The notes beneath the pieces are model-generated. The model made no database searches. It saw nothing but the letters and a program-made list of their open reading frames with translations, and was not told the origin of the DNA. The translations under genes and the position numbers were made by a program. This document shows, piece by piece, positions 1-64,000 of a DNA stretch of 64,000 nt (positions within the stretch are counted from its first letter, which is position 1; each line of letters opens with the position of its first letter). Source of the stretch: Myxococcales bacterium (lineage in GTDB: Bacteria; Myxococcota_A; Polyangia; Polyangiales; Polyangiaceae); the NCBI GenBank assembly GCA_025355005.1, contig JANXLV010000054.1, forward strand, positions 1 through 64,000, written 5' to 3'.

Positions 1-1302
1 CACTACAACACGAAGGACGCGACGGCGTCCGAGTGCAAGGTCATCGGCGGCGCGACCTGCGTGCGCGACGGCCTCGCCACGTACGAGCCGCTCCTGTCCG
101 AGATGCTCGTCTCGGACGTGCTCCCGGCGCTCGTCGCCACCACGCGCGCGCTCACCAAGATCCAGGTGCCGCACTGCGACACCTTCGACGCCACGACCAA
201 GCTCTGCACCAAGACGGAGAACCTCAACGGCGTGTCGGTCCTCGCCCGCACCACGCGCGCGATGCTCGATCCGAAGTACGCCGCCTCGATCGGCCTCAAG
301 GATCGCAACGGCAAGGTCACCGCGCTCCGCAACGACGGAAAGACGAACCCGCAGGTCACGCCTGCGTACTTGCTCACGCAAGCGCTCTCCAACATCGACC
401 AGGCCTTCGCGGACTACGCGACCGCGCACCCGGACGACAAGGCTCGCCAGGCGCAATGGCGCAGCGCGCGCTCGCAGCTCGTCGACCAGTTCGTCAACGT
501 GCAGGGCACCGGCACCAGCGCGAAGTTCGCGAACCCCACGCTCCCCAAGCTCACGCCGCAGGTCCTCGACCTGCTCCGCGCGCAGCTCTTCGCGCACTGC
601 GCGGACACGTTCGGCCCGAACCAGACGCGCTGCGCATGGGCCCGCGACGAGCTCGTCGGGAAGATGCAGGCAACCGTGAAGGGCCCCGTGTTTGCCGGCC
701 TCATGGACATGACCGACGGCATTCGCAAGAACGACAACGCGCGCAAGGAGCTCCTCGGGATGCTCCACTACCTGCTGGACGCGGCCTCCAAGAACGAGTC
801 GCTCCCCGCGATGCTCGCCAGCACCAACGACATCGTCCAGATCCTCCAGGACGACGAGAACATGACGCCGTTCTACCACTTCATGTCGGAGGGCGTGGAC
901 ATCAGCCGGCCGAGCCCGGATGGCAAGGGCAGTCAGAAGTCGATCATCGACGCGCAGATGGCGCTGCTCGCGAAGGTCTCCGGCAAGGCCTACGACACCG
1001 ACGGCGTGACTGAGCGCTGCGACCGCGAGCTGGATCCGAACCAGGTCCTCACGGTGGCACTCACCAACATGGTGACCCCCATGACGTCCGGCCCGCAGAA
1101 GGGACGCGCACCGCTCGAGGTGATCGTCGACGTCATCGCCGACGTGAACCGCGTTGCGCCCGAACAAGCGCCCACGAACCCGAAGCTGAACGAGAGCGAC
1201 TACACGAACATCGCGGCCAACGTGAACGACTTCCTGGTCGATCCGGAGACCGGCCTCGAGCAGTTCTACGAAGTCATCCGCAAGGGCACCGGCGCGGACT
1301 GA
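1..1302 (+). CDS. Hypothetical exported protein, 5' end outside window
   Basis: The reading frame is open from the first base and ends at TGA 1300-1302, so at least 433 residues are present and the start lies upstream. A GTG at 61 is an internal codon rather than a convincing start, because in-frame coding continues before it. The protein is mainly alpha-helical in character, with scattered cysteines (for example the CKVIGGATC segment at the left edge and CDTFDATTKLC near residue 60), which suits an exported protein. I recognise no family. The next gene, a FadL-type porin, starts 21 nt downstream on the same strand, so the two probably form one transcript and may share a role at the outer membrane; this last point is inference. 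Confidence 0.8.
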   Translation, partial: HYNTKDATASECKVIGGATCVRDGLATYEPLLSEMLVSDVLPALVATTRALTKIQVPHCDTFDATTKLCTKTENLNGVSVLARTTRAMLDPKYAASIGLKDRNGKVTALRNDGKTNPQVTPAYLLTQALSNIDQAFADYATAHPDDKARQAQWRSARSQLVDQFVNVQGTGTSAKFANPTLPKLTPQVLDLLRAQLFAHCADTFGPNQTRCAWARDELVGKMQATVKGPVFAGLMDMTDGIRKNDNARKELLGMLHYLLDAASKNESLPAMLASTNDIVQILQDDENMTPFYHFMSEGVDISRPSPDGKGSQKSIIDAQMALLAKVSGKAYDTDGVTERCDRELDPNQVLTVALTNMVTPMTSGPQKGRAPLEVIVDVIADVNRVAPEQAPTNPKLNESDYTNIAANVNDFLVDPETGLEQFYEVIRKGTGAD

Positions 1303-1323
1303 CCGCATTTTTACGGCAGAGCC

Positions 1324-3024
1324 GTGGGCTCTCGTGCGACACTGGGCTTCTTGAGACACGCTTGGCTCACAGCTTCGCTTGCGCTCCTCGCGCCGCTCTT
1401 CGTCAGCGCGAATGCGCACGCGTCCGGCCTCTACTTCTCCGACCGCGGCGTGCGTCCTCTGTCGCGCGGCGGCGCGTTCGTGGCCGGCGCGGATGACCTT
1501 GGCGCCATCTGGTACAACCCGGCCGGCCTCGCAGACGCCGGCACCAGCTTCCTGCTCGACGCCAGTTGGTTGCACTATACAAGTGATTTTACGCGCAAGT
1601 CGCTCGTGTATGACGGCAGCGGCAGTGGCGCGGCCGGGCACCTGTACCAGTTCCCCACCGTCAGCGGCACGTCGCCGGTCTTGCCGATCCCCACGCTCGG
1701 CGGCTCGTACGCGTTCGGCAAGGATCGCGCGTTCACCGTCGCGCTCGCCATCATGTCGCCGTACACGGCCATCACCAGCTACCCCACGACGGTGAACGGC
1801 ACGCCTGCGCCATCGCGCTACTCGCTCGTCTCGCTGGACGGCTCTGCGCTCGTGCTCTCGGGCGCGTACCTGGCGTACAAGCCCATCGAGCGCATCCGGA
1901 TCGGCGGCGGGTTGCAGGCGCTCGTGGGCACCTTCCAGTCGGCCGTCGTGTTCAGCGCTTCACCGCCCGACCGCCTGATCTCCGCGCCAGAGGATCCGAA
2001 CTACGACACGAGCAGCTCGCTCAAGGTCGGCCCCATCTTCTCGCCGAGCGCGAACTTCGGAATCACAGGCATCCCGATCGATCAGCTGCGCATCGGCGCT
2101 TCCGTCCAGCTGCCGGTGAACATCAACGCACCTGCCACCGTCGGTGTTCGCTTCGCAGACGGCGCCGTGTTCGACCACGCGACGCAGACTGGCAACCAGG
2201 GCCACGTTCGCTTCACGCTGCCCGCTGTTCTGCGCGCAGGCGTGGAGTACCGCACGCCGCTGGAGAACCAGAAGGAGATCCGCGTAGAGGCCGCGTACGT
2301 GCGCGAGTTCTGGTCCATGCACCAGTCGATCGATCTGCGGCCCGACAACATCGCGCTCTCCGGGATCACCGGATTTCCGAGCCCCATCAGCGTTGCTCCC
2401 ATCACGCTGCCGCGCAACTTCCAGGACAGCAACTCCGTACGCCTTGGCGGTGAGCTCTCGTACGTCGCCGGCGGCTACCCGCTCGCCACGCGCATTGGCT
2501 TCAACTACGAGACCAGCGCGATTCCCACGAACTACGTCTCACCGCTCACCACGGACTCGGACAAGGTGACCGCGGCGATCGGCGGCTCCATGTGGCTGAT
2601 GGAGCACAAGCTCCGCCTCGACGTCGTCTATGCGCACGTGTTTGCGTTCGACGTCTCCGTGGATCCGGCCACGGCCGCCATCTCACGCGTGAGCCCAGTG
2701 CAGGGCAACGCGGTGAAGTACCAGGAGGCGATCAACGGCGGCAACTACAGCCACCGCGCCGACGTCCTCGGCGTGGGTCTCGAGTACCGCTTCGACTACG
2801 AGGCGCCCAAGAAGGACAACAAGAAGGACGACGAGAAGAAGAAGACGGACGGCGATGGGACCCTGGGAAATACGCCCTCTGGCGATGCCATGCCCGGCAC
2901 GACCCCCGACGTGAAGCCCACACCCGAGCCCGAGCCCGTGGCCGACGTGAAGCCGCCGCCGGAGCCAGATCCGCCGCCGCCGCCGAAGAAGCCCACGAAG
3001 AAACCGAAGAAGAAAAACCAGTAG
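1324..3024 (+). CDS. OmpP1/FadL-family outer membrane channel
   Basis: Predicted outer-membrane beta-barrel of the FadL/TodX type, a family that moves hydrophobic compounds such as long-chain fatty acids across the outer membrane. Residues 1-33 look like a signal peptide ending in NAHA. The mature N terminus carries the family hallmark: Gly/Arg-rich SRGGAFVAGADD followed by AIWYNPAGLAD (about residues 48-70). Alternating hydrophobic strands follow up to about residue 490. The last 70 residues are an unusual charged, proline-rich extension (Lys/Asp block, then repeated PEPEP and KKPTKKPKKK), not usual for FadL and possibly periplasmic. The GTG start at 1324 is the first available after the upstream stop; it lies inside a small inverted repeat (ACGGC-AGA-GCCGT, 1313-1325), so TTG 1351 is an alternative. 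The substrate cannot be told from sequence. Confidence 0.88.
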   Translation: MGSRATLGFLRHAWLTASLALLAPLFVSANAHASGLYFSDRGVRPLSRGGAFVAGADDLGAIWYNPAGLADAGTSFLLDASWLHYTSDFTRKSLVYDGSGSGAAGHLYQFPTVSGTSPVLPIPTLGGSYAFGKDRAFTVALAIMSPYTAITSYPTTVNGTPAPSRYSLVSLDGSALVLSGAYLAYKPIERIRIGGGLQALVGTFQSAVVFSASPPDRLISAPEDPNYDTSSSLKVGPIFSPSANFGITGIPIDQLRIGASVQLPVNINAPATVGVRFADGAVFDHATQTGNQGHVRFTLPAVLRAGVEYRTPLENQKEIRVEAAYVREFWSMHQSIDLRPDNIALSGITGFPSPISVAPITLPRNFQDSNSVRLGGELSYVAGGYPLATRIGFNYETSAIPTNYVSPLTTDSDKVTAAIGGSMWLMEHKLRLDVVYAHVFAFDVSVDPATAAISRVSPVQGNAVKYQEAINGGNYSHRADVLGVGLEYRFDYEAPKKDNKKDDEKKKTDGDGTLGNTPSGDAMPGTTPDVKPTPEPEPVADVKPPPEPDPPPPPKKPTKKPKKKNQ

Positions 3025-3146
3025 CGGACGCGCCCTGCGCCCTACACCGCGCTACTCATTTCGCTCGGGAGAAACAATCCAGCGATCCCACCGTGCGCGA
3101 GCGGTGTCTCTTTGATGCGCGGAAGACGCGCGAGGAGGAGTCACCC

Positions 3147-3305
3147 ATGCACAAACCGGAGCCCTGGAAGCTCGCGCTCATTCTCTTGCTCGGAGCAGGC
3201 GCGCTGTCGCAGCTCACCGCGTGCGCCACCGCCGGAGCCGACGCACGACCCCTGCGCGACTCCCGCATCAGCGACCGCCCCGCCGATCGCCCCGGCCGCT
3301 TCTGA
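3147..3305 (+). CDS. Small lipoprotein (52 aa)
   Basis: A very short gene. ATG 3147 is preceded by a good ribosome-binding site (GAGGAG at 3135-3140). The product has a basic N terminus, a hydrophobic stretch (LALILLLGAGALSQ) and a lipobox LTAC with Cys26 as the likely lipidated residue. The mature part is only about 27 residues, rich in Arg, Asp and Pro, ending RPADRPGRF. It looks like the small outer-membrane-anchored lipoproteins that are often missed by annotation. It follows the FadL-type gene by 122 nt on the same strand and faces the convergent gene ending at 3340. Function unknown. Confidence 0.6.
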   Translation: MHKPEPWKLALILLLGAGALSQLTACATAGADARPLRDSRISDRPADRPGRF

Positions 3306-3339
3306 CGCTACGTCGTGATCGGCGCCCGCGACGACTGGA

Positions 3340-4389
3340 TTACTTCCCGCCGCCGCCGCCGCCGCCACCACGACCCTCGCCGTCCTCTTCTTGCCAGGGG
3401 CCGGTCCAGTGCTTCTCGAAGCCATAGTGGGGCTCGACGTGCCCCTCGGGGCCTCCTTGCGGAGTCATGGACGGGTGCTCGAGCTTCGCGGCGAGCTTCG
3501 CGCGCTGCTCCGGCTTGAGCAAGGGCGCAACGAGCGTGAGCAGGTTGACCTGATCCTGCAGTCCCTCGTGGCCCTTCTTGTTGGCCTTCGAGAAGAAGTC
3601 CTGCTTCTTCGCGTCGAACGCGTCCTTCTCGAACGCGGCGGACAGCGCGGAGGCCTGCTGCTTCCACTCCGCGCGCGCGTCGCCCGGGGTCTCCGCCTTC
3701 GGCGCGACCTTGGCGACCACGGCGTCCATCGCCTTGTCTTGCGCGGCGTCCAGACCGAGATCGTTCGTGATGCGCGTGACCTTCAGGCGCGTGATGTCGG
3801 CGGCCTTCGGCGGTGATACGCCAGCGTCCTTCATCTCCATGAAGCGCGCTTCCATCTTCGCCTGCTTCGCGGACACCGCGGCGGTGAGCGCCTTGCGCTG
3901 CGCGGGCTCGAGCAGGTCGTGCAGCTTCGTGAGGTTGTCCGCTTCCCCGTCGAGGCGCGTCTGCATCGCCGCGTCGATCGCCTTCATCTTCGGGTCGAGC
4001 TTCGCCTGCTCGATCTTGCCGGCCGTGAGCTCCGTCAAGAGCTCCGTCTGGAAGTCCTTGAACTCGGGCTTGGAGCCGGGCTGCTCCTTCAGGCTCTCCA
4101 TGATCTTCTCGAGCGACGCCTTCTGCGGGTCCTTCAGATCCGTGAGATCGCGCGCGGCGCGGAAGTACATCTGACCGGGGCTCTTGCGCATGCGCGACCC
4201 GCCGCCCTGCCGTCCTTCGGTCTGCGGTTCGGCAGAAGAGGACGTGACCGGCGGGGCAGAAGCAAGCGGTGCGGCGGACGGCGCCGCGCTACCAGTGGTG
4301 CTCGTGGTGCCGCTGGAGCTCGAAGAGCTCGGGCATCCTGCGAGCGCGAGCACGGACAGCGGGAGCACGGCGTAGAGGTGAAGCTTCAT
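3340..4389 (-). CDS. Spy/CpxP-like (LTXXQ) lipoprotein
   Basis: 349 residues. A signal peptide with lipobox LAGC (Cys19) is followed by a low-complexity Ser/Thr/Ala linker to about residue 65. The rest is strongly helical and charged, with repeated motifs of the Spy/CpxP LTxxQ type (LLEPAQRKAL near residue 170 and LLKPEQRAKL near residue 300), a fold known in periplasmic chaperones and metal-sensing proteins. The tail ends with GRGGGGGGGGK, an unusual polyglycine end. By family knowledge it could buffer misfolded proteins or metals in the periplasm; that is inference from a short motif. It is followed 110 nt upstream on the same strand by the transglycosylase gene, so the two may be co-expressed as envelope-maintenance genes. 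Confidence 0.75.
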   Translation of the reverse strand: MKLHLYAVLPLSVLALAGCPSSSSSSGTTSTTGSAAPSAAPLASAPPVTSSSAEPQTEGRQGGGSRMRKSPGQMYFRAARDLTDLKDPQKASLEKIMESLKEQPGSKPEFKDFQTELLTELTAGKIEQAKLDPKMKAIDAAMQTRLDGEADNLTKLHDLLEPAQRKALTAAVSAKQAKMEARFMEMKDAGVSPPKAADITRLKVTRITNDLGLDAAQDKAMDAVVAKVAPKAETPGDARAEWKQQASALSAAFEKDAFDAKKQDFFSKANKKGHEGLQDQVNLLTLVAPLLKPEQRAKLAAKLEHPSMTPQGGPEGHVEPHYGFEKHWTGPWQEEDGEGRGGGGGGGGK

Positions 4390-4499
4390 GCGCCGGAGGG
4401 TACGCGCCGGGTGGTGCGCGGGGTGGGCCCAATCACGTCTCCGGACGAGCCGCGGCCCCTGCCATACCCGAGCTCGAAGAATGCCGACGAACCGGCCGG

Positions 4500-6671
4500 C
4501 TAATTCGGGAGCGGCGGTAGTAGCTCTGGCGCGGGCGCCGTGACCTGTGAGAGCGGGGGCATCGGCTCGGGGATCGGCTCGTTGCGATCCAGCGACGCTT
4601 GCGGTGCGGGTGGTGGCGTCTTCGCTTGCGCGGTCGACGGTTGGGGACGCGCGGCTGGTGCGCTCGACGGGAGATAGACGACGACGCTCTCGTTCTCTTT
4701 CAGCACGTCGCTGCGCGGGCGCCGGTTGATGCGCTCCATCAGGCTCGGCGTCACGCCATAGCGGCGGCCTACGGCCTCCATGGTCTCCGGCTTCTGCGTG
4801 GTGACGACGATGCGCTTCCGTCCCTTGTCCTCGAACCGCTGGAAGAACTCGTCGGAGCCCGCGTGCACGATGGTGACGTCGCGCTCGTGCAACAGCACCG
4901 CCTGCGAGGAGGCGTCCACGCCTTGCGGCAAGAACATCTGCAGCGTCATGCCTTCGATCAGGCGCGCGGCAGGCTCGATTTCGTTCCAGCGACGCAGATC
5001 GTCCACCGTGACCTTGAACTTGGTCGCGATGTCTGCGAGCTGGTCGCCCGCGATTACCTTGTAGAATACACGCGTTCGATCCGGGTAGACGAACACGTCC
5101 TGCGGGACCACCACCGTGGGCCTGTCCTTCGCATCCGTGGTGGCCGCCGAGGCCTGGCCCGGTACAGGGGCAGCGCCCGTCGGCGCGGGCTGCACGGGCA
5201 GCGTCTTCGCGTTCTTCGCTGGTGGCACCAGCAGCACCGTGCCGCCGCGCACGGTCTCTTGCGGGCCGAGCGCATTCAGCTCGACGAGCTTCTGCGTCGA
5301 GCAGCCGCGGGCCGAAGCGATCTGCTCCAGCGACTCGCCAAAGCGCACGGTGTACTTCTCCGTCGGCGACTCAGCCTTCGCGACCTTGGGCAGGTTCTGC
5401 GCACAGAGCGCGGCCTTTGCCGGCGGCACCTTCACCGCATACGGCTCCCCCGGCGGCGTGCGTTGCGCGCGCAGCTCCGGGTTGCGCTCCGCGATCTCCT
5501 TCACCGTCACGCCCGCGGCCTGCGCCACGCTCGCCAGGGACGTGGACGGAGGCACCGTGACGTCTTGCCCATCCAGCGACGCCTCGAACGGAAGGTCTTT
5601 CCAGCCCAGCGCCGCCGCATTCTTGCCGAGCACCGCCAGCGCGAGGATCTTCGGAACGTAGAGCGTCGTCTCCCACGGAAGGCTGCCCTCTGCTCTGGAC
5701 AGCGCCCAGTAGTCGTTCGTGTTGTAGCGACGCAGCGCGGAGAGCACGCCGCCGTAGCCCATGTTGTACGAGGCCATCGCGAGCTCCCACGTACCAAACC
5801 GCTTGTGCAGATCCGCGAGGTAGTCCGCGGCGGCCTCCGTGGCGAGCGGCACGTTCAGCCGCTGATCCGCCCAGCGATCCTGTGTGAGCCCGAACAGCCT
5901 GCCCGTCTCCGGCATGAACTGCCACACGCCCTGCGCGCCCGCGGGTGAGCGCGCGGTGGCCTCGAAGCCGCTCTCTGCCATGGCGAGGTAGAGGAGATCT
6001 TCGGGCATGCCCTTCTTGCGCAGCGTCCTCTTGATCGCCTCGCGGTAGCGGCCCGAGCGCTTCATCCACACGCTGAAGATGGCGCGACCGCGCGGGTCGT
6101 CCTTGAAGAATTCGATGTATCTTACAACTCTCGCGTCCCACCGCACGGGCAGGTCGGGCATCTCGAGCTTGGCGAGCCACGACACGTCCTTGCCACCCTC
6201 GGCGACCGGGATGCTGGTGAGCGGAGTCTGCGCAGGTAGGCCCGAGGAGTGCACGCGCGGATGCAGCGGATCGTCCGGCGTGCCTGGCAGATCGGTGGGC
6301 CACGGATTCCCGAGGTCGCGAAGAGAAGGCGGAAAGAGCTCACGCTCCGCGCGCGCAAGCTCCGAGAGCTCCGGCGTATCCGCGCCGATGCGCGCTTCGT
6401 CCGTGGTCGTCGCCGTGATGACGGGCTTCCTCGGGTCCGCGTGCGAGCCGGGCTTGACCGGCGCCTTCGGGCCCTTCGCAGCTGCGGGCGCCGGCGGCCT
6501 TGGTGCAAGCGCTCCCGCCTTTTGCGCAGCAGGTGCGGCGGGCTTCGCGGGCGCGGTCACTGGTACTGGTGCGGCGCTGGGCTTGCCGGATGGCACGGGT
6601 CCCTGCGCCATGGCCGCCGTCGAGGCGAGCAGCGCAACCAGGAGCGTCCGTGTCAGGGGCGGGACCCGCAT
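4500..6671 (-). CDS. Membrane-bound lytic transglycosylase, MltD-like, with LysM repeats
   Basis: 723 residues. The signal peptide ends near residue 22 (STAAMAQ) and is followed by a Pro/Ala-rich linker to about residue 90. A lytic transglycosylase SLT domain lies at about 205-330, with the catalytic-Glu motif AMAESGFEATARSP (Glu233) followed by GAQGVWQFMPETG and the MASYNMGYGG motif. These enzymes cleave peptidoglycan glycan strands to anhydro-muropeptides in the periplasm. Peptidoglycan-binding LysM repeats follow at about 440-483, 541-584 and 625-668, with a weaker one near 370-415. The C terminus is again Pro-rich. The SLT-then-LysM order is that of MltD. No lipobox is visible, so it is probably periplasmic or held by the cell wall. 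Confidence 0.93.
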   Translation of the reverse strand: MRVPPLTRTLLVALLASTAAMAQGPVPSGKPSAAPVPVTAPAKPAAPAAQKAGALAPRPPAPAAAKGPKAPVKPGSHADPRKPVITATTTDEARIGADTPELSELARAERELFPPSLRDLGNPWPTDLPGTPDDPLHPRVHSSGLPAQTPLTSIPVAEGGKDVSWLAKLEMPDLPVRWDARVVRYIEFFKDDPRGRAIFSVWMKRSGRYREAIKRTLRKKGMPEDLLYLAMAESGFEATARSPAGAQGVWQFMPETGRLFGLTQDRWADQRLNVPLATEAAADYLADLHKRFGTWELAMASYNMGYGGVLSALRRYNTNDYWALSRAEGSLPWETTLYVPKILALAVLGKNAAALGWKDLPFEASLDGQDVTVPPSTSLASVAQAAGVTVKEIAERNPELRAQRTPPGEPYAVKVPPAKAALCAQNLPKVAKAESPTEKYTVRFGESLEQIASARGCSTQKLVELNALGPQETVRGGTVLLVPPAKNAKTLPVQPAPTGAAPVPGQASAATTDAKDRPTVVVPQDVFVYPDRTRVFYKVIAGDQLADIATKFKVTVDDLRRWNEIEPAARLIEGMTLQMFLPQGVDASSQAVLLHERDVTIVHAGSDEFFQRFEDKGRKRIVVTTQKPETMEAVGRRYGVTPSLMERINRRPRSDVLKENESVVVYLPSSAPAARPQPSTAQAKTPPPAPQASLDRNEPIPEPMPPLSQVTAPAPELLPPLPN

Positions 6672-6759
6672 GTCTCACGAATCGCATGGAACGGTGAAAC
6701 ACGTCAAATTCGACGTGCAGGGCCGCGGGTCCGGGCCGGCCGGCCGGGCGCCCCTTTTC

Positions 6760-7488
6760 TCAATACGGTTGAAAGCAGTAGATGTGGACGAGCGCGTCGC
6801 AGTTGACGTCGACGCCCTCGCTGGCCCATTGCTTGTTGTCGGTGGGTGCACCGACGCGCCCGGCCCCCGTGTTGGTACCAAGGGTCCACTGCGCGCAGTT
6901 GGAGACCACGAGGGCGAGGTTCGCGTCCACCCCTGTCCATACGGCCTTGCCGTCCGCGACCGCCACGCCTCGCTGATCGAACGCGAGCCCACCGTCGGTC
7001 GGGAGGCCGAGGGTTCCCGCCTGCGCGAGCTCTGCGCGGCTGCCGATGCGCACGCCATCGGCGCGAAAGTAAACGGCGTCGTCGGCCAGGGAGAGATCCG
7101 TCCCCGCGTCGGGGGTGCGCGGGAGGAGCGCTGCATAGAAGAGGGGGCCGCCGGCCAGACCCGCGTCCGCAGCCAGCTGGCTGCAAATGCTGGTGGCTCC
7201 ATTGAAGCCGCCGAGGTTGCCGTTGAAGGTCTCGCGCGACGTGAAGAGGACACGCTTCCGGATTGTGCTCGCGTCCCCGCCCGCATCGGCGGCCGCACCG
7301 TCCTTTGCGGTTTGTGCGTCAGCCGCGGCTCCGTCGGGCGTGATCGGGTCCACGCCCGCGCCGGCTTCGTCCCCTGCCGTACCGCCGTCCGATCCGTCAC
7401 CGTCGGGGCCGTCAATCCCCGCATATGGAGAGAACGTTCCGCAGCCGACCGCGATCGCGACGAAAACGAGCCAGAACCGACGACGCAT
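6760..7488 (-). CDS. Lipoprotein with DUF1554-like C-terminal domain
   Basis: 242 residues from ATG 7488. The N terminus is basic and hydrophobic (MRRRFWLVFVAIAVGC), giving Cys16 as the lipidation site. Residues 20-75 form an Asp/Gly/Ala-rich linker typical of myxobacterial lipoproteins. From about residue 78 the sequence follows the DUF1554 pattern known from Leptospira and Deltaproteobacteria: FTSRETFNGNLGGFNGA, then an AADAGL segment, FYAALL, a mid-domain DAVYFRADG and VWTGVDA, closing with conserved cysteines near the end (VNCDALVHIYC). This domain is thought to form a small lectin-like fold on exported proteins; no enzyme activity is known. It stands alone, 20 nt downstream of the large protease gene, so it could share that transcript. 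Confidence 0.78.
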   Translation of the reverse strand: MRRRFWLVFVAIAVGCGTFSPYAGIDGPDGDGSDGGTAGDEAGAGVDPITPDGAAADAQTAKDGAAADAGGDASTIRKRVLFTSRETFNGNLGGFNGATSICSQLAADAGLAGGPLFYAALLPRTPDAGTDLSLADDAVYFRADGVRIGSRAELAQAGTLGLPTDGGLAFDQRGVAVADGKAVWTGVDANLALVVSNCAQWTLGTNTGAGRVGAPTDNKQWASEGVDVNCDALVHIYCFQPY

Positions 7489-7508
7489 GATCAGAGGATA
7501 GCGCGAAG

Positions 7509-10500
7509 TCACGGCAGATGCGTGGGGAGGCGCGTGCCGTAGTCCGGATACGCCGGCCGCACGAGCTTCTTCGGCGGGCTCTTCGCGAGGGCCTCCAGAG
7601 CGAGCGCGACGGCCTTTTCGAGCTGCGGATCGTGTCCTTGCCGCACGAGCGCGGGATCCTGGATGACCTCCACGTCGGGCGCGATGCCGTGGTTCTCGAC
7701 CTCCCACTCGCCCTTCGTTCCGTAGAGCGCCCAGCGTGGCGCAGTCACCTTGCCGCCGTCGATCAGCCGCGGATATCCGCCGATGCCGACCAGGCCGCCC
7801 CACGTTCGCGTGCCGACGAGCGGTCCGATGCCCGCGCGCTTGTAGAGCCACGGCAAGGCGTCGCCGCCGGAGCCACTCATCTCGTTCGCGATCATGACCT
7901 TCGGTCCGAAGATGGCCTGCGCGGGCATGGTGATGTCGTCGCCCTCGCGCGTGGCCGCTCCCATGTAAGGTGTCCACGACAGCACGTTGACGATGTAGTC
8001 CGCGATGTAGCCGCCATGGTTGAAGCGCTCGTCGATGACGACGGCGTCCTTCCCGACCTGCGAGAAGTAATAGCGGTTGAAGTTGGCGAAGCCGCCCGCG
8101 TGGGTGTCGGGCAAGAACACGTACCCCACGCGCCCCGCGGAGAGGGTGTCGACCTTCTTCTTGTTCTCCTCCATCCACGTGCGAAGGCGCAGGGGGCCGT
8201 CGCTGCCGGTCGGCACCACCGTGACCTGACGTGCCGCGCCGCCGCCGCCCTTGGCCGATGCAGAGAGAGACAGCACCGTCTGCTTGCCCGCGCGCCCCAG
8301 CAGCAGGCGATCGATGTCGTCCTTGCCGTGCAGCTCCTGTCCGTTGATCGCGAGGATGAAGTCGCCCTCCTTCACGTCCAGGCCGGGTTGGGTGAGCGGC
8401 GCGCGGAGCTTCGGGTTGTAGTTCTCGCCCTTCAAGATCCGCTTGATGCGATATCGGTCGTCCACGACCTCGTAGTCCGCGCCCAGGAGGCCCACGCTCA
8501 CGCGGTCTTGCTTCGGCATAGCGCCGCCGAACGCCCAGACATGGCCGAGCACCAGGTTCGAGAGCATGTCCTCGAAGAGGACGTTCAGATCGGAGCGACT
8601 CGCCACGCCCGGGAGGAACGGCTCATAGAGCTTCTCTGCGGCGACGAGGTCAAGGCCGTGGGCCTTGGGGTCGTAGAGGAAATCGCGCTGGATGCGCCAG
8701 ATCTCCCTGTAGATTTGCTTGTATTCTGCATGTGGATCGACGAAGACCTCCGCGCCGTCGATCTTCAGCCCGCCCTCGCCCGGCTTGGGCGCCTTCTCGG
8801 ACGGGATGAGCGACCACTTGTTGTTGGCTGCGTAGAGCACCTTCGTGCCATCCGCGGACACCGAGAAGTTGATGATGCCAAGGCCACCGGGGCTGTAGCC
8901 GTCCACCTTCTCCAGGAACTTCTCGCCCTTCTTCGTCTTCCACTCGAAGCGCGTGACGGAGAGCTCGGGGCCGTCGTCGCCGACGTCGAAGTAGTCCTCG
9001 TCGGAGAGCACGGTGGGGCCGGACGCGGCGAAGAGCACGCCCTCGGGTCCTGCCTCAAGCGCGGTGTACGCGGCGCGCTCGAGCGGGACCGCGATGATGC
9101 GCTGGTCGAGGCCCTCCTTGTCGATGCGGGTCTTCTTCTCGCCCTTGTCGCCCTTGTCGTCCTTGTCCTTCGCGTCCTTGCTCTTCTCCTCGTCGCTCTC
9201 GGGCGCGATGGGCGAAGGCGTGTCCTTCGACAGGACGGCCGCGTAGACGCTGCTCGTGACCGCACGCCCCATGCTGCTCATCTCGCCGCCGCCCTGGGCA
9301 AGACCCACGTCCGTGCTGGAGATGAAGTAGAGGTACTTGCCGTTGCGGTCGAACCGCGGCGCGACGGTGTCCGCGCGCTCGTCGCCGACGGCGAACGACT
9401 TCTTGTCGTCCAGGCCGTACACGAACACGCCATGCAGGTGATTGCCGAGCTGCTTCACGTACGCGACGAAGCGAGAGTCGGGCGACCACGCGGCGTCGAA
9501 GCTCGGACCCTCGAACCTGTCGGTATCGATCTTCTGGAGCGCGGGACGGTCCACGTCGATGAGCCAGAGGTTCAGCCGCTTGTCGATCAGCGTGAGGTGC
9601 TTGCTGTCCGGCGACCAGCGCGGCGAATAGAAGTACGAGCCTGGCGCGCCGAGATCGACCTTCTTCGAAGCGCCCAGGCCATCCGGTGCGCGGAAATAGA
9701 GCGCGTATTCGCCGCCCTCGTCGGAGAGCCACGCGATCCACTTTCCATCGGGAGACCATGCGGGATCGCGATCGGCAGTACCCGGCGTGCGCGTGAGGTT
9801 GCGCACGTCACCCTTCTCCGCGGGCACTGACAGGATCTCACCGCGCGCCTCCACCAGCACGCGCTTACCGGTGGGCGACACCGCGGCGTGCAGCACCTGC
9901 GAGCCGTCGATCTTGTCCACGTGCGGCCGCGTCTCCGGCAGCTCGTCGGCGATGGTGACGTTCACCTTGTGCGACTTGCCCGAGGCAAGCTCGTAGATGC
10001 TGAGCGCGCCGAGCTGCTCGTACACGATGCCACCGGGACCGAGCGACGCGTTGCGCACGTCGAAGCCATCCGCGTTGGGCATGAGCTCCTTCACCGCGGC
10101 GCTCTTCACGTCGTACGACCACAGCGTGGCGGGGCCGTTGCGATCGGACACGAAGTAGACGGTGTCTCCGCTCCACATGGGCGAGCGCTCGTTGCCCTTG
10201 TCGTGCGGCACCTTGATGATCGAGGAGTCCTTGAGGTCCGCGAGCCAGATGCTCTTCGCCTGGCCGCCGCCGTACTTCTTCCAGCCGGCCTGCCACTGGA
10301 TGATGGGCACGTAGGCGATGCGCGAGCCGTCCGCCGAGTAAGAGCCGGCGGAGCCAGAGGGCAGCGGCAGCTCCTCGGCGAATCCGCCGTCGATCGACGT
10401 GGTGAAGAGCTTCGGCAGATCGCGTACGGTGGCGCGCATGGACCAGAAGAGCACGCGCGTGCCGTCGGGCGTGAATCCCACGGCGTGATCCGGCCCGGGG

Positions 10501-10958
10501 TGATACGTGAGGCGCGTGGGCTGTCCGCCGGTCGCGTCCACCACATACACGTCGTCGTTGCCGTCCACCGTGCTGGTGAACGCGATGCGCCTTCCATCGG
10601 GCGAGAACACGGGGCCCGAGCACCGCCCCTGCTGCGTCACCAGGCGCCGCGCGACGCCACCGTCCCGCGCGACGACCCAGAGCTGCCCGGCGAACGCGAA
10701 GGCGATCTGCGAGGTCGACATCGCGGGCTCCTGCAGCAGCAGCGGCGCCTTGCCATCCGTGGCGACACTGCCCGCACGAGGAAGCTCTGCGCCCTTGGGA
10801 ACGGGCGTCGACGTGGGCGCGGGGGGCAGCTCCGCAACGCCAACGGGGTCGTGAGGAGCGAGCGCCGCGAACGCGACGAGGGCCGTGGTGAAGACGGTGA
10901 AACCGATGACCGCGCGAGCTTCCATGGGGCGAAGAGTGCCACGGTTCGAGCGGGACAT
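7509..10958 (-). CDS. Tricorn-type S41 serine protease
   Basis: Up to 1149 residues; ATG 10925 (MEARAVIGF) is a likelier start because it puts a hydrophobic segment at the N terminus. Order of parts: signal/anchor, Pro-rich linker, a long beta-propeller region with repeated SPDGRRIAF and SPDGKWIAW motifs (about 85-500), an Asp/Lys-rich insert (SDEEKSKDAKDKDDKGDKG, near 600), a second propeller segment, a PDZ domain (EGDFILAINGQELHG) and the S41 protease core. The nucleophile motif is NEMSGSGGDALPWL, near residue 1023. Tricorn peptidases degrade oligopeptides; bacterial exported homologues probably act on periplasmic or extracellular peptides. The length and domain order fit the tricorn core family (about 1050-1150 aa). 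Confidence 0.93.
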   Translation of the reverse strand: MSRSNRGTLRPMEARAVIGFTVFTTALVAFAALAPHDPVGVAELPPAPTSTPVPKGAELPRAGSVATDGKAPLLLQEPAMSTSQIAFAFAGQLWVVARDGGVARRLVTQQGRCSGPVFSPDGRRIAFTSTVDGNDDVYVVDATGGQPTRLTYHPGPDHAVGFTPDGTRVLFWSMRATVRDLPKLFTTSIDGGFAEELPLPSGSAGSYSADGSRIAYVPIIQWQAGWKKYGGGQAKSIWLADLKDSSIIKVPHDKGNERSPMWSGDTVYFVSDRNGPATLWSYDVKSAAVKELMPNADGFDVRNASLGPGGIVYEQLGALSIYELASGKSHKVNVTIADELPETRPHVDKIDGSQVLHAAVSPTGKRVLVEARGEILSVPAEKGDVRNLTRTPGTADRDPAWSPDGKWIAWLSDEGGEYALYFRAPDGLGASKKVDLGAPGSYFYSPRWSPDSKHLTLIDKRLNLWLIDVDRPALQKIDTDRFEGPSFDAAWSPDSRFVAYVKQLGNHLHGVFVYGLDDKKSFAVGDERADTVAPRFDRNGKYLYFISSTDVGLAQGGGEMSSMGRAVTSSVYAAVLSKDTPSPIAPESDEEKSKDAKDKDDKGDKGEKKTRIDKEGLDQRIIAVPLERAAYTALEAGPEGVLFAASGPTVLSDEDYFDVGDDGPELSVTRFEWKTKKGEKFLEKVDGYSPGGLGIINFSVSADGTKVLYAANNKWSLIPSEKAPKPGEGGLKIDGAEVFVDPHAEYKQIYREIWRIQRDFLYDPKAHGLDLVAAEKLYEPFLPGVASRSDLNVLFEDMLSNLVLGHVWAFGGAMPKQDRVSVGLLGADYEVVDDRYRIKRILKGENYNPKLRAPLTQPGLDVKEGDFILAINGQELHGKDDIDRLLLGRAGKQTVLSLSASAKGGGGAARQVTVVPTGSDGPLRLRTWMEENKKKVDTLSAGRVGYVFLPDTHAGGFANFNRYYFSQVGKDAVVIDERFNHGGYIADYIVNVLSWTPYMGAATREGDDITMPAQAIFGPKVMIANEMSGSGGDALPWLYKRAGIGPLVGTRTWGGLVGIGGYPRLIDGGKVTAPRWALYGTKGEWEVENHGIAPDVEVIQDPALVRQGHDPQLEKAVALALEALAKSPPKKLVRPAYPDYGTRLPTHLP

Positions 10959-10997
10959 CGACAGCCGACTTCGGCGCGCGTGCCGCTCGAGCGATGG

Positions 10998-11606
10998 TCA
11001 GGTAGGCGCGCGCCTACGCGGCCCGTTCGGATGGATCGTCTCGCCCCTGGCGAGCATCTCCACGAACTTCTCGATCGACCTCTTCCGCCCGGCCTCAGTC
11101 TTCATCTGGAGCGTGCGAAACGTCAACGCGAAGCGGTTCTGGGAAGAGAGGTTCTCGTACATCGCGAGCGCCTTCGGCTTCGCGCGGATCGCAGCGAGCA
11201 GATCCTCCGGTGCCTCGCTCTTCATGCTGTAGGCCCTGTCCCACCGGCCATCGGCCTTCGCGGCCTCGATCTGCGCGGCCCCCGACGGCCGCATCCTTCC
11301 TGCCTCGATGAGCCGCGCGACGTTGGCGACGTTGACCTGGCTCCAGACGCTCTTCTTTCCGCGTGGCGTGTATCGCTGCAAGAAGCTCGTGGCGTCGAGG
11401 CCCTTGCGAATGCCGTCGATCCAGCCCCAGCAGAGCACGACGTCGATCGCCTCCTTTGGCGTGATGGACGGGAGCCCAGACCTCACCTTGTGGATCTTGA
11501 TCCAGACCTCGGTCTCCTTGTTCCAGTTCTTGCCGAGCCAGACGTAGAAGCTCTGCTCGCTCTCGAACACACGAACCTTGCGTGAATCAACGTGGACCGC
11601 TGCCAT
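10998..11606 (-). CDS. YdeI/OmpD-associated family protein
   Basis: 202 residues, cytoplasmic, no signal peptide. The N-terminal half carries the typical motifs of the YdeI family: FYVWLGKNWNKETEVWIKIHK, then ITPKEAIDVVLCWGWIDG, then a basic YTPRGKKSVWSQVN, followed by helical EDLLAAIRAKPKA and an Arg/Lys-rich C terminus. Family members are called OmdA or bacteriocin-protection proteins because of an E. coli/Salmonella locus, but the molecular role is unknown. It lies between the protease gene (start 40 nt away) and the TonB-like gene on the same strand, without clear functional links to either. Confidence 0.88.
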   Translation of the reverse strand: MAAVHVDSRKVRVFESEQSFYVWLGKNWNKETEVWIKIHKVRSGLPSITPKEAIDVVLCWGWIDGIRKGLDATSFLQRYTPRGKKSVWSQVNVANVARLIEAGRMRPSGAAQIEAAKADGRWDRAYSMKSEAPEDLLAAIRAKPKALAMYENLSSQNRFALTFRTLQMKTEAGRKRSIEKFVEMLARGETIHPNGPRRRAPT

Positions 11607-11654
11607 CTCTACTTGCCTGCGCCTAGTTTACCACGAGGATCAGGTGCGCGTGGC

Positions 11655-12536
11655 TCAGCGGAGCTTGAAGACGACGCTCCACTTCATGCGCACTGCAACG
11701 GCGTGACCGCCGCGCTTTGCCGCCGTGAAGCGATACGCGCGCACGCCTGCGACCGCGGCTTCATCGAGTCCGTAGCCGGCGTGCTGGAGCGCGCGCGACG
11801 AACGCACGGCGCCGGTCGCATCGACGACGATCTCCACCGGGACTTGCGCCTCGATTCCTGCGGTCTCGGCCGCAGCAGGATAGGGCGGCTCGGGCTCGAA
11901 CATGATCTTCGCAGGCGCGTCCACGCCGGTCTCGGGCGCCGCATGCGCGACGTCGTGGCCGTCGTGGTCGCCTGCACCTTCGCCGTCACCAGTGCCGCCA
12001 CCGCTCTGGCCCGTGCCGTTGGTGGCGACCGCGCCGGAGCTGGGCGTCGCGCCGGGCGGGGCGAGCGATCCGAGCGACATGGTGAAGTGCGGGGTAGCAG
12101 GCGCCGCTACCGCAGCGACCTCCGGTGCCGCAGCAGGGGGCGATGCCGGCTCCGAATCCGCATGGTGCGTGTCCGCCTGGGGTGCCGGCGGTGCCGGCAG
12201 CGCGAGCGGCGCGTGGACCATGTGTCGATCGTGCGGCGTCTCGTCGTGCGAGGGCGCCATCGGATAGTCGTGCGTGTGCGTCGCCGCGTGATGATCATCG
12301 TGATCGTGATCGTCGTCCACCTCGGGCTTGGGCTCGGGCTTCACCTCCTCGAGCCTCGGCGCGTCGATCATCGCGGCCTCGATCTCGAGCGTCGACGCGG
12401 GCTCCGCGGTGCCGCCGTTCTTCGCATGCCCGCCCACCGCAGCGAACGCGATGCCGTGGAGCGCGAACGAGAGGACAATCGCCCCTCCGATCACCAGGCT
12501 CCTGCGTTTCTCGTCGCGCTCCATGTACCTCTTCAA
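11655..12536 (-). CDS. TonB-like energy transducer with His-rich linker
   Basis: 293 residues; ATG 12524 (MERDEKRR) is an alternative start. A short basic cytoplasmic tail precedes one membrane segment (about residues 14-35), followed by a long periplasmic linker and a TonB C-terminal domain (about 205-293) with the PYPAAAETAGIEAQVPVEI entry motif and the closing VRAYRFTAAKRGG strand. TonB proteins carry energy from an ExbBD-type motor to outer-membrane receptors; no exbB or exbD is adjacent. The linker is unusual: residues 75-110 are packed with His and Asp (for example DHDHDDHHAATHTHD), a composition able to bind zinc or nickel. A short inverted repeat lies just upstream (12556-12570) and could be an operator. 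Confidence 0.82.
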   Translation of the reverse strand: MKRYMERDEKRRSLVIGGAIVLSFALHGIAFAAVGGHAKNGGTAEPASTLEIEAAMIDAPRLEEVKPEPKPEVDDDHDHDDHHAATHTHDYPMAPSHDETPHDRHMVHAPLALPAPPAPQADTHHADSEPASPPAAAPEVAAVAAPATPHFTMSLGSLAPPGATPSSGAVATNGTGQSGGGTGDGEGAGDHDGHDVAHAAPETGVDAPAKIMFEPEPPYPAAAETAGIEAQVPVEIVVDATGAVRSSRALQHAGYGLDEAAVAGVRAYRFTAAKRGGHAVAVRMKWSVVFKLR

Positions 12537-12555
12537 CGTATCGTAGGGGGCTCGG

Positions 12556-12570
12556 GATCTGTTTCAGATC
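12556..12570. promoter_or_regulatory. Inverted repeat upstream of the TonB-like gene
   Basis: GATCTG-TTT-CAGATC is a perfect 6-bp inverted repeat with a 3-nt centre, 20 nt upstream of the ATG at 12536. It sits in an AT-richer patch between the TPR gene stop and the TonB-like gene. A second, wider repeat (GCCGT...ACGGC, about 12578-12603) overlaps the same gap. It could be an operator or part of a weak intrinsic terminator for the upstream TPR gene; there is no clean U-run on the coding strand, so the operator reading is slightly preferred. Confidence 0.35.
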
Positions 12571-12603
12571 AGATTTCGCCGTTTTTCAGCTGAATATCAC
12601 GGC

Positions 12604-13905
12604 TCAGTTCTTGATCAGCTCTGCGGCTTCCCGACTCCCGACCACATCGAATCGGGGCGCGAGCGCGAGCGCGCGGCGGACCTCGGCCTGTCCGGAGGTC
12701 CTTTCTCCCGCGGCGATGCGGATGGCGCCCTCGTGGAAGAGGATGCGCGCGTCGTTCGTGTGCAGGCGGCGCGCGCGAGCGATCGCGTCCTTGGCCTCGG
12801 ACAGGCGGCCGTTGCGATACAGCGCAAACGCCAGCGCGTCCTCGGTGTAGATGTCCTTGCGCACCTTGTACTCGTCCTCGGCAAGCGCAAGCGCCTGGAC
12901 GGGCTTCTCGTTGCGAGTGGAGTAGAACAGCGAGAGCGTACGCGGGTCGCTCTTCTTTCCTTCCTTCTCCACGGCGGCGTAGGCCTCGCTCGCGCCGGCC
13001 GTGTCGCCAGCGAGCAAGCGCGCGTCGCCGAGCAGCCACGCTGTCTCGACAAGCGGGCTCGCCTTGTAGGCGCGTCCGAGCACGTCCGCGGCGCCCTTGC
13101 CGTCGCCCTTCGCGAGCAGCGTGCGGCCTCGCCCCACGAGCGCGGGCGGAAATTCCGGATAGAACGCGAGCGCCTGGTCGAAGCCTGCGGTCGCGCCGTC
13201 GAGGTCACCGCGGTGCCAGAAGATCATCGCTGCCTGCACGAGCACCCACGCACGCGGCTCCTTCTCCTTCGTGTCACCTGAGTCGATGGCAAGCCGCGCG
13301 GACTCGAGGGCGCCCTTGTCGTCTCCACGGAGCCACTGCATGTAGGATGCACGCGAATAAGAGGGCAGGTTCGGCTTCAAATCGACCATCTCCTGCGCGG
13401 CGCGCGCTGCCTCTTCGTCGCGGCCCATCTCCGCGAGCGCATCGCTGAGCGTGCCGAACGCCATCGGGTCATCGGGGTGCTTCTTGACGATGCTCTCGGA
13501 GAGCGCGCGAGCCTCCTCGAACTTGTGGTCGTTGAGGAGCACGAGGCCCTTCAGATCCAGCGCGAGCTTGCTGTCCTTCGCGAGCTCGAGAGCGACGTCG
13601 GCGCAGGCGTTCGCGTTGAGGTAAAAGCCGGGGTCCGCGCTGGTGCGAGCCTTCTTGATCCACGCGCGACCGAGCGAGATCCACGATTCTTCCTTCAGGG
13701 GGTTCTTGCGAGCCGCCTCGATCAGCGCCCGAACCGAGCGATCATCCGCGCTGTCACCGGGCGGCGCCATGAGAGCAAGCTTCGAGGCCTGGCTGGCAGC
13801 CGACTCCACCACGACGACGGGAGCCTCTGTCGGCGCCTTCTGCTCATCCCGGGTTCCACAAGCAAACATCGAAAGGGCAAGGGCGACGACGAGAGCGTTG
13901 CGCAT
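12604..13905 (-). CDS. TPR-repeat lipoprotein
   Basis: 433 residues from ATG 13905, chosen because it gives a clean lipoprotein signal (MRNALVVALALSMFAC, Cys16); the frame stays open further upstream but has no signal there. The mature protein is an array of helical tetratricopeptide-like repeats from about residue 60 to the end (GRAWIKKARTSADP, FGTLSDALAEMGRDEEAARA, GRTLLAKGDGKGAADVLGRA and others). TPR lipoproteins usually act as scaffolds for envelope complexes, for example pili or motility machinery. The next gene downstream is the TonB-like protein, 67 nt away on the same strand, so they may work together; no direct evidence. Confidence 0.82.
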   Translation of the reverse strand: MRNALVVALALSMFACGTRDEQKAPTEAPVVVVESAASQASKLALMAPPGDSADDRSVRALIEAARKNPLKEESWISLGRAWIKKARTSADPGFYLNANACADVALELAKDSKLALDLKGLVLLNDHKFEEARALSESIVKKHPDDPMAFGTLSDALAEMGRDEEAARAAQEMVDLKPNLPSYSRASYMQWLRGDDKGALESARLAIDSGDTKEKEPRAWVLVQAAMIFWHRGDLDGATAGFDQALAFYPEFPPALVGRGRTLLAKGDGKGAADVLGRAYKASPLVETAWLLGDARLLAGDTAGASEAYAAVEKEGKKSDPRTLSLFYSTRNEKPVQALALAEDEYKVRKDIYTEDALAFALYRNGRLSEAKDAIARARRLHTNDARILFHEGAIRIAAGERTSGQAEVRRALALAPRFDVVGSREAAELIKN

Positions 13906-13984
13906 GCCTACCCTACGCGGGAGGGCGCGAAGCGGATCCAAGAGGCCAAACGAGCGAGAATTCGGCGCTTTTTCCCGCCAGGCC

Positions 13985-14278
13985 TCAGTCCCCTGCCTCG
14001 GCGTCGGTAGCTCCATCGGACGCGTCGGCGTGCGCGCCGCCGTCGGCGGACCCGTCAGCGCCAGCGTCGGCGCCAGTGTCAGCGCTGGTTCCCGTGTCAC
14101 TTCCGACGCCGGTGTCCGCGCTCGCTGGCGCGTCCAGCACGGTCGCATCCGCAGCAACGCTCGCATCGACGACGGCGGGGCCTGCGTCGTCGATGGAGAC
14201 CGCGCCGCCCACCGTCTGGCAGGCGACGCAGAAAACCGCGAGAGCAGCCACGACGCCCATGCGTGATCGACGACTCAT
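13985..14278 (-). CDS. Small low-complexity lipoprotein
   Basis: 97 residues. Basic N terminus, hydrophobic core and a lipobox-like CVAC (Cys20). The whole mature region is an Asp/Ala/Ser/Gly/Thr low-complexity string (for example GADAGADGSADGGAHADAS) with no folded domain. It resembles the linker found after the lipid anchor in the larger lipoproteins of this window, but without any domain behind it, so it may be either a genuine surface spacer protein or the 5' remnant of a larger lipoprotein gene. An ATG six codons inside (MGVVAALAVF) is an alternative start. Confidence 0.55.
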   Translation of the reverse strand: MSRRSRMGVVAALAVFCVACQTVGGAVSIDDAGPAVVDASVAADATVLDAPASADTGVGSDTGTSADTGADAGADGSADGGAHADASDGATDAEAGD

Positions 14279-14314
14279 CGCATGATCGTATCAGCGCGAC
14301 ACGCGAAGCAGCGG

Positions 14315-14830
14315 CTACTCGTGAACGGTGATCTTGTTCACGCGGACGGGCGTCATGGGCCTGTCGCCCGCGTCCGTCTTCGTGGTCTCGATCTTCTTCA
14401 CGACGTCCATGCCCGACGTCACCTTGCCGAAGACCGGGTGCTTGGAGTCACCAGCCGAGAACCAGTCGAGGTAGCTGTTGTGCTTCGTGTTGACGAAGAA
14501 CTGGCAGCTGCCGCTGTTCGCGCGGCCGGTGTTTGCCATGGAGAGCGTGCCCACCTCGTTGGAGAGCTTCGCGTTCGCGGGGTGCTCGTCCTTGATGGTG
14601 CCATTCGGGCTGTCGCCAGTGCCCGCGCGCGGGCTCTTGGGATCCTTGCTGTGCGGGCAGCCAAACTGCAGCATGAAGTTGTTGATGACCCTGTGGAAGT
14701 GCAGGCCGTCGTAGAAGCCGCTCTTCGCGAGGTTCACGAAGTTGCCTGCCGTGACCGGCATGAGGTCGGTGAAGAGCTCGATTTCGAAGTTGCCGAGCGA
14801 GGTTTCGATCGTTGCGGTGGGATTTGCCAT
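14315..14830 (-). CDS. Peptidyl-prolyl cis-trans isomerase, cyclophilin type
   Basis: 171 residues from ATG 14830 ([19 protein letters not shown]). It has the complete small bacterial cyclophilin fold: [20 protein letters not shown] with the catalytic-Arg region, [33 protein letters not shown] with the conserved Gln-Phe-Phe, and the closing [16 protein letters not shown]. It speeds proline isomerisation during protein folding. No signal peptide is visible, so it acts in the cytoplasm, like E. coli PpiB, which has a similar length (164 aa). A longer start at 14860 is possible but would run into the divergent lipoprotein promoter region. Confidence 0.95.
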
Positions 14831-14882
14831 CGCCGACAACGTAGCGAAGCACGCGCTCACGGTCTATGGCGTACGTGGCCAG

Positions 14883-15875
14883 ATGCGTCTACCTTCGGGT
14901 CGAATGCGTTCGCTCGCAGCCCCGCTCATCCTCGCCGCGCTTGTTTCTGGCGCGCTGGTTCTCGCGTGCTCGGACACCAAGCACCAGGGCGGACTGGTCG
15001 TGGCCATCGACACGAACCTCTCCGTCCCGAAGGACATCGACGCGCTCGGCCTGGCCGTGAACATCGGCGGGATCACCAAGTTCTCGAACGTGTACGGCGT
15101 CGCGCCGAGCGGCAAGGTGACGATGCCCGCGACGCTGGTCCTGCAGGAGCCGACCGACGCCTCGCAGTCCGTCACCATCCGCATCACCGGTTTTCTCGGC
15201 GGCAACGCCCGCATTGTCCGCGATGCGATCACAACCGTCCCTCACGCCCGGGTCGCGTTGCTCCGGCTCCAGCTGTCCGCGCTCTCGGCAGGCGATGGCG
15301 TCAAGGGCGCGATCGATCCGCAGGAGGTGGACCGCATCTCCGACCCATCGGTGCAGAGCGCTGGCTTGCGCATCGCCGACACGACGATCGGCGCCTTCGA
15401 CCCGTTCACGCAGATCACGTCCAAGTGCTCACTCGCCGCCGAGCAAACCGACATCGACGGAGTCTGCCAGAGCGCCCGCGTGGACTCCGCGACCCTGCCA
15501 GACGCAGCCAGCGTCCCGATCGTGCCGTCGGCGGCGGAGCTCGCTGCATGCTTCGACGTCCCGAAGTGCTTCGACGGCGCCGTCAAGGTCATGCCACATG
15601 CAGACTGCACGTTTTCCTACGGGGGGGACGCGAAGACGCTCAACGTGGCGATCGAGACCGCCGGCGCCGGGTTCAATACGGCCACTGGATTTCTTGCGCC
15701 GCTCGATCAGGACCCAGAGCACGGATTCTCGGTCGCGAATGGCATCGTGACGATCCCGAAGGCCGTCTGCACGATCGGGACGAAGGCGAAGAGCGTGGTG
15801 CTGGGGACGAAGTGTCCGGCGAAGCAGCCGACGACGCCGATCAAGGGTGGGGGAACCACCTGCGGGGGCGGCTAG
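14883..15875 (+). CDS. Hypothetical lipoprotein
   Basis: 330 residues from ATG 14883, or 323 from ATG 14904, both giving a lipoprotein signal with lipobox LVLAC. The open frame reaches back to 14742 but that part overlaps the divergent cyclophilin gene. The mature part has a beta-rich N-terminal segment (GGLVVAIDTNLSVPKDIDAL, VTIRITGFLGGNARIVRDAI) of a kind seen in many myxobacterial lipoproteins, and several paired cysteines in the C-terminal half (CSLAAEQTDIDGVC, CFDVPKC, CTFSYGG, CTIGTKAKS). The extreme C terminus is Gly-rich with a final Cys. Function unknown. It converges with the MYXO-CTERM gene that ends at 15888. Confidence 0.78.
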   Translation: MRLPSGRMRSLAAPLILAALVSGALVLACSDTKHQGGLVVAIDTNLSVPKDIDALGLAVNIGGITKFSNVYGVAPSGKVTMPATLVLQEPTDASQSVTIRITGFLGGNARIVRDAITTVPHARVALLRLQLSALSAGDGVKGAIDPQEVDRISDPSVQSAGLRIADTTIGAFDPFTQITSKCSLAAEQTDIDGVCQSARVDSATLPDAASVPIVPSAAELAACFDVPKCFDGAVKVMPHADCTFSYGGDAKTLNVAIETAGAGFNTATGFLAPLDQDPEHGFSVANGIVTIPKAVCTIGTKAKSVVLGTKCPAKQPTTPIKGGGTTCGGG

Positions 15876-15887
15876 CTCAGTCGGTTG

Positions 15888-17441
15888 TCAGCCGCGACGA
15901 CGACGGACGAGCGCGAGAGCAGCAAACGTGAGCCCGACGAGCGGTAGTGAGTTTACCGGCGTGCCTGGTGCCGTGTTGCAGCCCGAGTGCGTGGTGTGGG
16001 TGGCGCCTGCGGGATCGCCTGTCGCGGGATCGCCCGTGGTGTCGCCGTTGCCGCTCGTGCCTCCAGCGCCGCCATCCTTGGCGCCGCCACCAGCGCCACC
16101 GCCGCTTCCGCCGCCGCTTCCGCCGCCGCTCGTGCCCGCATCCGGTCCGTTGGCGCTCGGGGTGGTGCCGCTTCCGCAGAGCGCATTCGTCACGCAGTAG
16201 AACTCCCCCTTGGAGAGCTCTTCGCAGCAGCCGCCACCGGGCAGATCGCCGCAGTCCGCGTTCGTGGCGCAGGGCTTCGAGCAGAACGAGTCAGTGGATG
16301 TATAGATGCACGTGTCGCCGCCGAACGTTGGGTTGCAGAACGGGAGGTTCGGGTTTGCGGGATAGCCGCACGCATCACCGAGGTGGCCCTTCGGATTTTG
16401 CACGGGCGGTCCTGGAACGGCGTTGCACGCCTGGCCGGTGGGCGTGAAGGTGACGTTCAACTGGTACGGACCAGCGTTGGTGTTCGTGGCTGCACCGAAC
16501 GTGTCCACCACCAGATAGTACGTGCCGCAGCCGACGACCTGATTCACGCTGGTGTCGCCGCGCGCCGCGCATGCGTTCGTCTGGAGGGAGGTGAAGAGCT
16601 CCACGTCCACGTCGGTGGCCGCGTCGTCGCTGATGGTGGCGACCAGCGTGCCGGGCTGCGCGAAGGTTGCAGTATACACGAACTCCGTGCCGCCCTCTTG
16701 TTTGGCAGGCACGGCACCGCACACGTCGAGCAAGCTGGACGTGGAGTCCTTCGTGTTGCGTGCGTCGGTGTACGGGAACGCGGCGATGTTGATCGGCTTG
16801 GTGAGCGTGCCGACCGGGTCAGCCGCAGTGGTGCCGACCACGCCGTTCAAGCGACGCGGTGTGTAGCCGTTCACGTGCGAGATGCCCGTGACGGCGTTGC
16901 GGTTCACGTTGTAGCCGTAGGCCTCGTAGAAGACGGGCGTGCCGTTCGCGAGGTTCTCGCTCCACATGGCGACGTGATAGCCGGCCTTGTTGTAGACGTC
17001 GCCCGGCAGCATGGATGCCGCGGTGATCGCCGCGGAGGTCTGGTCCAGCGTGGAGGTGGTGAAGTGCCCCGTGCCCCACGACTTGCTCACGAAGCCGGAG
17101 CAGTCCACGCCGGCGGTGCACGCCAGGATGCCGTCGCTCGGCTGCGCGCCAGCGGCGAGGCCCTTCGCGATGTTCGCGTCGAACTCCGCGAACGACTGAT
17201 AGCCGCCCCAGTTGTACGCGAGGCCCACGAAATCACCTGCAACATACACGGACTTGTACGGCGCGCTGCAGGACGCCGTGAGGTTCGCGGAAGTCGCAGA
17301 CCAGGGATGCGCGGCGTATGCGCGTGCGCGCGTGAGGATCGTGTCGCGATCCTCCACGGCTTGCGCGGGCTTTGCGCTCGAAAAGACGGCTGCCGCGGCG
17401 AGGATGCCGAGGATGGTGCTGGAGAGGATCTTGCGGCTCAT
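15888..17441 (-). CDS. NlpC/P60-like secreted protein with MYXO-CTERM tail
   Basis: 517 residues. Signal peptide 1-28 (ends AKPAQA). Residues 30-200 fit a cysteine peptidase of the NlpC/P60 type: the nucleophile motif VDCSGFVSK (Cys114) and the base motif AGYHVAMW (His156), an arrangement known to cut cell-wall peptides. A beta-rich segment at about 235-335 resembles a bacterial pre-peptidase (PPC) domain (GTLVATISDDAATDVDVELF, GTYYLVVDTFG). A cysteine-rich module (CGYPANPNLPFC, CSKPCATNADCG, GGGCCEE) follows, then a Gly/Ser linker and a MYXO-CTERM signal (SGCNTAPGT, hydrophobic helix, RRRRG) that anchors and exports the protein to the cell surface. Its ATG overlaps the stop of the upstream lipoprotein gene (ATGA), showing translational coupling. 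Confidence 0.85.
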   Translation of the reverse strand: MSRKILSSTILGILAAAAVFSSAKPAQAVEDRDTILTRARAYAAHPWSATSANLTASCSAPYKSVYVAGDFVGLAYNWGGYQSFAEFDANIAKGLAAGAQPSDGILACTAGVDCSGFVSKSWGTGHFTTSTLDQTSAAITAASMLPGDVYNKAGYHVAMWSENLANGTPVFYEAYGYNVNRNAVTGISHVNGYTPRRLNGVVGTTAADPVGTLTKPINIAAFPYTDARNTKDSTSSLLDVCGAVPAKQEGGTEFVYTATFAQPGTLVATISDDAATDVDVELFTSLQTNACAARGDTSVNQVVGCGTYYLVVDTFGAATNTNAGPYQLNVTFTPTGQACNAVPGPPVQNPKGHLGDACGYPANPNLPFCNPTFGGDTCIYTSTDSFCSKPCATNADCGDLPGGGCCEELSKGEFYCVTNALCGSGTTPSANGPDAGTSGGGSGGGSGGGAGGGAKDGGAGGTSGNGDTTGDPATGDPAGATHTTHSGCNTAPGTPVNSLPLVGLTFAALALVRRRRG

Positions 17442-18454
17442 CGCGCACCCTCCAGGTTCCAGGTGATGACCACGAGGCCCTTGTCCGTGGGCTTCATGAA
17501 GACGAGCCGGCCCTTGCCGAGCGAGAGCTCTCTGTAGGGTACGTACTCTCCAGGCTCACCCAGCTCACGACGAAGGACGATGTCGCCCGTGGTGGCGTTC
17601 ACGCACTGCACCTCACGCGTGACCCTGAGCGCGGTGGCGGTGGTGTCCGCGTGCTCGAGCCGCGCGCATGCGACGTCTCCGCGCGCGCCGATCAGCCGCG
17701 CTGCAGTCGCCTCGGTGAGCGGGAACGCCGTGAGCGCGTCGCCCTTGTGGATGCGAAGCGTGATGACGCCGCGGTCGTCCTTGATGACGCTGGCGAGCCG
17801 ACCCTGCGAGAGCTGGCCGATGCCCTGCTTCTTGCCTAGCAGCGTGCTCTCGCGGGCGAGCGGCGCATGCGCGCTTCCGAGCGTGAACGACTCCTGGAAC
17901 GACGTCTCCGCGATCACGCGGCGCGACGGACCAAACGCGAGCCCGTCGACATACGGAAGGTCGCGCGCGCTGAGCGTGCCGGACACGGTCCCTTCGGGGT
18001 CCAGCACGGTGACCTCCGACGTGAGCTGTCGCGCGTAGGCGACGGCTCCATCCGGCGATGCAGCGAGGTCGCGGATGTCCTTCGACGTGCTCGCGAAGGT
18101 GCGGATGCCGAGCGTCTGCTTGCCGTCGAACCCGACGATCTCTGCGATGCGTCCGTTCAGGCCGTCGCCGACGAGCATGCGACCGTCGTCGGTGAGCGTG
18201 AGCGCCGTGGGTCCCTGCGCGAGCGCGTCGGGGAGCGTTCCGCGGAACCCGAGACTCTGCGGGCCCCACGGGATCGTCACCGTGGAGCTCACCGTCGAGC
18301 TGGGCGTCCCGTCTCGAGCCGCGCCAGACACCGTCAACCCCGACTGGCTCGCGCCCAGCTCTTCCCTTGGTTTCGAGTCGGTTCCGCATCCCGACAGGAC
18401 GGCGAGAGCGCCGACGGAGAAAAGGACCGAAAAAACAGTGGTTCGGTGGAGCAT
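17438..18454 (-). CDS. Lipoprotein, probable beta-propeller, coupled to the NlpC/P60-like gene
   Basis: 338 residues from ATG 18454 (MLHRTTVFSVLFSVGALAVL), lipobox LSGC. Ten more codons are open upstream but weaken the signal. The mature protein has repeated blade-like segments (ALTLTDDGRMLVGDGLNGRI, LAASPDGAVAYARQL, VDGLAFGPSRRVIAE), suggesting an NHL- or WD-like propeller used for binding. Its stop overlaps the start of the downstream peptidase-like gene by 4 nt (ATGA), so the pair is made together. A surface-anchored propeller next to a surface-sorted cell-wall enzyme could form a complex; this is inference. Confidence 0.78.
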   Translation of the reverse strand: MLHRTTVFSVLFSVGALAVLSGCGTDSKPREELGASQSGLTVSGAARDGTPSSTVSSTVTIPWGPQSLGFRGTLPDALAQGPTALTLTDDGRMLVGDGLNGRIAEIVGFDGKQTLGIRTFASTSKDIRDLAASPDGAVAYARQLTSEVTVLDPEGTVSGTLSARDLPYVDGLAFGPSRRVIAETSFQESFTLGSAHAPLARESTLLGKKQGIGQLSQGRLASVIKDDRGVITLRIHKGDALTAFPLTEATAARLIGARGDVACARLEHADTTATALRVTREVQCVNATTGDIVLRRELGEPGEYVPYRELSLGKGRLVFMKPTDKGLVVITWNLEGAR

Positions 18455-18555
18455 GCGGGGCCGGTTGTGGCCTCGTTCGCGCATGCCGTCAAGGACGTTC
18501 TTACATTCGTCGCCTATGTATGCAAAACGTCTCCCTGGGGAGACAGCGCAAGGGC

Positions 18556-19311
18556 TCAGAACACCTGCTCGGCGAACGCGAGCAGGATGTAGTGGGCCTT
18601 GGCGGACTCGGGCTTCAGCACGATCGCGCCGTCGGCGCCCGGCGCGTTGGTCGTGCGGTGGACCAGGTGCGCGCTGTGCGGCTCGGTGGTGCCGCTCGTG
18701 GCGAAGACGGAGATGTGGTCGCCAAGGGTGATCTCGTCCGAGATCTTCGTGACGAGCGCCGCCTGCTTGAACGGGACGAAGGATGCATTATGCACCGATA
18801 GGTCGGTGACGTAGTCCAGCGTCATCGTGTCGTGCCAGCCCTCCGCCCACGGCATTCCACCGGCGAGCGGAGCGTCCATCTCGAGGAGCGAGACGTCCGG
18901 GCTGCCGATGGTGGAGAGGACGTCCACCACCATGCGATAGATCTCCCCGTTCATTCTTCCCTGGATGACCAGGTGCGTGGCGTTCGGGAGAGTGCACGCC
19001 TGATCGCCCGGCGGCACGATCGCCGTGACGGTGCCGTCGAAGCGCCCGAACTTGGGCGTCAGCGCCATGCCGAACGTCGCGGCACAAGCGGCCGCCTTGC
19101 TCCCCGCGTCCACGAACGCGTCCTTCACGGCAGACGCGTCCTGTGCGGTGCCGCCACCGTCGCTGGTGCTCGCGGAGCCGCTGTCTTGCGGCTGCACCGA
19201 TGCGTCGTCAGCTTGTCCGGTTGTCGCTGTCGACGAGCCGCTGCACGCCGCGAGCTCCGCAAGCGCGACCAACGCAACGAGCGAGACTCCAAGAAGAGGG
19301 CGAAGGATCAT
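18556..19311 (-). CDS. Hypothetical lipoprotein
   Basis: 251 residues. Signal with lipobox LAAC (Cys23), followed by a Ser/Asp/Gly/Thr linker to about residue 65. The rest (ATFGMALTPKFGRFDGTVTA onward) is a compact, mostly beta domain with a single paired Cys region (CAATF and CTLPNATHLVIQG), without known family features visible to me. It ends LLAFAEQVF. Its start is 79 nt from the PEBP remnant stop on the same strand. Function unknown. Confidence 0.75.
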   Translation of the reverse strand: MILRPLLGVSLVALVALAELAACSGSSTATTGQADDASVQPQDSGSASTSDGGGTAQDASAVKDAFVDAGSKAAACAATFGMALTPKFGRFDGTVTAIVPPGDQACTLPNATHLVIQGRMNGEIYRMVVDVLSTIGSPDVSLLEMDAPLAGGMPWAEGWHDTMTLDYVTDLSVHNASFVPFKQAALVTKISDEITLGDHISVFATSGTTEPHSAHLVHRTTNAPGADGAIVLKPESAKAHYILLAFAEQVF

Positions 19312-19390
19312 GGTACCCCTCTCTACGACCGCACCGCCGCGCTGTCCAATGACGTTCCCGTGTCGTCCCGCTGAGCGAAGCGCCGGGCGA

Positions 19391-19639
19391 CTAGCGCGAG
19401 TAGGTGAGCGACATCTTTGCCGATGCGACCGTGTGCGCCGTCACAGCTGCGTTGGTCTGGGTAGCGGTGCTCGTCATGGTGACGCCGGGAAGCGTGGCGA
19501 CATCCAGCGCATGCACGGTGATATCGTAGGTGTGCGCGCCACCGCCCATCGGCGGGCACGGCGACAGGAACTGCGCGCCCGAGAAGTCGCCCAGCGACTG
19601 GTGGGCTGCTGGCGCGGCCACCGTGTAGCGTAGCTCATC
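19391..19639 (-). pseudogene. C-terminal remnant of a PEBP (YbhB/YbcL) family gene
   Basis: The frame encodes only the last third of a phosphatidylethanolamine-binding protein: FLSPCPPMGGGAHTYDITVH, then ALDVATLPGV, an AAVTAHTVASAKMSLTYSR ending. In intact YbhB/YbcL proteins this follows about 90-100 residues holding the ligand-pocket motifs (PALSW, DPDAP...HW), none of which occur here. Homology appears to begin near DELRYTVAAPAAHQSLGD; upstream, the open frame continues as shadow sequence into the start of the divergent L,D-transpeptidase gene (start near 19700). The 5' part therefore seems to have been deleted. No start codon with a ribosome-binding site is visible, so a stable product is unlikely. 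Confidence 0.7.
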
Positions 19640-19699
19640 TTGGCCGGGTTTACGTGCGACGCGCGACCGACTAGCTTCCGCGCCGTGCGCCGCGTGTAC

Positions 19700-21472
19700 A
19701 TGACCGTCTTGCTTGCGACCTCCGTCGCCACAGGCGTGAGCTTCGGCTGCCACGGCAACGATCTCAGCGCCACACAGGACGCATCGGACGACGGCGCGCA
19801 GCGCGACGCGGTGGCCGAGCCTATCGACGCCGCCACGTTCGACGCAGGCCCAGGCAAGGAAGCCCGGATGGCCGCGGCGAACTTCATGGTGTCGATCATC
19901 GATCAGCCGTGGTGGCCCGAGAGCAAGCTCGGACCCAAGCGCCTGGGGTACCTGCGCGCGGGCGCGATCGTGATGGCCTACGATCGCCCCATCCAGAACG
20001 AAGACTGCAAGGAGGGCTGGTTTCAGCTGGTCTCTGGCGGATACGTCTGCGGGAAGGCGGTCACGTTCGACATCACGAGCTCGCGTGTGAGGCTTTCACC
20101 CAAGGGGCCGGACGTCCACGCGGGGATGCCATACCGCTACGGCGTGAACCTCACCGACGACACACCGCTCTACCGGCGCGTCCTCAACAACGACGATCGC
20201 AAGAAGTTCGAGCCGTGGCTCATCCCGAAGCCCGCGGCCTCCGAGACCGCGCCTGACGAGAGCGAAGCGAAGGGTGAGCCCACGCCGGTCGCGAGCGCAG
20301 CCCCTGCAAGCAGCGGCGCAGGCGCGAGCGGGAGCACCGACGAGCACGCGCAAGCAGAGGACGATCCCGAGCAGCCGAAGACACGTGCTGGGGCGATCGT
20401 GGATGCGGGCGCGAAGGACGCAGGCCCGAAGCGCCTCAAGGGACTGCGCGGTCACGGCGTGCTCGTGCGGAAGATGGTGCGTGGCTTCTACCTGGCGCTC
20501 GATCGCGACTTCAAGGCGGCGAATGCGCGGTGGTGGCGCACCACGTTCGGCTTCGCGGTCCCGTACGACCGCATCATGGTGCAGCCCGGCGTGACGAAGC
20601 ACCACGGCGCATGGTTCGAGCCCGTGGCGCTCGCTGCGGCTGGCGGAGATGCGGGCGTGTTCGCGTCGGGATTGCCGCGCGCGGACGCGGGCGGATTCGG
20701 CGCGTTCCTCGCGAGCATGGACGCAGGCACGGTGGCGGCGATCGAGGTCGACGGTGGCGCGGTGAGCGGCGGCGCTGTGGAAGCGGCGTTCGCCACCACG
20801 GGCTACGGCATCAAGGTCGACATCCGCTGGGACGAGAAGGAGGGCAAGCCAAAGATCGTCTCGTCCGCGGAGCTGCCGAAGCGAAGCGCCGTGGGCCTGA
20901 CGGGCGCGCGCACGACCGTATCCGGCGTGACCTACGCGGAGACCGTCGCTGGCTTCTGGGTGCGACCGCAGGACGTCACGCCCGCGCATCCGTTGACGCC
21001 GCCCGATCTCGCGCCCAACGAGAAATGGATCGACGTGGACATCACGCGGCAGGCGCTCGTCGCGTATGAAGGCCAGACGCCCGTGTTCGCGACGCTCATC
21101 TCCACGGGCCGACGCAACGCGCAGGACAAGGAGCACGACTTTCCCACGCCGCAAGGCAACTTCCACATCCGCGAGAAGCACGTCACCACGACGATGGACG
21201 GAGACGTAGCGTCCGACGGGCCGTACTCGATCGAGGACGTGCCGTGGGTGATGTACTTCGAGGGCAGCTACGCGCTTCACGGAGCGTTCTGGCACGATCA
21301 GTTCGGCCACATGCGAAGCCACGGCTGCGTGAACATGGCCCCGGATGACGCAAGGACGCTGTTCGCCTGGTCCAGCCCGCACCTGCCGGATGGCTGGCAC
21401 GGAGTGATCGCGACAGAGGAAAAACCAGGGACGAGACTGGTGATCCACGAAGACACGCCGCAGAAGAAGTGA
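19700..21472 (+). CDS. L,D-transpeptidase (YkuD domain) lipoprotein
   Basis: 590 residues from ATG 19700; GTG 19685 is an alternative. The N-terminal signal ends in SFGC, a weak lipobox. A long N-terminal region (about 50-420) has an SH3-like segment (LGYLRAGAIVMAYDRP, GWFQLVSGGYVCGKAV), an Ala/Ser/Glu/Asp-rich linker and beta segments of unknown fold. The YkuD domain is at about 430-585: IDVDITRQALVAYEGQTPVF, TPQGNFHIREKH, YALHGAFWHDQFG and the active-site SHGCVNM with Cys543. YkuD enzymes form 3-3 crosslinks in peptidoglycan or attach lipoproteins to it, and act in the periplasm. It is nearly twice the usual length (about 300 aa) because of the N-terminal region. Confidence 0.92.
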   Translation: MTVLLATSVATGVSFGCHGNDLSATQDASDDGAQRDAVAEPIDAATFDAGPGKEARMAAANFMVSIIDQPWWPESKLGPKRLGYLRAGAIVMAYDRPIQNEDCKEGWFQLVSGGYVCGKAVTFDITSSRVRLSPKGPDVHAGMPYRYGVNLTDDTPLYRRVLNNDDRKKFEPWLIPKPAASETAPDESEAKGEPTPVASAAPASSGAGASGSTDEHAQAEDDPEQPKTRAGAIVDAGAKDAGPKRLKGLRGHGVLVRKMVRGFYLALDRDFKAANARWWRTTFGFAVPYDRIMVQPGVTKHHGAWFEPVALAAAGGDAGVFASGLPRADAGGFGAFLASMDAGTVAAIEVDGGAVSGGAVEAAFATTGYGIKVDIRWDEKEGKPKIVSSAELPKRSAVGLTGARTTVSGVTYAETVAGFWVRPQDVTPAHPLTPPDLAPNEKWIDVDITRQALVAYEGQTPVFATLISTGRRNAQDKEHDFPTPQGNFHIREKHVTTTMDGDVASDGPYSIEDVPWVMYFEGSYALHGAFWHDQFGHMRSHGCVNMAPDDARTLFAWSSPHLPDGWHGVIATEEKPGTRLVIHEDTPQKK

Positions 21473-21493
21473 GCCAGACCTCGAGCTCGACTT

Positions 21494-22873
21494 CTACTCC
21501 GACGCGATGTGGGGGTTCAGCTGCGTTGCCTTGGCTTTGAGGTCCTTGGCCTTCGGTGCGTCGCCTTGCTTCTCTGCGATCTCCCCGGCGACCCAGTAGA
21601 GCTTCGCGTTCACGAGCGGCATCGCGAGCGCCTTGTCGATCGATTTTTTGGCCTCCGCGACGAGGCCGTTCGTCAGCTGGGCGTCTGCCAGCGCCACGTA
21701 GCTCGTGCTGTTGGGCCGCAGCTCCACGTTCTTCTTCAGGAGCTCCAGGGCCTTCTTCGGCTCGTGGGTCTTCATGTAGAACTCGGAGGCGTGCCAGTAC
21801 ATCGCCTCGGGGTACTTCTTCACGAGCACCTCGTAGCCGGCGTGCGCCTTCTCCGCGAGCGCTCGCGCCTCTTCCTTCTTGCCGCCTAGCTCGTACAGCT
21901 CGGAGAGCGCCTGCGCGAACTCTGGATCCTCCGAGAGCTTCACGACCTCCTCGTAGAGCTTCGTGGCCTCGGCGTCCTTGCCCATCATGTGCAGCGTCTC
22001 TGCGAGGTGCTCCGTGCCTGCGACGTACGTGGGCATCCGCGCGATGGCCTCGCGGAAGAACGCGCACGCTTCGTCCAGCCGTCCCACCTGTACGCGCTGG
22101 ATCCCTCGCTGCAGATCCAGATGCGCGACGCCGAGCGGGCCCGTGTCGGAGACAAGATCCTCCGCGGCCTCGTACGCCGCGTCGATGTCGTCCTGCGCGC
22201 CGCCGGTGTCCTGCAGCAGCTGCGCCTCTCGCATCCAGGTCCCGGTCGACGGATAGTCGCGGCGCGCCTTCTTGATGGCTGCGATCGCCGGCTCGTACTT
22301 GCCGTCATTCCAGTCGAGCTCCGTCGCGACGGCTGCGATTCGCTCGGGCGCACCTCCCAGCTTCCGCGCGCGCTCGAGATCCGCGCGCGCCTCCTTGAAG
22401 CGATGCAAGCTCTGCTCCTGCTCTGCACGCGACAGCCAACCATCGGGCAGCTCGGGCGACAGCTTCGTGAGCTCCGTTGCCTGGTCGATGCCGAGCGCGA
22501 GCTCATCGAGATCGCCACGGTAGCGACCGCGCGTGTGGTGCGAGCCGCTCAGCATCGTCAGGTTCGAAGCGTTGGTCGGGCTCTTCTTGACCAGCCGCTC
22601 GAGCTCCTTGATGCGCGCGTCGAGGTTGCCGAGATAGATGTCCGCGCCCGTTGTGGAGAGCTCCGCTTGGGTCTTGGGCCTGCGTCGCAGCCGTCGCGCA
22701 CCACCGAGATCGGCGACGCTCGCATCGACCGCGCGCGCGCTGCCTCCGTCGCTGCCTCCGTCGTTCATGGCGGCATCGGGAGCGGTCGTCGTGTCGGTCG
22801 TGGAGCTCTTGCAAGAGCCCCCGCTCATGAGGAGCAAGACCCCCACGGTACCCGAACGGACCAGCTCCCCCAT
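21494..22873 (-). CDS. TPR-repeat lipoprotein
   Basis: 459 residues from ATG 22873; ATG 22894 is seven codons upstream. The signal has lipobox SGGSC. A short Asp/Gly/Ser linker and an Arg-rich patch (GGARRLRRRPKT) lead into an almost continuous helical repeat array (about residues 75-450): ARIKELERLVKKSPTNASN, WLSRAEQEQSLHRFKEARAD, GTEHLAETLHMMGKDAEATK, ALELLKKNVELRPNS and others, spaced by about 34-36 residues, which is the TPR period. It is probably a protein-interaction scaffold at the inner face of the outer membrane. It converges with the L,D-transpeptidase gene (21 nt between stops) and is divergent from the DUF4331 pair. Confidence 0.82.
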   Translation of the reverse strand: MGELVRSGTVGVLLLMSGGSCKSSTTDTTTAPDAAMNDGGSDGGSARAVDASVADLGGARRLRRRPKTQAELSTTGADIYLGNLDARIKELERLVKKSPTNASNLTMLSGSHHTRGRYRGDLDELALGIDQATELTKLSPELPDGWLSRAEQEQSLHRFKEARADLERARKLGGAPERIAAVATELDWNDGKYEPAIAAIKKARRDYPSTGTWMREAQLLQDTGGAQDDIDAAYEAAEDLVSDTGPLGVAHLDLQRGIQRVQVGRLDEACAFFREAIARMPTYVAGTEHLAETLHMMGKDAEATKLYEEVVKLSEDPEFAQALSELYELGGKKEEARALAEKAHAGYEVLVKKYPEAMYWHASEFYMKTHEPKKALELLKKNVELRPNSTSYVALADAQLTNGLVAEAKKSIDKALAMPLVNAKLYWVAGEIAEKQGDAPKAKDLKAKATQLNPHIASE

Positions 22874-23020
22874 CCCACACGCGATTGGACGCATCGGGTG
22901 GATCTACACGATCCCAGAGCCGGATCGAGGACTGCGCACATTTGACCACTGGGCCGCCATAATGTCCGTGAATGTAGGTGCAGGTGCGGTGGCATCGGTG
23001 TTGCGTGAGTGGTCTTCATC

Positions 23021-23689
23021 ATGAAGCTCAAGGCCCTCGCAGTTGTCCTTCCGGTGCTGGCGCTCCTCTCCTTCTCGTCGACCGACAGCCAGGCGTCGGA
23101 CCATGTGGACGGCCTCAAGACGGCGCTCGACAACGCGGCGGACCTCACGGACCTCTACACGTTCGTCAGCCCCAAGGACCCGACCAAGCTCGTGATGGTC
23201 CTCAATGTCCACGGCATCGCCTCCTCGATGTCGCGCTTCTCGAACGCGGTCGACTACAAGTTCCGCATTCGCCCCATCGACGACGCGACGAAGCTCGTCC
23301 CCGCCGCCGACGCGCGCCGCGAGCAGAGCATGGTGTGCAGCTTCTCCGGCGGCATCCCCTTCATCGACGCGAACCAGCACGCGACGTGCACGTTCAACTT
23401 CGGCGCGACGAAGCAGGTCGTGCGGTTCGACACCCGCAGCGACAGGTACTCCGCCGGCGGCGACGGCGCAGCAGGCGGCGTGCGCGTGTTCGCGGGCGTG
23501 CGCTCCGACACCTGGTTCCTCGATGGCGGCAAGACCGTCAAGTACGTCTACTCGAACGAGCCCGTCTCGCAGGCCGCAGGTTCGAACCTCCTCGAAGGAC
23601 AGAACGTCCTCAGCATCGTGGTCGAGGTCGACAAGCAGAAGCTTGCTGGACCGCTCCTCGCCATCACCGCCCAGACGGTTCGTAAGTGA
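23021..23689 (+). CDS. DUF4331-family exported protein, N-terminal half of family fold
   Basis: 222 residues from ATG 23021; GTG 23009 is an alternative. Signal peptide 1-26 (SSTDSQA). The mature protein begins with the DUF4331 signature: SDHVDGL, then DLTDLYTFVSPKDPTKLVMV, beta strands (YKFRIRPIDD, CTFNFGATKQVVRFDTRSDR) and the mid-family motif NVLSIVVEVDKQKLAG, and stops there. Full-length DUF4331 proteins continue for another 150-250 residues with a second half that ends in a GGRxxNDDxxDV motif. That second half appears to be encoded by the next gene, whose frame overlaps this stop (GTGA at 23686-23689). Function of the family is unknown. A periplasmic or secreted location is likely. Confidence 0.85.
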   Translation: MKLKALAVVLPVLALLSFSSTDSQASDHVDGLKTALDNAADLTDLYTFVSPKDPTKLVMVLNVHGIASSMSRFSNAVDYKFRIRPIDDATKLVPAADARREQSMVCSFSGGIPFIDANQHATCTFNFGATKQVVRFDTRSDRYSAGGDGAAGGVRVFAGVRSDTWFLDGGKTVKYVYSNEPVSQAAGSNLLEGQNVLSIVVEVDKQKLAGPLLAITAQTVRK

Positions 23690-23700
23690 AAGCCAAGACC

Positions 23701-24336
23701 ATGAAGACCATCAAAGCCATCGCGCTCACCTTCGCCTTCGCCTCCGCTTCCCTCGTCTTCGGCTGCGCCCAGCAGGGTGAGTCCGCCGAGACCCAGCCCC
23801 AGACCGCGAGCGAAGATCTCGTGATGTTCCCCGGCAGCGTCGATCACGTCGGCATCGTGGAGTCCACGACGATGATGCTCGTGTCGGGCGCATCGGACTT
23901 CGCCACTGTCCTCGACTCGTACAACCAGGACGATCCCTTCGCGCTCAAGACGGGAAACTACCAGGCGGCGTTCGCGAAGAACCTCCGCAAGTTCGACGTC
24001 CGCGACGGCAAGAGTGAGTGGACCCCCGACCAGGTCACCTCCTTCTCGACACGCATGGCGAGCGGCAATTACCAGGTGATCGACACGTCGATGCCGTGCG
24101 ACTACACGAACCCCCACACGTACCTCGAGATCGAGCGCGCGCAGCTCACCGGCAAGCGTCACCAGACCTGCGGCGGCCGCATGCCGAACGAAGACGCGAT
24201 GGACGTCACGCTGAACTTCCTCATCCGCGGCCCCGCCGCGAACATCACGGGCCCCGGCGCGCTGCGCGACGGCGTGGACCAGGCGACCGAGAAGAGCTCC
24301 AACACCTTCCCGTACCTCGCTGACCTCAACGAGTAA
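23701..24336 (+). CDS. DUF4331-like lipoprotein, C-terminal half of family fold
   Basis: 211 residues from ATG 23701; GTG 23686 overlaps the upstream stop by 4 nt and is also possible. It has its own lipoprotein signal (SLVFGC, Cys22). The mature part carries late-DUF4331 features: VDHVGIVESTTMMLVSGASD, YNQDDPFALKTGNYQAAF, and the near-terminal GGRMPNEDAMDVTLNFLIRG followed by DGVDQATEKSSNTFPYLADL, matching the typical family ending. It lacks the N-terminal DLYTF signature, which is on the upstream gene. The two proteins could assemble into one DUF4331 fold, with this one tethering the pair to the membrane; that is inference. Confidence 0.8.
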   Translation: MKTIKAIALTFAFASASLVFGCAQQGESAETQPQTASEDLVMFPGSVDHVGIVESTTMMLVSGASDFATVLDSYNQDDPFALKTGNYQAAFAKNLRKFDVRDGKSEWTPDQVTSFSTRMASGNYQVIDTSMPCDYTNPHTYLEIERAQLTGKRHQTCGGRMPNEDAMDVTLNFLIRGPAANITGPGALRDGVDQATEKSSNTFPYLADLNE

Positions 24337-26211
24337 CTACATCTTGCCCGCGTGGTCGAGGATCACCCTCGCTACGAGTGGGGCGCTCGTCGGGGAGAAG
24401 TGAGAGCCGTCGGGCCGCGCGTATTTGTCTGCGGTGGGCGTGGTGTCGTCGCACGGTACGGCCTTGTCGCGGCAGTAGACGTCGTCGATGTTGACGACCG
24501 TGATGCGCGCATCGACCTTGGCGGTGTCGCGTACCATCTTGTTCCATTGCTCCGCCCAGTCGTAGTGTTCGAGCAGCTGACGGAGGAAGAAGTTGCAACC
24601 GACTGCCGGGCAGCGGGCGAGCATCCCCCTCCCCGGCCGGTCTTGCTCGATGAAGAGGATGCGGGCGCCGCCGACCGTGAGCCGATCGATCTCGCTGCGT
24701 AGGTCCGCCTCTTGCGCCTTCCAGAACTCCGGCGTGCCCGGACGCACGTGACGACCGTCGGGCTCCACCCGGTCCGCGAGATCGTAGCGAGACCACCACA
24801 CGACGACGTCGGGTCGCTGGTTTTGCACCAGATCTTGCTGGAGCTTCGGCACGTCTACCAGGCACTCCTCGCTGTGGTTCCACGGATTGCCTGCCGCATC
24901 CACGACCAGATACGGGAACGTCGCGCAGCCGCCGACAGATGCAGAATACACGTACCAGTGCCGCGCCTCCGCCTCCCTGGCGACATAGGGGAGAAGGCGC
25001 TTTGGGACCGAGTCGCCCACGAGCAGCACCGTGAAGCCTTGCTTCGGCGGCGGCTTCACGAGAAGCAGCGTCATCCCGCACAAGCCAACGAGGAGCAGCG
25101 GTGTCATCCACAGAAGTCGCCTTTGCGAGAGCGGCGCGCTGAGACGGCCATGCCGGATCGGCTTCTCGACCAGGAAGTAGGAGACGGTGGAGATCGCGAT
25201 GGTGGCGGCGAGAATGGCGAGCTTGCCGAGCGGCGTGTTCGCGCCCTTCGTGGTGGCGCTCCACACGATGAGCGGCCAGTGCCACAGGTAGAAGCCGTAC
25301 GAGATGGCGCCGAGCTTCTCGATCGGACCGAACGACAGGACTCGAGAGAAGAGCGTGTGACCGCTCTCCACCGCCATGATGAGGAGGCAGCACGCAAAGA
25401 CGAAGCCGACGGCGCCGCCAGTGAAGTACGCGCGCGCGATGCCCTCCTTCGTTCCCAGGGTAGCGACGCCTGCGATCACACCGACGAGCCCGGCAACGAA
25501 CATGGGCCAGCGCGCGCGTGTCGCGAACGCTCGGACCCGCTGGCTCTGCCACACAGCGGCGAGGAGGGCTCCAGAGAGCGGCTCGAACGCGCGCGTCTCC
25601 GTTCCCATGTACGCGCGCTCGGGATGGGTGGGCCCGTAGAAGACGAAGAGCAGCACGGCGGACACGAAAGCGAGCACCATCGACAGAATGCCGACTACGC
25701 GCTCGGGCGACGCCTTACGAGATCGCGCGTAGAAGAGGCAGAGCGCGACCGTCGCAGGCCAGACGACGTAGAACTGCTCCTCGATCGCGAGCGACCACAC
25801 GTGCTGCAGCGGCGACACCGTGTCGTCGTTTGCGAAGTACGACGATGACGAGATGAATCGCCAGTTCGCGAGGTAGATGACGCTCGCGATCACGTCCTTC
25901 TGCACCTTGGCGCGCAAGAACCCGGGTGCCTTCCACGCGGCCCAGGCGATGACGCTGATCGCCACCACCGCAAACGCAGGAAGCAGTCGCCGCACGCGAC
26001 GCCCCCAGAATGCACCGACCGCGACCTTCTGCGTCTTCTCGATCTCCAGGAACAGGAGCTGCGTGATCAGGTAGCCCGACAGAACGAAGAAGAGATCCAC
26101 ACCAAGGAAGCCGCCGCTCATCTTCGGCACGTTCACGTGGAACGCGAACACGAGGAGGACAGCAACCGCGCGCAGTCCGTCGAGCGCGGGGCGCCTGCCA
26201 GGGGGAGCCAT
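24337..26211 (-). CDS. O-acyltransferase (acyltransferase 3) with C-terminal SGNH domain
   Basis: 624 residues. Residues 1-345 are a multi-pass acyltransferase-3 domain: RPALDGLRAVAVLLVFAFH with His25, FLGVDLFFVLSGYLITQLL, and about ten hydrophobic segments. Residues 385-624 form an extracytoplasmic SGNH/GDSL-like domain, with VLLVGDSVPKRLL as the first block and DGSHFSP near the end as the Asp/His block. This architecture (as in OatA and OafB) transfers acetyl groups across the inner membrane to peptidoglycan, lipopolysaccharide O-antigen or other glycans. The acceptor here is unknown. It begins 12 nt after a gene remnant and 147 nt after the stop of the metallopeptidase-like lipoprotein on the same strand. 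Confidence 0.93.
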   Translation of the reverse strand: MAPPGRRPALDGLRAVAVLLVFAFHVNVPKMSGGFLGVDLFFVLSGYLITQLLFLEIEKTQKVAVGAFWGRRVRRLLPAFAVVAISVIAWAAWKAPGFLRAKVQKDVIASVIYLANWRFISSSSYFANDDTVSPLQHVWSLAIEEQFYVVWPATVALCLFYARSRKASPERVVGILSMVLAFVSAVLLFVFYGPTHPERAYMGTETRAFEPLSGALLAAVWQSQRVRAFATRARWPMFVAGLVGVIAGVATLGTKEGIARAYFTGGAVGFVFACCLLIMAVESGHTLFSRVLSFGPIEKLGAISYGFYLWHWPLIVWSATTKGANTPLGKLAILAATIAISTVSYFLVEKPIRHGRLSAPLSQRRLLWMTPLLLVGLCGMTLLLVKPPPKQGFTVLLVGDSVPKRLLPYVAREAEARHWYVYSASVGGCATFPYLVVDAAGNPWNHSEECLVDVPKLQQDLVQNQRPDVVVWWSRYDLADRVEPDGRHVRPGTPEFWKAQEADLRSEIDRLTVGGARILFIEQDRPGRGMLARCPAVGCNFFLRQLLEHYDWAEQWNKMVRDTAKVDARITVVNIDDVYCRDKAVPCDDTTPTADKYARPDGSHFSPTSAPLVARVILDHAGKM

Positions 26212-26223
26212 GGACTCGCTTAC

Positions 26224-26358
26224 CTACTGCGTAGTGAACGCCCAGTCGAGCTTCACTGGGGCGGCCCCCTGCGTGGCCTCCACGTGAACGCGATACTTCT
26301 TGCCCGGCGTGAGCGGCTTGTTCGCGTACATCACATACGCATGCCCTTCAGGATACGC
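26224..26358 (-). pseudogene. Coding-like tail after an in-frame TAG (Ig/CAP-type end)
   Basis: Directly after the TAG at 26361-26359, the same frame continues for 44 clean codons to a second TAG. The peptide reads like the end of an Ig-like domain as found behind CAP/SCP-type exported proteins: EGHAYVMYANKPL, TPGKKYRVHVEATQG and the closing LDWAFTTQ. It has no start codon of its own. It is either the 3' remnant of a lost gene fused here by deletion, or a true extension of the upstream lipoprotein now cut off by a nonsense mutation or read through. The remnant reading is favoured because the upstream protein has its own plausible end. Confidence 0.5.
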
Positions 26359-27777
26359 CTATTGGACGACTTCGCCGATCCACGTGTTCGTTTTTGTCCC
26401 GAGCTTCGACTCGATGAGGAACGTCTCGTGATTCCGCTTGCTGGCAGTCACGACCGTGATTGTCATCTTCACCTTGTCGCCGTTCTGCACGTCTGTCTTG
26501 TCGAAGGCGAAGGTGAGCTGCGGCGTCTGGCCGCTGAGCCCCGGCAGATCCTGTGCGCTGACCTTCCACGTCCCGCCGGTGGGGCCGTCGCTGAATGCGT
26601 CGAGCTCCACGACAGCCGACTTGCCCACGGCGATCTGGACGCCCTTCACCATCGCGGTCTGTCCGCCGATCGAATACGGCACGTCTGCGCCGTACCGCGG
26701 TGCGACGTTGAAGTACACGGCGCCCGCGATGGGGGGCTGGCAGGGATCGTGGCCGGTCTTCGCGGCCTTGTTCGACCACGAGCGCTGCACCGTGTAGAGC
26801 GGCAGCTCCGGGAACTTCACGAAGTTCGTGTCGTCCTGCGCGCACATGTCGCCGACCTCGCCGCCACCCAGGAAGCTCTCCCAGTAGATGTGCGCGTCGT
26901 CCACCGCCGCGTAGGCAGGTGTGTTCGACAGCGGGTATGGGTCCGTCGCGGCCTCGACCAGCTCGTGCGCCGTGGTGCCGGTGAGCGCATCCAGGCCGCT
27001 CAGGTTCCCGAACGTCGCGCAGCGCGGCATGACCGCGTACGCCACGTCGCGGAGCTTGTGCGCCGCGTCGAGCGTGATGTTGCCGTGGTAGCCGCCGAAC
27101 GAGCTGCAGCTCTTCGAGACGCGCGGCGGGCGACCTGCGTCGACGCCGCTGTCCACGCCTGCGTCCACGTCACTGGCGTCCACGTCACTGGCGTCTACAT
27201 CACCTGCGTCCACGCCGCCGTCGGTGCCGGTGTGCGGAGTCCCGCCCAGCGTGATGGTGATGCCCGCGGGGTAGAAGAGCGCGTACAGCGAGTTGTCGTC
27301 GGGCGTGCCGAACTTGGGATCGTCCGAGTTCAGCTTCGCAGCGAGCCACAGCTGGATGTCGGAGTCGTCGATCGTGGTCGCCGGATCGTCCCATGCGTCC
27401 AGCTTGATCGGCGCCGTCGCCGTCGCGGGGCCTACGCCGTACTCGGTGCTGATCGCTGCCCAGTACTTGGTGGGCCCCACTTTGCTCACGAAGTCAGTCA
27501 CCGCGTCGACAGTCGTGGCGTCGTCCTTCGAGAAGAACACTGCCGTGACCTTCGGCGACTTGAGCACGGGGCCACCGAACGACTGCACCTGCGGCGGAGT
27601 CGGCACCAGGAACGGGCCGCCTGCGTCGACCACGCCGCCCTCGCCCGTGCTGGGTCCGGCTTCGGTTCCTGCATCGTCCGTCTGACCACCACCAGAGTCG
27701 GCAGTGGAGCCGCAAGCTGCGGCGAGCGTACCGAGTGAGAAGACAGCGACACAGGCAACGAGGGAAAGCGCACGCAT
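26359..27777 (-). CDS. Lipoprotein with metallopeptidase-like HELVE motif
   Basis: 472 residues. Signal with lipobox AAAC (Cys22), then an Asp/Gly/Glu linker. The central region has TTAHELVEAATDPYP, close to the HELAEAATDP motif of a poorly described group of exported putative zinc metallopeptidases; the two His/Glu ligand positions are present. A segment at about residues 183-210 is a D-V-D-A-S repeat inserted in the domain, coded by a 15-bp tandem repeat. The C-terminal 130 residues (GAVYFNVAPRYGADVPYSIG onward) look like a beta-sandwich. The start ATG gives a clean signal. Activity is unproven. In-frame coding-like sequence continues after its TAG. Confidence 0.75.
   Translation of the reverse strand: MRALSLVACVAVFSLGTLAAACGSTADSGGGQTDDAGTEAGPSTGEGGVVDAGGPFLVPTPPQVQSFGGPVLKSPKVTAVFFSKDDATTVDAVTDFVSKVGPTKYWAAISTEYGVGPATATAPIKLDAWDDPATTIDDSDIQLWLAAKLNSDDPKFGTPDDNSLYALFYPAGITITLGGTPHTGTDGGVDAGDVDASDVDASDVDAGVDSGVDAGRPPRVSKSCSSFGGYHGNITLDAAHKLRDVAYAVMPRCATFGNLSGLDALTGTTAHELVEAATDPYPLSNTPAYAAVDDAHIYWESFLGGGEVGDMCAQDDTNFVKFPELPLYTVQRSWSNKAAKTGHDPCQPPIAGAVYFNVAPRYGADVPYSIGGQTAMVKGVQIAVGKSAVVELDAFSDGPTGGTWKVSAQDLPGLSGQTPQLTFAFDKTDVQNGDKVKMTITVVTASKRNHETFLIESKLGTKTNTWIGEVVQ
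27164..27223. repeat. 15-bp tandem repeat coding Asp-Val-Asp-Ala-Ser
   Basis: Four tandem 15-bp units inside the metallopeptidase-like lipoprotein gene. The first two (27164-27178 and 27179-27193, TCCACGTCACTGGCG) are identical; the third differs at three bases and the fourth is more diverged. They code on the minus strand for an acidic DVDAS/DVDAG spacer. Identical adjacent copies suggest recent slippage, so the length may vary between strains. Confidence 0.8.
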
Positions 27778-27920
27778 GGCAAGAGCTCCTTGAGCCCCAG
27801 GCCCCGAACTGCGAAGGGGCGAAAGGAGCGGGGATGAAAGCGCTTCGGCCGCATGTGCGATAGTGAATTCGCCCTCACATTCGATGGGAAACGCCGGCGA
27901 CCAAGCTGAACAGAACGGCG

Positions 27921-27937
27921 CCGTCCGCGCCGGACGG
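27921..27937. repeat. Inverted repeat in the divergent intergenic region
   Basis: CCGTCC-GCGCC-GGACGG, a perfect 6-bp inverted repeat followed by six A residues, 33 nt before the next start at 27970. It lies between two divergent lipoprotein genes. On neither strand does it have the T-run of an intrinsic terminator in the correct place, so it may be an operator or a 5'-leader hairpin of the plus-strand gene. Confidence 0.35.
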
Positions 27938-27969
27938 AAAAAATGCGCCGTTGAGCTATGCTCGAGCTG

Positions 27970-28902
27970 ATGCGCTCGATACCGAAGCGGCTGCTAGCGT
28001 GGTCCGGAGCAGCAGTGCTGACCGGCTGCTCCGCCATCGCCACGTTCGACGGTTTCGTGGGGACGCCAGAAGCCAACGTCGTCGCGGACGCCGGCGAAGG
28101 TGGCAGCGCCCAGAACGACGGCGCCGTTGGTGCGAGCTCCGATGGGAGCAGCAGCCAGATGGACAGCACGACGCCGGACAACGACGGCAGCGCTGGTGGA
28201 CCCGCGTTCTGCGTGAGCGGCGCGAAGAACGTGCTGCTCTGCGAGGACTTCGAGGCCGCCGTGCTCGACCCGAACGTCTGGCAGTCCCCTCCCAACACGA
28301 AGGGCTCCGGGACCGTCGGCCTCAGCAAGGACACGGCCGTGTCGGGCACGTCGTCGCTGAAGAGCAACGCCAAGCAGCACGTCGGTGGCGAGTACTACCA
28401 GGACATCGAGTCCGTGGACTTTCTCCAGTCCGCGAGCGCGTTCTCCACTGCCACCTTTCGGGTGGAGGTCGCGTTCAACCTGTCGATGGACCTCGTGTAC
28501 ACGAGCGACACCGGCGTCAACGCGACGCTGCTCGACATCGCCACGGACAACGGCGGCGAGCTCTGGATCTGGTTCGACAAGAGCAGCATGCACGCCGGTT
28601 TCAGCACGTGGACGCTCGGCGATGGCGGCGGAGAGACGGACTACGACTCCGACTTGGGCATGGCACCACCGCTGAATGGCTGGCACACGCTCTTGATCGA
28701 CGTCACGTTCGGCGACTCGAACGGGTTCACCGTCAGCATCGACGGCAAGATGGTCGGCGGCGGAAGCGGACTGCGCGGCGTGACCTCGAAGGCGTCGCTC
28801 GTGCACCTCTATCTCGGCCTCGACGACAACGGGCACTTCGGCGACACGAAGGCGTACTTCGACAACGCGCGCATCACCGCGCTCGCAGTTCCCATCCCCT
28901 GA
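27970..28902 (+). CDS. Lipoprotein with concanavalin-A-like (LamG-like) domain
   Basis: 310 residues from ATG 27970; ATG 27958 is four codons upstream. Signal with lipobox LTGC, then an Asp/Gly/Ser/Ala linker to about residue 80. The domain that follows has the beta-sandwich pattern of LamG/glucanase-like lectins: LLCEDFEAAVLDPNVWQ, TFRVEVAFNLSMDLV, GWHTLLIDVTFGDSNGFTVS, and a final YLGLDDNGHFGDTKAYFDNA typical of the last strand pair. Such domains bind carbohydrates or proteins at the surface. No catalytic residues are evident. It converges with the GH28-like gene (10 nt between ends). Confidence 0.8.
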   Translation: MRSIPKRLLAWSGAAVLTGCSAIATFDGFVGTPEANVVADAGEGGSAQNDGAVGASSDGSSSQMDSTTPDNDGSAGGPAFCVSGAKNVLLCEDFEAAVLDPNVWQSPPNTKGSGTVGLSKDTAVSGTSSLKSNAKQHVGGEYYQDIESVDFLQSASAFSTATFRVEVAFNLSMDLVYTSDTGVNATLLDIATDNGGELWIWFDKSSMHAGFSTWTLGDGGGETDYDSDLGMAPPLNGWHTLLIDVTFGDSNGFTVSIDGKMVGGGSGLRGVTSKASLVHLYLGLDDNGHFGDTKAYFDNARITALAVPIP

Positions 28903-28912
28903 CACCATAACT

Positions 28913-30991
28913 TCACGGCGCGCCCGTGAGACCCATCACGTCGTTCGTCACGAGCTTCGGTCGGGCGTCCGGATTTGCCGCGGTCGTGGTGCATGCGTCG
29001 AACGTGATGTTCTGGACGTGCCGCAGGTAATAGCCCCACGCCGGCAGATCACCGAACATGTTCGACTCCGGATACTGGTTCGGCAGCGCCTCCACGGGCG
29101 CGCCCGGCACCGCACCGAGGTTCGCGTCATAGGTCATCTCGACGCGGTGAAACGCGAGGTTTTCCACCGGATACGTCGTCCCGTTGTAGACATGACCTGT
29201 CACGAGCGAGCCCTGATGCGGCGAGTTGCCCCACGCCGACGTGGTGCCGTGGATGTCGGTGAAGGAGACGTTGGTGATGCTCCCGAGCTTCGGCACATCG
29301 CCCACTGGATGGGCCTCGTTCTGCTGCGCGAGGTAGACGAAGAACGCAGCGCCGACCCCGGTGAGCTCGATGCGATTGAAGGCCATGCCGTCGATGTCGG
29401 AGCCGTGGCGAGACTCCACCGCCATCGCTGCGTACTGCACGTCCTTCACCCACGTGTCTTGCAGCGTGACGTTCTTGATCGCTCCATAGGTCGCCGTCCC
29501 CAGCTTGATGCCATTGGACCCGCCATTGTTCCCGCTGAAAACGGAGTCCTTGACGACGATGCCGTCGAGGCCGCGACGCACGCCGCTCTTCAGGCACATC
29601 GCGTCGTCTCCTGCGTTGATGGCGCAGTTCTCCACGGTGACGTCCGCGCCGTCGACGATGTCGATGCCGTCGTGCGTGATGCCGTTGCTCTGGAGCTTGA
29701 TGTCGTTGATACGGACATGGTCGGACTCCATGCTCACCAGGCTCCACACCGCGCCCTTGCGCAGATACAGGTTCTGCACGGTGACGTTCGTGGACAGCAC
29801 CGCCCAGATCAACATGGGGCGCGTGCCCTCGAGGCCCGAGAACGAGCCGCCCTGACCGTCGATCTCGCCGCCGCCGTCGATCGTGAGGTGGTCGGTGTTC
29901 GGCGCGTACAGCAGCGCGCGCTGGCAGTTGAGGAGCTGCGTGTTGCCAGTGGCGGGCGTCTGCGCCGGATAGTCCGCCGCGTTCGCGCTGCCCAGGAGCA
30001 CGGCGGACGAGTCGATGAAGAACGTCATGTTGCTCTTCAGCGTGAGCGTGCTGGAGAGGAAGGTGCCGCCCGAGAGCAGCACGGACCCGCCCGTCCCCGC
30101 CGCCGCCGCGATCGTCGCCTGGATCGCGGCCGTGTCGCCGGTGACGCCGTCGCCCTTCGCGCCGTAGTGGCGTGGGTCGAAGACGGGCGCTGGCGCCGCG
30201 CCTATGTAGCCCGCCTCCGTGAAGACCTTCACGTTGTCCACCCACAGCGTGCCCGTGTTGATGCCATCCATGAACCAGCTGACGTGGTTGACCGAAGGCG
30301 ATGTGGTGCGCTGCGCGGCGGCGCGTAGCTTGCGCACGCCGTCCACATAGAGATCGAAGACACCGGCGGTCGTGTCGACGAGCACGCGCACGCGGTACCA
30401 GACGTTTGCGCTGAACGGCTGGACGATGCTCGTTGCTGAGCCGACGTGCGCCACGATGTTGCCATCCTGGAAGGCGATCGAAGCCACTGCGTTGCCACCT
30501 GCATCGTAGATGTACGGGATGGCCTTGAAGCCCGCGGTCTCCGCGGCCTTCACCTTTGCCTCGAAGACCACGCGACCGCTCTGGGGTGCGAACGCCACGC
30601 CCAGGCTGGTCATGCCCGTCGCATCCGGCTTCACGAGCGCCACGCTCTTGTCGGCAGGGAATGGCACCTCGCGCACCAGCGCGGAGCCGAGCGGTGACGT
30701 CGTTCCGGACCACGGAGGCGTAGGCGCGGCCGCGGTGGCCATTGTGTTGAAGGTCTCGTTCACCACCGTGAGCCCGACTACTGGCTTGCTTGCGTCCGCC
30801 GCGTCGGAGCCTTGCCCCGCATCGGCGACAGAACCATCACTCGCGCTCGCATCCGTGTAGACGACACCTATTCCCGAATCGTCACCGACGCGCGCGTCGC
30901 CCGCACCGCCGCCGCCCGCACCGCAGGCCGCGAGCACGAGGGCCGCGAGCCCGGACAGCCAGTGCACGATCGCTGGGCGCGGGCTCGTCAT
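28913..30991 (-). CDS. GH28-like right-handed beta-helix lipoprotein
   Basis: 692 residues. Signal with lipobox LAAC (Cys22). Residues 55-265 form a LamG-like sandwich (VVFEAKVKAAETAGFKAIPY, WYRVRVLVDTTAGVFDLYVD). From about residue 270 there is a polygalacturonase/pectate-lyase-like beta-helix: HYGAKGDGVTGDTAAIQATI is the classical entry motif, followed by TIDGGGEIDG, NGITHDGIDIVDG and NAGDDAMCLKSG, which match the Asp positions of GH28. The later GHG and RIK motifs of true polygalacturonases are not evident (SNGIKLG instead), so substrate and activity are uncertain. It would act on pectin-like or other acidic polysaccharides outside the inner membrane. Confidence 0.82.
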   Translation of the reverse strand: MTSPRPAIVHWLSGLAALVLAACGAGGGGAGDARVGDDSGIGVVYTDASASDGSVADAGQGSDAADASKPVVGLTVVNETFNTMATAAAPTPPWSGTTSPLGSALVREVPFPADKSVALVKPDATGMTSLGVAFAPQSGRVVFEAKVKAAETAGFKAIPYIYDAGGNAVASIAFQDGNIVAHVGSATSIVQPFSANVWYRVRVLVDTTAGVFDLYVDGVRKLRAAAQRTTSPSVNHVSWFMDGINTGTLWVDNVKVFTEAGYIGAAPAPVFDPRHYGAKGDGVTGDTAAIQATIAAAAGTGGSVLLSGGTFLSSTLTLKSNMTFFIDSSAVLLGSANAADYPAQTPATGNTQLLNCQRALLYAPNTDHLTIDGGGEIDGQGGSFSGLEGTRPMLIWAVLSTNVTVQNLYLRKGAVWSLVSMESDHVRINDIKLQSNGITHDGIDIVDGADVTVENCAINAGDDAMCLKSGVRRGLDGIVVKDSVFSGNNGGSNGIKLGTATYGAIKNVTLQDTWVKDVQYAAMAVESRHGSDIDGMAFNRIELTGVGAAFFVYLAQQNEAHPVGDVPKLGSITNVSFTDIHGTTSAWGNSPHQGSLVTGHVYNGTTYPVENLAFHRVEMTYDANLGAVPGAPVEALPNQYPESNMFGDLPAWGYYLRHVQNITFDACTTTAANPDARPKLVTNDVMGLTGAP

Positions 30992-31160
30992 GCATCAGCG
31001 GGTAGCATCCGGAACCGAGGCCGCCAACGGGACAGCGTCAACGGGCCGGTTTGACGAAGATGAATGACGGATTCGCAAAGCCTCAGTACCGGCGCGGAGC
31101 ACCAACGTCGCCGTTCGCCGTCGGGGTGCAAATGAGCGCCACCCGTGGCAAGGTCAGAGG

Positions 31161-31391
31161 GTGGCAGGCAACGTCGTGAATCTGAACCGCTTCAAGAAGA
31201 AGAAGCAGCGCGAGGAGAAGGCCAAGCAGGCCAACGTCAATCGCGTCAAGCATGGGCGAAACAAAGCTCAGAAGGAGGGCGAACGCGCCGATCGTGAGCG
31301 CGCCGCGCGGCTACTCGAGGGCCACAAGCTCGACGAGACCGTGGCGCCGTCCGAGGAGCCGAAGGAGCCGGAGGAGCCGATCGAGAAGTAG
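31161..31391 (+). CDS. DUF4169-family small basic protein
   Basis: 76 residues from GTG 31161. The N terminus matches DUF4169: NVVNLNRFKKKKQREEKAKQ and ANVNRVKHGRNKAQK, strongly basic and helical, typical of 60-80-residue alphaproteobacterial and myxobacterial proteins of unknown role, possibly nucleic-acid binding. The C-terminal segment is acidic and repetitive (SEEPKEPEEPIEK). The last codons and stop are part of an 18-bp tandem repeat that continues after the stop, described separately. Confidence 0.75.
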   Translation: MAGNVVNLNRFKKKKQREEKAKQANVNRVKHGRNKAQKEGERADRERAARLLEGHKLDETVAPSEEPKEPEEPIEK

Positions 31392-31427
31392 GAGCCGATC
31401 GAGAAGTAGGAGCTCAGCGAGAACTAG
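31374..31427 (+). repeat. 18-bp tandem repeat spanning the stop codon
   Basis: GAGCCGATCGAGAAGTAG occurs at 31374-31391 and again, identical, at 31392-31409; a third copy at 31410-31427 matches 14 of 18 bases. Each copy ends with TAG in the same frame, so the DUF4169 gene has three successive in-frame stops, each preceded by a near-identical pentapeptide. Copy-number slippage is the simplest cause. Confidence 0.9.
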
Positions 31428-31437
31428 AGGCGGCGGC

Positions 31438-32352
31438 TCACTTCACGGGTGAGGTCGGCGCGCAGGTTGATTCGCCCGCGCCCACGATCGAGAACCCGAT
31501 GTTTTCGATGAGCTTCGTGGTGGTCCCATCGGCCGGGTTCCACTTCCAGACCGTGGAGCCGGGCGCCGTGGGGGTCTGCGTGTAGAGATAGAGCGAGCCG
31601 CCCCAGTACGACGTGCCCCACGACCCTCCTGCGGGGATCGGCGGCGTGAGCGACTTCTGGAACGTGGGCGCTGACGAGGTCTTGTCGAGCGTGGCGATCA
31701 GCCATGAGGTGGTCTGCGGGATGAACGTGTAGAGCAGCCCGTCACCAGTGCCCGTGAGATCGCAGCCGCCGGTGAGCGAGATGCCCGGGATGCTGCCGAT
31801 GGGCGTGAGCGTGAGGGTGTCGGTGTCGATCTTCGCGAGCCCCTTCGTCCAGCACGCATAGAGCGTCTCCTGCGTGGAGCCGGCGGCGTCGGCGGAGAAG
31901 CCCATCCCGAAGGTCTGGAAGCCGTTTTGCCCGGGCACGAAGGCCGTGGCCGTGCACGAGGCGTCCTTGGTGCTCGCGCGATAGAGCTTGCCGTCCTGGT
32001 AGAGGATCCACGCTGTGCCGTCGCGCGCGACCGACATGGAGAACGGCCCGGTCTGCGCACCACACACGAGCTGGCCGATCTTCGAGAACGTCAGCGTCGG
32101 CGGGTAGAAGCTGTAGAGCGCGAGCGCGTCGTTGCTGACGACGTAGATGAGCTTCGCGGACTCGCTGCAACCGTTCCCGGTCGGGCCACCCTCGTTGCTG
32201 CCGCCGTCGCCACCGAGAAGGCCGCCCGCGCCGCTGTCTCCGTCCGACGTCCCGCCGTCGCCCTGATCGCCACCGCCACCTGCCCCACCGGACTGAGTGC
32301 TACCGCACGCGGCGAGGCACACGACGACGAACGCAAGAGAAGCGCGGCTCAT
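31438..32352 (-). CDS. Lipoprotein, probable beta-propeller
   Basis: 304 residues from ATG 32352 (MSRASLAFVVVCLAAC), which gives a proper lipobox; 14 more codons upstream are open but lack a signal. A Gly/Asp/Ser-rich linker runs to about residue 60. The rest is beta-rich with repeated short blades (KLIYVVSNDALALYSFYPPT, TAWILYQDGKLYRAS, ETLYACWTKGLAKIDTDTLT, SLYLYTQTPTAPGSTVWKWN) resembling propeller lipoproteins found often in Polyangia. Probable binding rather than catalysis. It converges with the DUF4169 gene and its stop repeats. Confidence 0.78.
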   Translation of the reverse strand: MSRASLAFVVVCLAACGSTQSGGAGGGGDQGDGGTSDGDSGAGGLLGGDGGSNEGGPTGNGCSESAKLIYVVSNDALALYSFYPPTLTFSKIGQLVCGAQTGPFSMSVARDGTAWILYQDGKLYRASTKDASCTATAFVPGQNGFQTFGMGFSADAAGSTQETLYACWTKGLAKIDTDTLTLTPIGSIPGISLTGGCDLTGTGDGLLYTFIPQTTSWLIATLDKTSSAPTFQKSLTPPIPAGGSWGTSYWGGSLYLYTQTPTAPGSTVWKWNPADGTTTKLIENIGFSIVGAGESTCAPTSPVK

Positions 32353-32390
32353 CCCCTGAGCGTAGACGACCCCGTTGAAATCGACGAGCC

Positions 32391-32990
32391 TCACCCGAGC
32401 CAGCTGGCGAGGAAGTCCGGATGGACCTGCAGCTTGGCGAATCCGGCGACGCCAAGGAAGACGCCGAAGAGCGCGAATCCTCCTGCGACGAACAGGAGCC
32501 AGCGCTTCTTCGTGAGGGCCGTGACGCCAAAGAGCGCGATGGCGACCGACATGAGCGCCTCAGCCATGTCGAACTGGTCGTCGTGGACGTTGAGGGCCTC
32601 GTAGTCCTTCTGGAACCCTTCGGCCTTTGCCTTGATCTCGTCCTTCTCCTTTTCGTACTTCTTGACGGCGGACTTCTGCTCGGCGATGCGGTCGTCGAAG
32701 AGCTTCTTCGTCTCGGGCGTCAGGTTCGGCGCGACGTCGCGCTGCAGCGTGATCTGCTCCAGCGTCGACTGCGCGAGGTTCTCCTTCACGCCCTTCGCCT
32801 GGTAGTACGACCACTGGTCGACGCCGTTCGTCTGCGCCGAGGACATCGCCTGCACGATGTTGCCGTCCTTCACGTTGCACAGGGCCAGGAACGTCGCAGT
32901 CACCGCGACGAACGCGGCGATCATCGTGTTCAACTTCGACTCGGACCCCTTTTCGACCGCCTCACCCACCGCGTCTGCGAGCTCGCTCAT
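32391..32990 (-). CDS. DUF4337-family membrane protein
   Basis: 199 residues. One N-terminal membrane segment (TMIAAFVAVTATFLALCNVK), a long charged helical, probably coiled-coil, region (about 70-140, VKKYEKEKDEIKAKAEGFQK) and two C-terminal membrane segments (ALMSVAIALFGVTALT, WLLFVAGGFALFGVFLGVAG). This layout and the opening block are those of DUF4337, a widespread inner-membrane family of unknown function. It starts 33 nt before the convergent HEAT-repeat gene ends and lies 38 nt upstream of the propeller lipoprotein on the same strand, so the two could share a transcript. Confidence 0.88.
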   Translation of the reverse strand: MSELADAVGEAVEKGSESKLNTMIAAFVAVTATFLALCNVKDGNIVQAMSSAQTNGVDQWSYYQAKGVKENLAQSTLEQITLQRDVAPNLTPETKKLFDDRIAEQKSAVKKYEKEKDEIKAKAEGFQKDYEALNVHDDQFDMAEALMSVAIALFGVTALTKKRWLLFVAGGFALFGVFLGVAGFAKLQVHPDFLASWLG

Positions 32991-33023
32991 CGCCGCATCA
33001 TACGATGAGTGCGCCGCGTGGCT

Positions 33024-34091
33024 TCACTGCATCTCGTCGAGGAGCATTCTCGCGTCCTCTCGCTTGATTGCGTCGGACGAGGGAGAGCGCGCCGTTCTGG
33101 AGAGCCATCCGCGGAGCACCGCAGGCGTGACCGCGTGGGGATCCTGGATGGGGTCACCGCGATCACGCCAGCGCAGGAAGGACCGTGCGTTCCGGTCCGG
33201 ATAGCCGCCGCAAGCGCGTGCATTCTTCACCAGGCGCCCGAGGTGCCCCTCCTCCAGATCGCGCATGCTGATGAACGCAATGCTTCGCTCGAGCGCACGG
33301 TTCACGTCCTTCGGGGCTCGCGGCTCCACCACCTTGCACGCGGCCGCGGCCGACTCCGGATCTCCGCCGAGGATGAGCGCCAGCCCTGCGGGCGCGAACA
33401 GGTCGGGGTCGACGAGCATCCCGCGCAGGGATTTTTTCAGGGTTTCGTCCATCGGCTGTCCGGCATTGCCGATCGCCTCGGCCGCGGCAAAGCGAAGCTC
33501 CGCGGACGCGCGCTTCGAGATGAGCGGCAGGAGCGCCGCGGGTGCAGCAGCGCTGCTGGGTCGTTGCATGAAGGCGCCGAGGAGCCCCATCCGCACCTGT
33601 TCCTTGCTCGCGCTCCGTGCCTGCGGGTCCGACAGACGGCGCGCGAGCGTCAGGAGCTCCTGCGCGTTGCCCACCCAGCCGAGCGCATGGGCAGCTTCGA
33701 GGCGCGCTGACTCGCTGTTCTTCTCGTCCTCTGCGTAGCGGAGCAGCGCCTCCCACGCCATTGGGTCTTGCATCTCCGAGAGTCCCCACGCCGCTCCCGT
33801 GGCGAGCGCGCCGACCGAGGTCGCAAGCTCGCTCTTGCCCGTTGCCAGGCTAAGGCGCGCGGGTCTGCGTGCGAGCTGACGCAAGAACAGAGCATGCACA
33901 TCCGGATCCTGTATCCCGGCGACGCGATGCGCGATCCCGAGAGCTCGCAGCGCCGAGCGCGCCGTGCCGAATGCCGCTGGCATCTCGCTCTCCTCGGGCC
34001 CGCCCGGCTTCGGCAGCGGCACGACTGGATCCGCCCACGCACGGAGCTTCGCACGCCCGCGCGCTCCACCGAGCAGCGCGAGGAGTGGCAT
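33024..34091 (-). CDS. HEAT-repeat-like protein
   Basis: 355 residues from ATG 34091 (MPLLALLGGARGRAKLRAW). The frame is open to 34238 but that part overlaps the end of the upstream gene, so the later start, 67 nt after the upstream stop, is preferred. Helical repeats with HEAT-like spacing follow: ARLEAAHALGWVGNAQELLT, LPLISKRASAELRFAAAEAI, LKKSLRGMLVDPDLFAPAGL. No convincing signal peptide is present at this start. HEAT arrays serve as protein-binding scaffolds. It probably forms a two-gene unit with the TPR lipoprotein just upstream. Confidence 0.72.
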   Translation of the reverse strand: MPLLALLGGARGRAKLRAWADPVVPLPKPGGPEESEMPAAFGTARSALRALGIAHRVAGIQDPDVHALFLRQLARRPARLSLATGKSELATSVGALATGAAWGLSEMQDPMAWEALLRYAEDEKNSESARLEAAHALGWVGNAQELLTLARRLSDPQARSASKEQVRMGLLGAFMQRPSSAAAPAALLPLISKRASAELRFAAAEAIGNAGQPMDETLKKSLRGMLVDPDLFAPAGLALILGGDPESAAAACKVVEPRAPKDVNRALERSIAFISMRDLEEGHLGRLVKNARACGGYPDRNARSFLRWRDRGDPIQDPHAVTPAVLRGWLSRTARSPSSDAIKREDARMLLDEMQ

Positions 34092-34158
34092 CCCGTGAGA
34101 CCGGGGCGGTGAGCGACGCCGAAGAGCCCTTGCTTCTTGGCGGTGCCGCACGATCCCC

Positions 34159-35952
34159 TCACTTCGCGCCGTCGCGGGCCTCGGTGAGCGCGTCGAGTCC
34201 GGGGTCCGCATCGCGCCACAGCTCCACGAGCGCCGCATAGCGCAGGTGCGCCAGCGCGACGTCCCCGCTTGCCTTCGCCGCGCGCGCCGAGCCCAGGAGC
34301 GCGAGCGCGCGGTTCGGCCGTTGTTCCAGGTTGCGCTCGAAGACCACGAGCGCCTCCTTCGACTTACCGGCCGCGAGCAGCAGGTTCCCGAGCAGCTCGC
34401 GCGGCGGCTCGCCGAACGCAGGACCCGCGATCGGGCGTTCGTCCTCCGACGCGACGTACTTCTCGAGCGCCATGGTGATGATCTTCTGGTCGGCCGGGGA
34501 CGGCTTGGCAGAGGCGCGGGCGCGGACGAGGAGCGCTTCCTCCTTCATGTCCCAGCGCTTGGTGGAGGTCGGCGGCAGCATCTTCGACCACAGCTGCATC
34601 TGCGCGCGCACCGCCCGCATGTCAGCGACGCGTGCCTCGACCGTCTTGCGATCCCCCGCGCGGATCGCCGCCTCGGCGCGGAGCGCGTGCGCGTTCATCC
34701 GGCCGAAGAGCGCATACGGCATTCGCACCTCACCGCCCGCGGACGGTGCATGCGCCGCACACGCGACGGGACCGCCTGCGCCGCCCTCGTCCGGCACCGG
34801 CGTGAACACCGGCAGAACGAGCGCCTCCACCTCCGCCCATCGCCCCGTCACGACGGCGTAGTGCGCGACCATGTCGATGTAGGCTCCACGTATCTCGGCG
34901 GTGTCCTCCTTCATCCCGACGATGATCGCGCGGACGTCTTCCACGAGCTTCTGCGCACGCGCAAAATGTCCGAGCTCCAGGTTCGCGGCCACGCGCCACG
35001 AGTACGAGTGCCAGTCGTACTTGTTCGCCGTATGCCCACGCGATTTCTCCCACGCGACCGACGACGCGTACGCGCGCTCGTTCGACGGAACGACGTCGCG
35101 CCACATCCCGAGGTGAACGAACGTATGCGATGGCATGTGCTGAGCATGGCCGCCGGCCGGCGCGATCCGTGCGTAGGTGCGCGCCGCGTCGAGCGCGAGG
35201 ATCGCGTGGTCGCGGCTGTCGAACGCGTGGATCGTGTAGTGCGCAGCGCCTGGATGGTTCGGGCGGCGATGGAAGACGTCCAGCGCGATGTTGCCGGACT
35301 CCATCTGCTCACGCACGTGCGCGAGGTCGTACCCGTAGACCGACAGGAGCGCGAGCGCGTGCTGGAGCGCGACCTCGTCGTCATCGGTGTATTCTGCATG
35401 CATATTCGTCGCGGCCGCGAGCCACGCTGCGTACGCCTGCTTGCCGTCATCCTTTGCGAACAGCTCGCGGGCCGTCGCGATGTAGGCGCGCTCCTTGGGC
35501 GTGAGCGCCTCCTCATGCGTTATCTTTGCGAGGGCGGCGCGGGCCTTCGGGAGGTTGCGCTCGTGCCACACCGGGTGATCGAACGACATGGCGTCGCCCC
35601 ATGCAGCCATGGCGCACGACGGATCGGCGACGAGAGCAGCGACGAAGCTCTCGTGTGCCTCGTCGTACAGGAACGAGTGCAGCGCGAGGACGCCGTCACG
35701 AAAGAGGCGCTGGCATTCGGGCAAACCGGTGATCGGGAACGAGAGCTCACCGAGCTGCGACTTCGATGAGGCGACGTCCGGTGTGCGCGTAGATCGCTCG
35801 GGCACCGGAGGTGTAGCAACCAAGGCCGGCGGCTGCGTCGTGGACGGCAAAGACCGACCCGAGGCCGGCGCGACGGCGGGCGTGGGCGGTTCGGCGCCAC
35901 ACGCGAAAGAGCCAGCAAGCATGAGAGCACACGCAGCCCGGTACGGATTCAT
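34159..35952 (-). CDS. TPR-repeat lipoprotein with His-rich core
   Basis: 597 residues. Signal with lipobox SFAC (Cys18), then a Pro/Thr/Ala linker to about residue 65. The core matches a common group of exported tetratricopeptide proteins: LFRDGVLALHSFLYDEAHES at the start, MAAWGDAMSFDHPVWHERN, then the conserved HPGAAHYTIHAFDSRDHAIL and HAQHMPSHTFVHLGMWRDVV blocks with many histidines. More helical repeats follow to the end. The conserved His set may hint at metal binding, but the role of this family is unknown. A frame in HEAT-like code follows on the same strand. No neighbours of known pathway are linked. Confidence 0.85.
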   Translation of the reverse strand: MNPYRAACALMLAGSFACGAEPPTPAVAPASGRSLPSTTQPPALVATPPVPERSTRTPDVASSKSQLGELSFPITGLPECQRLFRDGVLALHSFLYDEAHESFVAALVADPSCAMAAWGDAMSFDHPVWHERNLPKARAALAKITHEEALTPKERAYIATARELFAKDDGKQAYAAWLAAATNMHAEYTDDDEVALQHALALLSVYGYDLAHVREQMESGNIALDVFHRRPNHPGAAHYTIHAFDSRDHAILALDAARTYARIAPAGGHAQHMPSHTFVHLGMWRDVVPSNERAYASSVAWEKSRGHTANKYDWHSYSWRVAANLELGHFARAQKLVEDVRAIIVGMKEDTAEIRGAYIDMVAHYAVVTGRWAEVEALVLPVFTPVPDEGGAGGPVACAAHAPSAGGEVRMPYALFGRMNAHALRAEAAIRAGDRKTVEARVADMRAVRAQMQLWSKMLPPTSTKRWDMKEEALLVRARASAKPSPADQKIITMALEKYVASEDERPIAGPAFGEPPRELLGNLLLAAGKSKEALVVFERNLEQRPNRALALLGSARAAKASGDVALAHLRYAALVELWRDADPGLDALTEARDGAK

Positions 35953-36028
35953 GTCGTGAGCCTAGCAGTGACTATCGGGTCTCCACACCGGTGAAGCACA
36001 AGGTCACCACACGAGGTATCATGAAGGA

Positions 36029-36901
36029 GTGACCGCAAAACGGAACCTGACGCTGGGACGTCGCGCATGGGTCGTCACGTCGATCCCGGTGATGGTCGGG
36101 ATCGCGGCTTCGTGCGACGCGGCGTACACCGTCTCGCCGTCTGCACCATCGGACGCGGGCGTGGTGTCTGACTCCAGCGTCAGCGACGGCGACAGCGGAG
36201 CCAGCAGCGACGATGCGGGGATCAGCGTGGACGCATCCACCGACGCACCAGTGGATGCGCTCGCCATGGGCTGCGTCGCCGCACAGCCTGGGCTCGTTGC
36301 GTACTACCCATTCGACGACGACGCAGGCACCATCGGGCACGATTGTTCGGGCTACGCGCGGGATGGCGTCATCGCGAACGGAACGTGGGGTGCCGGGAAG
36401 CACGGGAACGCGCTCGTGCTCGGCGGCAGCGGCTGCATGGACCTCGGAGCCGATGCGGGCTTCCTCCAGAGTGGACCGTTCACGATCGCGATGTGGGTGA
36501 ACCTTACGACGCTCGGCCTCAACTACTACGTGGCGAAGACGTCGATGCCGCCGCAGACCGTCGGCTGGCACTTCGGGACCAACGCGGCGAGCATGAGCGC
36601 GAGCGTGAAGTTCGGGACAGCAGGTGGTCCCGTCCAGTCGAATGCGCCCACTCCTCTACCAACGTCGACGTGGGTTCACGTCGCCCTCAGGTTCGACCCG
36701 TCCGTACGGGCCGAGCTGTGGGTAAGCGGAGCGCTTGCCTCCGGTTTGATGCCAGCTCCCGCTGCCATCTCGGACGACCCATCTGCGCACCTGCGAGTCG
36801 GCTGTGGCGAGGGCATTGACTACGTGGTGGGGGCGATCGACGACGTGCGGTTCTACAACCGCGCGCTGTCAGCTGCCGAGATCGCCGCGCTCGCGCAGTG
36901 A
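36029..36901 (+). CDS. LamG-domain exported protein
   Basis: 290 residues from GTG 36029, preceded by AAGGAG that is too close to serve as an ideal ribosome-binding site, so the start is uncertain. The N terminus is basic and then hydrophobic (WVVTSIPVMVGIAASC), so it is probably a lipoprotein. After an Asp/Ser/Gly/Ala linker, residues 85-290 form a clear LamG (Laminin_G_3) sandwich: GLVAYYPFDDDAGTIGHDCS, FTIAMWVNLTTL, WVHVALRFDPSVRAELWVSG and the closing GAIDDVRFYNRALSAAEIAA, the diagnostic last strand. It should bind sugars or surface ligands. No enzyme motif is present. Confidence 0.85.
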   Translation: MTAKRNLTLGRRAWVVTSIPVMVGIAASCDAAYTVSPSAPSDAGVVSDSSVSDGDSGASSDDAGISVDASTDAPVDALAMGCVAAQPGLVAYYPFDDDAGTIGHDCSGYARDGVIANGTWGAGKHGNALVLGGSGCMDLGADAGFLQSGPFTIAMWVNLTTLGLNYYVAKTSMPPQTVGWHFGTNAASMSASVKFGTAGGPVQSNAPTPLPTSTWVHVALRFDPSVRAELWVSGALASGLMPAPAAISDDPSAHLRVGCGEGIDYVVGAIDDVRFYNRALSAAEIAALAQ

Positions 36902-36949
36902 CGATTGGCGCGGTTGGCCGTGCGGGCGGGAGCCCGACACGTCGCCGAC

Positions 36950-37279
36950 TCAGCTGAGGTCGCCCCAGTCGCGCTGGATGTGCCAGGCGCCGGGCTTGAA
37001 GGACCACGTGATGATCTCCGCTGGATCGAACGCGTCGGGCAGCACCGTGATGGAGATGATCTCGTCGGCGGAGAGCACCACGTTGAAGGGCTTGCGCCGG
37101 CCTTCGAGGTCCCAGAGCTGGTAGCGCGGCTCCTGGTCCAGGCCGCCGCGAAGCGGGCCGTAGTCGAGCGGAGCGCAGATGCGCGTCTTCTCGCGTCCCT
37201 CCTTCTTGCTGTTGAAGGTGACCGAGAGCCGCTGTTTTCCGGCGATCGCGTCGAGGAACACCTGATGGGCCGCGTGCAT
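36950..37279 (-). CDS. Small hypothetical protein (WYL-like features)
   Basis: 109 residues, cytoplasmic. Sequence begins HAAHQVFLDAIAGKQRLSVT and continues with beta segments: RICAPLDYGPLRG, RYQLWDLEGRRKPFNVVLSA, DEIISITVL. The order (helix, strand, P-L-x-Y/G, YxxWD, LSxDxI) resembles the ligand-sensing WYL fold, but without the helix-turn-helix usually fused to it. This is a tentative reading of a short protein. It follows the SDR gene by 37 nt on the same strand and could belong to the ABC transporter unit. Confidence 0.65.
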   Translation of the reverse strand: MHAAHQVFLDAIAGKQRLSVTFNSKKEGREKTRICAPLDYGPLRGGLDQEPRYQLWDLEGRRKPFNVVLSADEIISITVLPDAFDPAEIITWSFKPGAWHIQRDWGDLS

Positions 37280-37316
37280 GCACGGATGCCCTACTACGAA
37301 TTGGCGGAACCTTCGC

Positions 37317-38042
37317 CTATGTCTGTTCGTTCATGGGGCGCATGATGACGTTCACGATGCGCGAGCGGCTGCGTGGAAGCACGGAGAGCAGCACGGCCTC
37401 GGCCACGTCCTCCGCACTGGAGAAGCCCTTCATGTTCGCGCCGTCTGGCGTGCGGCCGTCGCCGAGGGCGAAGTGCGTCTCGACGCCGCCTGGGCACACG
37501 AGGCTCACCTTGATGTTCTTCTGGTAGAACTCGCGGTCGAGCGACTGCGACAGCGCGACCTGCGCGGACTTCGACATGCAGTAGATGCCCTCGTTCGGGT
37601 AGCCCTGAAGACCGGCGACGCTCGAGAGGTTCACGATGTTTCCGCCCCCCTGCGTGAGCATGTGGGGGATGACCTCCTTGCAGAAGAGCCAGGTCGACTT
37701 CGCGTTCGTGTCCATGATGCGGTCGTAGTCGTCCTCGGTCCAGTCGAGGAACGGCCGGTAGCCGCCGATGCCCGCGTTGTTCACGAGGATGTCGATGCGG
37801 CCGAAGTCGCTGACGGTCTGCTTCACGCAGGCCGCGACCTCGGGGGACTTGGTGACGTCGCAGGCGAACGTGTGCGCCTTGATCCCGAGCGCGGTGAGCT
37901 CCTTCTCGAGGGCCTCGAGATCGTCGTGCGTTCGGGCCGTTCCGCAGATCGAGGCCCCTTCGCGGGCGAGGGCGAGACAGCTCGCGCGACCGATCCCGCG
38001 GCTGGCTCCGGTGACGAGAGCGACTTTGTCCTTGAGGCGCAT
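37317..38042 (-). CDS. Short-chain dehydrogenase/reductase (SDR)
   Basis: 241 residues, classical SDR with Rossmann fold. The dinucleotide motif TGASRGIG is at about 11-18, DVTK and VNNAGIGG mark the cofactor site, and the active site is NLSSVAG (Ser) with YCMSK (Tyr and Lys of YxxxK). The PGGVET motif follows. The substrate cannot be read directly. The gene starts 55 nt after the permease stop on the same strand, so it is probably part of the transporter operon, and a sugar- or polyol-dehydrogenase role is a reasonable guess. Confidence 0.93.
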   Translation of the reverse strand: MRLKDKVALVTGASRGIGRASCLALAREGASICGTARTHDDLEALEKELTALGIKAHTFACDVTKSPEVAACVKQTVSDFGRIDILVNNAGIGGYRPFLDWTEDDYDRIMDTNAKSTWLFCKEVIPHMLTQGGGNIVNLSSVAGLQGYPNEGIYCMSKSAQVALSQSLDREFYQKNIKVSLVCPGGVETHFALGDGRTPDGANMKGFSSAEDVAEAVLLSVLPRSRSRIVNVIMRPMNEQT

Positions 38043-38097
38043 GATCTTCTCCTTGGGCGATGAGCGAGGGCGCTCCCGAGGGCTGCAGCCTACCTGA

Positions 38098-39069
38098 TCA
38101 CGAGGGCCGTGCGCTGGGCCGACGTGCGCGATCGATCGCCACCGCCACGAAGATGATCCCGCCCGTGACGATCTCCTGCACCCAGCTAGGCATTCCCATG
38201 TGGACAGCGCCCGTGCGGATCACGGTCATGAGGAGAGCGCCGAGCACCGAGCCCACGATGCTCCCTTCCCCGCCCGAGAGCGGCGCGCCGCCGATGACCA
38301 CGGCCGCGATGACCTCGAGCTCGAGCCCGAACGAGTCGGTGGGGTCGCCGACGGTCAGGGTAGAGAACTCCATGAGGCCCGCGATGCCGGCCAGCATGGA
38401 GGACAGCGCGTAGACGAGGATCTTCACGCGGGCAGCGTTGATGCCGCAGAGCTTCGCCGCAGCCTCGTTCGAGCCCACCGCCAGCACGTGCCGCCCGAAG
38501 CGCGTGTAGTCGAGGAGCGCGGCGGTCGCGAGCGCGAGGGCGAGCGCGATCCAGATGCCTGGCGACGCGAGGCTCGCGTCGAGCAGCCGATCGAGGCCGT
38601 GCGGCTCGCAGTCGATCTTCTGCTCCGAGGCGAGCCCCTTCGCGGCGCCACGGAGCGCGGTCATGGCCCCGAGCGTCACCACGAACGGCATCATCCGCAG
38701 GCGCCCCACGAAGAAGCCGATGAGCGCGCCAACAAGAGCTGCCACCGCTACCCCGCAAAGGATCGCGAAGACGGGGCTCGAGCCGCTCTTGAGGAGCTTC
38801 GCGATGATCACCGTCGTGAGCGCGACAAGAGAGCCGGTCGAGAGATCGATGCCGCCCGTCACGATGACCAGCGTCATGCCGAGCGCGCAGATCGCGACCA
38901 CCACCGTCTGACGCCCCATCATCGGCAGGTTCTGCGCGCGCAGGAACGAGTGCTCCGGCGTGATGATCGCGAAGACCGCGTAGACCACGAGCAGCGCCAC
39001 GAGCGGACCGAGCCACGCAGGGCGACGCATGGAACGGAGCGCGTCGAGCGCGCTGGTGATGCCGCTCAT
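38098..39069 (-). CDS. Sugar-type ABC transporter permease (RbsC-like)
   Basis: 323 residues from ATG 39069, which overlaps the ATPase stop (ATGA); a 12-codon longer start is less likely. About eight to ten membrane segments, with the family motif GGIDLSTGSLVAL near residue 85 and the conserved GLLMGA-like loop near IGGAPLSGGEGSIVGS toward the end, typical of the RbsC/XylH/AraH group. It forms the inner-membrane channel of a CUT2-type importer with the neighbouring double ATPase and binding lipoprotein. Confidence 0.93.
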   Translation of the reverse strand: MSGITSALDALRSMRRPAWLGPLVALLVVYAVFAIITPEHSFLRAQNLPMMGRQTVVVAICALGMTLVIVTGGIDLSTGSLVALTTVIIAKLLKSGSSPVFAILCGVAVAALVGALIGFFVGRLRMMPFVVTLGAMTALRGAAKGLASEQKIDCEPHGLDRLLDASLASPGIWIALALALATAALLDYTRFGRHVLAVGSNEAAAKLCGINAARVKILVYALSSMLAGIAGLMEFSTLTVGDPTDSFGLELEVIAAVVIGGAPLSGGEGSIVGSVLGALLMTVIRTGAVHMGMPSWVQEIVTGGIIFVAVAIDRARRPSARPS

Positions 39070-40586
39070 GACGCTGCCTCCAGCAGGAGCTTCTGCTCGG
39101 TCCACTCCGAGACGGGGCGTGAGGGAGACAGGACGCCACGCCGGAGAACGGCGATGCGATCACAGGTCGCGACGAGCTCCTCGAGCTGGCTCGACACGAG
39201 CACGACGCCCTTGCCGCGGCGGGCGAGCGTGCGCAGGAGGTCGAGCACCTGGGCCTTGCTCGCGACGTCGATGCCTCGCGTGGGCTCGTCCACCAGGAGC
39301 ACGTCGTAGTCCTCGCGCAACAAGCGTGCAATCTGCACCTTTTGCTGGTTGCCGCCCGAGAGATCGCCCGTGCGCTGCGCGGGCCCGCTGGCGCGGATCG
39401 AGAGCTCGGAGATCCACCTCGCGCCCTCCGCATCGACTCGTGCGGGGCGCACCATGAACGGGCCGCGCGCGGACAGCTCGATGTTGTCGGCCACGGAGCG
39501 TCCGAGCATGAGGCCCTCCCCGCCGCGGTCCTCGCTGAGGAGCCCGATGCCGCGCGGCGCAGTGAGCACCACCTTCCCGCTGCTCGTCGGGTCGAGCCCG
39601 AGGATCGCGCGCAGGAGCTCGGTGCGACCCGAGCCAACGAGGCCCGCGATGCCGAGGATCTCGCCGCGACGGAGGACGAACGAGGCGTCGCGAGGCTTCG
39701 TCTTGCCCGCGACCGCGCGCAGCTCGAGGAGGGGCTCGCCCTCCTTCACGTCGGCCGCGTGGGCCCCACGATAGCCGTGCGCACCTTCGACGTCCGCGTC
39801 GCCGCGCTCGGTGTCGAGCTCACGACCGAGCATCGCGTGGACGATCTTCTCCGGCGCTGTCGTCTTCGCATCGCCCGAGCCGCAGACCTTGCCGTCACGG
39901 AGGACCGTGTAGCCATCGGCATGCTCGCGCACGTCCGACAGAAAGTGCGTGACGAGCACGATCGCGAGGCCCGCGTCGGCGAGCGCGCGCACCCGCAGAA
40001 AAAGCCTGTCTGCGTCGCTCTTGCCGAGGCTGGCGGTGGGCTCGTCGAGCACGAGGACCTTCGCGCGCACGCCCTCCGCGTCCGTTCCGAGCCCGCCTTG
40101 CGCCAGCGCGCGTGCGATCTCCACGAGCTGCTGATCCGCGACGGAGAGCGCGCGCACGGGTGCCGCGAGCGGGATGCGACCGTCACCCGCGACGAGCCCG
40201 AGCGCCCGCGACGCGATCGCGTGGGCCTCCTTGCGACGAAGAAGTCCGCTCGCGCTGGGCTCGATCCCGAGCACGATGTTCTCGACCACGTCGAGCGCGG
40301 GGCACAGCGTGCGCTCCTGGGGGACCATCACGACGCCTCGCTCGCGCGCGTCGGCAGGACCACGCGGCGCGTACGGACCATCGGCGAGCACGATCGCGCC
40401 GCGGTCCGCGCGCTCGAGCCCGAGCAGGATGCGCATGAGCGTGCTCTTGCCGGCACCGTTCTGGCCGAGCAGCGCGTGGACCTCGCCGCGCTTCACCTCG
40501 AGGCTGACGCCGCGCAGCACCGCCACGGGGCCGAACGACTTCTCGATCTCGAGGAGCGAGAGCGCGGACGTCACTCCCCGAGCCAC
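39066..40586 (-). CDS. Sugar-type ABC transporter ATP-binding protein (RbsA/MglA-like)
   Basis: 506 residues from GTG 40586, or 502 from GTG 40574, which would overlap the binding-protein stop as GTGA and match the overlap at the other end. It holds two ABC cassettes. First: Walker A GQNGAGKSTL, signature-like LSVADQQLVEIARAL, Walker B VLVLDEPTASL. Second: a degenerate Walker A GLVGSGRTELL and signature LSGGNQQKVQIARLL, Walker B VLLVDEPTRGID. A degenerate second P-loop is normal for this group. A 35-residue insert (about residues 240-275) is rich in Asp/Glu/His. It powers the CUT2-type importer. Confidence 0.93.
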   Translation of the reverse strand: MARGVTSALSLLEIEKSFGPVAVLRGVSLEVKRGEVHALLGQNGAGKSTLMRILLGLERADRGAIVLADGPYAPRGPADARERGVVMVPQERTLCPALDVVENIVLGIEPSASGLLRRKEAHAIASRALGLVAGDGRIPLAAPVRALSVADQQLVEIARALAQGGLGTDAEGVRAKVLVLDEPTASLGKSDADRLFLRVRALADAGLAIVLVTHFLSDVREHADGYTVLRDGKVCGSGDAKTTAPEKIVHAMLGRELDTERGDADVEGAHGYRGAHAADVKEGEPLLELRAVAGKTKPRDASFVLRRGEILGIAGLVGSGRTELLRAILGLDPTSSGKVVLTAPRGIGLLSEDRGGEGLMLGRSVADNIELSARGPFMVRPARVDAEGARWISELSIRASGPAQRTGDLSGGNQQKVQIARLLREDYDVLLVDEPTRGIDVASKAQVLDLLRTLARRGKGVVLVSSQLEELVATCDRIAVLRRGVLSPSRPVSEWTEQKLLLEAAS

Positions 40587-41617
40587 TTCTTGAGGTCGGG
40601 CGCGATGACCTCCTTGACCGCCGGCTCTTCGAGGTTGTCCTTGGTGACGAGGCGCGCGCCGGTGTCGATTCGGCGCTCGACCTTCTTGCCGCGCAGGTGC
40701 TCGGTCATGGTCTTGACGGCGAGGTAGCCCATGTTGAAGGGGTTTTGCACGACGAGCCCGTCGATGTCGCCGTCCTTCAATGCGGAGACCAGCTTCTCCG
40801 AGGCGTCGAAGCCGACGAACTTGGTCTTCTTCGCGAGATTGGATTTGCGCAGCGCCAGGAGCATGCCGAACGTGGTCGACTCGTTCGGCGTGAAGATCGC
40901 GTTGACGCCGCCAGTGTCGGCCTTCTGCGCGACAAGTAGCCCTTCGCCCTTCGCGAACGCGCTCTCGGTGGTGGCGCCGCCGTACTGGTTGTCGCTCACG
41001 ACCTTGAGGGTGGGCTTTGCGTGGACCGCGTCGAGGAAGCCTTTTTCCCGGTTCGCCGTGCTCGCCGAGCCCTCCTGATAGCGGAGCATGATGACGTTGC
41101 CCTTGTCGCCGAGGAGCTTCGCGATGTGGTCGCCTGCGAGCTTGCCCGCCGCGACGTTGTCGGTCGCGACGAAGCTCACGTGCTCATCGCCCTGGAGATC
41201 GGAGTCGAAGATCACGACCGGGATCTTCGCGGCGGTGGCCTCCTTCACCGGCGCGCGGAGCGCCGTGTCGTTGAGCGGCGCCAGCACGATGCCGCTCACG
41301 CCCTGCGCGACGAACGTGCTCACCACGTCGACCTGGGCCTTGAGATCGTCCTCCTTGAGGGGACCCTTCCACACGATGTCGACGTCGAGCTCCTTCGCGG
41401 CCTTCACGGCGCCAGCGTGCACGCTCTTCCAGAACTCGTGTGTCGTGCCCTTGGGGATGACCGCGATCTTGAGGCGCGCGGTGGTCGCGGGAGCAGCGCC
41501 ACCTTCACCGTCCGCGGTGGGCTTCGGTGCATCCTTGGGACAAGCCATCAAGAGAAGCGACCCGAGCACCACGAGCAGAGACCAAACGGGCGAGAGAGCG
41601 AGCGAGCGCGTCTTCAT
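40571..41617 (-). CDS. Sugar-type ABC transporter substrate-binding lipoprotein
   Basis: 348 residues from ATG 41617 (MKTRSLALSPVWSLLVVLGS), lipobox LLMAC; the frame is open upstream but has no signal. The mature protein is a periplasmic-binding type 1 fold (RbsB-like): IAVIPKGTTHEFWKSVHAGA, VDVVSTFVAQGVSGIVLAPL, IPVVIFDSD, FVATDNVAAGKLAGDHIAKL, VNAIFTPNESTTFGMLLALR and LKDGDIDGLVVQNPFNMGYL. Ligand likely a monosaccharide, polyol or related compound; AI-2-like ligands cannot be excluded. Its stop overlaps the ATPase gene, giving a translationally coupled unit. Confidence 0.92.
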   Translation of the reverse strand: MKTRSLALSPVWSLLVVLGSLLLMACPKDAPKPTADGEGGAAPATTARLKIAVIPKGTTHEFWKSVHAGAVKAAKELDVDIVWKGPLKEDDLKAQVDVVSTFVAQGVSGIVLAPLNDTALRAPVKEATAAKIPVVIFDSDLQGDEHVSFVATDNVAAGKLAGDHIAKLLGDKGNVIMLRYQEGSASTANREKGFLDAVHAKPTLKVVSDNQYGGATTESAFAKGEGLLVAQKADTGGVNAIFTPNESTTFGMLLALRKSNLAKKTKFVGFDASEKLVSALKDGDIDGLVVQNPFNMGYLAVKTMTEHLRGKKVERRIDTGARLVTKDNLEEPAVKEVIAPDLKKWLGE

Positions 41618-41655
41618 CGCCAAGGAGACTACCGCGACCCACCCCGACGGGTCAT

Positions 41656-41901
41656 CTACTGGCAGAACCCGCGCGGGGTGCAGTTGCCGTTCGTTGGCGG
41701 GTTCGGACAATCCGTTGGATCGGGCTGTGGACCGCTGGTACCCGTGTACGTGCACGACTTGGTGCATTGAACCGCGGACCCGATGGAAGCGCAGAGACTG
41801 TACTCGCCGACGCACGCGGGATCGACACCGCCACCTGCCGTCGCGCCGCCTTCTGCGCCCGTGCCGCCGCCGCCGCCGCCAGGATACGAGCCTGGCGTCA
41901 C
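41656..41901 (-). pseudogene. Cys-rich C-terminal remnant of an exported protein
   Basis: 81 codons from a GTG with no signal peptide and no ribosome-binding site; the frame is closed by a stop near 41934. It starts with a Gly-rich linker (SYPGGGGGGTGAEGG) and then has a compact cysteine module: ACVGEYSLC, VQCTKSCTYTG, DCPNPP and NCTPRGFC at the end. This order of linker then Cys-rich end is that of myxobacterial exported proteins with the first part missing. It lies just upstream of the binding-protein gene on the same strand. A small intact gene cannot be fully excluded. Confidence 0.5.
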
Positions 41902-41951
41902 CCGTGCGTCAGAAACGACAAGGCCAGCAGGTCACGCGCTGCAAATCGGCT

Positions 41952-42458
41952 TCAGAAACCGACTGTCGCGAGCTCGGAGCCGGGATACAGATTCGCGGCG
42001 ATCTTCTTGGCCTTGCGGAGGAGCGTGGCGAGGCGCTCGCCTGTCGCTTCGTCCAGGCCTCGCTCGTCGCCGTAGAACGAGGAGTTGTTGACCTGGGCGA
42101 CCGGCGTGGTCGTGGCGGCGCGGAAGAGAAGCCCGCCGTCACCGTAGTAGAGCCACAGCTGGAACTGGACGACGTTCTCCTGATCGAGCACGTCGTACCA
42201 CTCGACATCACATTCGGCGAACGCGGCGAGCCCTCCCGTGAAGAGGTCGGCTGGGGACGTGGTGAGCGCGCGCTGTTGCGTGATGGACGCGTCGTAGATG
42301 GCGAGTATGGCGAGCAGCTGCTTTCGGTCCGTGGGCGTGAGCTTCGACTTCGCGAGCCAGGTCGCCGCTTCCTCGATGGCGAACGTTCGTCGGTTCGCGA
42401 AGCGCAGGCTCGTCACCGTCTTCAGGAGCTTCGTGGTGTGTGCGAGAGCGTTGCTCAT
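41952..42458 (-). CDS. Hypothetical cytoplasmic protein
   Basis: 168 residues from ATG 42458 (MSNALAHTTKLLKTVTSLRF), taken because the open frame further upstream is Arg/Pro/Ser shadow sequence. Helical N-terminal half with KLTPTDRKQLLAILAIYDAS, then a beta-rich middle (VEWYDVLDQENVVQFQLWLY, YGDGGLLFRAAT) and a helical C terminus. No signal peptide. No family recognised. It faces away from the MYXO-CTERM remnant upstream. Confidence 0.65.
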   Translation of the reverse strand: MSNALAHTTKLLKTVTSLRFANRRTFAIEEAATWLAKSKLTPTDRKQLLAILAIYDASITQQRALTTSPADLFTGGLAAFAECDVEWYDVLDQENVVQFQLWLYYGDGGLLFRAATTTPVAQVNNSSFYGDERGLDEATGERLATLLRKAKKIAANLYPGSELATVGF

Positions 42459-42516
42459 GGCTTTGCCCACCGGGGCGCGCGGCCTGCCCACGACGGCGCG
42501 ACTGCTCGGAGCGCCT

Positions 42517-42816
42517 TCACGCGCTCCTTCCGCGGCGTCGAAGCGAGAGCGCCGCGACGGCCGCCACAACCCAGGGCCCAGCGCTCCCGCCGCCGTCACC
42601 TCTCGTGCGTGCGATCGCGCAGCCGCCCTTGGTCGTGCTGGTTTTCGCTGCTGCGACGTCGCCCGCGTCCGGCTCGTCGCCTGCGTCGACGCTGCCGGGG
42701 TTCGCGGCCGCAAGCGCCTTCGCGTAGAGATCTGCATGCGCGGCGACCGTGGTGAACACGTCGGGGCCGTTTGCGCAGTCCGACGTGCGCGCCAGCAAGC
42801 AGTGTCGCGTGAGCAT
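42517..42816 (-). pseudogene. Trypsin-like C-terminal remnant with MYXO-CTERM tail
   Basis: Open frame without signal peptide or start-site support. The recognisable part begins near LLARTSDCANGPDVFTTVAA, which looks like the last strand and helix of a chymotrypsin-fold protease (CxxGPDVFTxV), followed by an Asp/Ala linker and a MYXO-CTERM signal (GGCAIARTRG, hydrophobic helix PWVVAAVAALSL, RRRGRS). The catalytic His, Asp and Ser regions are absent. The upstream open frame (to 42882 and beyond) shows no homology. It is read as a 3' remnant of a surface-sorted protease gene. Confidence 0.5.
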
Positions 42817-42979
42817 TGGTCGTCCGAGGAAAGCACGAGGCGTGCCTACAAATCTGCCCAAACTTCCGCGAAAATCGACCATCCCATCACGTCGCAAGGT
42901 CACAGCCGTCAGCAATCGCACGCGGGATCGGGGGGAGACTAGCGGCGTGCTGGACTGGACGCGGCGTGGAGTGAGGCGC

Positions 42980-43882
42980 TCACTCCGGGAGTTTTTCTCC
43001 GCATGTGACGCAGGTGCTGACGTAGCGCCTCCGGAACGCGAGCACGCGACGGGTTTCGCGCCGCGCCACATCGAACATCGAGTCCTTGTCCCCCGCGTGC
43101 GCGACCACCGTCGGCGGACGCGGCCACGGCGGCGCGTCACCTTCCCAGCCGAGGAGCAGCGCGTCGTGCCCGCGCGGACACTTCGTCACGGCAGCCACGA
43201 AGTACGCAGGAAAAGCGGCGAGATCAAACGGCAGCTTCTTCGTCAGCTGGGCCCGCGTCACCTTCACGGCGCGTTCTTCGCGCCGCGCGAGCCCACGACG
43301 ACCTGCGTGGTCCGCGCAGAACCACGGCAGGAACTTGTCACGTACGGGCGAGAGCTCGCGGCCCATCGTCGCGCACGTGGCTGCGGCGTCCACCTCTATC
43401 CACGGCACGCCCAGCTCGAAGGCCTTCACCTCGTCCACGGCGTGCGTGTGGCGGATCTCCACGGCGGCGATCGGGAGCCCGCCTGGCCCCAGGAACGCCA
43501 CATCCACGACATGCCCCGTCTTCAGGCGAAGCTCCGCGACGGCGCCGAGCACCTTCTTCGGTACGGCCTGACGCGTTCGTGCATCGCACCCTGACTCTGC
43601 GCACGCGCGAGAAATCACCGGCGCCACACCCCCCGCCCGCCACTCGGCGATCGCCTGGAGGACGAGCTCCTTCGCGCCGGTGTGGAGCGCGGTCTCCTCG
43701 CTGCATACGGAGGTCGCATGATGGAAGTGCCGCCGCTTCTTCTGTCCGGCATGCAGGGTCACCGACGTGCCGCATGCGGGACACGTGTATCTTCTCCCCT
43801 TCTGCGCGTCCGCTGGCGCGAGGAGCTTGCCATGTGAGTCGCGGGCGACAGGGACGCGAAAGCCAGTCACGGAGCCAACCAT
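42980..43882 (-). CDS. Competence CoiA-like nuclease-fold protein
   Basis: 300 residues from ATG 43882 (MVGSVTGFRVPVARDSHGKL). The N-terminal part has a zinc-ribbon-like segment (YTCPACGTSVTLHAGQKKRR, then HFHH and a Cys), common in CoiA-like proteins. The middle carries a restriction-endonuclease-like core: VVDVAFLGPGGLPIAAVEIR, then K and a following strand VPWIEVDA, matching the D-(E/Q)xK nuclease pattern in order. CoiA is needed for DNA uptake and recombination in competent bacteria; here its role is unknown. A C-terminal CxxC-like pair (CVTCGEK) is also present. Cytoplasmic. No competence genes are adjacent. Confidence 0.78.
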   Translation of the reverse strand: MVGSVTGFRVPVARDSHGKLLAPADAQKGRRYTCPACGTSVTLHAGQKKRRHFHHATSVCSEETALHTGAKELVLQAIAEWRAGGVAPVISRACAESGCDARTRQAVPKKVLGAVAELRLKTGHVVDVAFLGPGGLPIAAVEIRHTHAVDEVKAFELGVPWIEVDAAATCATMGRELSPVRDKFLPWFCADHAGRRGLARREERAVKVTRAQLTKKLPFDLAAFPAYFVAAVTKCPRGHDALLLGWEGDAPPWPRPPTVVAHAGDKDSMFDVARRETRRVLAFRRRYVSTCVTCGEKLPE

Positions 43883-43917
43883 ACTGGATGCGCAACGAGA
43901 GGGGCGCTCGGACCAGG

Positions 43918-44412
43918 TCAGCGCTTGCCTTTGTCGTCTGGTTGGGCGAGCAGATTGCCCAGGGCGATGCCGGCAGCGGCGCCTTGCGGGTGCGCAAAGG
44001 GCGCGGGGTGCTCCCAGATCATCTCGCCCTTGCCGTCGCGGCACACGAGCTTGTCACCGCTCCACACGCCGCTCTCGACGCCCATCTTCCATCGCAGCTT
44101 GCCGTCGCTGCCGACCGCGGCGGCCGCGGGTACCGCCGCGACGTAGAAGCAATCGCCGTCGAAGATGGCGGTGTCGGGGGAGAACGGCAGATCGATGTGC
44201 GCCGTGATCTTGCCGGTCGCTGGATCGAGGAGAGAGACGCGCGCGTCAGCAAGCACGAAGAGCCCATGCGGGGTCACGAAGAAGCGCCCCGGCGCGCTCG
44301 ACGCCGAGTGGACGTCACTCACGACGGTCTCCCAGAGGAGGTCACCACTCTTCGGGTCGAGGGCGCGCACGTGCGGGAGCTGCATGAGAAGCAGAGGCGA
44401 ACTCACATCCAT
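43918..44412 (-). CDS. PQQ-like beta-propeller repeat protein, short
   Basis: 164 residues. PQQ-type repeats: HVRALDPKSGDLLWETVVSD, LLDPATGKITAHIDLPFSPD, VGSDGKLRWKM and EMIWEHPAPF, each with the Asp-Gly/Trp blade signature. Only four blades are evident, half the usual seven or eight, and no signal peptide is present, so it is probably a shortened or accessory propeller. It starts 36 nt upstream of the CoiA-like gene on the same strand and is divergent from the metal efflux operon, with the palindromic region between them. Confidence 0.65.
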   Translation of the reverse strand: MDVSSPLLLMQLPHVRALDPKSGDLLWETVVSDVHSASSAPGRFFVTPHGLFVLADARVSLLDPATGKITAHIDLPFSPDTAIFDGDCFYVAAVPAAAAVGSDGKLRWKMGVESGVWSGDKLVCRDGKGEMIWEHPAPFAHPQGAAAGIALGNLLAQPDDKGKR

Positions 44413-44463
44413 TCTCTCATCCTAGAAGATTGGCAGCTGTCAGGTCCCGCGAAAGCTTACTGA

Positions 44464-44477
44464 AGCTACATGTAGCT
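44464..44477. promoter_or_regulatory. Perfect 14-bp palindrome, candidate operator
   Basis: AGCTACATGTAGCT reads the same on both strands. It lies 184 nt before the efflux-pump start and 52 nt from the divergent propeller gene start, inside a 248-nt region with no other convincing gene. A perfect palindrome of this length is typical of a dimeric repressor site, for example for a metal- or drug-responsive regulator. No regulator gene is adjacent, so the binding protein is unknown. The region also contains a less regular TCGT...ACGA repeat near 44490. Confidence 0.45.
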
Positions 44478-44660
44478 GACGTGATTCGTGACTGTTACGA
44501 CACGTTTTTCGAGCCCAGCCGTGCGGCCCCATGGGCACGCGGAAAATCAGCCACCGCGGCTCGTCCCATTCCGGGCCGAAGGTGGGTACCGGCCTGTATG
44601 AGGAGAACTTCATCGTAGCTTCACCTTTGCCGCGCAATCGGGGCGTATCGATAGTGGGAC

Positions 44661-47600
44661 GTGCTCGAGCGCCTCATTGAACTCGCCGTCAGTCGCCGCA
44701 TCGCGACCCTCGCGCTCACGTTGGCGTTCGTCGTCTTCGGACTGCTGACGTTCACGAAGCTGAAGATCGAGGCGTTCCCCGACGTCACCAACGTCCAGGT
44801 CATGGTGATCACGCTCTTCCCCGGCCAGGCGGCGGAAGAGGTGGAAAAGCAGGTCACCATTCCGGTGGAGCGCGCGCTCGTCGGCGTCCCCAACGCGCTC
44901 GTCCAGCGGTCGATCACATCGTTCGGTTTGTCGCAGGTCGTCGTGACGTTCGAGGACGGCGTCGACATCTACTTCGCTCGCCAGCAGATCGCAGAACGCC
45001 TCCGCGACGCCGACGTCCCCGACGGCGTGACGCCCACGCTCGGCCCAAACGACACGCCCGTCGGCCAGGTCTATCAGTACACGCTCGAGAGCGATCACCA
45101 CACGCCGAGCGAGATCCGGAGCTGGCAGGACTGGGTCGTCTCGAAGCAGCTGAAGGCGGTCCCGGGCGTCGCCGACGTCGTGAGCTTCGGTGGTTTCCAG
45201 AAGGAGTACCACGTACTCGCAGATCCCTCCCGCCTCCGCGCGCAGTCGCTCGCGCTGAAGGACCTGATCGAGGCGGTCTCCGGCTCCAACGGCGCCACGT
45301 CGGGCGGCTACCTGCCGTTCGGCGAGAGCGAGTTCGTGATCCGCGCGCGCGGATACCTGAAATCGAAAGAGGACATCGAGAACACCGTCATCACGGTCCA
45401 GAACGGTACGCCGGTCCTCGTGCGGAGCGTCGCGCGCGTGGTCGAGGGTTACACGCCCAGGCGCGGTGCCGTTGCGCGCGGCGCGTCCACGGACTCGATC
45501 GAGGGCACCGTCCTGCTCCGCCGAGGTGAGAACCCGAAGGACGTTCTCGACGCTCTCCACACGCACATCGACCGCATCAACAAGGACGTGCTGCCGAAGG
45601 GCATGCTGATCTCGCCCTTCTACGATCGAACCCGTCTCGTCGACACGACGCTCACCACCGTCTCGCACAACATGCTCGAGGGCGCCGCGCTCGTGGCGTT
45701 CATCCTGTGGCTATTTTTGCGCGCGCTTCGCGGCTCCGTAATCGTCGCGATCACCATGCCTCTCGCGTTGCTCACGGCGTTCGTGGGTCTCTACTACGCG
45801 GGCGTCCCCGCGAACTTGCTCTCCATGGGGACGATCGACTTCGGCATCTTGCTCGACGGCGCCGTCATCCTGGTCGAGAACACGTATCGCCATCTCGCGG
45901 AGAGCAAGCCGGCGCCAGCGGATGTGCCGAAGGTCGTCGCACACTCCGTGAAGGAGGTGCTGCGGCCCATCCTCTTCTCGATGTCGATCATCGTCGCGGC
46001 CATGATGCCCATCTTCACGTTGGAGCGCGTGGAGGGCCGCATCTTCCGTCCGGTCGCGCTGACCTATGCGTTCGCCCTCGGTGGCGCTCTCCTCTTCACG
46101 CTCACCGCAGTGCCCGCGCTCACCACCGTGCTGCTCCGCAACCAGAAGGTGAAGGAGGTCGAGCCGGAGTTCCTGGTGTGGCTGAAGGCGCGCTACCTGA
46201 CGGCGCTGCGGCTCGCGCTCAAGTTCCCCATCACCACGCGCATCGCCGGCTTCGCGATCCTGTTCTTTGCGTTGTCCCTCATCCCGCGCCTGGGCACCGA
46301 GTTCCTCCCCGAGATGAACGAGGGCGACATTCACATCACCGTCACCATGCCGAGCGCGGTGTCTCTGCAGCGCGGCGCCGAGGTGCTGCGTGAGACCCGG
46401 CTCGCGCTCCTCGAATTTCCCGAGGTGAAGGACGTGCTCACCGAGCAAGGGCACCCGGAGGACGGCACCGACGACGAAGCGGCGAACCAGAGCGAGACGT
46501 TCGTCATCATGAAGCAGGAGAAGGAGTGGCACACGGGCCGGTCGAAGGCGCAGATCGTCGACGCCATGCGGACGAAGCTGACGGAGCGGCCCGGCGTGAG
46601 CTTCAACTTCAGCCAGCCCATCAAGGACCGCGTCGAGGAGTCCATCTCGGGCATCCGTGGCCAGATCGTCATCAAGATCTATGGCGACGACCTCAAGCTG
46701 ATGCAGAGCAAGCTCGAGGAGGTGCAGAAGATCGTGGTCGCCACGCAGGGCGCGCGCGACGTCGAGGTGTATCGCGCCGGTCGTGCGCAGCACATCGTGT
46801 CGGACATCGACCGCGACGCGACGGCGCGCCTTGGCCTCGAGGTTCGTACGGTCGAGGACGTCGTGGAGAGCGCGTTCGGTGGCAAGCTGGCCACCTTCAT
46901 CTGGGAGGGCGAGCGCCGGGTCGGGGTCCGCGTGAAGCTACCGGCACAAGAAGAGGGCGACTCCGCGTCCGTGGGCGCGCTCGAGATCCCCGCAGGTGCG
47001 GCGCGCGTTCCGCTCTCCAGCATCGCGAAGGTCGGAATCGACGCCGGGCGCACGCAGATCAACCGTGAGCAAGGCGGCCGCTTCCTTGCGCTCAAGACGA
47101 ACCTCGAAGGCCGCGACATGGGCTCGTTCGTGGACGAGGCGCAGACCCGGGTGAAGAACGAGGTGAAGCTCCCAGAGGGCTACTACATGACGTGGGGCGG
47201 CGAGTTCGAGAACCAGCGCCGCGCCATGCGTCGCCTCGCGATCATCGTGCCGATCTCGGTGCTCGTGATCTTCGCGCTCCTCTACCTCACGTTCCGCTCC
47301 GCGCTCCCGGCGATCGTGGTCCTCCTGGACGTGCCGTTCGCGATGGTGGGCGGTGTCTTCGCGCTCTTCCTCACCCATACGGTGCTCAGCGTGTCGGCGG
47401 CGGTCGGGTTCATCACGCTGTTCGGCGTGGCCGTGATGGACGGTGTTCTCCTCATCACGTACGTGCGCCAGGCCCGTGAAAAGCATGGCGGCGACGCGAA
47501 GCAAGCCATCGTCGAGGCCGTGTCCCAGCGCCTCCGGCCGGTGTTGATGACGGCCATGCTCGCGTCGCTCGGTCTGCTGCCGGCGGCGACCTCGCACGCG

Positions 47601-47777
47601 ATCGGCTCGGACACCCAGCGCCCGTTCGCCATTGTCATCATCGGTGGGCTGATCTCCTCGACGCTGCTGACGCTCCTCCTGCTCCCCACGCTCTATGAGC
47701 TCTTCGACCAATGGTTTGGGACTGGCCGTATCAAGCGCCGCGAGCTGCGCGAGAGCATGCGGGCACCCCCGCAATGA
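44661..47777 (+). CDS. Heavy-metal RND efflux pump, CzcA type
   Basis: 1038 residues from GTG 44661. Typical tripartite inner-membrane pump: TM1 with RRIATLALTLAFVVF, periplasmic porter loops (FPDVTNVQVMVITLFPGQAA) and twelve membrane segments. TM4 carries DFGILLDGAVILVEN, the DFGxxxDGAxxxVEN motif used to place pumps in the divalent-cation class (Zn/Co/Cd/Ni) rather than the Cu(I)/Ag(I) class, which has a different motif. Proton-relay acidic residues are intact. It works with an outer-membrane channel and an adaptor, both encoded directly downstream with 4-nt overlaps. Length matches CzcA (about 1040-1060 aa). Confidence 0.95.
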   Translation: MLERLIELAVSRRIATLALTLAFVVFGLLTFTKLKIEAFPDVTNVQVMVITLFPGQAAEEVEKQVTIPVERALVGVPNALVQRSITSFGLSQVVVTFEDGVDIYFARQQIAERLRDADVPDGVTPTLGPNDTPVGQVYQYTLESDHHTPSEIRSWQDWVVSKQLKAVPGVADVVSFGGFQKEYHVLADPSRLRAQSLALKDLIEAVSGSNGATSGGYLPFGESEFVIRARGYLKSKEDIENTVITVQNGTPVLVRSVARVVEGYTPRRGAVARGASTDSIEGTVLLRRGENPKDVLDALHTHIDRINKDVLPKGMLISPFYDRTRLVDTTLTTVSHNMLEGAALVAFILWLFLRALRGSVIVAITMPLALLTAFVGLYYAGVPANLLSMGTIDFGILLDGAVILVENTYRHLAESKPAPADVPKVVAHSVKEVLRPILFSMSIIVAAMMPIFTLERVEGRIFRPVALTYAFALGGALLFTLTAVPALTTVLLRNQKVKEVEPEFLVWLKARYLTALRLALKFPITTRIAGFAILFFALSLIPRLGTEFLPEMNEGDIHITVTMPSAVSLQRGAEVLRETRLALLEFPEVKDVLTEQGHPEDGTDDEAANQSETFVIMKQEKEWHTGRSKAQIVDAMRTKLTERPGVSFNFSQPIKDRVEESISGIRGQIVIKIYGDDLKLMQSKLEEVQKIVVATQGARDVEVYRAGRAQHIVSDIDRDATARLGLEVRTVEDVVESAFGGKLATFIWEGERRVGVRVKLPAQEEGDSASVGALEIPAGAARVPLSSIAKVGIDAGRTQINREQGGRFLALKTNLEGRDMGSFVDEAQTRVKNEVKLPEGYYMTWGGEFENQRRAMRRLAIIVPISVLVIFALLYLTFRSALPAIVVLLDVPFAMVGGVFALFLTHTVLSVSAAVGFITLFGVAVMDGVLLITYVRQAREKHGGDAKQAIVEAVSQRLRPVLMTAMLASLGLLPAATSHAIGSDTQRPFAIVIIGGLISSTLLTLLLLPTLYELFDQWFGTGRIKRRELRESMRAPPQ

Positions 47778-49135
47778 GGAACACCATGCCCCAATACACG
47801 CCCGTTCGCAGAGGTCCGCTCAGCGCGCGCTTGGCCGCGTTCTCCGTGGCGCTCGTCCTCGCCGTGGCCGCAGGCACCGCCGAAGAGCGCACCGCTGCGG
47901 CCGCGGAGGGCGCGACCGGCTCGACGATGACCATCGATCAGGCCGTGGCCGTCGCCCTGCAGCGTAACCGTGACGTCCTCGCGACGCGGCTCGATATCGA
48001 GGCCGCGCAGATCGATCGCGTGGCGGCCGGCCTCTACCCGAACCCGGTCTTGTCCTATACGGCTGGCAACGTCGTCCTGGGCAATGGCAACTCGCAGGAC
48101 AAGGGCATCAGCCCCGGCCCGTTCTCGCAGGTCGTGCACACGGTGGGCGTGAGCGAGGTCGTGGACGTGTGGGCCAAGCGCACCGCGCGGATGCACACGG
48201 CGGACAAGGGGATCGAGCACCGGCGTCTGGTCGTGGAGGACGCGCTGCGCGAGATCGTCTACGCGGTGCGCGTCGCGTTCGCCGACCTCACCCGCGAGCA
48301 GCTCGAGAACGAGCTCACTCACTCGATGAAGACCCGCTACGAGGAGACGGTTCGCGTCTCCGGGTCGCGCTTTCGAAACGGCGAGATCTCCGAGGCCGAG
48401 TTCCGGAAGATCGAGCTCGAGGGCCTGAAATACCAGAACGCCGTCATCGACGCCGACGCGGAGCTCGACATCGCGCGCGTGCATCTCGCAGGCCTGCTTG
48501 GGCTGGGCGCTGCCGCCGAGCTCCCGGGCGCGGCCTTCATGCCGAACGACGCACGGACACCACCGTCGCTGCAGGCGCTGACCACGCGCGCGCTGGCAGA
48601 GCGTCCGGACATTCGCGCCGCCAAGCAGGGCCGCGAGCTCGCGGGCGCGTCGCTCGAACAGGCAAAGCGCGAGGCCTACCCCGACATCTCGCTCGGCCTT
48701 GCCTACACCCACAGCGAGTTCGTGATCTCCGGAGACAACCCCAACGCGCTCGCCCTCACGCTGGCGCTTCCGCTCCCGCTGTTCGATCGCAACCAGGCGA
48801 ACATCGCGCGCGCGGGCCTCGACGGACGGCGATACGACAACGACCTCGCGCGGCTCGAGCTCACGATAAAGCAGGAGGTCGCGCAGGCGGTAAGGCACGT
48901 CGAGCGGTCTGCGAGCCTCCTCGACATCTACGAGCAAGGTGGAATGCTCGAACGCGCGGACAAGGCGCTGAAGGTGGCCGAGAACAGCTACACCAACGGC
49001 TCGATCTCCCTCATCGAGCTGCTCGAGGCACAGCGCACATTCATCGATACCCGCACCCAGTATCTGCGTGCCCAGCACGACTACCGTGAAGCAACGATCG
49101 ACGTAGCTCACGCGACCGGAAGGAAGACGCCATGA
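47774..49135 (+). CDS. TolC/CzcC-type outer-membrane efflux channel
   Basis: 453 residues from ATG 47774, which overlaps the pump stop (ATGA); ATG 47786 is four codons later. Signal peptide to about residue 43. The mature protein has the long-helix pattern of the outer-membrane efflux family: MTIDQAVAVALQRNRDVLAT, AAQIDRVAAGLYPNPVLSYT, a repeat of it near ALAERPDIRAAKQGRELAGA, and final LKVAENSYTNGSISLIELLE. It forms the trimeric channel through the outer membrane for the metal pump. No lipobox is visible. Confidence 0.92.
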   Translation: MRNTMPQYTPVRRGPLSARLAAFSVALVLAVAAGTAEERTAAAAEGATGSTMTIDQAVAVALQRNRDVLATRLDIEAAQIDRVAAGLYPNPVLSYTAGNVVLGNGNSQDKGISPGPFSQVVHTVGVSEVVDVWAKRTARMHTADKGIEHRRLVVEDALREIVYAVRVAFADLTREQLENELTHSMKTRYEETVRVSGSRFRNGEISEAEFRKIELEGLKYQNAVIDADAELDIARVHLAGLLGLGAAAELPGAAFMPNDARTPPSLQALTTRALAERPDIRAAKQGRELAGASLEQAKREAYPDISLGLAYTHSEFVISGDNPNALALTLALPLPLFDRNQANIARAGLDGRRYDNDLARLELTIKQEVAQAVRHVERSASLLDIYEQGGMLERADKALKVAENSYTNGSISLIELLEAQRTFIDTRTQYLRAQHDYREATIDVAHATGRKTP

Positions 49136-50244
49136 ACATGCACGGCCGAATCATCATCATCGCGGCGGTGCTACTCGCGGGCTGCTCCGATCGCTCGAAC
49201 AAGCCGATCGCGAGCGATCCGGGACCGGACGGCGCGCTGACTCTCACGCCCGGCAGTCCCGCCCTCAAGTTCGTGAAGATCGAGGAGCTTCGCTCGAGCG
49301 AGGCTGGACCCAGCGTCGTCCTCTCGGGTCGCATGACCTTCGACGAGGAACATACGCAGCGCGTCGCGACGCCCATCGACGGCCGCGCCACGGCGATCCT
49401 CGTGAAGCCCGGTGACAAAGTGAAGCAGGGGCAGGCGCTGATCGAGCTGAGCTCGCCAGGTGTTGGCCTCCTGCAGGCCGACGCGCAGAAGACGCAGCAG
49501 GACATGATGCTCGCCCAGAAGACGGTCGACCGCATGCACCGGATGAAGGTCGACGGCGCCGTCTCGGACAAGGAGGTCGCCCAGGCGGAGGCCGATCTCC
49601 AGAAGGCGAAATCCGACGTGGGGCGGACGACCGCCCAGCTCCGCTCGATCGGCGTCTCGGCCACGGACCCCGCAGTCGCCGTGGCGATCCGCGCGCAGAT
49701 CGCCGGCACCATCGTCGAGCGAAACGTGCTCGTTGGGCAAGAGGTCCGCGCGGATGCCACCACGCCGCTCCTCACGATCACGAACCTGGACTCCTTGTGG
49801 GTGATCGCGGACGTGTACGAACAGGATCTCGGGCTGGTCAGCTCAGGGGCGACCGTGAACGTGCGCGTGCCCGCCTATCCCAGTGAAATGTTCCCAGGGA
49901 CGGTGGCGCACCTCGGTGACGTCGTCGATCCAACCAGTCGCACCGTCAAGCTCCGCTGCGTCGTGCCGAACTCCAGCGCGAAGCTCAAGCCGGAGATGTT
50001 CGCGAAGATCTCCCTCGCGGAGGCGACCGGCAAGCAGGTCCTGGTCATTCCGTCGAACGCCGTCCTGAACGAGGCCGGCAAGCCCCGCGTGATCCTCGTC
50101 GAGGGCAACGCCTTCCGCGCCGTCGACGTGGAGGTCGGCCCCGACATCGAGGGCAAGGTCCGCGTGCTCAACGGCCTGAAGGCTGGCGACAAGCTCGTGA
50201 CAGAAGGCGCGCTGTTTCTCAAGCACGACATCGATCACCGGTAA
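49132..50244 (+). CDS. RND efflux periplasmic adaptor lipoprotein (CzcB type)
   Basis: 370 residues from ATG 49132, overlapping the channel gene stop by 4 nt. Lipoprotein signal with lipobox LAGC. The protein has the membrane-fusion layout: beta-barrel and lipoyl-like hairpin halves (IDGRATAILVKPGDKVKQGQ and AQIAGTIVERNVLVGQEVRA) flanking a helical hairpin (about 125-180), then the barrel segment LWVIADVYEQDLGLVSSGAT and the membrane-proximal domain (ILVEGNAFRAVDVEVGPD). It links the pump to the outer-membrane channel. No His-rich N-terminal metal site is seen. The operon order pump-channel-adaptor differs from the usual CzcCBA. Confidence 0.93.
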   Translation: MNMHGRIIIIAAVLLAGCSDRSNKPIASDPGPDGALTLTPGSPALKFVKIEELRSSEAGPSVVLSGRMTFDEEHTQRVATPIDGRATAILVKPGDKVKQGQALIELSSPGVGLLQADAQKTQQDMMLAQKTVDRMHRMKVDGAVSDKEVAQAEADLQKAKSDVGRTTAQLRSIGVSATDPAVAVAIRAQIAGTIVERNVLVGQEVRADATTPLLTITNLDSLWVIADVYEQDLGLVSSGATVNVRVPAYPSEMFPGTVAHLGDVVDPTSRTVKLRCVVPNSSAKLKPEMFAKISLAEATGKQVLVIPSNAVLNEAGKPRVILVEGNAFRAVDVEVGPDIEGKVRVLNGLKAGDKLVTEGALFLKHDIDHR

Positions 50245-50289
50245 GCCTAGAAGCCTAGAAAACCTAGCAAGAAGAAGGGGGGGGCCCCC
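50243..50289. repeat. AAGCCTAG tandem repeat and G8C5 tract after the efflux operon
   Basis: AAGCCTAG occurs at 50243-50250 and 50251-50258, with a related AAAACCTAG at 50259-50267, giving several stop codons in a row behind the adaptor gene. It is followed by a run of eight G and five C (50277-50289) that forms a GGGGGCCCCC palindrome. No U-run follows, so it is not a standard intrinsic terminator. Confidence 0.6.
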
Positions 50290-50349
50290 TGCGCGCCGAC
50301 CGCCGGCGGAGCAGCGGGAAGATCTCATGCAAACGCCCCGCGCTGCTCT

Positions 50350-51588
50350 ATGATGAGCATCATGGGACTTCGCCACGCATCGACTGGTCGTGCGCTGCTC
50401 GGCGCTTCAGCGCTCGCCTTGGTGGTCAGCAGCGTGCTCGGCGCGATGGCCGCATGCTCTGCCTTCGCCGGTCACGACACGACCGCCGACACCAACGATG
50501 CGGGCGTTACGGGAGAGGGCGGCAGCGCGACCGAGCTCTGTCCGCCAGACGAGGTCGACGCGGGCGGTGCTACGCAGCTCGTGTGCGATGGGTCGGCGTT
50601 GCCGGTCGACATCACCGGTTCGGCCAAGCACTGCGGAAGCTGCAGTCGTGACTGCCTCGATGACCAGTGCCTTCAGGGTCGGTGCAAGCCGGTGGACTAC
50701 CTGGCGGCGGAGGCCCCAACGTACCCACCCGCGCAGCTCACGGCGTGGGACTCCGACAACGTCTACTGGGTGCACGAAAGCGCGGTCCGAAAAATGGGGC
50801 GCAAACAGGTCGGCGTGCCGGTGCTGCTCGGCATGCGGACCATTGAGGCCGGCAACAATGAGGCCTATCTCGACGAAGTGAAGGTCGATCAGAACTTCGC
50901 GTTCATTCGCGCGCAGGACGGCGTGTTTCGTACGCCGCTTGGCGGTGGCGGCGCCGAGCTCAAGCCGTTGCGAATCGACGGCTACGCCAACATCAACGGC
51001 TTCGCGCTGGACGACGCGTACATCTATTCCACCAGCGTGAGCAGCGGCAAGATCCTGCGTATGGGCAAGGACGGCAGCGGCTCGAAGGATCTTGTCATCG
51101 GGCGCCGTCCGCTCGGCCCGCTCGCCGCGGACGGGACCTCGATCTTCTGGCTGGAGGCCGCGGCCCCGGACAGCGGCACCGGTGCGGCTGTCGTACGGAC
51201 CGATCTGCAAGGCGGTGACGTGAGCTTCGTCGTGCAAGGGTTGACCGCTCCCATGGCGATGGTCGTCAACGGCGCCTACGTGTACTGGGCAGATGGCTTG
51301 TCCGGCACGATCTCGCGCGCGCCAAAACAGGGCGGCGGCATACCGACCCTCCTCTCGACCACGCCTGCTCCGTCCAAGGTGGCAGCGCTCGCCGTCGACG
51401 ACCTCCACGTCTACTGGCTGGCCACGGACCCCAACGCCCCGAGCGTCTCAAACCTCTTCAAGGCTTCGAAGTGCGGCGGCGGCACCACGCTGCTCGCGGC
51501 GTCGATCCAGGCAACCTCCTTCGTGGTGGACGACACACACCTGTTCGTCTCGCAGTACGAGCGTCCGTTCCTGCGGATCGCGAAGTAA
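50350..51588 (+). CDS. Lipoprotein with Cys-rich knot and beta-propeller
   Basis: 412 residues from ATG 50350; ATG 50353 and 50362 are alternatives. Signal to about residue 38 with lipobox ACSAF-like MAAC. An acidic linker leads to a cysteine-rich segment (CPPDEVDAGG, CDGSALPVDI, HCGSCSRDCLDDQC, GRCKPVD) typical of myxobacterial surface lipoproteins. From about residue 125 there are six or so propeller blades (DSDNVYWVHESAVRKMGRKQ, ALDDAYIYSTSVSSGKILRM, NGAYVYWADGLSGTISRAPK, VDDLHVYWLATDPN), a YWxxx pattern common in Polyangia. It probably binds a ligand at the cell surface. It has no link to the efflux operon beyond position. Confidence 0.83.
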   Translation: MMSIMGLRHASTGRALLGASALALVVSSVLGAMAACSAFAGHDTTADTNDAGVTGEGGSATELCPPDEVDAGGATQLVCDGSALPVDITGSAKHCGSCSRDCLDDQCLQGRCKPVDYLAAEAPTYPPAQLTAWDSDNVYWVHESAVRKMGRKQVGVPVLLGMRTIEAGNNEAYLDEVKVDQNFAFIRAQDGVFRTPLGGGGAELKPLRIDGYANINGFALDDAYIYSTSVSSGKILRMGKDGSGSKDLVIGRRPLGPLAADGTSIFWLEAAAPDSGTGAAVVRTDLQGGDVSFVVQGLTAPMAMVVNGAYVYWADGLSGTISRAPKQGGGIPTLLSTTPAPSKVAALAVDDLHVYWLATDPNAPSVSNLFKASKCGGGTTLLAASIQATSFVVDDTHLFVSQYERPFLRIAK

Positions 51589-51592
51589 CGAA

Positions 51593-52384
51593 TCAGGTAG
51601 AGGACGCGCCACGGCGAGCGCGAGCGCGAGCGCGAGACGCTGCGGCGCCGAGCATCGCGGCGCTGATGGCGAGCCACCAAGCGGCTCCTGCCGCTCCGGC
51701 ATCGCTGCTCATGGCGCAGCCGCCGCTGCTGCTTCCACCCGGAGAGCCGCCACCATCCGCGGACGAGCCGCTTCCGCCCGTCCCGCCGTCCGCGCCACCG
51801 CCTCCACCACCGCCTCCACCACCGCCACCGCCACCGCCACCACCGCCACCGCCACCGGAGTCGCTCGCGCCCGCGTCGGCGCCGCCATCGCTCGCGGGGG
51901 CGCCCGCGTCCAGCGGATCGCACGCGTCCAGCGCGCCCTTGGCGACCAGCGCGCCGCGGAGCTCGCCGCCCGGCACCACTCCAGCCGGGCTGAAGAGGTT
52001 CACGTAGAGCGGGTATGTCACGAGGTCCGACATCTTCATGGTCTGCGTCGCATCGAGCGTCTGGTTCACCGCGACGGGCGTGGGCCCTCGCGGCAACGTG
52101 ACCAGGTTCACGCCGTTCGCGCTCGGCGAACCCGCGGCTCCCTCCATGATCGAGATCCCGTAGACGCCCGAGGACGTGCCCGTGCCGGCGTAGACCACGG
52201 TGCCCGTGAGCTGCATCGTCCCCGTGTCGAGCATGAGGCAGACCTGGCCGATGGCGCTCGTGCTGACGGCCGGCACCTCCGATGCGCCGTTCATCGACGC
52301 ACCGAAGTAGAGCGTCGCCGCGCTCGATGCTGTGGAGACCAGGAGCAGCGCGAGAGTCGAACCGGCGAGGACGGCGAGCTTCAT
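51593..52384 (-). CDS. CHRD-domain protein with Gly stalk and MYXO-CTERM-like tail
   Basis: 263 residues from ATG 52384 (MKLAVLAGSTLALLLVSTAS), the eight codons upstream being dispensable. After the signal (ends SSA), residues 22-145 form a CHRD domain: SMNGASEVPAVSTSAIGQVC, YVNLFSPAGVVPGGELRGAL at its end. A long spacer follows, including 21 consecutive glycines coded by 51794-51856, and then a Cys-hydrophobic-Arg tail (SSGGCAMSSD, WWLAISAAMLGAA, RARARARRG) like MYXO-CTERM. The layout is of a surface protein on a stalk. CHRD occurs in chordin and in bacterial secreted proteins of unknown role. Confidence 0.83.
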   Translation of the reverse strand: MKLAVLAGSTLALLLVSTASSAATLYFGASMNGASEVPAVSTSAIGQVCLMLDTGTMQLTGTVVYAGTGTSSGVYGISIMEGAAGSPSANGVNLVTLPRGPTPVAVNQTLDATQTMKMSDLVTYPLYVNLFSPAGVVPGGELRGALVAKGALDACDPLDAGAPASDGGADAGASDSGGGGGGGGGGGGGGGGGGGGGADGGTGGSGSSADGGGSPGGSSSGGCAMSSDAGAAGAAWWLAISAAMLGAAASRARARARRGASST

Positions 52385-52476
52385 GATGGACACCTCGACG
52401 CCCAGCATCTCACGCGGAGCTCATCCGTCGCAATCGCCGCGGCACTCCGCTCGAGTTCTATTCGGACCCTGTCGCG

Positions 52477-52914
52477 ATGCGCTACTGGAGCATTCCACCG
52501 CTCACGGCCCCTTCCGACGTCCGACCGATCTACGAGCGCAATCTTGGCGGGTTCGCCGCCCAGACCTCGATCTCGTGGGCGATCACCATGCCCCAGGACG
52601 ATGCGTTCATCGGCGATTGTTCGCTGTTCCGGATCGACCTCACACACCGTCACGCGGAGGTCGGGTACGGCCTTCATCGCAGCCACTGGCGCCGCGGCAT
52701 CATGCGTGAGGCGCTCGGCGCGGCCTTCGCGTTCGCATTCGACACGATGCAGTTGAACCGGCTCGAGGCCGATATCGACCCACAGAACGAGGCGTCGCTC
52801 GGGATCCTCACCTCGCTCTTGTTCCGCCGCGAAGGCTACCTGCGCGAGCGATGGTTCACAGGCGGCGTGGTGGCCGATACCGTCCTCATGGGGCGGCTCC
52901 GCTCCGACGCTTGA
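52477..52914 (+). CDS. GNAT acetyltransferase, apparently 5'-shortened
   Basis: 145 residues from ATG 52477. It has the RimJ-type GNAT core: AEVGYGLHRSHWRRGIMREA with the acetyl-CoA-binding Arg/Gly loop, ALGAAFAFAFDTMQLNRLEA, DPQNEASLGILTSLLFRREG. It lacks the first strand and the LRPL...D entry found in the family. In the same frame the sequence upstream of the ATG still reads RGTPLEFYSDPVAMRYWS, which matches the expected family sequence (fYSDPevMRYWs), but no start codon exists there before a stop at 52384-52386. The 5' end therefore seems to be cut at the boundary with the divergent CHRD gene. Activity is doubtful. The frame itself is otherwise clean. Confidence 0.65.
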   Translation: MRYWSIPPLTAPSDVRPIYERNLGGFAAQTSISWAITMPQDDAFIGDCSLFRIDLTHRHAEVGYGLHRSHWRRGIMREALGAAFAFAFDTMQLNRLEADIDPQNEASLGILTSLLFRREGYLRERWFTGGVVADTVLMGRLRSDA

Positions 52915-53049
52915 GTGTGCCCACTCGAAAATCCTGGAGCACGTCAGGGCTACGCCTGCGGCCCGGTGTGCACCAATCGTTCCACGCGCTGGGAAGTCGA
53001 ATCGTCCTGCGCCCGGGAATCCTTCCGGGGTCTCCTCTGTACACCATGC

Positions 53050-54000
53050 ATGGCGAAGCAGGTCGTCGTGCTCTGGGATGACAACCCCATCGCCGTGCGC
53101 ACGATCTCCGCGGGTGGTCCGGTCCGTGTCGGGACCGGGGACGATGCCGATGTGATGTTGCCTGTGGAGTCGTGCGTGATCGAGGGCGATGGCGACACGA
53201 GCATCGGTCCGTTCATCGTGCGTGTGTCCGCGAGCGATGAAACGTGGGCGCGCGCTCCCATGCGCCTGGGCGAGGGCGCCCGGTACACGGCGCTGTCTGC
53301 CCTGCTGCATGCAGCGCTCATTGCGGTCGTGGCCATCGGCGGGCACCTGTCGCCGTCCGACCCTGGCGCGGATGCGGCATCACGGCTGGCCGCGATGAAG
53401 GGCTACGTGGCCCGCGCTACCGACCACGGAAGTGATCCGCGGCCGTCGCCGATCGTGCGCCGCGCTGTCGGCGTCGATGTGTCGGACTCCATCGAGCTCG
53501 CCGAAAAGTCCGAGCGACCCGCCGCGGTTCCCACGGTTGCGCGCGCGAAGAACCCGACCCTCATGACGCGGCCGCCGCACGGCGCGTCGCCCGTGCAGCA
53601 CGCCGACACCGGGAGCGCGGGGGCCGGCACATCGGGGGCGCTTGGCAAGAACAGCGGCGCCGCGTTCAGAGCGGGAGACGACTGGGCCGGGACGTATCAG
53701 TGTCGGCAAGGCCGGACAGATCTCGTGTTTCATGTCGTCGGCATTCACGACCAGGACGTGAGCGCCGTCTTCGACTTCACGCACGCGCCCACCGGCGTAC
53801 ACGGCGCGTATCGCATGCACGGTCGCGTGAACCCTGCCACCGGTGAAGCCTTGCTCACGCCGGACGAATGGATCCAGCAGCCTGACTTCTACGTGACCGT
53901 GGGAATGAGCGGACGCTTCGTCGGCAACGCATTCAACGGCACGATCACGAGCGAAGGCTGCGGCGGCTTCAGTCTGCACAAGAAACCAGGCAAGGCGTAG
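53050..54000 (+). CDS. AgmX/TonB-like anchored protein with novel C-terminal domain
   Basis: 316 residues from ATG 53050 (MAKQVVVLWDDNPIAVRTIS); the open frame before it has no homology. Cytoplasmic N-terminal part of about 75 residues with FHA-like strands, as at the N terminus of AgmX/GltJ-type proteins, then one membrane segment (about 81-98, ALSALLHAALIAVVAIGG), a disordered Arg/Pro/Ala-rich linker and a compact C-terminal domain (about 215-310): DWAGTYQCRQGRTDLVFHVV, VSAVFDFTHAPTGVHGAYRM, LLTPDEWIQQPDFYVTVGMS, ITSEGCGGFSLH with two cysteines. The C-terminal module is a recurrent but unnamed bacterial domain to me. Function unknown; a role in envelope organisation or motility is a guess. 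Confidence 0.7.
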   Translation: MAKQVVVLWDDNPIAVRTISAGGPVRVGTGDDADVMLPVESCVIEGDGDTSIGPFIVRVSASDETWARAPMRLGEGARYTALSALLHAALIAVVAIGGHLSPSDPGADAASRLAAMKGYVARATDHGSDPRPSPIVRRAVGVDVSDSIELAEKSERPAAVPTVARAKNPTLMTRPPHGASPVQHADTGSAGAGTSGALGKNSGAAFRAGDDWAGTYQCRQGRTDLVFHVVGIHDQDVSAVFDFTHAPTGVHGAYRMHGRVNPATGEALLTPDEWIQQPDFYVTVGMSGRFVGNAFNGTITSEGCGGFSLHKKPGKA

Positions 54001-54241
54001 CCACGCACTTCTCAACATCCCCAGTTGCCCAGCACGCCCGCGTACCTCACCGTGTGAGCTCACATGAGGTGTCTGCGCGGCACCGCGACTGGTCTAACGT
54101 GAAGATGACATAGCGGGCGGCGGCGGCGGGGTGTGCGAAGAACTCTGGCAGCCCTTCGAAGGAGCCGATGGTGTATTGCCGGTCCTCCTCGGATTTCTCG
54201 CCCTGGTACGGGACCGGGAATCACCCTCGCTGGTGGCGCGT

Positions 54242-55560
54242 CTAGGGCTTGCACTGGAGCGCCTTGAAGCGGCGCGCGGCTGCCTCCTTTGTAAAGGCGA
54301 TGAGCGCTGCCACCACAACCAGCACGGCGGCAGCCCACCAGCTTTTTCTTGCTGGTGTCCTCTTCGCGTCTTTCGTCGACTCGATGTTCGAGATGTTCGA
54401 GATGGGCTCGTGCTTGGGCTCGTCCGTGATGGACGCTTTCTCCGACCCAGACCTGCTCGCGGACGCTGGAGGCGTTGCGGCGAGCTCTGCCGCGGTGATG
54501 GTGGCCGCGAGCGCGGTCGCTCCCGCCCCCACACGGGCGCGCCCTGTGGCGACGGCACCACGAGGTCTGGCGCCGCCCCCGACCTACCGGACTCGCGCGG
54601 CGCGTTGTCCGCAGCATGCGCGTCGAGCGCCATTGCGAGATCACGGCCCGACTCGAAGCGCCGCTCTCGCTCCTTCGCTAGACACCGCGAGACGAGGCTC
54701 GCGAGCGGCGCCGGCACGGCGGCGTTGACGCCCCACGGGCGCAGGCTCGACGTGGATGACCGCGTAGAGCACCGCAATGCCACTATCGCCTCGAAAAGGC
54801 TGCTCGCCGGTGAGCATCTCATAGAGCATTGCTCCGAACGAGAACACGTCGCTTCGCCCATCGGCCGCTTCCCCTCGCGCCTGCTCCGGAGACATATACG
54901 CCGGCGTTCCCATCACCTGCCCCTTCGCCGTCGCGGCCGCCGTGTCCGGCGCCGCCGTGTCCGCAAGCGCGCCTGCAGCACCGGAGGGCTCCCACATCTT
55001 GGCGATGCCGAAGTCGAGGATCTTCACGTCGCCTTCGTCGGTGATCATCACGTTGTCCGGCTTCAGATCTCGGTGCACCACGCCGCGCTCGTGCGCCTTG
55101 GCGAGGCCACGCGCAATCTCACGCGCCACGCGCAAGCTCTCCGCGATCCCCATCCCCGGCGCGATGCGGTTGCGGAGGGTCACGCCCTTCACCAGCTCCA
55201 TCGCGATGAACGCGTGTCCCTCAGCTTCGCCGATCTCATACACGGTTGCGATGCTCGCGTGCGTGATGGCAGCGGCCGCGCGCGCCTCGCGCAGGAAGCG
55301 CTGTCGCTGCGCCGGGCTCGTCTCCCCGCCCGCGGGCAGGACCTTCAGCGCGACGTCGCGATGGAGCGTCAGGTCAGTCGCCTTGTAGACCACGCCCATG
55401 CCGCCCTCGCCCAGTTTCGATCGCACGCGAAACTGAGCGAGCGTCTTTCCCACAAGTTCGACAGGCGGCGTCACGATTCGGCGCTCGCGACGTCGCAAAG
55501 CAATGCGTCGAAGCTGGAGTCCTTGCTCTCGCCCGCGTCGCTCCCGTCGTCGTCGCTCAC
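54242..55560 (-). pseudogene. Ser/Thr protein kinase broken by apparent frameshifts
   Basis: Pieces of one PknB-type kinase lie in alternating frames. From GTG 55560: a short acidic leader ending SSFDALLCDVASAES. A 1-nt shift near 55474 leads into the kinase core: VGKTLAQFRVRSKLGEGGMG, VALKVLP (ATP-binding Lys), HRDLKPDN, LDFGIAK, GTPAYMSPEQA. Near 54731-54734 (C4 run) the frame shifts by one extra base, giving a stop at 54641 in the kinase frame, while the homologous text (AVPAPLASLVSRCLAKERER) continues in another frame. A second shift in a C5 run (54526-54530) returns to the first frame, with a Ser/Glu-rich juxtamembrane part and one membrane segment (SWWAAAVLVVVAALIAF). The catalytic domain is complete to subdomain IX in one frame. 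Confidence 0.75.
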
Positions 55561-55899
55561 CAGTGCGGCCTCCCTGCGCGCATCGAAGGTAGCATAGCAG
55601 GGAGGGCTACGTGACCCCCGTTGCCCGACCGCCGGTGCACCCGAACGGAATCATTGCGTGCCTTCGCCCGAGGGCGTCGTCAGCTTCGCGGGGTGGCCGG
55701 TCCCAAAATGAAAGTCCGTTACTTCTGTCGCGCACGACGAAGAGCACGGCGACCGCCACTATCGTGCGCGGGGCGCGTGGGTTTCTTGCCGTCGTCGCGT
55801 GCGTGCCGATTCCCGCTATCGCGGGGGCGCCATGACATCCTCTCCACCATCGCAGCACCAAGCGATGTCCCAGCGTTCGCGCCATGCACGAGACGAGCA
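55561..55899. other. Intergenic region without a recognisable gene
   Basis: 339 bases between the kinase pseudogene and the VapC-like gene. Open frames here are short, Arg/Pro-rich shadows without signal peptides or known motifs. I see no promoter-like, repeat or mobile-element structure that stands out. Confidence 0.5.
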
Positions 55900-56280
55900 T
55901 CAGACTCGCGATGCGCCTTCTTGTTTGCCCAGGCCTCGATCGAACGTTCCGAGCGGCAGATGACCAGCCTTGCGGGCGACCTCGAGGACCATGCAGTCCG
56001 AGAACCCGAGGGAAGGTCTCTTTCGGTAGAGCGAGAGGGCAGCCTCCACGACCTCGGGCTCCTGAAGCGTGAGGTTCTCGTGGGAGAGGAGCATCTCGAC
56101 CGCGATCGCTATCTGGGTCGGTCCACGGTCGAACACGGAGTCGAGCACCCAGCATGCCTCCACTACGACGAGGTGAGAGACCCACGCGCCCTTTGCCACG
56201 AAGGCTTCGGCGGCGGCAGCCTGCTTTGCGTCGTCTCGCGTGAGCAGTCGAATCAGGACATTCGTGTCAACGGCGCGCAT
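55900..56280 (-). CDS. VapC-family PIN-domain toxin
   Basis: 126 residues from ATG 56280 (MRAVDTNVLIRLLTRDD). PIN-domain nuclease with all four acidic positions in view: Asp5 in AVDTNVL, Glu in VVVEACWVL, Asp in GFSDCMVLEVA and a final Asp in GTFDRGLGK. VapC toxins cut RNA, usually initiator tRNA or rRNA, and are neutralised by the partner antitoxin. Its start overlaps the end of the antitoxin gene by 14 nt, the usual arrangement with antitoxin first. Length fits the family (about 125-140 aa). Confidence 0.9.
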   Translation of the reverse strand: MRAVDTNVLIRLLTRDDAKQAAAAEAFVAKGAWVSHLVVVEACWVLDSVFDRGPTQIAIAVEMLLSHENLTLQEPEVVEAALSLYRKRPSLGFSDCMVLEVARKAGHLPLGTFDRGLGKQEGASRV

Positions 56281-56530
56281 GACGTGCCCGCATGGCCTGG
56301 CGAACACCTTCGTCGAGCTGCGCTAGCGTCCTCGGCTTGGGCGCCTGCTCAGGAAACAGCGCTCGATGCACCTCTTCGGACGTGAAGCGCCCAGCGCGCC
56401 GGACGATGATTTCGTCGCCCTGCTCGTCCCACTCCAGAACCGACCCGGGAGCCAGCCCGAGCTTCCGCCGGATCTCCGCGGGCACGGAGATCTGACCCTG
56501 GGCCGTGAGCTTGGATTGCGCGAGCGCCAT
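56267..56530 (-). CDS. VapB-type antitoxin (AbrB/MazE swapped-hairpin DNA-binding)
   Basis: 87 residues from ATG 56530. The N-terminal half is an AbrB/SpoVT-like DNA-binding hairpin: KLTAQGQISVPAEIRRKLGL, then PGSVLEWDEQGDEIIVRRAG. The C-terminal half is helical (RTLAQLDEGVRQAMRARHAR) and should wrap the toxin. It overlaps the toxin gene. A strong inverted repeat lies just upstream of the start (56539-56554), fitting autorepression by the VapBC complex. The frame reaches 56557 but the preceding codons would bury the repeat. Confidence 0.9.
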   Translation of the reverse strand: MALAQSKLTAQGQISVPAEIRRKLGLAPGSVLEWDEQGDEIIVRRAGRFTSEEVHRALFPEQAPKPRTLAQLDEGVRQAMRARHARR

Positions 56531-56538
56531 GCATGACA

Positions 56539-56554
56539 CATTACCACGGTAATG
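56539..56554. promoter_or_regulatory. Candidate VapBC operator
   Basis: CATTACC-AC-GGTAATG is a perfect 7-bp inverted repeat with a 2-nt centre, 9 nt upstream of the antitoxin start codon. AbrB-type antitoxins bind such repeats to repress their own operon, so this is a good candidate operator. No close second copy is seen. Confidence 0.6.
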
Positions 56555-56587
56555 CACGTCGTCAATCGGCGCGTCCGCGTCGGCGTT

Positions 56588-57904
56588 TCACGCCTTCTTC
56601 TCCTTCTTCTCCTTCTTCAGCGCTGCTGCTTCTTTCTTTGCGGCCGCTGCTGCCTTTCGATCCTCGCTCGCCTTCGCCTTCGCGGCTTTCGCTTCCTTGC
56701 GGACGCGTGTCCTCTCCTTCGCTCGGAGCTTCGCCGCGGCGAGACCGGCCTTCCTGGCCTTGTTTCCCTTCGGCAAGAGCTCGCACGCCAGCGGACCCAG
56801 CATGACGTGCGTGGCCAGGCGCTCGAGCACGAGCATCCAACCTGGGTCGTAGGAGAGCCAGCTCACATCGCCCGTCTTCAGCACCGTTCCACCGTGATTC
56901 ACCAGGACCGAATTCCCGAGCGCCAGCGCGTCGCGAGCAAGCTTGGCGCCGTGCTCGGTGGCGAGCGCCTCGTCCGTGAAGTACCGCGCAAAGCGCGTCG
57001 AAGAGTCGGATGGCTCGAGCGCGAACATCGCGCGCAGCGGATCGGCCAGGCCCGGCGAGACGTGGAAAGGGTCCCACTTGAGGGGCGCCCTGGAGATCGC
57101 TTCGTCGAGCTGACTCGCGAGGCGTTGCATCGTTGCCGGGTGGCGCAGGCGAAAGAGGGCCTCCTTGGCGGACAGCGAAGTATGACGCTCATAGAGGTCC
57201 AGGATGATGGGCAGCGCTTCGTCTGGCGCCGTCCGCTCCAGCAGCGGGATGAGATGACGGAGCGAGCCCAAACTGGAATAGTTGTTCGGCGTACCTGCCT
57301 CGAGAGTGCGCAGATACGTGAGGCGCGCGGGCGTCTCGGTCAGCGTCGGGCACACCTTGAAATAGCGTGCTACCTCCACATCGCTGGGGCTGATCCGCCG
57401 CGCGGCGGTTGCCTCGGCGACGCGTTCCGGTGGCACCCGCGCAAGCTGCTCGTCACGGAGGCCGTCCATCTTCGCCGCCCCGGTGAGCCACAGATCGGCG
57501 AGCGCGCCCTCGGGTAGCAGCGGCGTGAGCTTCCACCAGGCTGCGCCCGCCAGCATGACGACCCACCCTTCGTACGACACCGCCCAGAACTGGAACCGCG
57601 CGCGCATGATGTCGTAGAAGAGGGGCGCAGCAGCGGCGGGATCGAGATCGGCGAGGAGCATGATCAGCGGGACCGAGAAGAGCCTGCTCCGCGCAGCACG
57701 CGCGGCGGACACGGTCCCGAGGTCTGTAAAGACCTCGCGGATGTGCGCTTGCTGCGAGATCGCGTGGCCCCCGTCGGGCACGACGGACGCCGTATACAGG
57801 TCCATCGCAGCAAAGGCTCGATGGATCTCCTCATCACTGAAGCGCGCAAGCGCATCATGAGCACGATCGAGGATGGTCTGGAGCTGTTCGGCGGGCGTGG
57901 ACAC
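56588..57904 (-). CDS. Hypothetical protein with Lys/Ala-rich tail
   Basis: 438 residues, no signal peptide. Mostly helical, with a tryptophan- and aromatic-rich segment near residues 100-125 (FYDIMRARFQFWAVSYEGWV) and repeated short helical blocks, perhaps a HEAT-like fold (SLRHLIPLLERTAPDEALPI). The last 60 residues are a Lys/Ala/Glu-rich repeat (AKASEDRKAAAAAKKEAAAL) like histone-H1-type or ribosome-associated tails, which suggests nucleic-acid binding. No family recognised. It ends 58 nt from the antitoxin gene and is divergent from the Pro-rich membrane protein. Confidence 0.7.
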   Translation of the reverse strand: MSTPAEQLQTILDRAHDALARFSDEEIHRAFAAMDLYTASVVPDGGHAISQQAHIREVFTDLGTVSAARAARSRLFSVPLIMLLADLDPAAAAPLFYDIMRARFQFWAVSYEGWVVMLAGAAWWKLTPLLPEGALADLWLTGAAKMDGLRDEQLARVPPERVAEATAARRISPSDVEVARYFKVCPTLTETPARLTYLRTLEAGTPNNYSSLGSLRHLIPLLERTAPDEALPIILDLYERHTSLSAKEALFRLRHPATMQRLASQLDEAISRAPLKWDPFHVSPGLADPLRAMFALEPSDSSTRFARYFTDEALATEHGAKLARDALALGNSVLVNHGGTVLKTGDVSWLSYDPGWMLVLERLATHVMLGPLACELLPKGNKARKAGLAAAKLRAKERTRVRKEAKAAKAKASEDRKAAAAAKKEAAALKKEKKEKKA

Positions 57905-58006
57905 GTCGGGATGCTATCAGCCGAACACCTGCGAGCGGGGTGCTTGCGCCGCGGTGACCTCGTCCAGGCGACTACTTCCTCGACGACTGATAGACTCGGC
58001 CTCGAC

Positions 58007-58759
58007 GTGACGAAGACCAAGGATCTCGGAACCACCGACACGAGTGAGCTCGATGGGCCCGCTGCGACGGTTCGTGATGCGGCTCCGCCGACGATGGTCG
58101 TGCACGCCGCTCCGACGATGGTGTCGCCGCCGGGTGCTCCCGTTGCGCTGCATCTCTCTCCGACGCTCGTGAGCGGGCAGGGCGCGTTCGAGCCCGCGGG
58201 GCAGCGACCGCCGCCGGAGGTCGTCGTGGTGCAGCCTCGTCCGGCGCCTGCGCCGATGCAGCCACCTCCGATGGCGCATGCTCCGGTGCCCACGCGGCCG
58301 ATGTCACCGCAGATGCCGCCCCCTCCGCAAGTGCTGCCGTTGCACGCAAACGTGCAACCTCCGATGCAGCTCGCGCGTGAGACGCCGGGCTCGTCGAGTA
58401 GTGGTCGCGGCGTGATCATCGCGTTGGTGAGCATCGCTGTCGCCGCGGTCGTCGCGAGTGCCGCGGTGGTCCTCGTCACTCTGCGAAAGAACCCCACTCC
58501 CCCACTGCCGGCTCCGATGGCGACAGCCGTGCCGGCTTCCGTCCCGCCTGCCGTGACAGCAGCCGATCCCGCTCCACCCGCGGACCCGCTGCCCACGCCG
58601 CCACTTCCCGTCGCGCCGAAGCACGCAGCGACAGCACCGCCGACGCACCCATCCGCGCACGCGAAGGACACGCCGTCTTCCCACCCGCCTCCGCCACCGC
58701 CACTACTTCCGCCGACGCAAACACCCACCGCGACCCCGCTTTTTGGCGGGCGAAACTGA
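58007..58759 (+). CDS. Pro-rich single-pass membrane protein
   Basis: 250 residues from GTG 58007; ATG 57911 is in frame but would leave only 6 nt to the divergent start at 57904, so the later start is preferred. The N-terminal 135 residues are a disordered Pro/Ala/Val-rich region (for example QRPPPEVVVVQPRPAPAP), then one membrane helix (about 136-159, GVIIALVSIAVAAVVASAAV) and a Pro/Ala/Thr/His-rich periplasmic end. Such proteins often accompany myxobacterial kinases or act as anchors. No domain recognised. The extreme C terminus is TPLFGGRN. Confidence 0.62.
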   Translation: MTKTKDLGTTDTSELDGPAATVRDAAPPTMVVHAAPTMVSPPGAPVALHLSPTLVSGQGAFEPAGQRPPPEVVVVQPRPAPAPMQPPPMAHAPVPTRPMSPQMPPPPQVLPLHANVQPPMQLARETPGSSSSGRGVIIALVSIAVAAVVASAAVVLVTLRKNPTPPLPAPMATAVPASVPPAVTAADPAPPADPLPTPPLPVAPKHAATAPPTHPSAHAKDTPSSHPPPPPPLLPPTQTPTATPLFGGRN

Positions 58760-58830
58760 ACCAAGCGCCTGGCGTGCACCGGCGGAATTTCCGCCAAGGT
58801 CCCGCCCATGCGCTTTGCGAGTACGCATCG

Positions 58831-59313
58831 CTAGAGACGGAAGACCTGGCAAGCTACGCCGTTCGCTGTGAACGGCTCTCCACTCACCGGCGCGCCGCGG
58901 AGCGACGACATCACCTCGGCCCAGAACGCCAATGCGGACGGGTTGCTGAGTCGCACGCGCGCTTCCCACGGTCCCGAAAACCGCTCGACGAGCGCGCGCA
59001 GGACCGCGGTCCCCTGGCCCCCCCGCCGAGCACCACGAACGATGAAGAACTCTGCCCCGTCCATTGGCGCCGGATCCGAGGTGACACGAGAGCCTCTTCG
59101 AACCAGCGCAAATCCCGCCAGATTCGCTTCGTGCCGGACGAGGAACGGATGATGGTCCGCGTCCGTCCACCACTGCGGAGAGATGGGCACGTCGAAGCGC
59201 CCGTCCTCGCCGAGTTGTAGTGGGACGTGCTCACTGAAGTCGTGGCCGTAGAGCTGGAACAGGTTCTGGAGAACGGAGGATCGCTCCTTCGCGCACGGTT
59301 CGAGCGCCACCAT
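58831..59313 (-). CDS. GNAT-family acetyltransferase
   Basis: 160 residues. N-terminal NLFQLYGHDFSEHVPLQLGE, then strands LAGFALVRRG and GAEFFIVRGARRGGQGTAVL, in which RRGGQGTAVL is the acetyl-CoA pyrophosphate loop (R/QxxGxG/A), then a helix (ALVERFSGPWEARVRLSNPS) and a C-terminal LAFWAEVMS. This is the layout of small predicted GNATs with N-terminal QLY-DFS. Substrate unknown. It stands 65 nt upstream of the sulfatase-modifying-factor-like gene's stop on the same strand. Confidence 0.85.
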   Translation of the reverse strand: MVALEPCAKERSSVLQNLFQLYGHDFSEHVPLQLGEDGRFDVPISPQWWTDADHHPFLVRHEANLAGFALVRRGSRVTSDPAPMDGAEFFIVRGARRGGQGTAVLRALVERFSGPWEARVRLSNPSALAFWAEVMSSLRGAPVSGEPFTANGVACQVFRL

Positions 59314-59378
59314 TGGGTGGCGCAGGCTGCTCGATCAAGAAGGGAAAGGCAACGCGCGCTGATCGTGCTCCTCTTCGC

Positions 59379-60581
59379 TCACGGGGCGCGCGCGCAGCGA
59401 AACCCGTCGTAGTAGTCGCGCCCGTAGGGTCCGGCCTCCCCGCGGACCCATGGATTCGGCTCCGCCGAGAACGGTCCACCGAAGGCACCGCCGCGCGTCG
59501 CGCGATACTCGATTCCTCCGTTCACCGTCAGGGTCGCGCAGTTCGTGCAGGGGCTCGTGTACGGCGCGCCCGTCCACGCATCCAGCAGGTACTCGTTCAG
59601 CTCACCCACCAGATCGAGCTGCCCCCACCGACCCGCACCCTTCGATGCGGAGCCGACCGGCGCGATGTCGGCGATGTCATAGCTGGTGCCTGGTTTGAAA
59701 TTGAAGCGGGTGATGACAGTCGCGCTCGAAGGCGCTGGCGCCTGTCCCCAAGGATATTCGCGCTGACCATCCGCGTCGCCCCCGCCCGCGGCCGCGTATT
59801 CCCATTCCGTTTCCGTGGGCAGGAAACCACCATCCCAGATGCAAAACGCATATGCGTCCCACCAGCTCATACAGTTGATTGGCAATGTCTCCTGCGAGCC
59901 TGGCTTGTCCGTCCAGGTCTTCATGTTGCCTTCGAAGCACGCCGCAGTGAGGTTCGCAGTCGTCGGCGCGACGTACACGTCGCCGGCCGGGTCCCAGCCC
60001 GTCTCGTATGGGCTGCCTCCGTCGGGAGATAGATTCGACAGCCCCAGGCCACCGTTCACGTGCGTGTGCTTGCCCGAGCCCAGCGCAGGCAGATATCCAG
60101 CGCCGCCGTCGCGACCGCTTCCGCCGTCCCAGGCCTTCGCGAACTGACGAAAACGGCCGACGGTGACGAGATACTTGTCGAGACGGAACGTATTTACGGT
60201 CGCCGGATCCGCCACGCCAATCGGTCCACCGCCGTCGTTGACGTACGTGCGAAAGAAGCTGCCGCCCGGCACCTCCGGGCTGAGGCAACAATCCTCTCCG
60301 GCGACTCCGCAGTTCGTCATTCCTGCGCCGCCCGGCGCGCAGCTGGGCACGAGTGAAATGACGGCGCTGTCGAACGCGATCACGGCATCGGCGCGCCCGT
60401 CCACGGCTCCATCTTCCGGGATCGCCCGCGCATCGAAGTCCGCGATGCTCGCGTCGCTCGTGCCGCCGCCATCGGAGCTCGTCGCAACTGGGCTGTCTTC
60501 GCCGAGCAACGCAGTGCGGGCGCCGCAGCTGGCGAGCAGCAGGGCGATGGGGAGCCTGGACCAGACGCTCTTGCCGACCAC
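59379..60581 (-). CDS. Lipoprotein with FGE-sulfatase (SUMF1-like) domain
   Basis: 400 residues. Lipoprotein signal with lipobox LLASC (Cys19) and an Asp-rich linker. The rest is a formylglycine-generating-enzyme-type domain: VPGGSFFRTYVND, PATVNTFRLDKYLVTVGRFR, LPINCMSWWDAYAFCIWDGG, FLPTETEWEYAA, GELNEYLLDAW and the terminal GGAF...GRDYYDGFRCARAP. In active FGE a pair of active-site cysteines oxidises a sulfatase Cys; here they are not clearly present, so this is probably one of the many non-catalytic FGE-like lipoproteins of Myxococcota, possibly a binding protein. Several cysteines near residues 80-105 may form disulfides. Confidence 0.88.
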   Translation of the reverse strand: MVGKSVWSRLPIALLLASCGARTALLGEDSPVATSSDGGGTSDASIADFDARAIPEDGAVDGRADAVIAFDSAVISLVPSCAPGGAGMTNCGVAGEDCCLSPEVPGGSFFRTYVNDGGGPIGVADPATVNTFRLDKYLVTVGRFRQFAKAWDGGSGRDGGAGYLPALGSGKHTHVNGGLGLSNLSPDGGSPYETGWDPAGDVYVAPTTANLTAACFEGNMKTWTDKPGSQETLPINCMSWWDAYAFCIWDGGFLPTETEWEYAAAGGGDADGQREYPWGQAPAPSSATVITRFNFKPGTSYDIADIAPVGSASKGAGRWGQLDLVGELNEYLLDAWTGAPYTSPCTNCATLTVNGGIEYRATRGGAFGGPFSAEPNPWVRGEAGPYGRDYYDGFRCARAP

Positions 60582-60656
60582 ATGAATAGTGTAGCGGGTT
60601 CGTCTATGAGCGCGCGCTGAGGACTGACGGAGACGGCTCCGTCGACACCCGAAGCC

Positions 60657-61427
60657 TCAGCGCTCGTAGCCGAGCCGCTGCGCGAGCCAGCACACGACGT
60701 CGTTCGCGGACAGCACGCCAACGACACCACCATCCGTCCCCACGACCGTCGCGTGTGAAAACCCCTTCTGCGCCAGAAGGCCGATGGCAAATGAGATGGG
60801 GGCGCTCTCCGGCATCGTCTGCGCCACAGGCGTCATGATCTCGTGCGCGGCTTGTCGTGAAGGCTCGACATGAAACCCACGCTCAAGCATCGTCGCCGGC
60901 GACGCATCCGGCGGCGGCTGGTCGCGAAGATACCGCAGCATGTCTGACTCGGACACGGTGCCGATGGGGCGCGAATGGGCATCCACGACGATCACTGCAT
61001 CATCGTCCTCATCCAGAAGCAGGTCCTCGAGCATTTCCCAGGACGCGTCCGCGCGGACGCATGCGACGCGGCGCCGCATCACCTCTCCCACGTAAGTGCG
61101 CATCGCAAGCTCGGATGCGTCGCGCTTGTGCGGCACCTCCTTCTGCGTCATGCAGCGCACCTCCGCGTTGCGTTCGCCGGGCGTCGGCACCGACACGGCG
61201 TGCGAGCAACCTGCGCAGGTCTCCACGTCAACGGCACCACCGCGACGCCGACAGAACACGGTACGTGAGGAGGTCGCCTCCCCAGCCGCGTCCAGGAGGA
61301 GCCGCTGATGCACCGGCAGCGAGACAGCCTCCAGCGCAGGTTCGATCGCCGCAGCCGTAGCCGCCGCGTTGACCCGCCTCGCCGCTGCCAGAAGCTCCTT
61401 CGCGCGTGCGCTTGTCCTTCCACCCAT
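60657..61427 (-). CDS. CBS-domain protein with N-terminal Cys cluster
   Basis: 256 residues from ATG 61427 (MGGRTSARAKELLAAARRVN); the 16 codons before it are less likely. A Cys cluster near residues 73-90 (VFCRRRGGAVDVETCAGC, then a further Cys) could hold a metal. Two CBS repeats follow: YVGEVMRRRVACVRADASWE with VIVVDAHSRPIGTVSESDML, and EIMTPVAQTMPESAPISFAI with ATVVGTDGGVVGVLSANDVV. CBS pairs sense adenine nucleotides. The combination is common in deltaproteobacterial signalling proteins. Cytoplasmic. Neighbours give no clear pathway. Confidence 0.88.
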   Translation of the reverse strand: MGGRTSARAKELLAAARRVNAAATAAAIEPALEAVSLPVHQRLLLDAAGEATSSRTVFCRRRGGAVDVETCAGCSHAVSVPTPGERNAEVRCMTQKEVPHKRDASELAMRTYVGEVMRRRVACVRADASWEMLEDLLLDEDDDAVIVVDAHSRPIGTVSESDMLRYLRDQPPPDASPATMLERGFHVEPSRQAAHEIMTPVAQTMPESAPISFAIGLLAQKGFSHATVVGTDGGVVGVLSANDVVCWLAQRLGYER

Positions 61428-61618
61428 GGCCGCCTCCCTCGTTCTCGGATCCGTCCATCCAAGAACCATGCTCACGCGCGGGGCGCTGATCGCGCGCCTC
61501 CAGCGCTACCTGTGCTCCTGCGATCCGCCGCCGACCCGCACGTTGTGCGCCGAGGCGAAGATGTTGCGCTTCCCAGTAGCTCTACGAGCTCGAATTATAC
61601 GGACGCTTCCTACGAGGC

Positions 61619-62060
61619 TCAGTCGAAGTACGCCGGGCCGGCTCCGGTGGCTGATGTGTCCGCCTGGTTGCCGTCGACGCCGGTCGCGTTGCTTCGCTCA
61701 CCGGGCGCGCTGACCACGAGTGATGCTCCGTCGCCCGCGAGGGCGATCGAGTATCCGAGCTCCGCGTTGAGCCGAGGCCCTTGGAGGACCTTCGTGTTGG
61801 ACGCCTTGATGTACGCCTTCTGCGACCACGTACCGTTGTTGCGCCGGAACGCGTAGGCGGCTCCAGCGTACGCCGTCGTCGTGTCGGATTGATTCCCGTT
61901 CACGCCCGTCGCGACGCCGCTGAAGATGAACGCCGCGCCTGCGACGCCGAGGCTGAGATCGTTCTGATTGCCGTTGATGCCGGTCGCCGCGCTGCGATCC
62001 CCGTCCGCGCCCACGGCCATCGTGGTCCCGTCGGAGGACATCGCGACCATGTCGCGAACC
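61619..62060 (-). pseudogene. FG-GAP/integrin-like repeat remnant
   Basis: The frame contains two or three repeats of an exported FG-GAP-type protein: VAMSSDGTTMAVGADGDRS, GINGNQNDLSLGVAGAAFIF, GVNGNQSDTTTAYAGAAYAF, LGYSIALAGDGASLVVSAPG, GVDGNQADTSATGAG. It has no start, no signal peptide and stops in mid-repeat, while intact relatives have many repeats plus a lipid anchor. The 5' border, near 62060, runs into an ankyrin-like scrap in another frame. Read as a both-ends-truncated gene remnant. Confidence 0.65.
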
Positions 62061-62097
62061 CGTTGCTTGTCCAGAGACAGGCGCAGCAGCCAGGCAG

Positions 62098-62178
62098 ACG
62101 ATGCAACGGTGTCATCCCCATCAGCCGGTCGTGTCCGGTGATATCCGCCCCGCCTCCCATCAGGCATTTCCAGATCTC
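62098..62178 (-). pseudogene. Ankyrin-repeat scrap
   Basis: A 27-codon stretch in a different minus frame reads EIWKCLMGGGADITGHDRLM and then GMTPLHRL, which fits one ankyrin repeat (EivklLl..GADi...D..GmTPLHra). Nothing else of an ankyrin protein is present. It abuts the FG-GAP remnant, so this spot looks like a fusion of two decayed genes. Short length makes it tentative. Confidence 0.4.
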
Positions 62179-62340
62179 GCCGCCGCCACTGTCACCCTCG
62201 CGCGACGCCAGGCATCGGCTGCGCTCGAGAGATCCACGTTGCGGTGTGCAGGCTGCTGCCACTGCCCCTCAGCTCCTCCGGCGCGCGGGCGCATTTCTCG
62301 GCGAAGCGCGCTGACACACATCTTGCACGGGCGGCGGCGG

Positions 62341-63972
62341 ATGTTGAAAAGCTATCTTCTGCTCGGCGCCACCGGCGCCAGCGTCGTCGTACAGGCGTGC
62401 GCCCTTCCCTCCGATCCATCGACGTCGACCTCGGACGAGCAAGATCTCTCCACCTCGGTGGCCAAGCTCAGGGCTCTTGGCGCCAAGCCGTGCACGCAGG
62501 CTGACAAGAAGGGCTTCCTCTGTCTGGATCTCGAGGTCCCGCTCGACCACTTCGGCGCCGCGGACGGCAAGAAGATCAAGATCGGCTTCGCCGTCCATGC
62601 AGCGCCCGCCGCGACGCGGAAAGGCATCTTCATCAACGCGACAGGCGGGCCTGGGTACTCGGGCCTGGACTCACCAGACGACTACAAGTCCACCGACGAG
62701 CGCATCACCAAGATGTTCGACCTGGTCTACTTCGATCTGCGCGGCGTCGGCCGCTCTGGAAATCTCGAATGCAAGGCCGCAGCGAAGGCCTACTACGCCG
62801 GTGGCTTGCGCTCCGAATCCAAGGCGGAGGACGACGTCTTGGCTGCCCGGTCGAAGACGTTCGCGAGAGACTGCGTGCAGGAGATGGGGATCCCGACGAA
62901 CGACGTCCAGTACTACAACACCACGCAAGCCATCGAAGACATCGAGGACTTTCGCTCCCTCATGGGCGAAGAGAAGGTGACGCTCTACGGACTCAGCTAC
63001 GGCACGCAGTTCATGCAGACCTACGCGCGCGTCCACGCCGAGCACGTGCGGGCCATGGTGATCGACGGCACCGTGGATCTGACCCTGAATCACATCGACT
63101 ACATGAAGAACCTCAACGCGGGGATCGACAAGATCTTCGCGCGTGTCGCGGCTACCTGCGCGAAGGACCCAGCGTGCGCGGCGCCGTTCGCCCGCGCATC
63201 GGGAGCCACCGCGGAAGCGCGGTTCCTTGCGGCGTATGACGCCGTCGCTGCGCGGCTCGATGCGAAAACCGCGACCGTTGCGTTCACCAAGAAGTCCGGA
63301 CGGGTCGAGCAACGAACCTATACCCGCAAGGACCTGGACACGACGACGTTCAACGCGGTGGGCGCCCCAGACACACGCCGCGATCTGCCCTCGGCGTTGG
63401 CAGCGGCGTTCGTCCACGACGACTTCCGCCCACTGCTCGATGTGTCCTACGCGGCTGCAGGCATAGACCCCGAGACGGCCGGACCCACGGGCACCGCCGG
63501 CGCGGACGATGGCATGTCCGACGCGATCTACTACGCCGTCACTTGCAACGACTATGGCCTGGAGTCTCCGGTGGAGAGCACACGCGTGAAGCAATATCTC
63601 GCCGCTGGCGCCGAGCTGCGTGCGGAGAACGCGCGGATCTTGTCTCCGTACTACGGGGATCTGCCATGCATGTTCTGGCCGACGCAGAAGGTCGCCAAGG
63701 TCGAGCGCGCGCTCGCGATCCCGACGGTCCCCGTGATCGTGGTGGACGCGACGGGGGATGGCGCGACCCCTTACGACATGGGCGAGAGCGTGTTTCGTGG
63801 TCTGGGAAACGGATATCTCATCAGCATCGACGGCGGGAAACACGTCATGTACGGAGAAGGGAATGCGTGCGCCGACAAACCCATCAACGAGCTCATCGTG
63901 AGCTTGACGCCTCCGAGCGCGAGGGAGACGCACTGCGCCGGCGTCTTCATGTCGAAGCCGACTCACCCGTGA
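62341..63972 (+). CDS. S33-family alpha/beta hydrolase (tripeptidyl-aminopeptidase-like) lipoprotein
   Basis: 543 residues from ATG 62341 (MLKSYLLLGATGASVVVQAC), lipobox VQAC; the open frame upstream to 62101 is non-coding in character. The protein is an alpha/beta-hydrolase with the TAP-like arrangement: VPLDHFGAADGKKIKIGFAV, ATGGPGYSGLDS oxyanion region, YFDLRGVGRSG, nucleophile GLSYGTQ (Ser219), a C-terminal TAP-like block with DATGDGATPYDMG (Asp473) and GGKHVMYGEG (His501). Such enzymes remove N-terminal tripeptides or hydrolyse small peptides and esters outside the cytoplasm. The last bases of the window follow its stop. Confidence 0.92.
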   Translation: MLKSYLLLGATGASVVVQACALPSDPSTSTSDEQDLSTSVAKLRALGAKPCTQADKKGFLCLDLEVPLDHFGAADGKKIKIGFAVHAAPAATRKGIFINATGGPGYSGLDSPDDYKSTDERITKMFDLVYFDLRGVGRSGNLECKAAAKAYYAGGLRSESKAEDDVLAARSKTFARDCVQEMGIPTNDVQYYNTTQAIEDIEDFRSLMGEEKVTLYGLSYGTQFMQTYARVHAEHVRAMVIDGTVDLTLNHIDYMKNLNAGIDKIFARVAATCAKDPACAAPFARASGATAEARFLAAYDAVAARLDAKTATVAFTKKSGRVEQRTYTRKDLDTTTFNAVGAPDTRRDLPSALAAAFVHDDFRPLLDVSYAAAGIDPETAGPTGTAGADDGMSDAIYYAVTCNDYGLESPVESTRVKQYLAAGAELRAENARILSPYYGDLPCMFWPTQKVAKVERALAIPTVPVIVVDATGDGATPYDMGESVFRGLGNGYLISIDGGKHVMYGEGNACADKPINELIVSLTPPSARETHCAGVFMSKPTHP

Positions 63973-64000
63973 TGACACCTCCGGCGCGTGAGGCTTTGTT

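Follow-up and report, generated by a model that had tools for sequence, protein, structure and literature searches.

The window (the whole 64,000-nucleotide stretch analyzed here) carries two consecutive genes on the plus strand, gene A (23021..23689, 222 aa) followed by gene B (23701..24336, 211 aa), the frame of B being different from that of A. Protein A is a Sec-exported N-terminal half of DUF4331 with the signal MKLKALAVVLPVLALLSFSSTDSQA|SDH and a predicted mature N-terminus SDHVDG, i.e., an X-X-His end, and protein B is a predicted lipoprotein with the signal MKTIKAIALTFAFASASLVFG|C, a 26-residue linker, and the C-terminal half of DUF4331 (CGGRMPNEDAMD ... FPYL). The lipobox of B, LVFGC, was recognized by pattern, and its cysteine is what is expected of a bacterial lipoprotein signal peptide; the two export routes proposed in a preliminary description of this DNA are both supported by the sequence. 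A divergent gene for a TPR-repeat protein, assigned with Pfam TPR models, lies at 21494..22894 on the minus strand and is a recurrent neighbor of DUF4331 genes.

The start of A is likely ATG 23021, 12 bases past the 23009 quoted earlier. The preliminary description also allowed B to begin at a GTG at 23686, overlapping A by GTGA, and this codon (23686-23688) does overlap the A stop codon (TGA 23687-23689); the extension to be gained by that start (23686..23700, plus strand) is, however, the less likely choice. ATG 23701 is most likely the start of B, because the B homologues align at MKT/MNT and because the spacing from the A stop to the B start, which ranges from -1 to 71 nt in 46 pairs, has a median of 11 nt, equal to the value in the window.

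The two proteins had been described as one DUF4331 fold divided over two chains, and the profile alignment agrees, since neither A nor B spans the full domain of PF14224 (421 positions; Pfam gathering cut-off 27 bits). Protein A passes the cut-off (66.9 bits, E 2.6e-18) with two stretches, the best at profile positions 1-69 and the second at 157-217, whereas B matches positions 359-419 and taken alone misses it (23.8 bits, E 3.2e-5). The whole domain is therefore not found in one chain, and A (1-217) and B (359-419) jointly reach both of its ends. We call B a DUF4331 half not by its own score but because orthologous B halves score far higher on a full-length model, the better-conserved homologues reaching 1e-16 or better; its relation to the family, which the preliminary description had left open to refutation, is further seen in single-chain relatives where A and B are contiguous. 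No NCBIfam family matched A or B. Identity to split homologues is 62-67% for A (L009, L010) and 53-55% for B (L008-L010). The source genome also encodes two full-length DUF4331 proteins (L001 and L002), so split and whole forms coexist in it. Our literature search found no paper naming DUF4331, PF14224 or IPR025566.

Within the order, the B query had matches in 21 of 183 genomes, with a separate A-like frame before B in most loci and a single chain in L020, and a scan of genome contigs with B gave one relative, L006, in a Polyangiaceae MAG whose genes likewise run TPR-A-B. Profiles built from 17 B and 17 A proteins matched in 58 (B) and 73 (A) of 282 sampled Myxococcota genomes, full-length proteins counted in. 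From the search matches, 60 regions with partial-match loci were hand-picked, fetched and, together with the window, classed as 52 split loci, three single-chain loci (L116, L118, and L130), and six that are incomplete because one half runs into a contig edge. The survey of pair conservation suggested earlier thus yielded 52 A-B pairs of neighboring genes, from 45 of the 282 genomes, counting L135, where A is only partly in frame, and L128, where only the start of B precedes a contig edge. Gene order is A then B on the same strand in all 52, and B has a lipobox at every split locus (46 by pattern, six by eye). Such recurrence across Myxococcota argues that the arrangement is a lasting one and no error: the split DUF4331 is a widespread and old variant in this phylum and not a local oddity. 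The arrangement was called unusual in the preliminary description, which holds for the family in its Pfam definition but not within the sampled Myxococcota, where it is common. Further loci gave extra split pairs (L161, L162, and L164), contig-edge cases (L154, L155, L158, and L163), one damaged locus (L157), the L020 single chain again (L160), and one without a usable match (L156). At L164 (G123:C496, 2547-6189), the split pair is immediately preceded by a full-length DUF4331 whose sequence is distributed among several frames, by frameshift or assembly error.

Beyond Myxococcota the survey consisted of plasmid records; tblastn against 72,556 of them returned seven records for A and six for B, and five of the seven were fetched. 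On Rhizobium, Sinorhizobium, Bradyrhizobium, and Streptomyces plasmids the A and B matches directly follow one another within a single frame, and the Nostoc plasmid chain is also in one frame. The same contiguity is seen in the single chains L020, L116, L118, L130, and L149-L152, unlike the window pair. A scan of viral contigs with the full-length alignment found no relative. By eye, a loop of about 10-25 residues joins the A and B parts in the single-chain relatives, and in the split pairs a stop codon, a lipoprotein signal, and a linker stand in place of this loop, the stretch from Cys to domain in B being 25-389 aa long (median 60, n=51). On a model of 28 full-length sequences the better-conserved pairs cover positions 2-245 (A) and 262-431 (B) with no large gap, which places the family-scale break at about 245-262. 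The break takes the place of a single loop, bounded by the final strand of A (LAITAQT) and the opening motif of B ([IV]D[RH]xG).

A tree was built from 70 rows, leaving out L128, L135, L145, and 19 of the 31 full-length rows, and its root was set on the full-length proteins, not inferred. Twelve full-length proteins of the SSHREAP type form one side (100/99), the Nostoc chain comes next, and the remaining 57 rows are 49 split pairs and eight single chains. Together with the window pair and L102, these eight single chains make up a group of 10 rows (100/99); the rows nearest to the window pair are L102, L106, and the single chains L020, L116, L118, L130, and L149-L152. A single clade for all splits was rejected (p-AU 0.0003) and a single clade for the eight single chains was not (p 0.336), both tests having been chosen post hoc with the tree already seen; taken together, they allow two changes, i.e., one split and one re-fusion, and also more than two. 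The nesting of the eight single chains among the splits suggests splitting and then re-fusion, and repeated splitting is a possible course instead.

A second regularity concerns the N-terminus. Among the window and the loci L001-L058 and L089-L153, 85 of 91 chains, of all DUF4331 types read, have X-X-His as their predicted mature N-terminus: 45/51 split, 31/31 full-length, 5/5 exported single chains, and 4/4 cytosolic chains, with SDH at 23096-23104 in the window. The His is lost in six of the 51 split A proteins. SSH is found mostly in full-length forms and ADH or SDH in split forms. Please note that the cleavage position was assigned from the His itself or from the alignment column in which it stands and that the residue before it is the independent part of this observation; in all 87 exported chains, that residue (-1) is A, G or S. 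The Cys-to-domain linker of B, in contrast, varies widely in length. Cysteine is found at +1 in none of the 51 A proteins. The cytosolic plasmid chains L149-L152, which have no signal peptide, begin with M-[SA]-D-H; Met is removed before a small second residue, which would leave the same X-X-His end. This end across DUF4331 chains, cytosolic relatives included, is new here, and the pattern is that expected if the N-terminus had to be free. NH2-X-X-His is the ATCUN (copper/nickel) motif, in which the His stands at position 3 of a free N-terminus, and with its predicted cleavage before SDH, A has this arrangement and may be considered a candidate ATCUN-type metal site. A lipid on A would block the X-X-His end.

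Our preferred reading, to which we give a probability of roughly 0.7, is that A and B each make up half of a single DUF4331 unit and would assemble outside the cytoplasm into a heterodimer in which A has a free N-terminus and B provides a lipid anchor. The adjacent genes are probably translationally coupled, and Sec would export the two chains separately, with assembly taking place after export. Signal peptidase I would cut A to leave the free X-X-His end (Ser-Asp-His in the window), and lipoprotein signal peptidase would cut B, which would then be lipidated and carry the C-terminal half on its flexible linker. Such a lipidated B and its linker would attach the assembled unit to a membrane, which is most likely the outer membrane. 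In our view, the split may have been kept because the N-terminus of this family must stay free and cannot carry a lipid, whereas an N-terminus in the middle of the chain can.

Operon neighbors co-occur without always binding each other, a caveat to the heterodimer, and DUF4331 could instead consist of two independent domains that have undergone fission, A being free in the periplasm and B a membrane lipoprotein, the two merely neighbors. We consider this unlikely. It is favored by the partly plausible, beta-rich model that A gave alone (pTM 0.57, pLDDT 57.5, mostly strands, the last of them, 213-221, at the chain end) and by one case of B without A: L159 (G197:C73, 3337-5829) has a B core and a TPR gene, without A and without a recognizable lipobox, and speaks against strict obligacy of the pairing. 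A kinase/response-regulator gene occupies the expected A position at this locus. Against independent domains, both chains are present in all 52 pairs (A being partial in L135 and B represented by its start in L128), single chains reappear within the split clade, and near-invariant charged residues are shared out between A and B. Residues conserved at 85% or more over 90 joined rows include His3, Asp16, Asp19, Gly134, and Asn170 in A and, in joint numbering, Gly310, Arg311, Asp319, and Phe354-Pro355 in B; that charged residues are fixed in A as well as in B is consistent with a common site without proving one. The predicted model of B (pLDDT 31) was not usable. A fold search of the A model against the PDB gave 0 matches at E <= 0.001 (best 0.048), as a model of this low quality would lead one to expect; searched by sequence, solved structures gave none for the full-length paralogue or A and chance-level matches only for B (best OppA, E 0.045). 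The joint fold is therefore argued from sequence.

It is very improbable that A and B are subfunctionalized paralogues with different jobs instead of halves; the score of B below the Pfam cut-off could be taken that way, but A aligns to one end of the model and B to the other, with no overlap, and single-chain proteins contain the two in direct succession. A frameshift, a sequencing error or a decaying gene, which the adjacent open reading frames in different frames (B vs A in the window) might bring to mind, is hardly credible for 52 loci in 45 genomes that each time have a B signal peptide and linker absent from the single-chain relatives read, and whose A-B offsets use all three frames, so that there is no shared shift site. 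A programmed frameshift was rejected on the same offsets.

Beyond the heterodimer, a broader and tentative proposal, which we regard as possible but doubtful, is that DUF4331 would be a metal or ligand binder acting through its free N-terminal amine and His3, with C-terminal-half residues making up the rest of the site. The chain would then have been broken mid-fold in Myxococcota for an internal lipid anchor that leaves this site unblocked, the halves reassembling outside the cytoplasm, with some lineages later re-fused and some of these anchored at the C-terminus instead. The split shows where the DUF4331 fold can be cut and which residues stay fixed on both chains, and the X-X-His end is retained both where signal peptidase generates it and where Met loss does. 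The pair may also serve as an example of a fold divided so that a membrane anchor could be added within the chain, probably followed by re-fusion.

The single-chain relatives differ in their anchoring. Single-chain PF14224 proteins of the SSHREAP type resemble the split pair in family by profile, in the position of X-X-His, and in a TPR neighbor (14 of the 31 full-length loci retrieved as loci and examined, short flanks being read); they differ in being one longer chain, in having no lipobox, and in forming their own clade. C-terminal membrane segments occur in two of the four myxococcal single chains: L116 has a hydrophobic extension, and the C-terminus of L020 (G151:C210) has CGCG, a hydrophobic stretch, and RRRR. 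PMC11980579 describes MYXO-CTERM as a motif with an invariant Cys, a helix, and an Arg-rich end, with predicted lipidation and surface display and sorted by myxosortase, and the ending of L020 shows the tripartite form described there. The likeness is by eye only, NCBIfam at E 0.05 giving no MYXO-CTERM match in L020. Unlike the MYXO-CTERM proteins of that paper, the split pairs would rely on standard lipoprotein processing, with the anchor placed on an internal N-terminus. An anchor is not universal, because L118 and L130 have no membrane anchor that we could see and the exported full-length DUF4331 proteins lack one as well; that single-chain relatives are anchored by other means is suggestive only.

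As to the gene neighborhood, BLAST clusters place a TPR gene beside 38 of 55 split or single-chain loci, 36 times downstream on the same strand and twice upstream and divergent, the latter only in the window and L102. By profile, it is found at 41 of the 61 loci and at all five plasmid single-chain loci, and Pfam models support the TPR assignment for the window, Nostoc, and Sinorhizobium. In L149 (Sinorhizobium) and L150 (Bradyrhizobium) a peroxidase gene precedes the DUF4331 gene, and TPR, cytochrome, and molybdopterin genes come after it; this neighborhood (peroxidase, TPR, cytochrome c, 2Fe-2S, and molybdopterin) is likely a redox operon. Both chains extend into an extra C-terminal part, and L150 is annotated as an SRPBCC family protein. 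Within the fetched regions, ECF sigma genes occur at eight and ChrR-like cupin genes at seven of the 61 loci (Pfam assignments), too few to build on. In L089, L111, L121, and L136, an ECF sigma gene and then a ChrR-like cupin (anti-sigma) gene lie close upstream of A, which suggests stress-controlled expression in these lineages.
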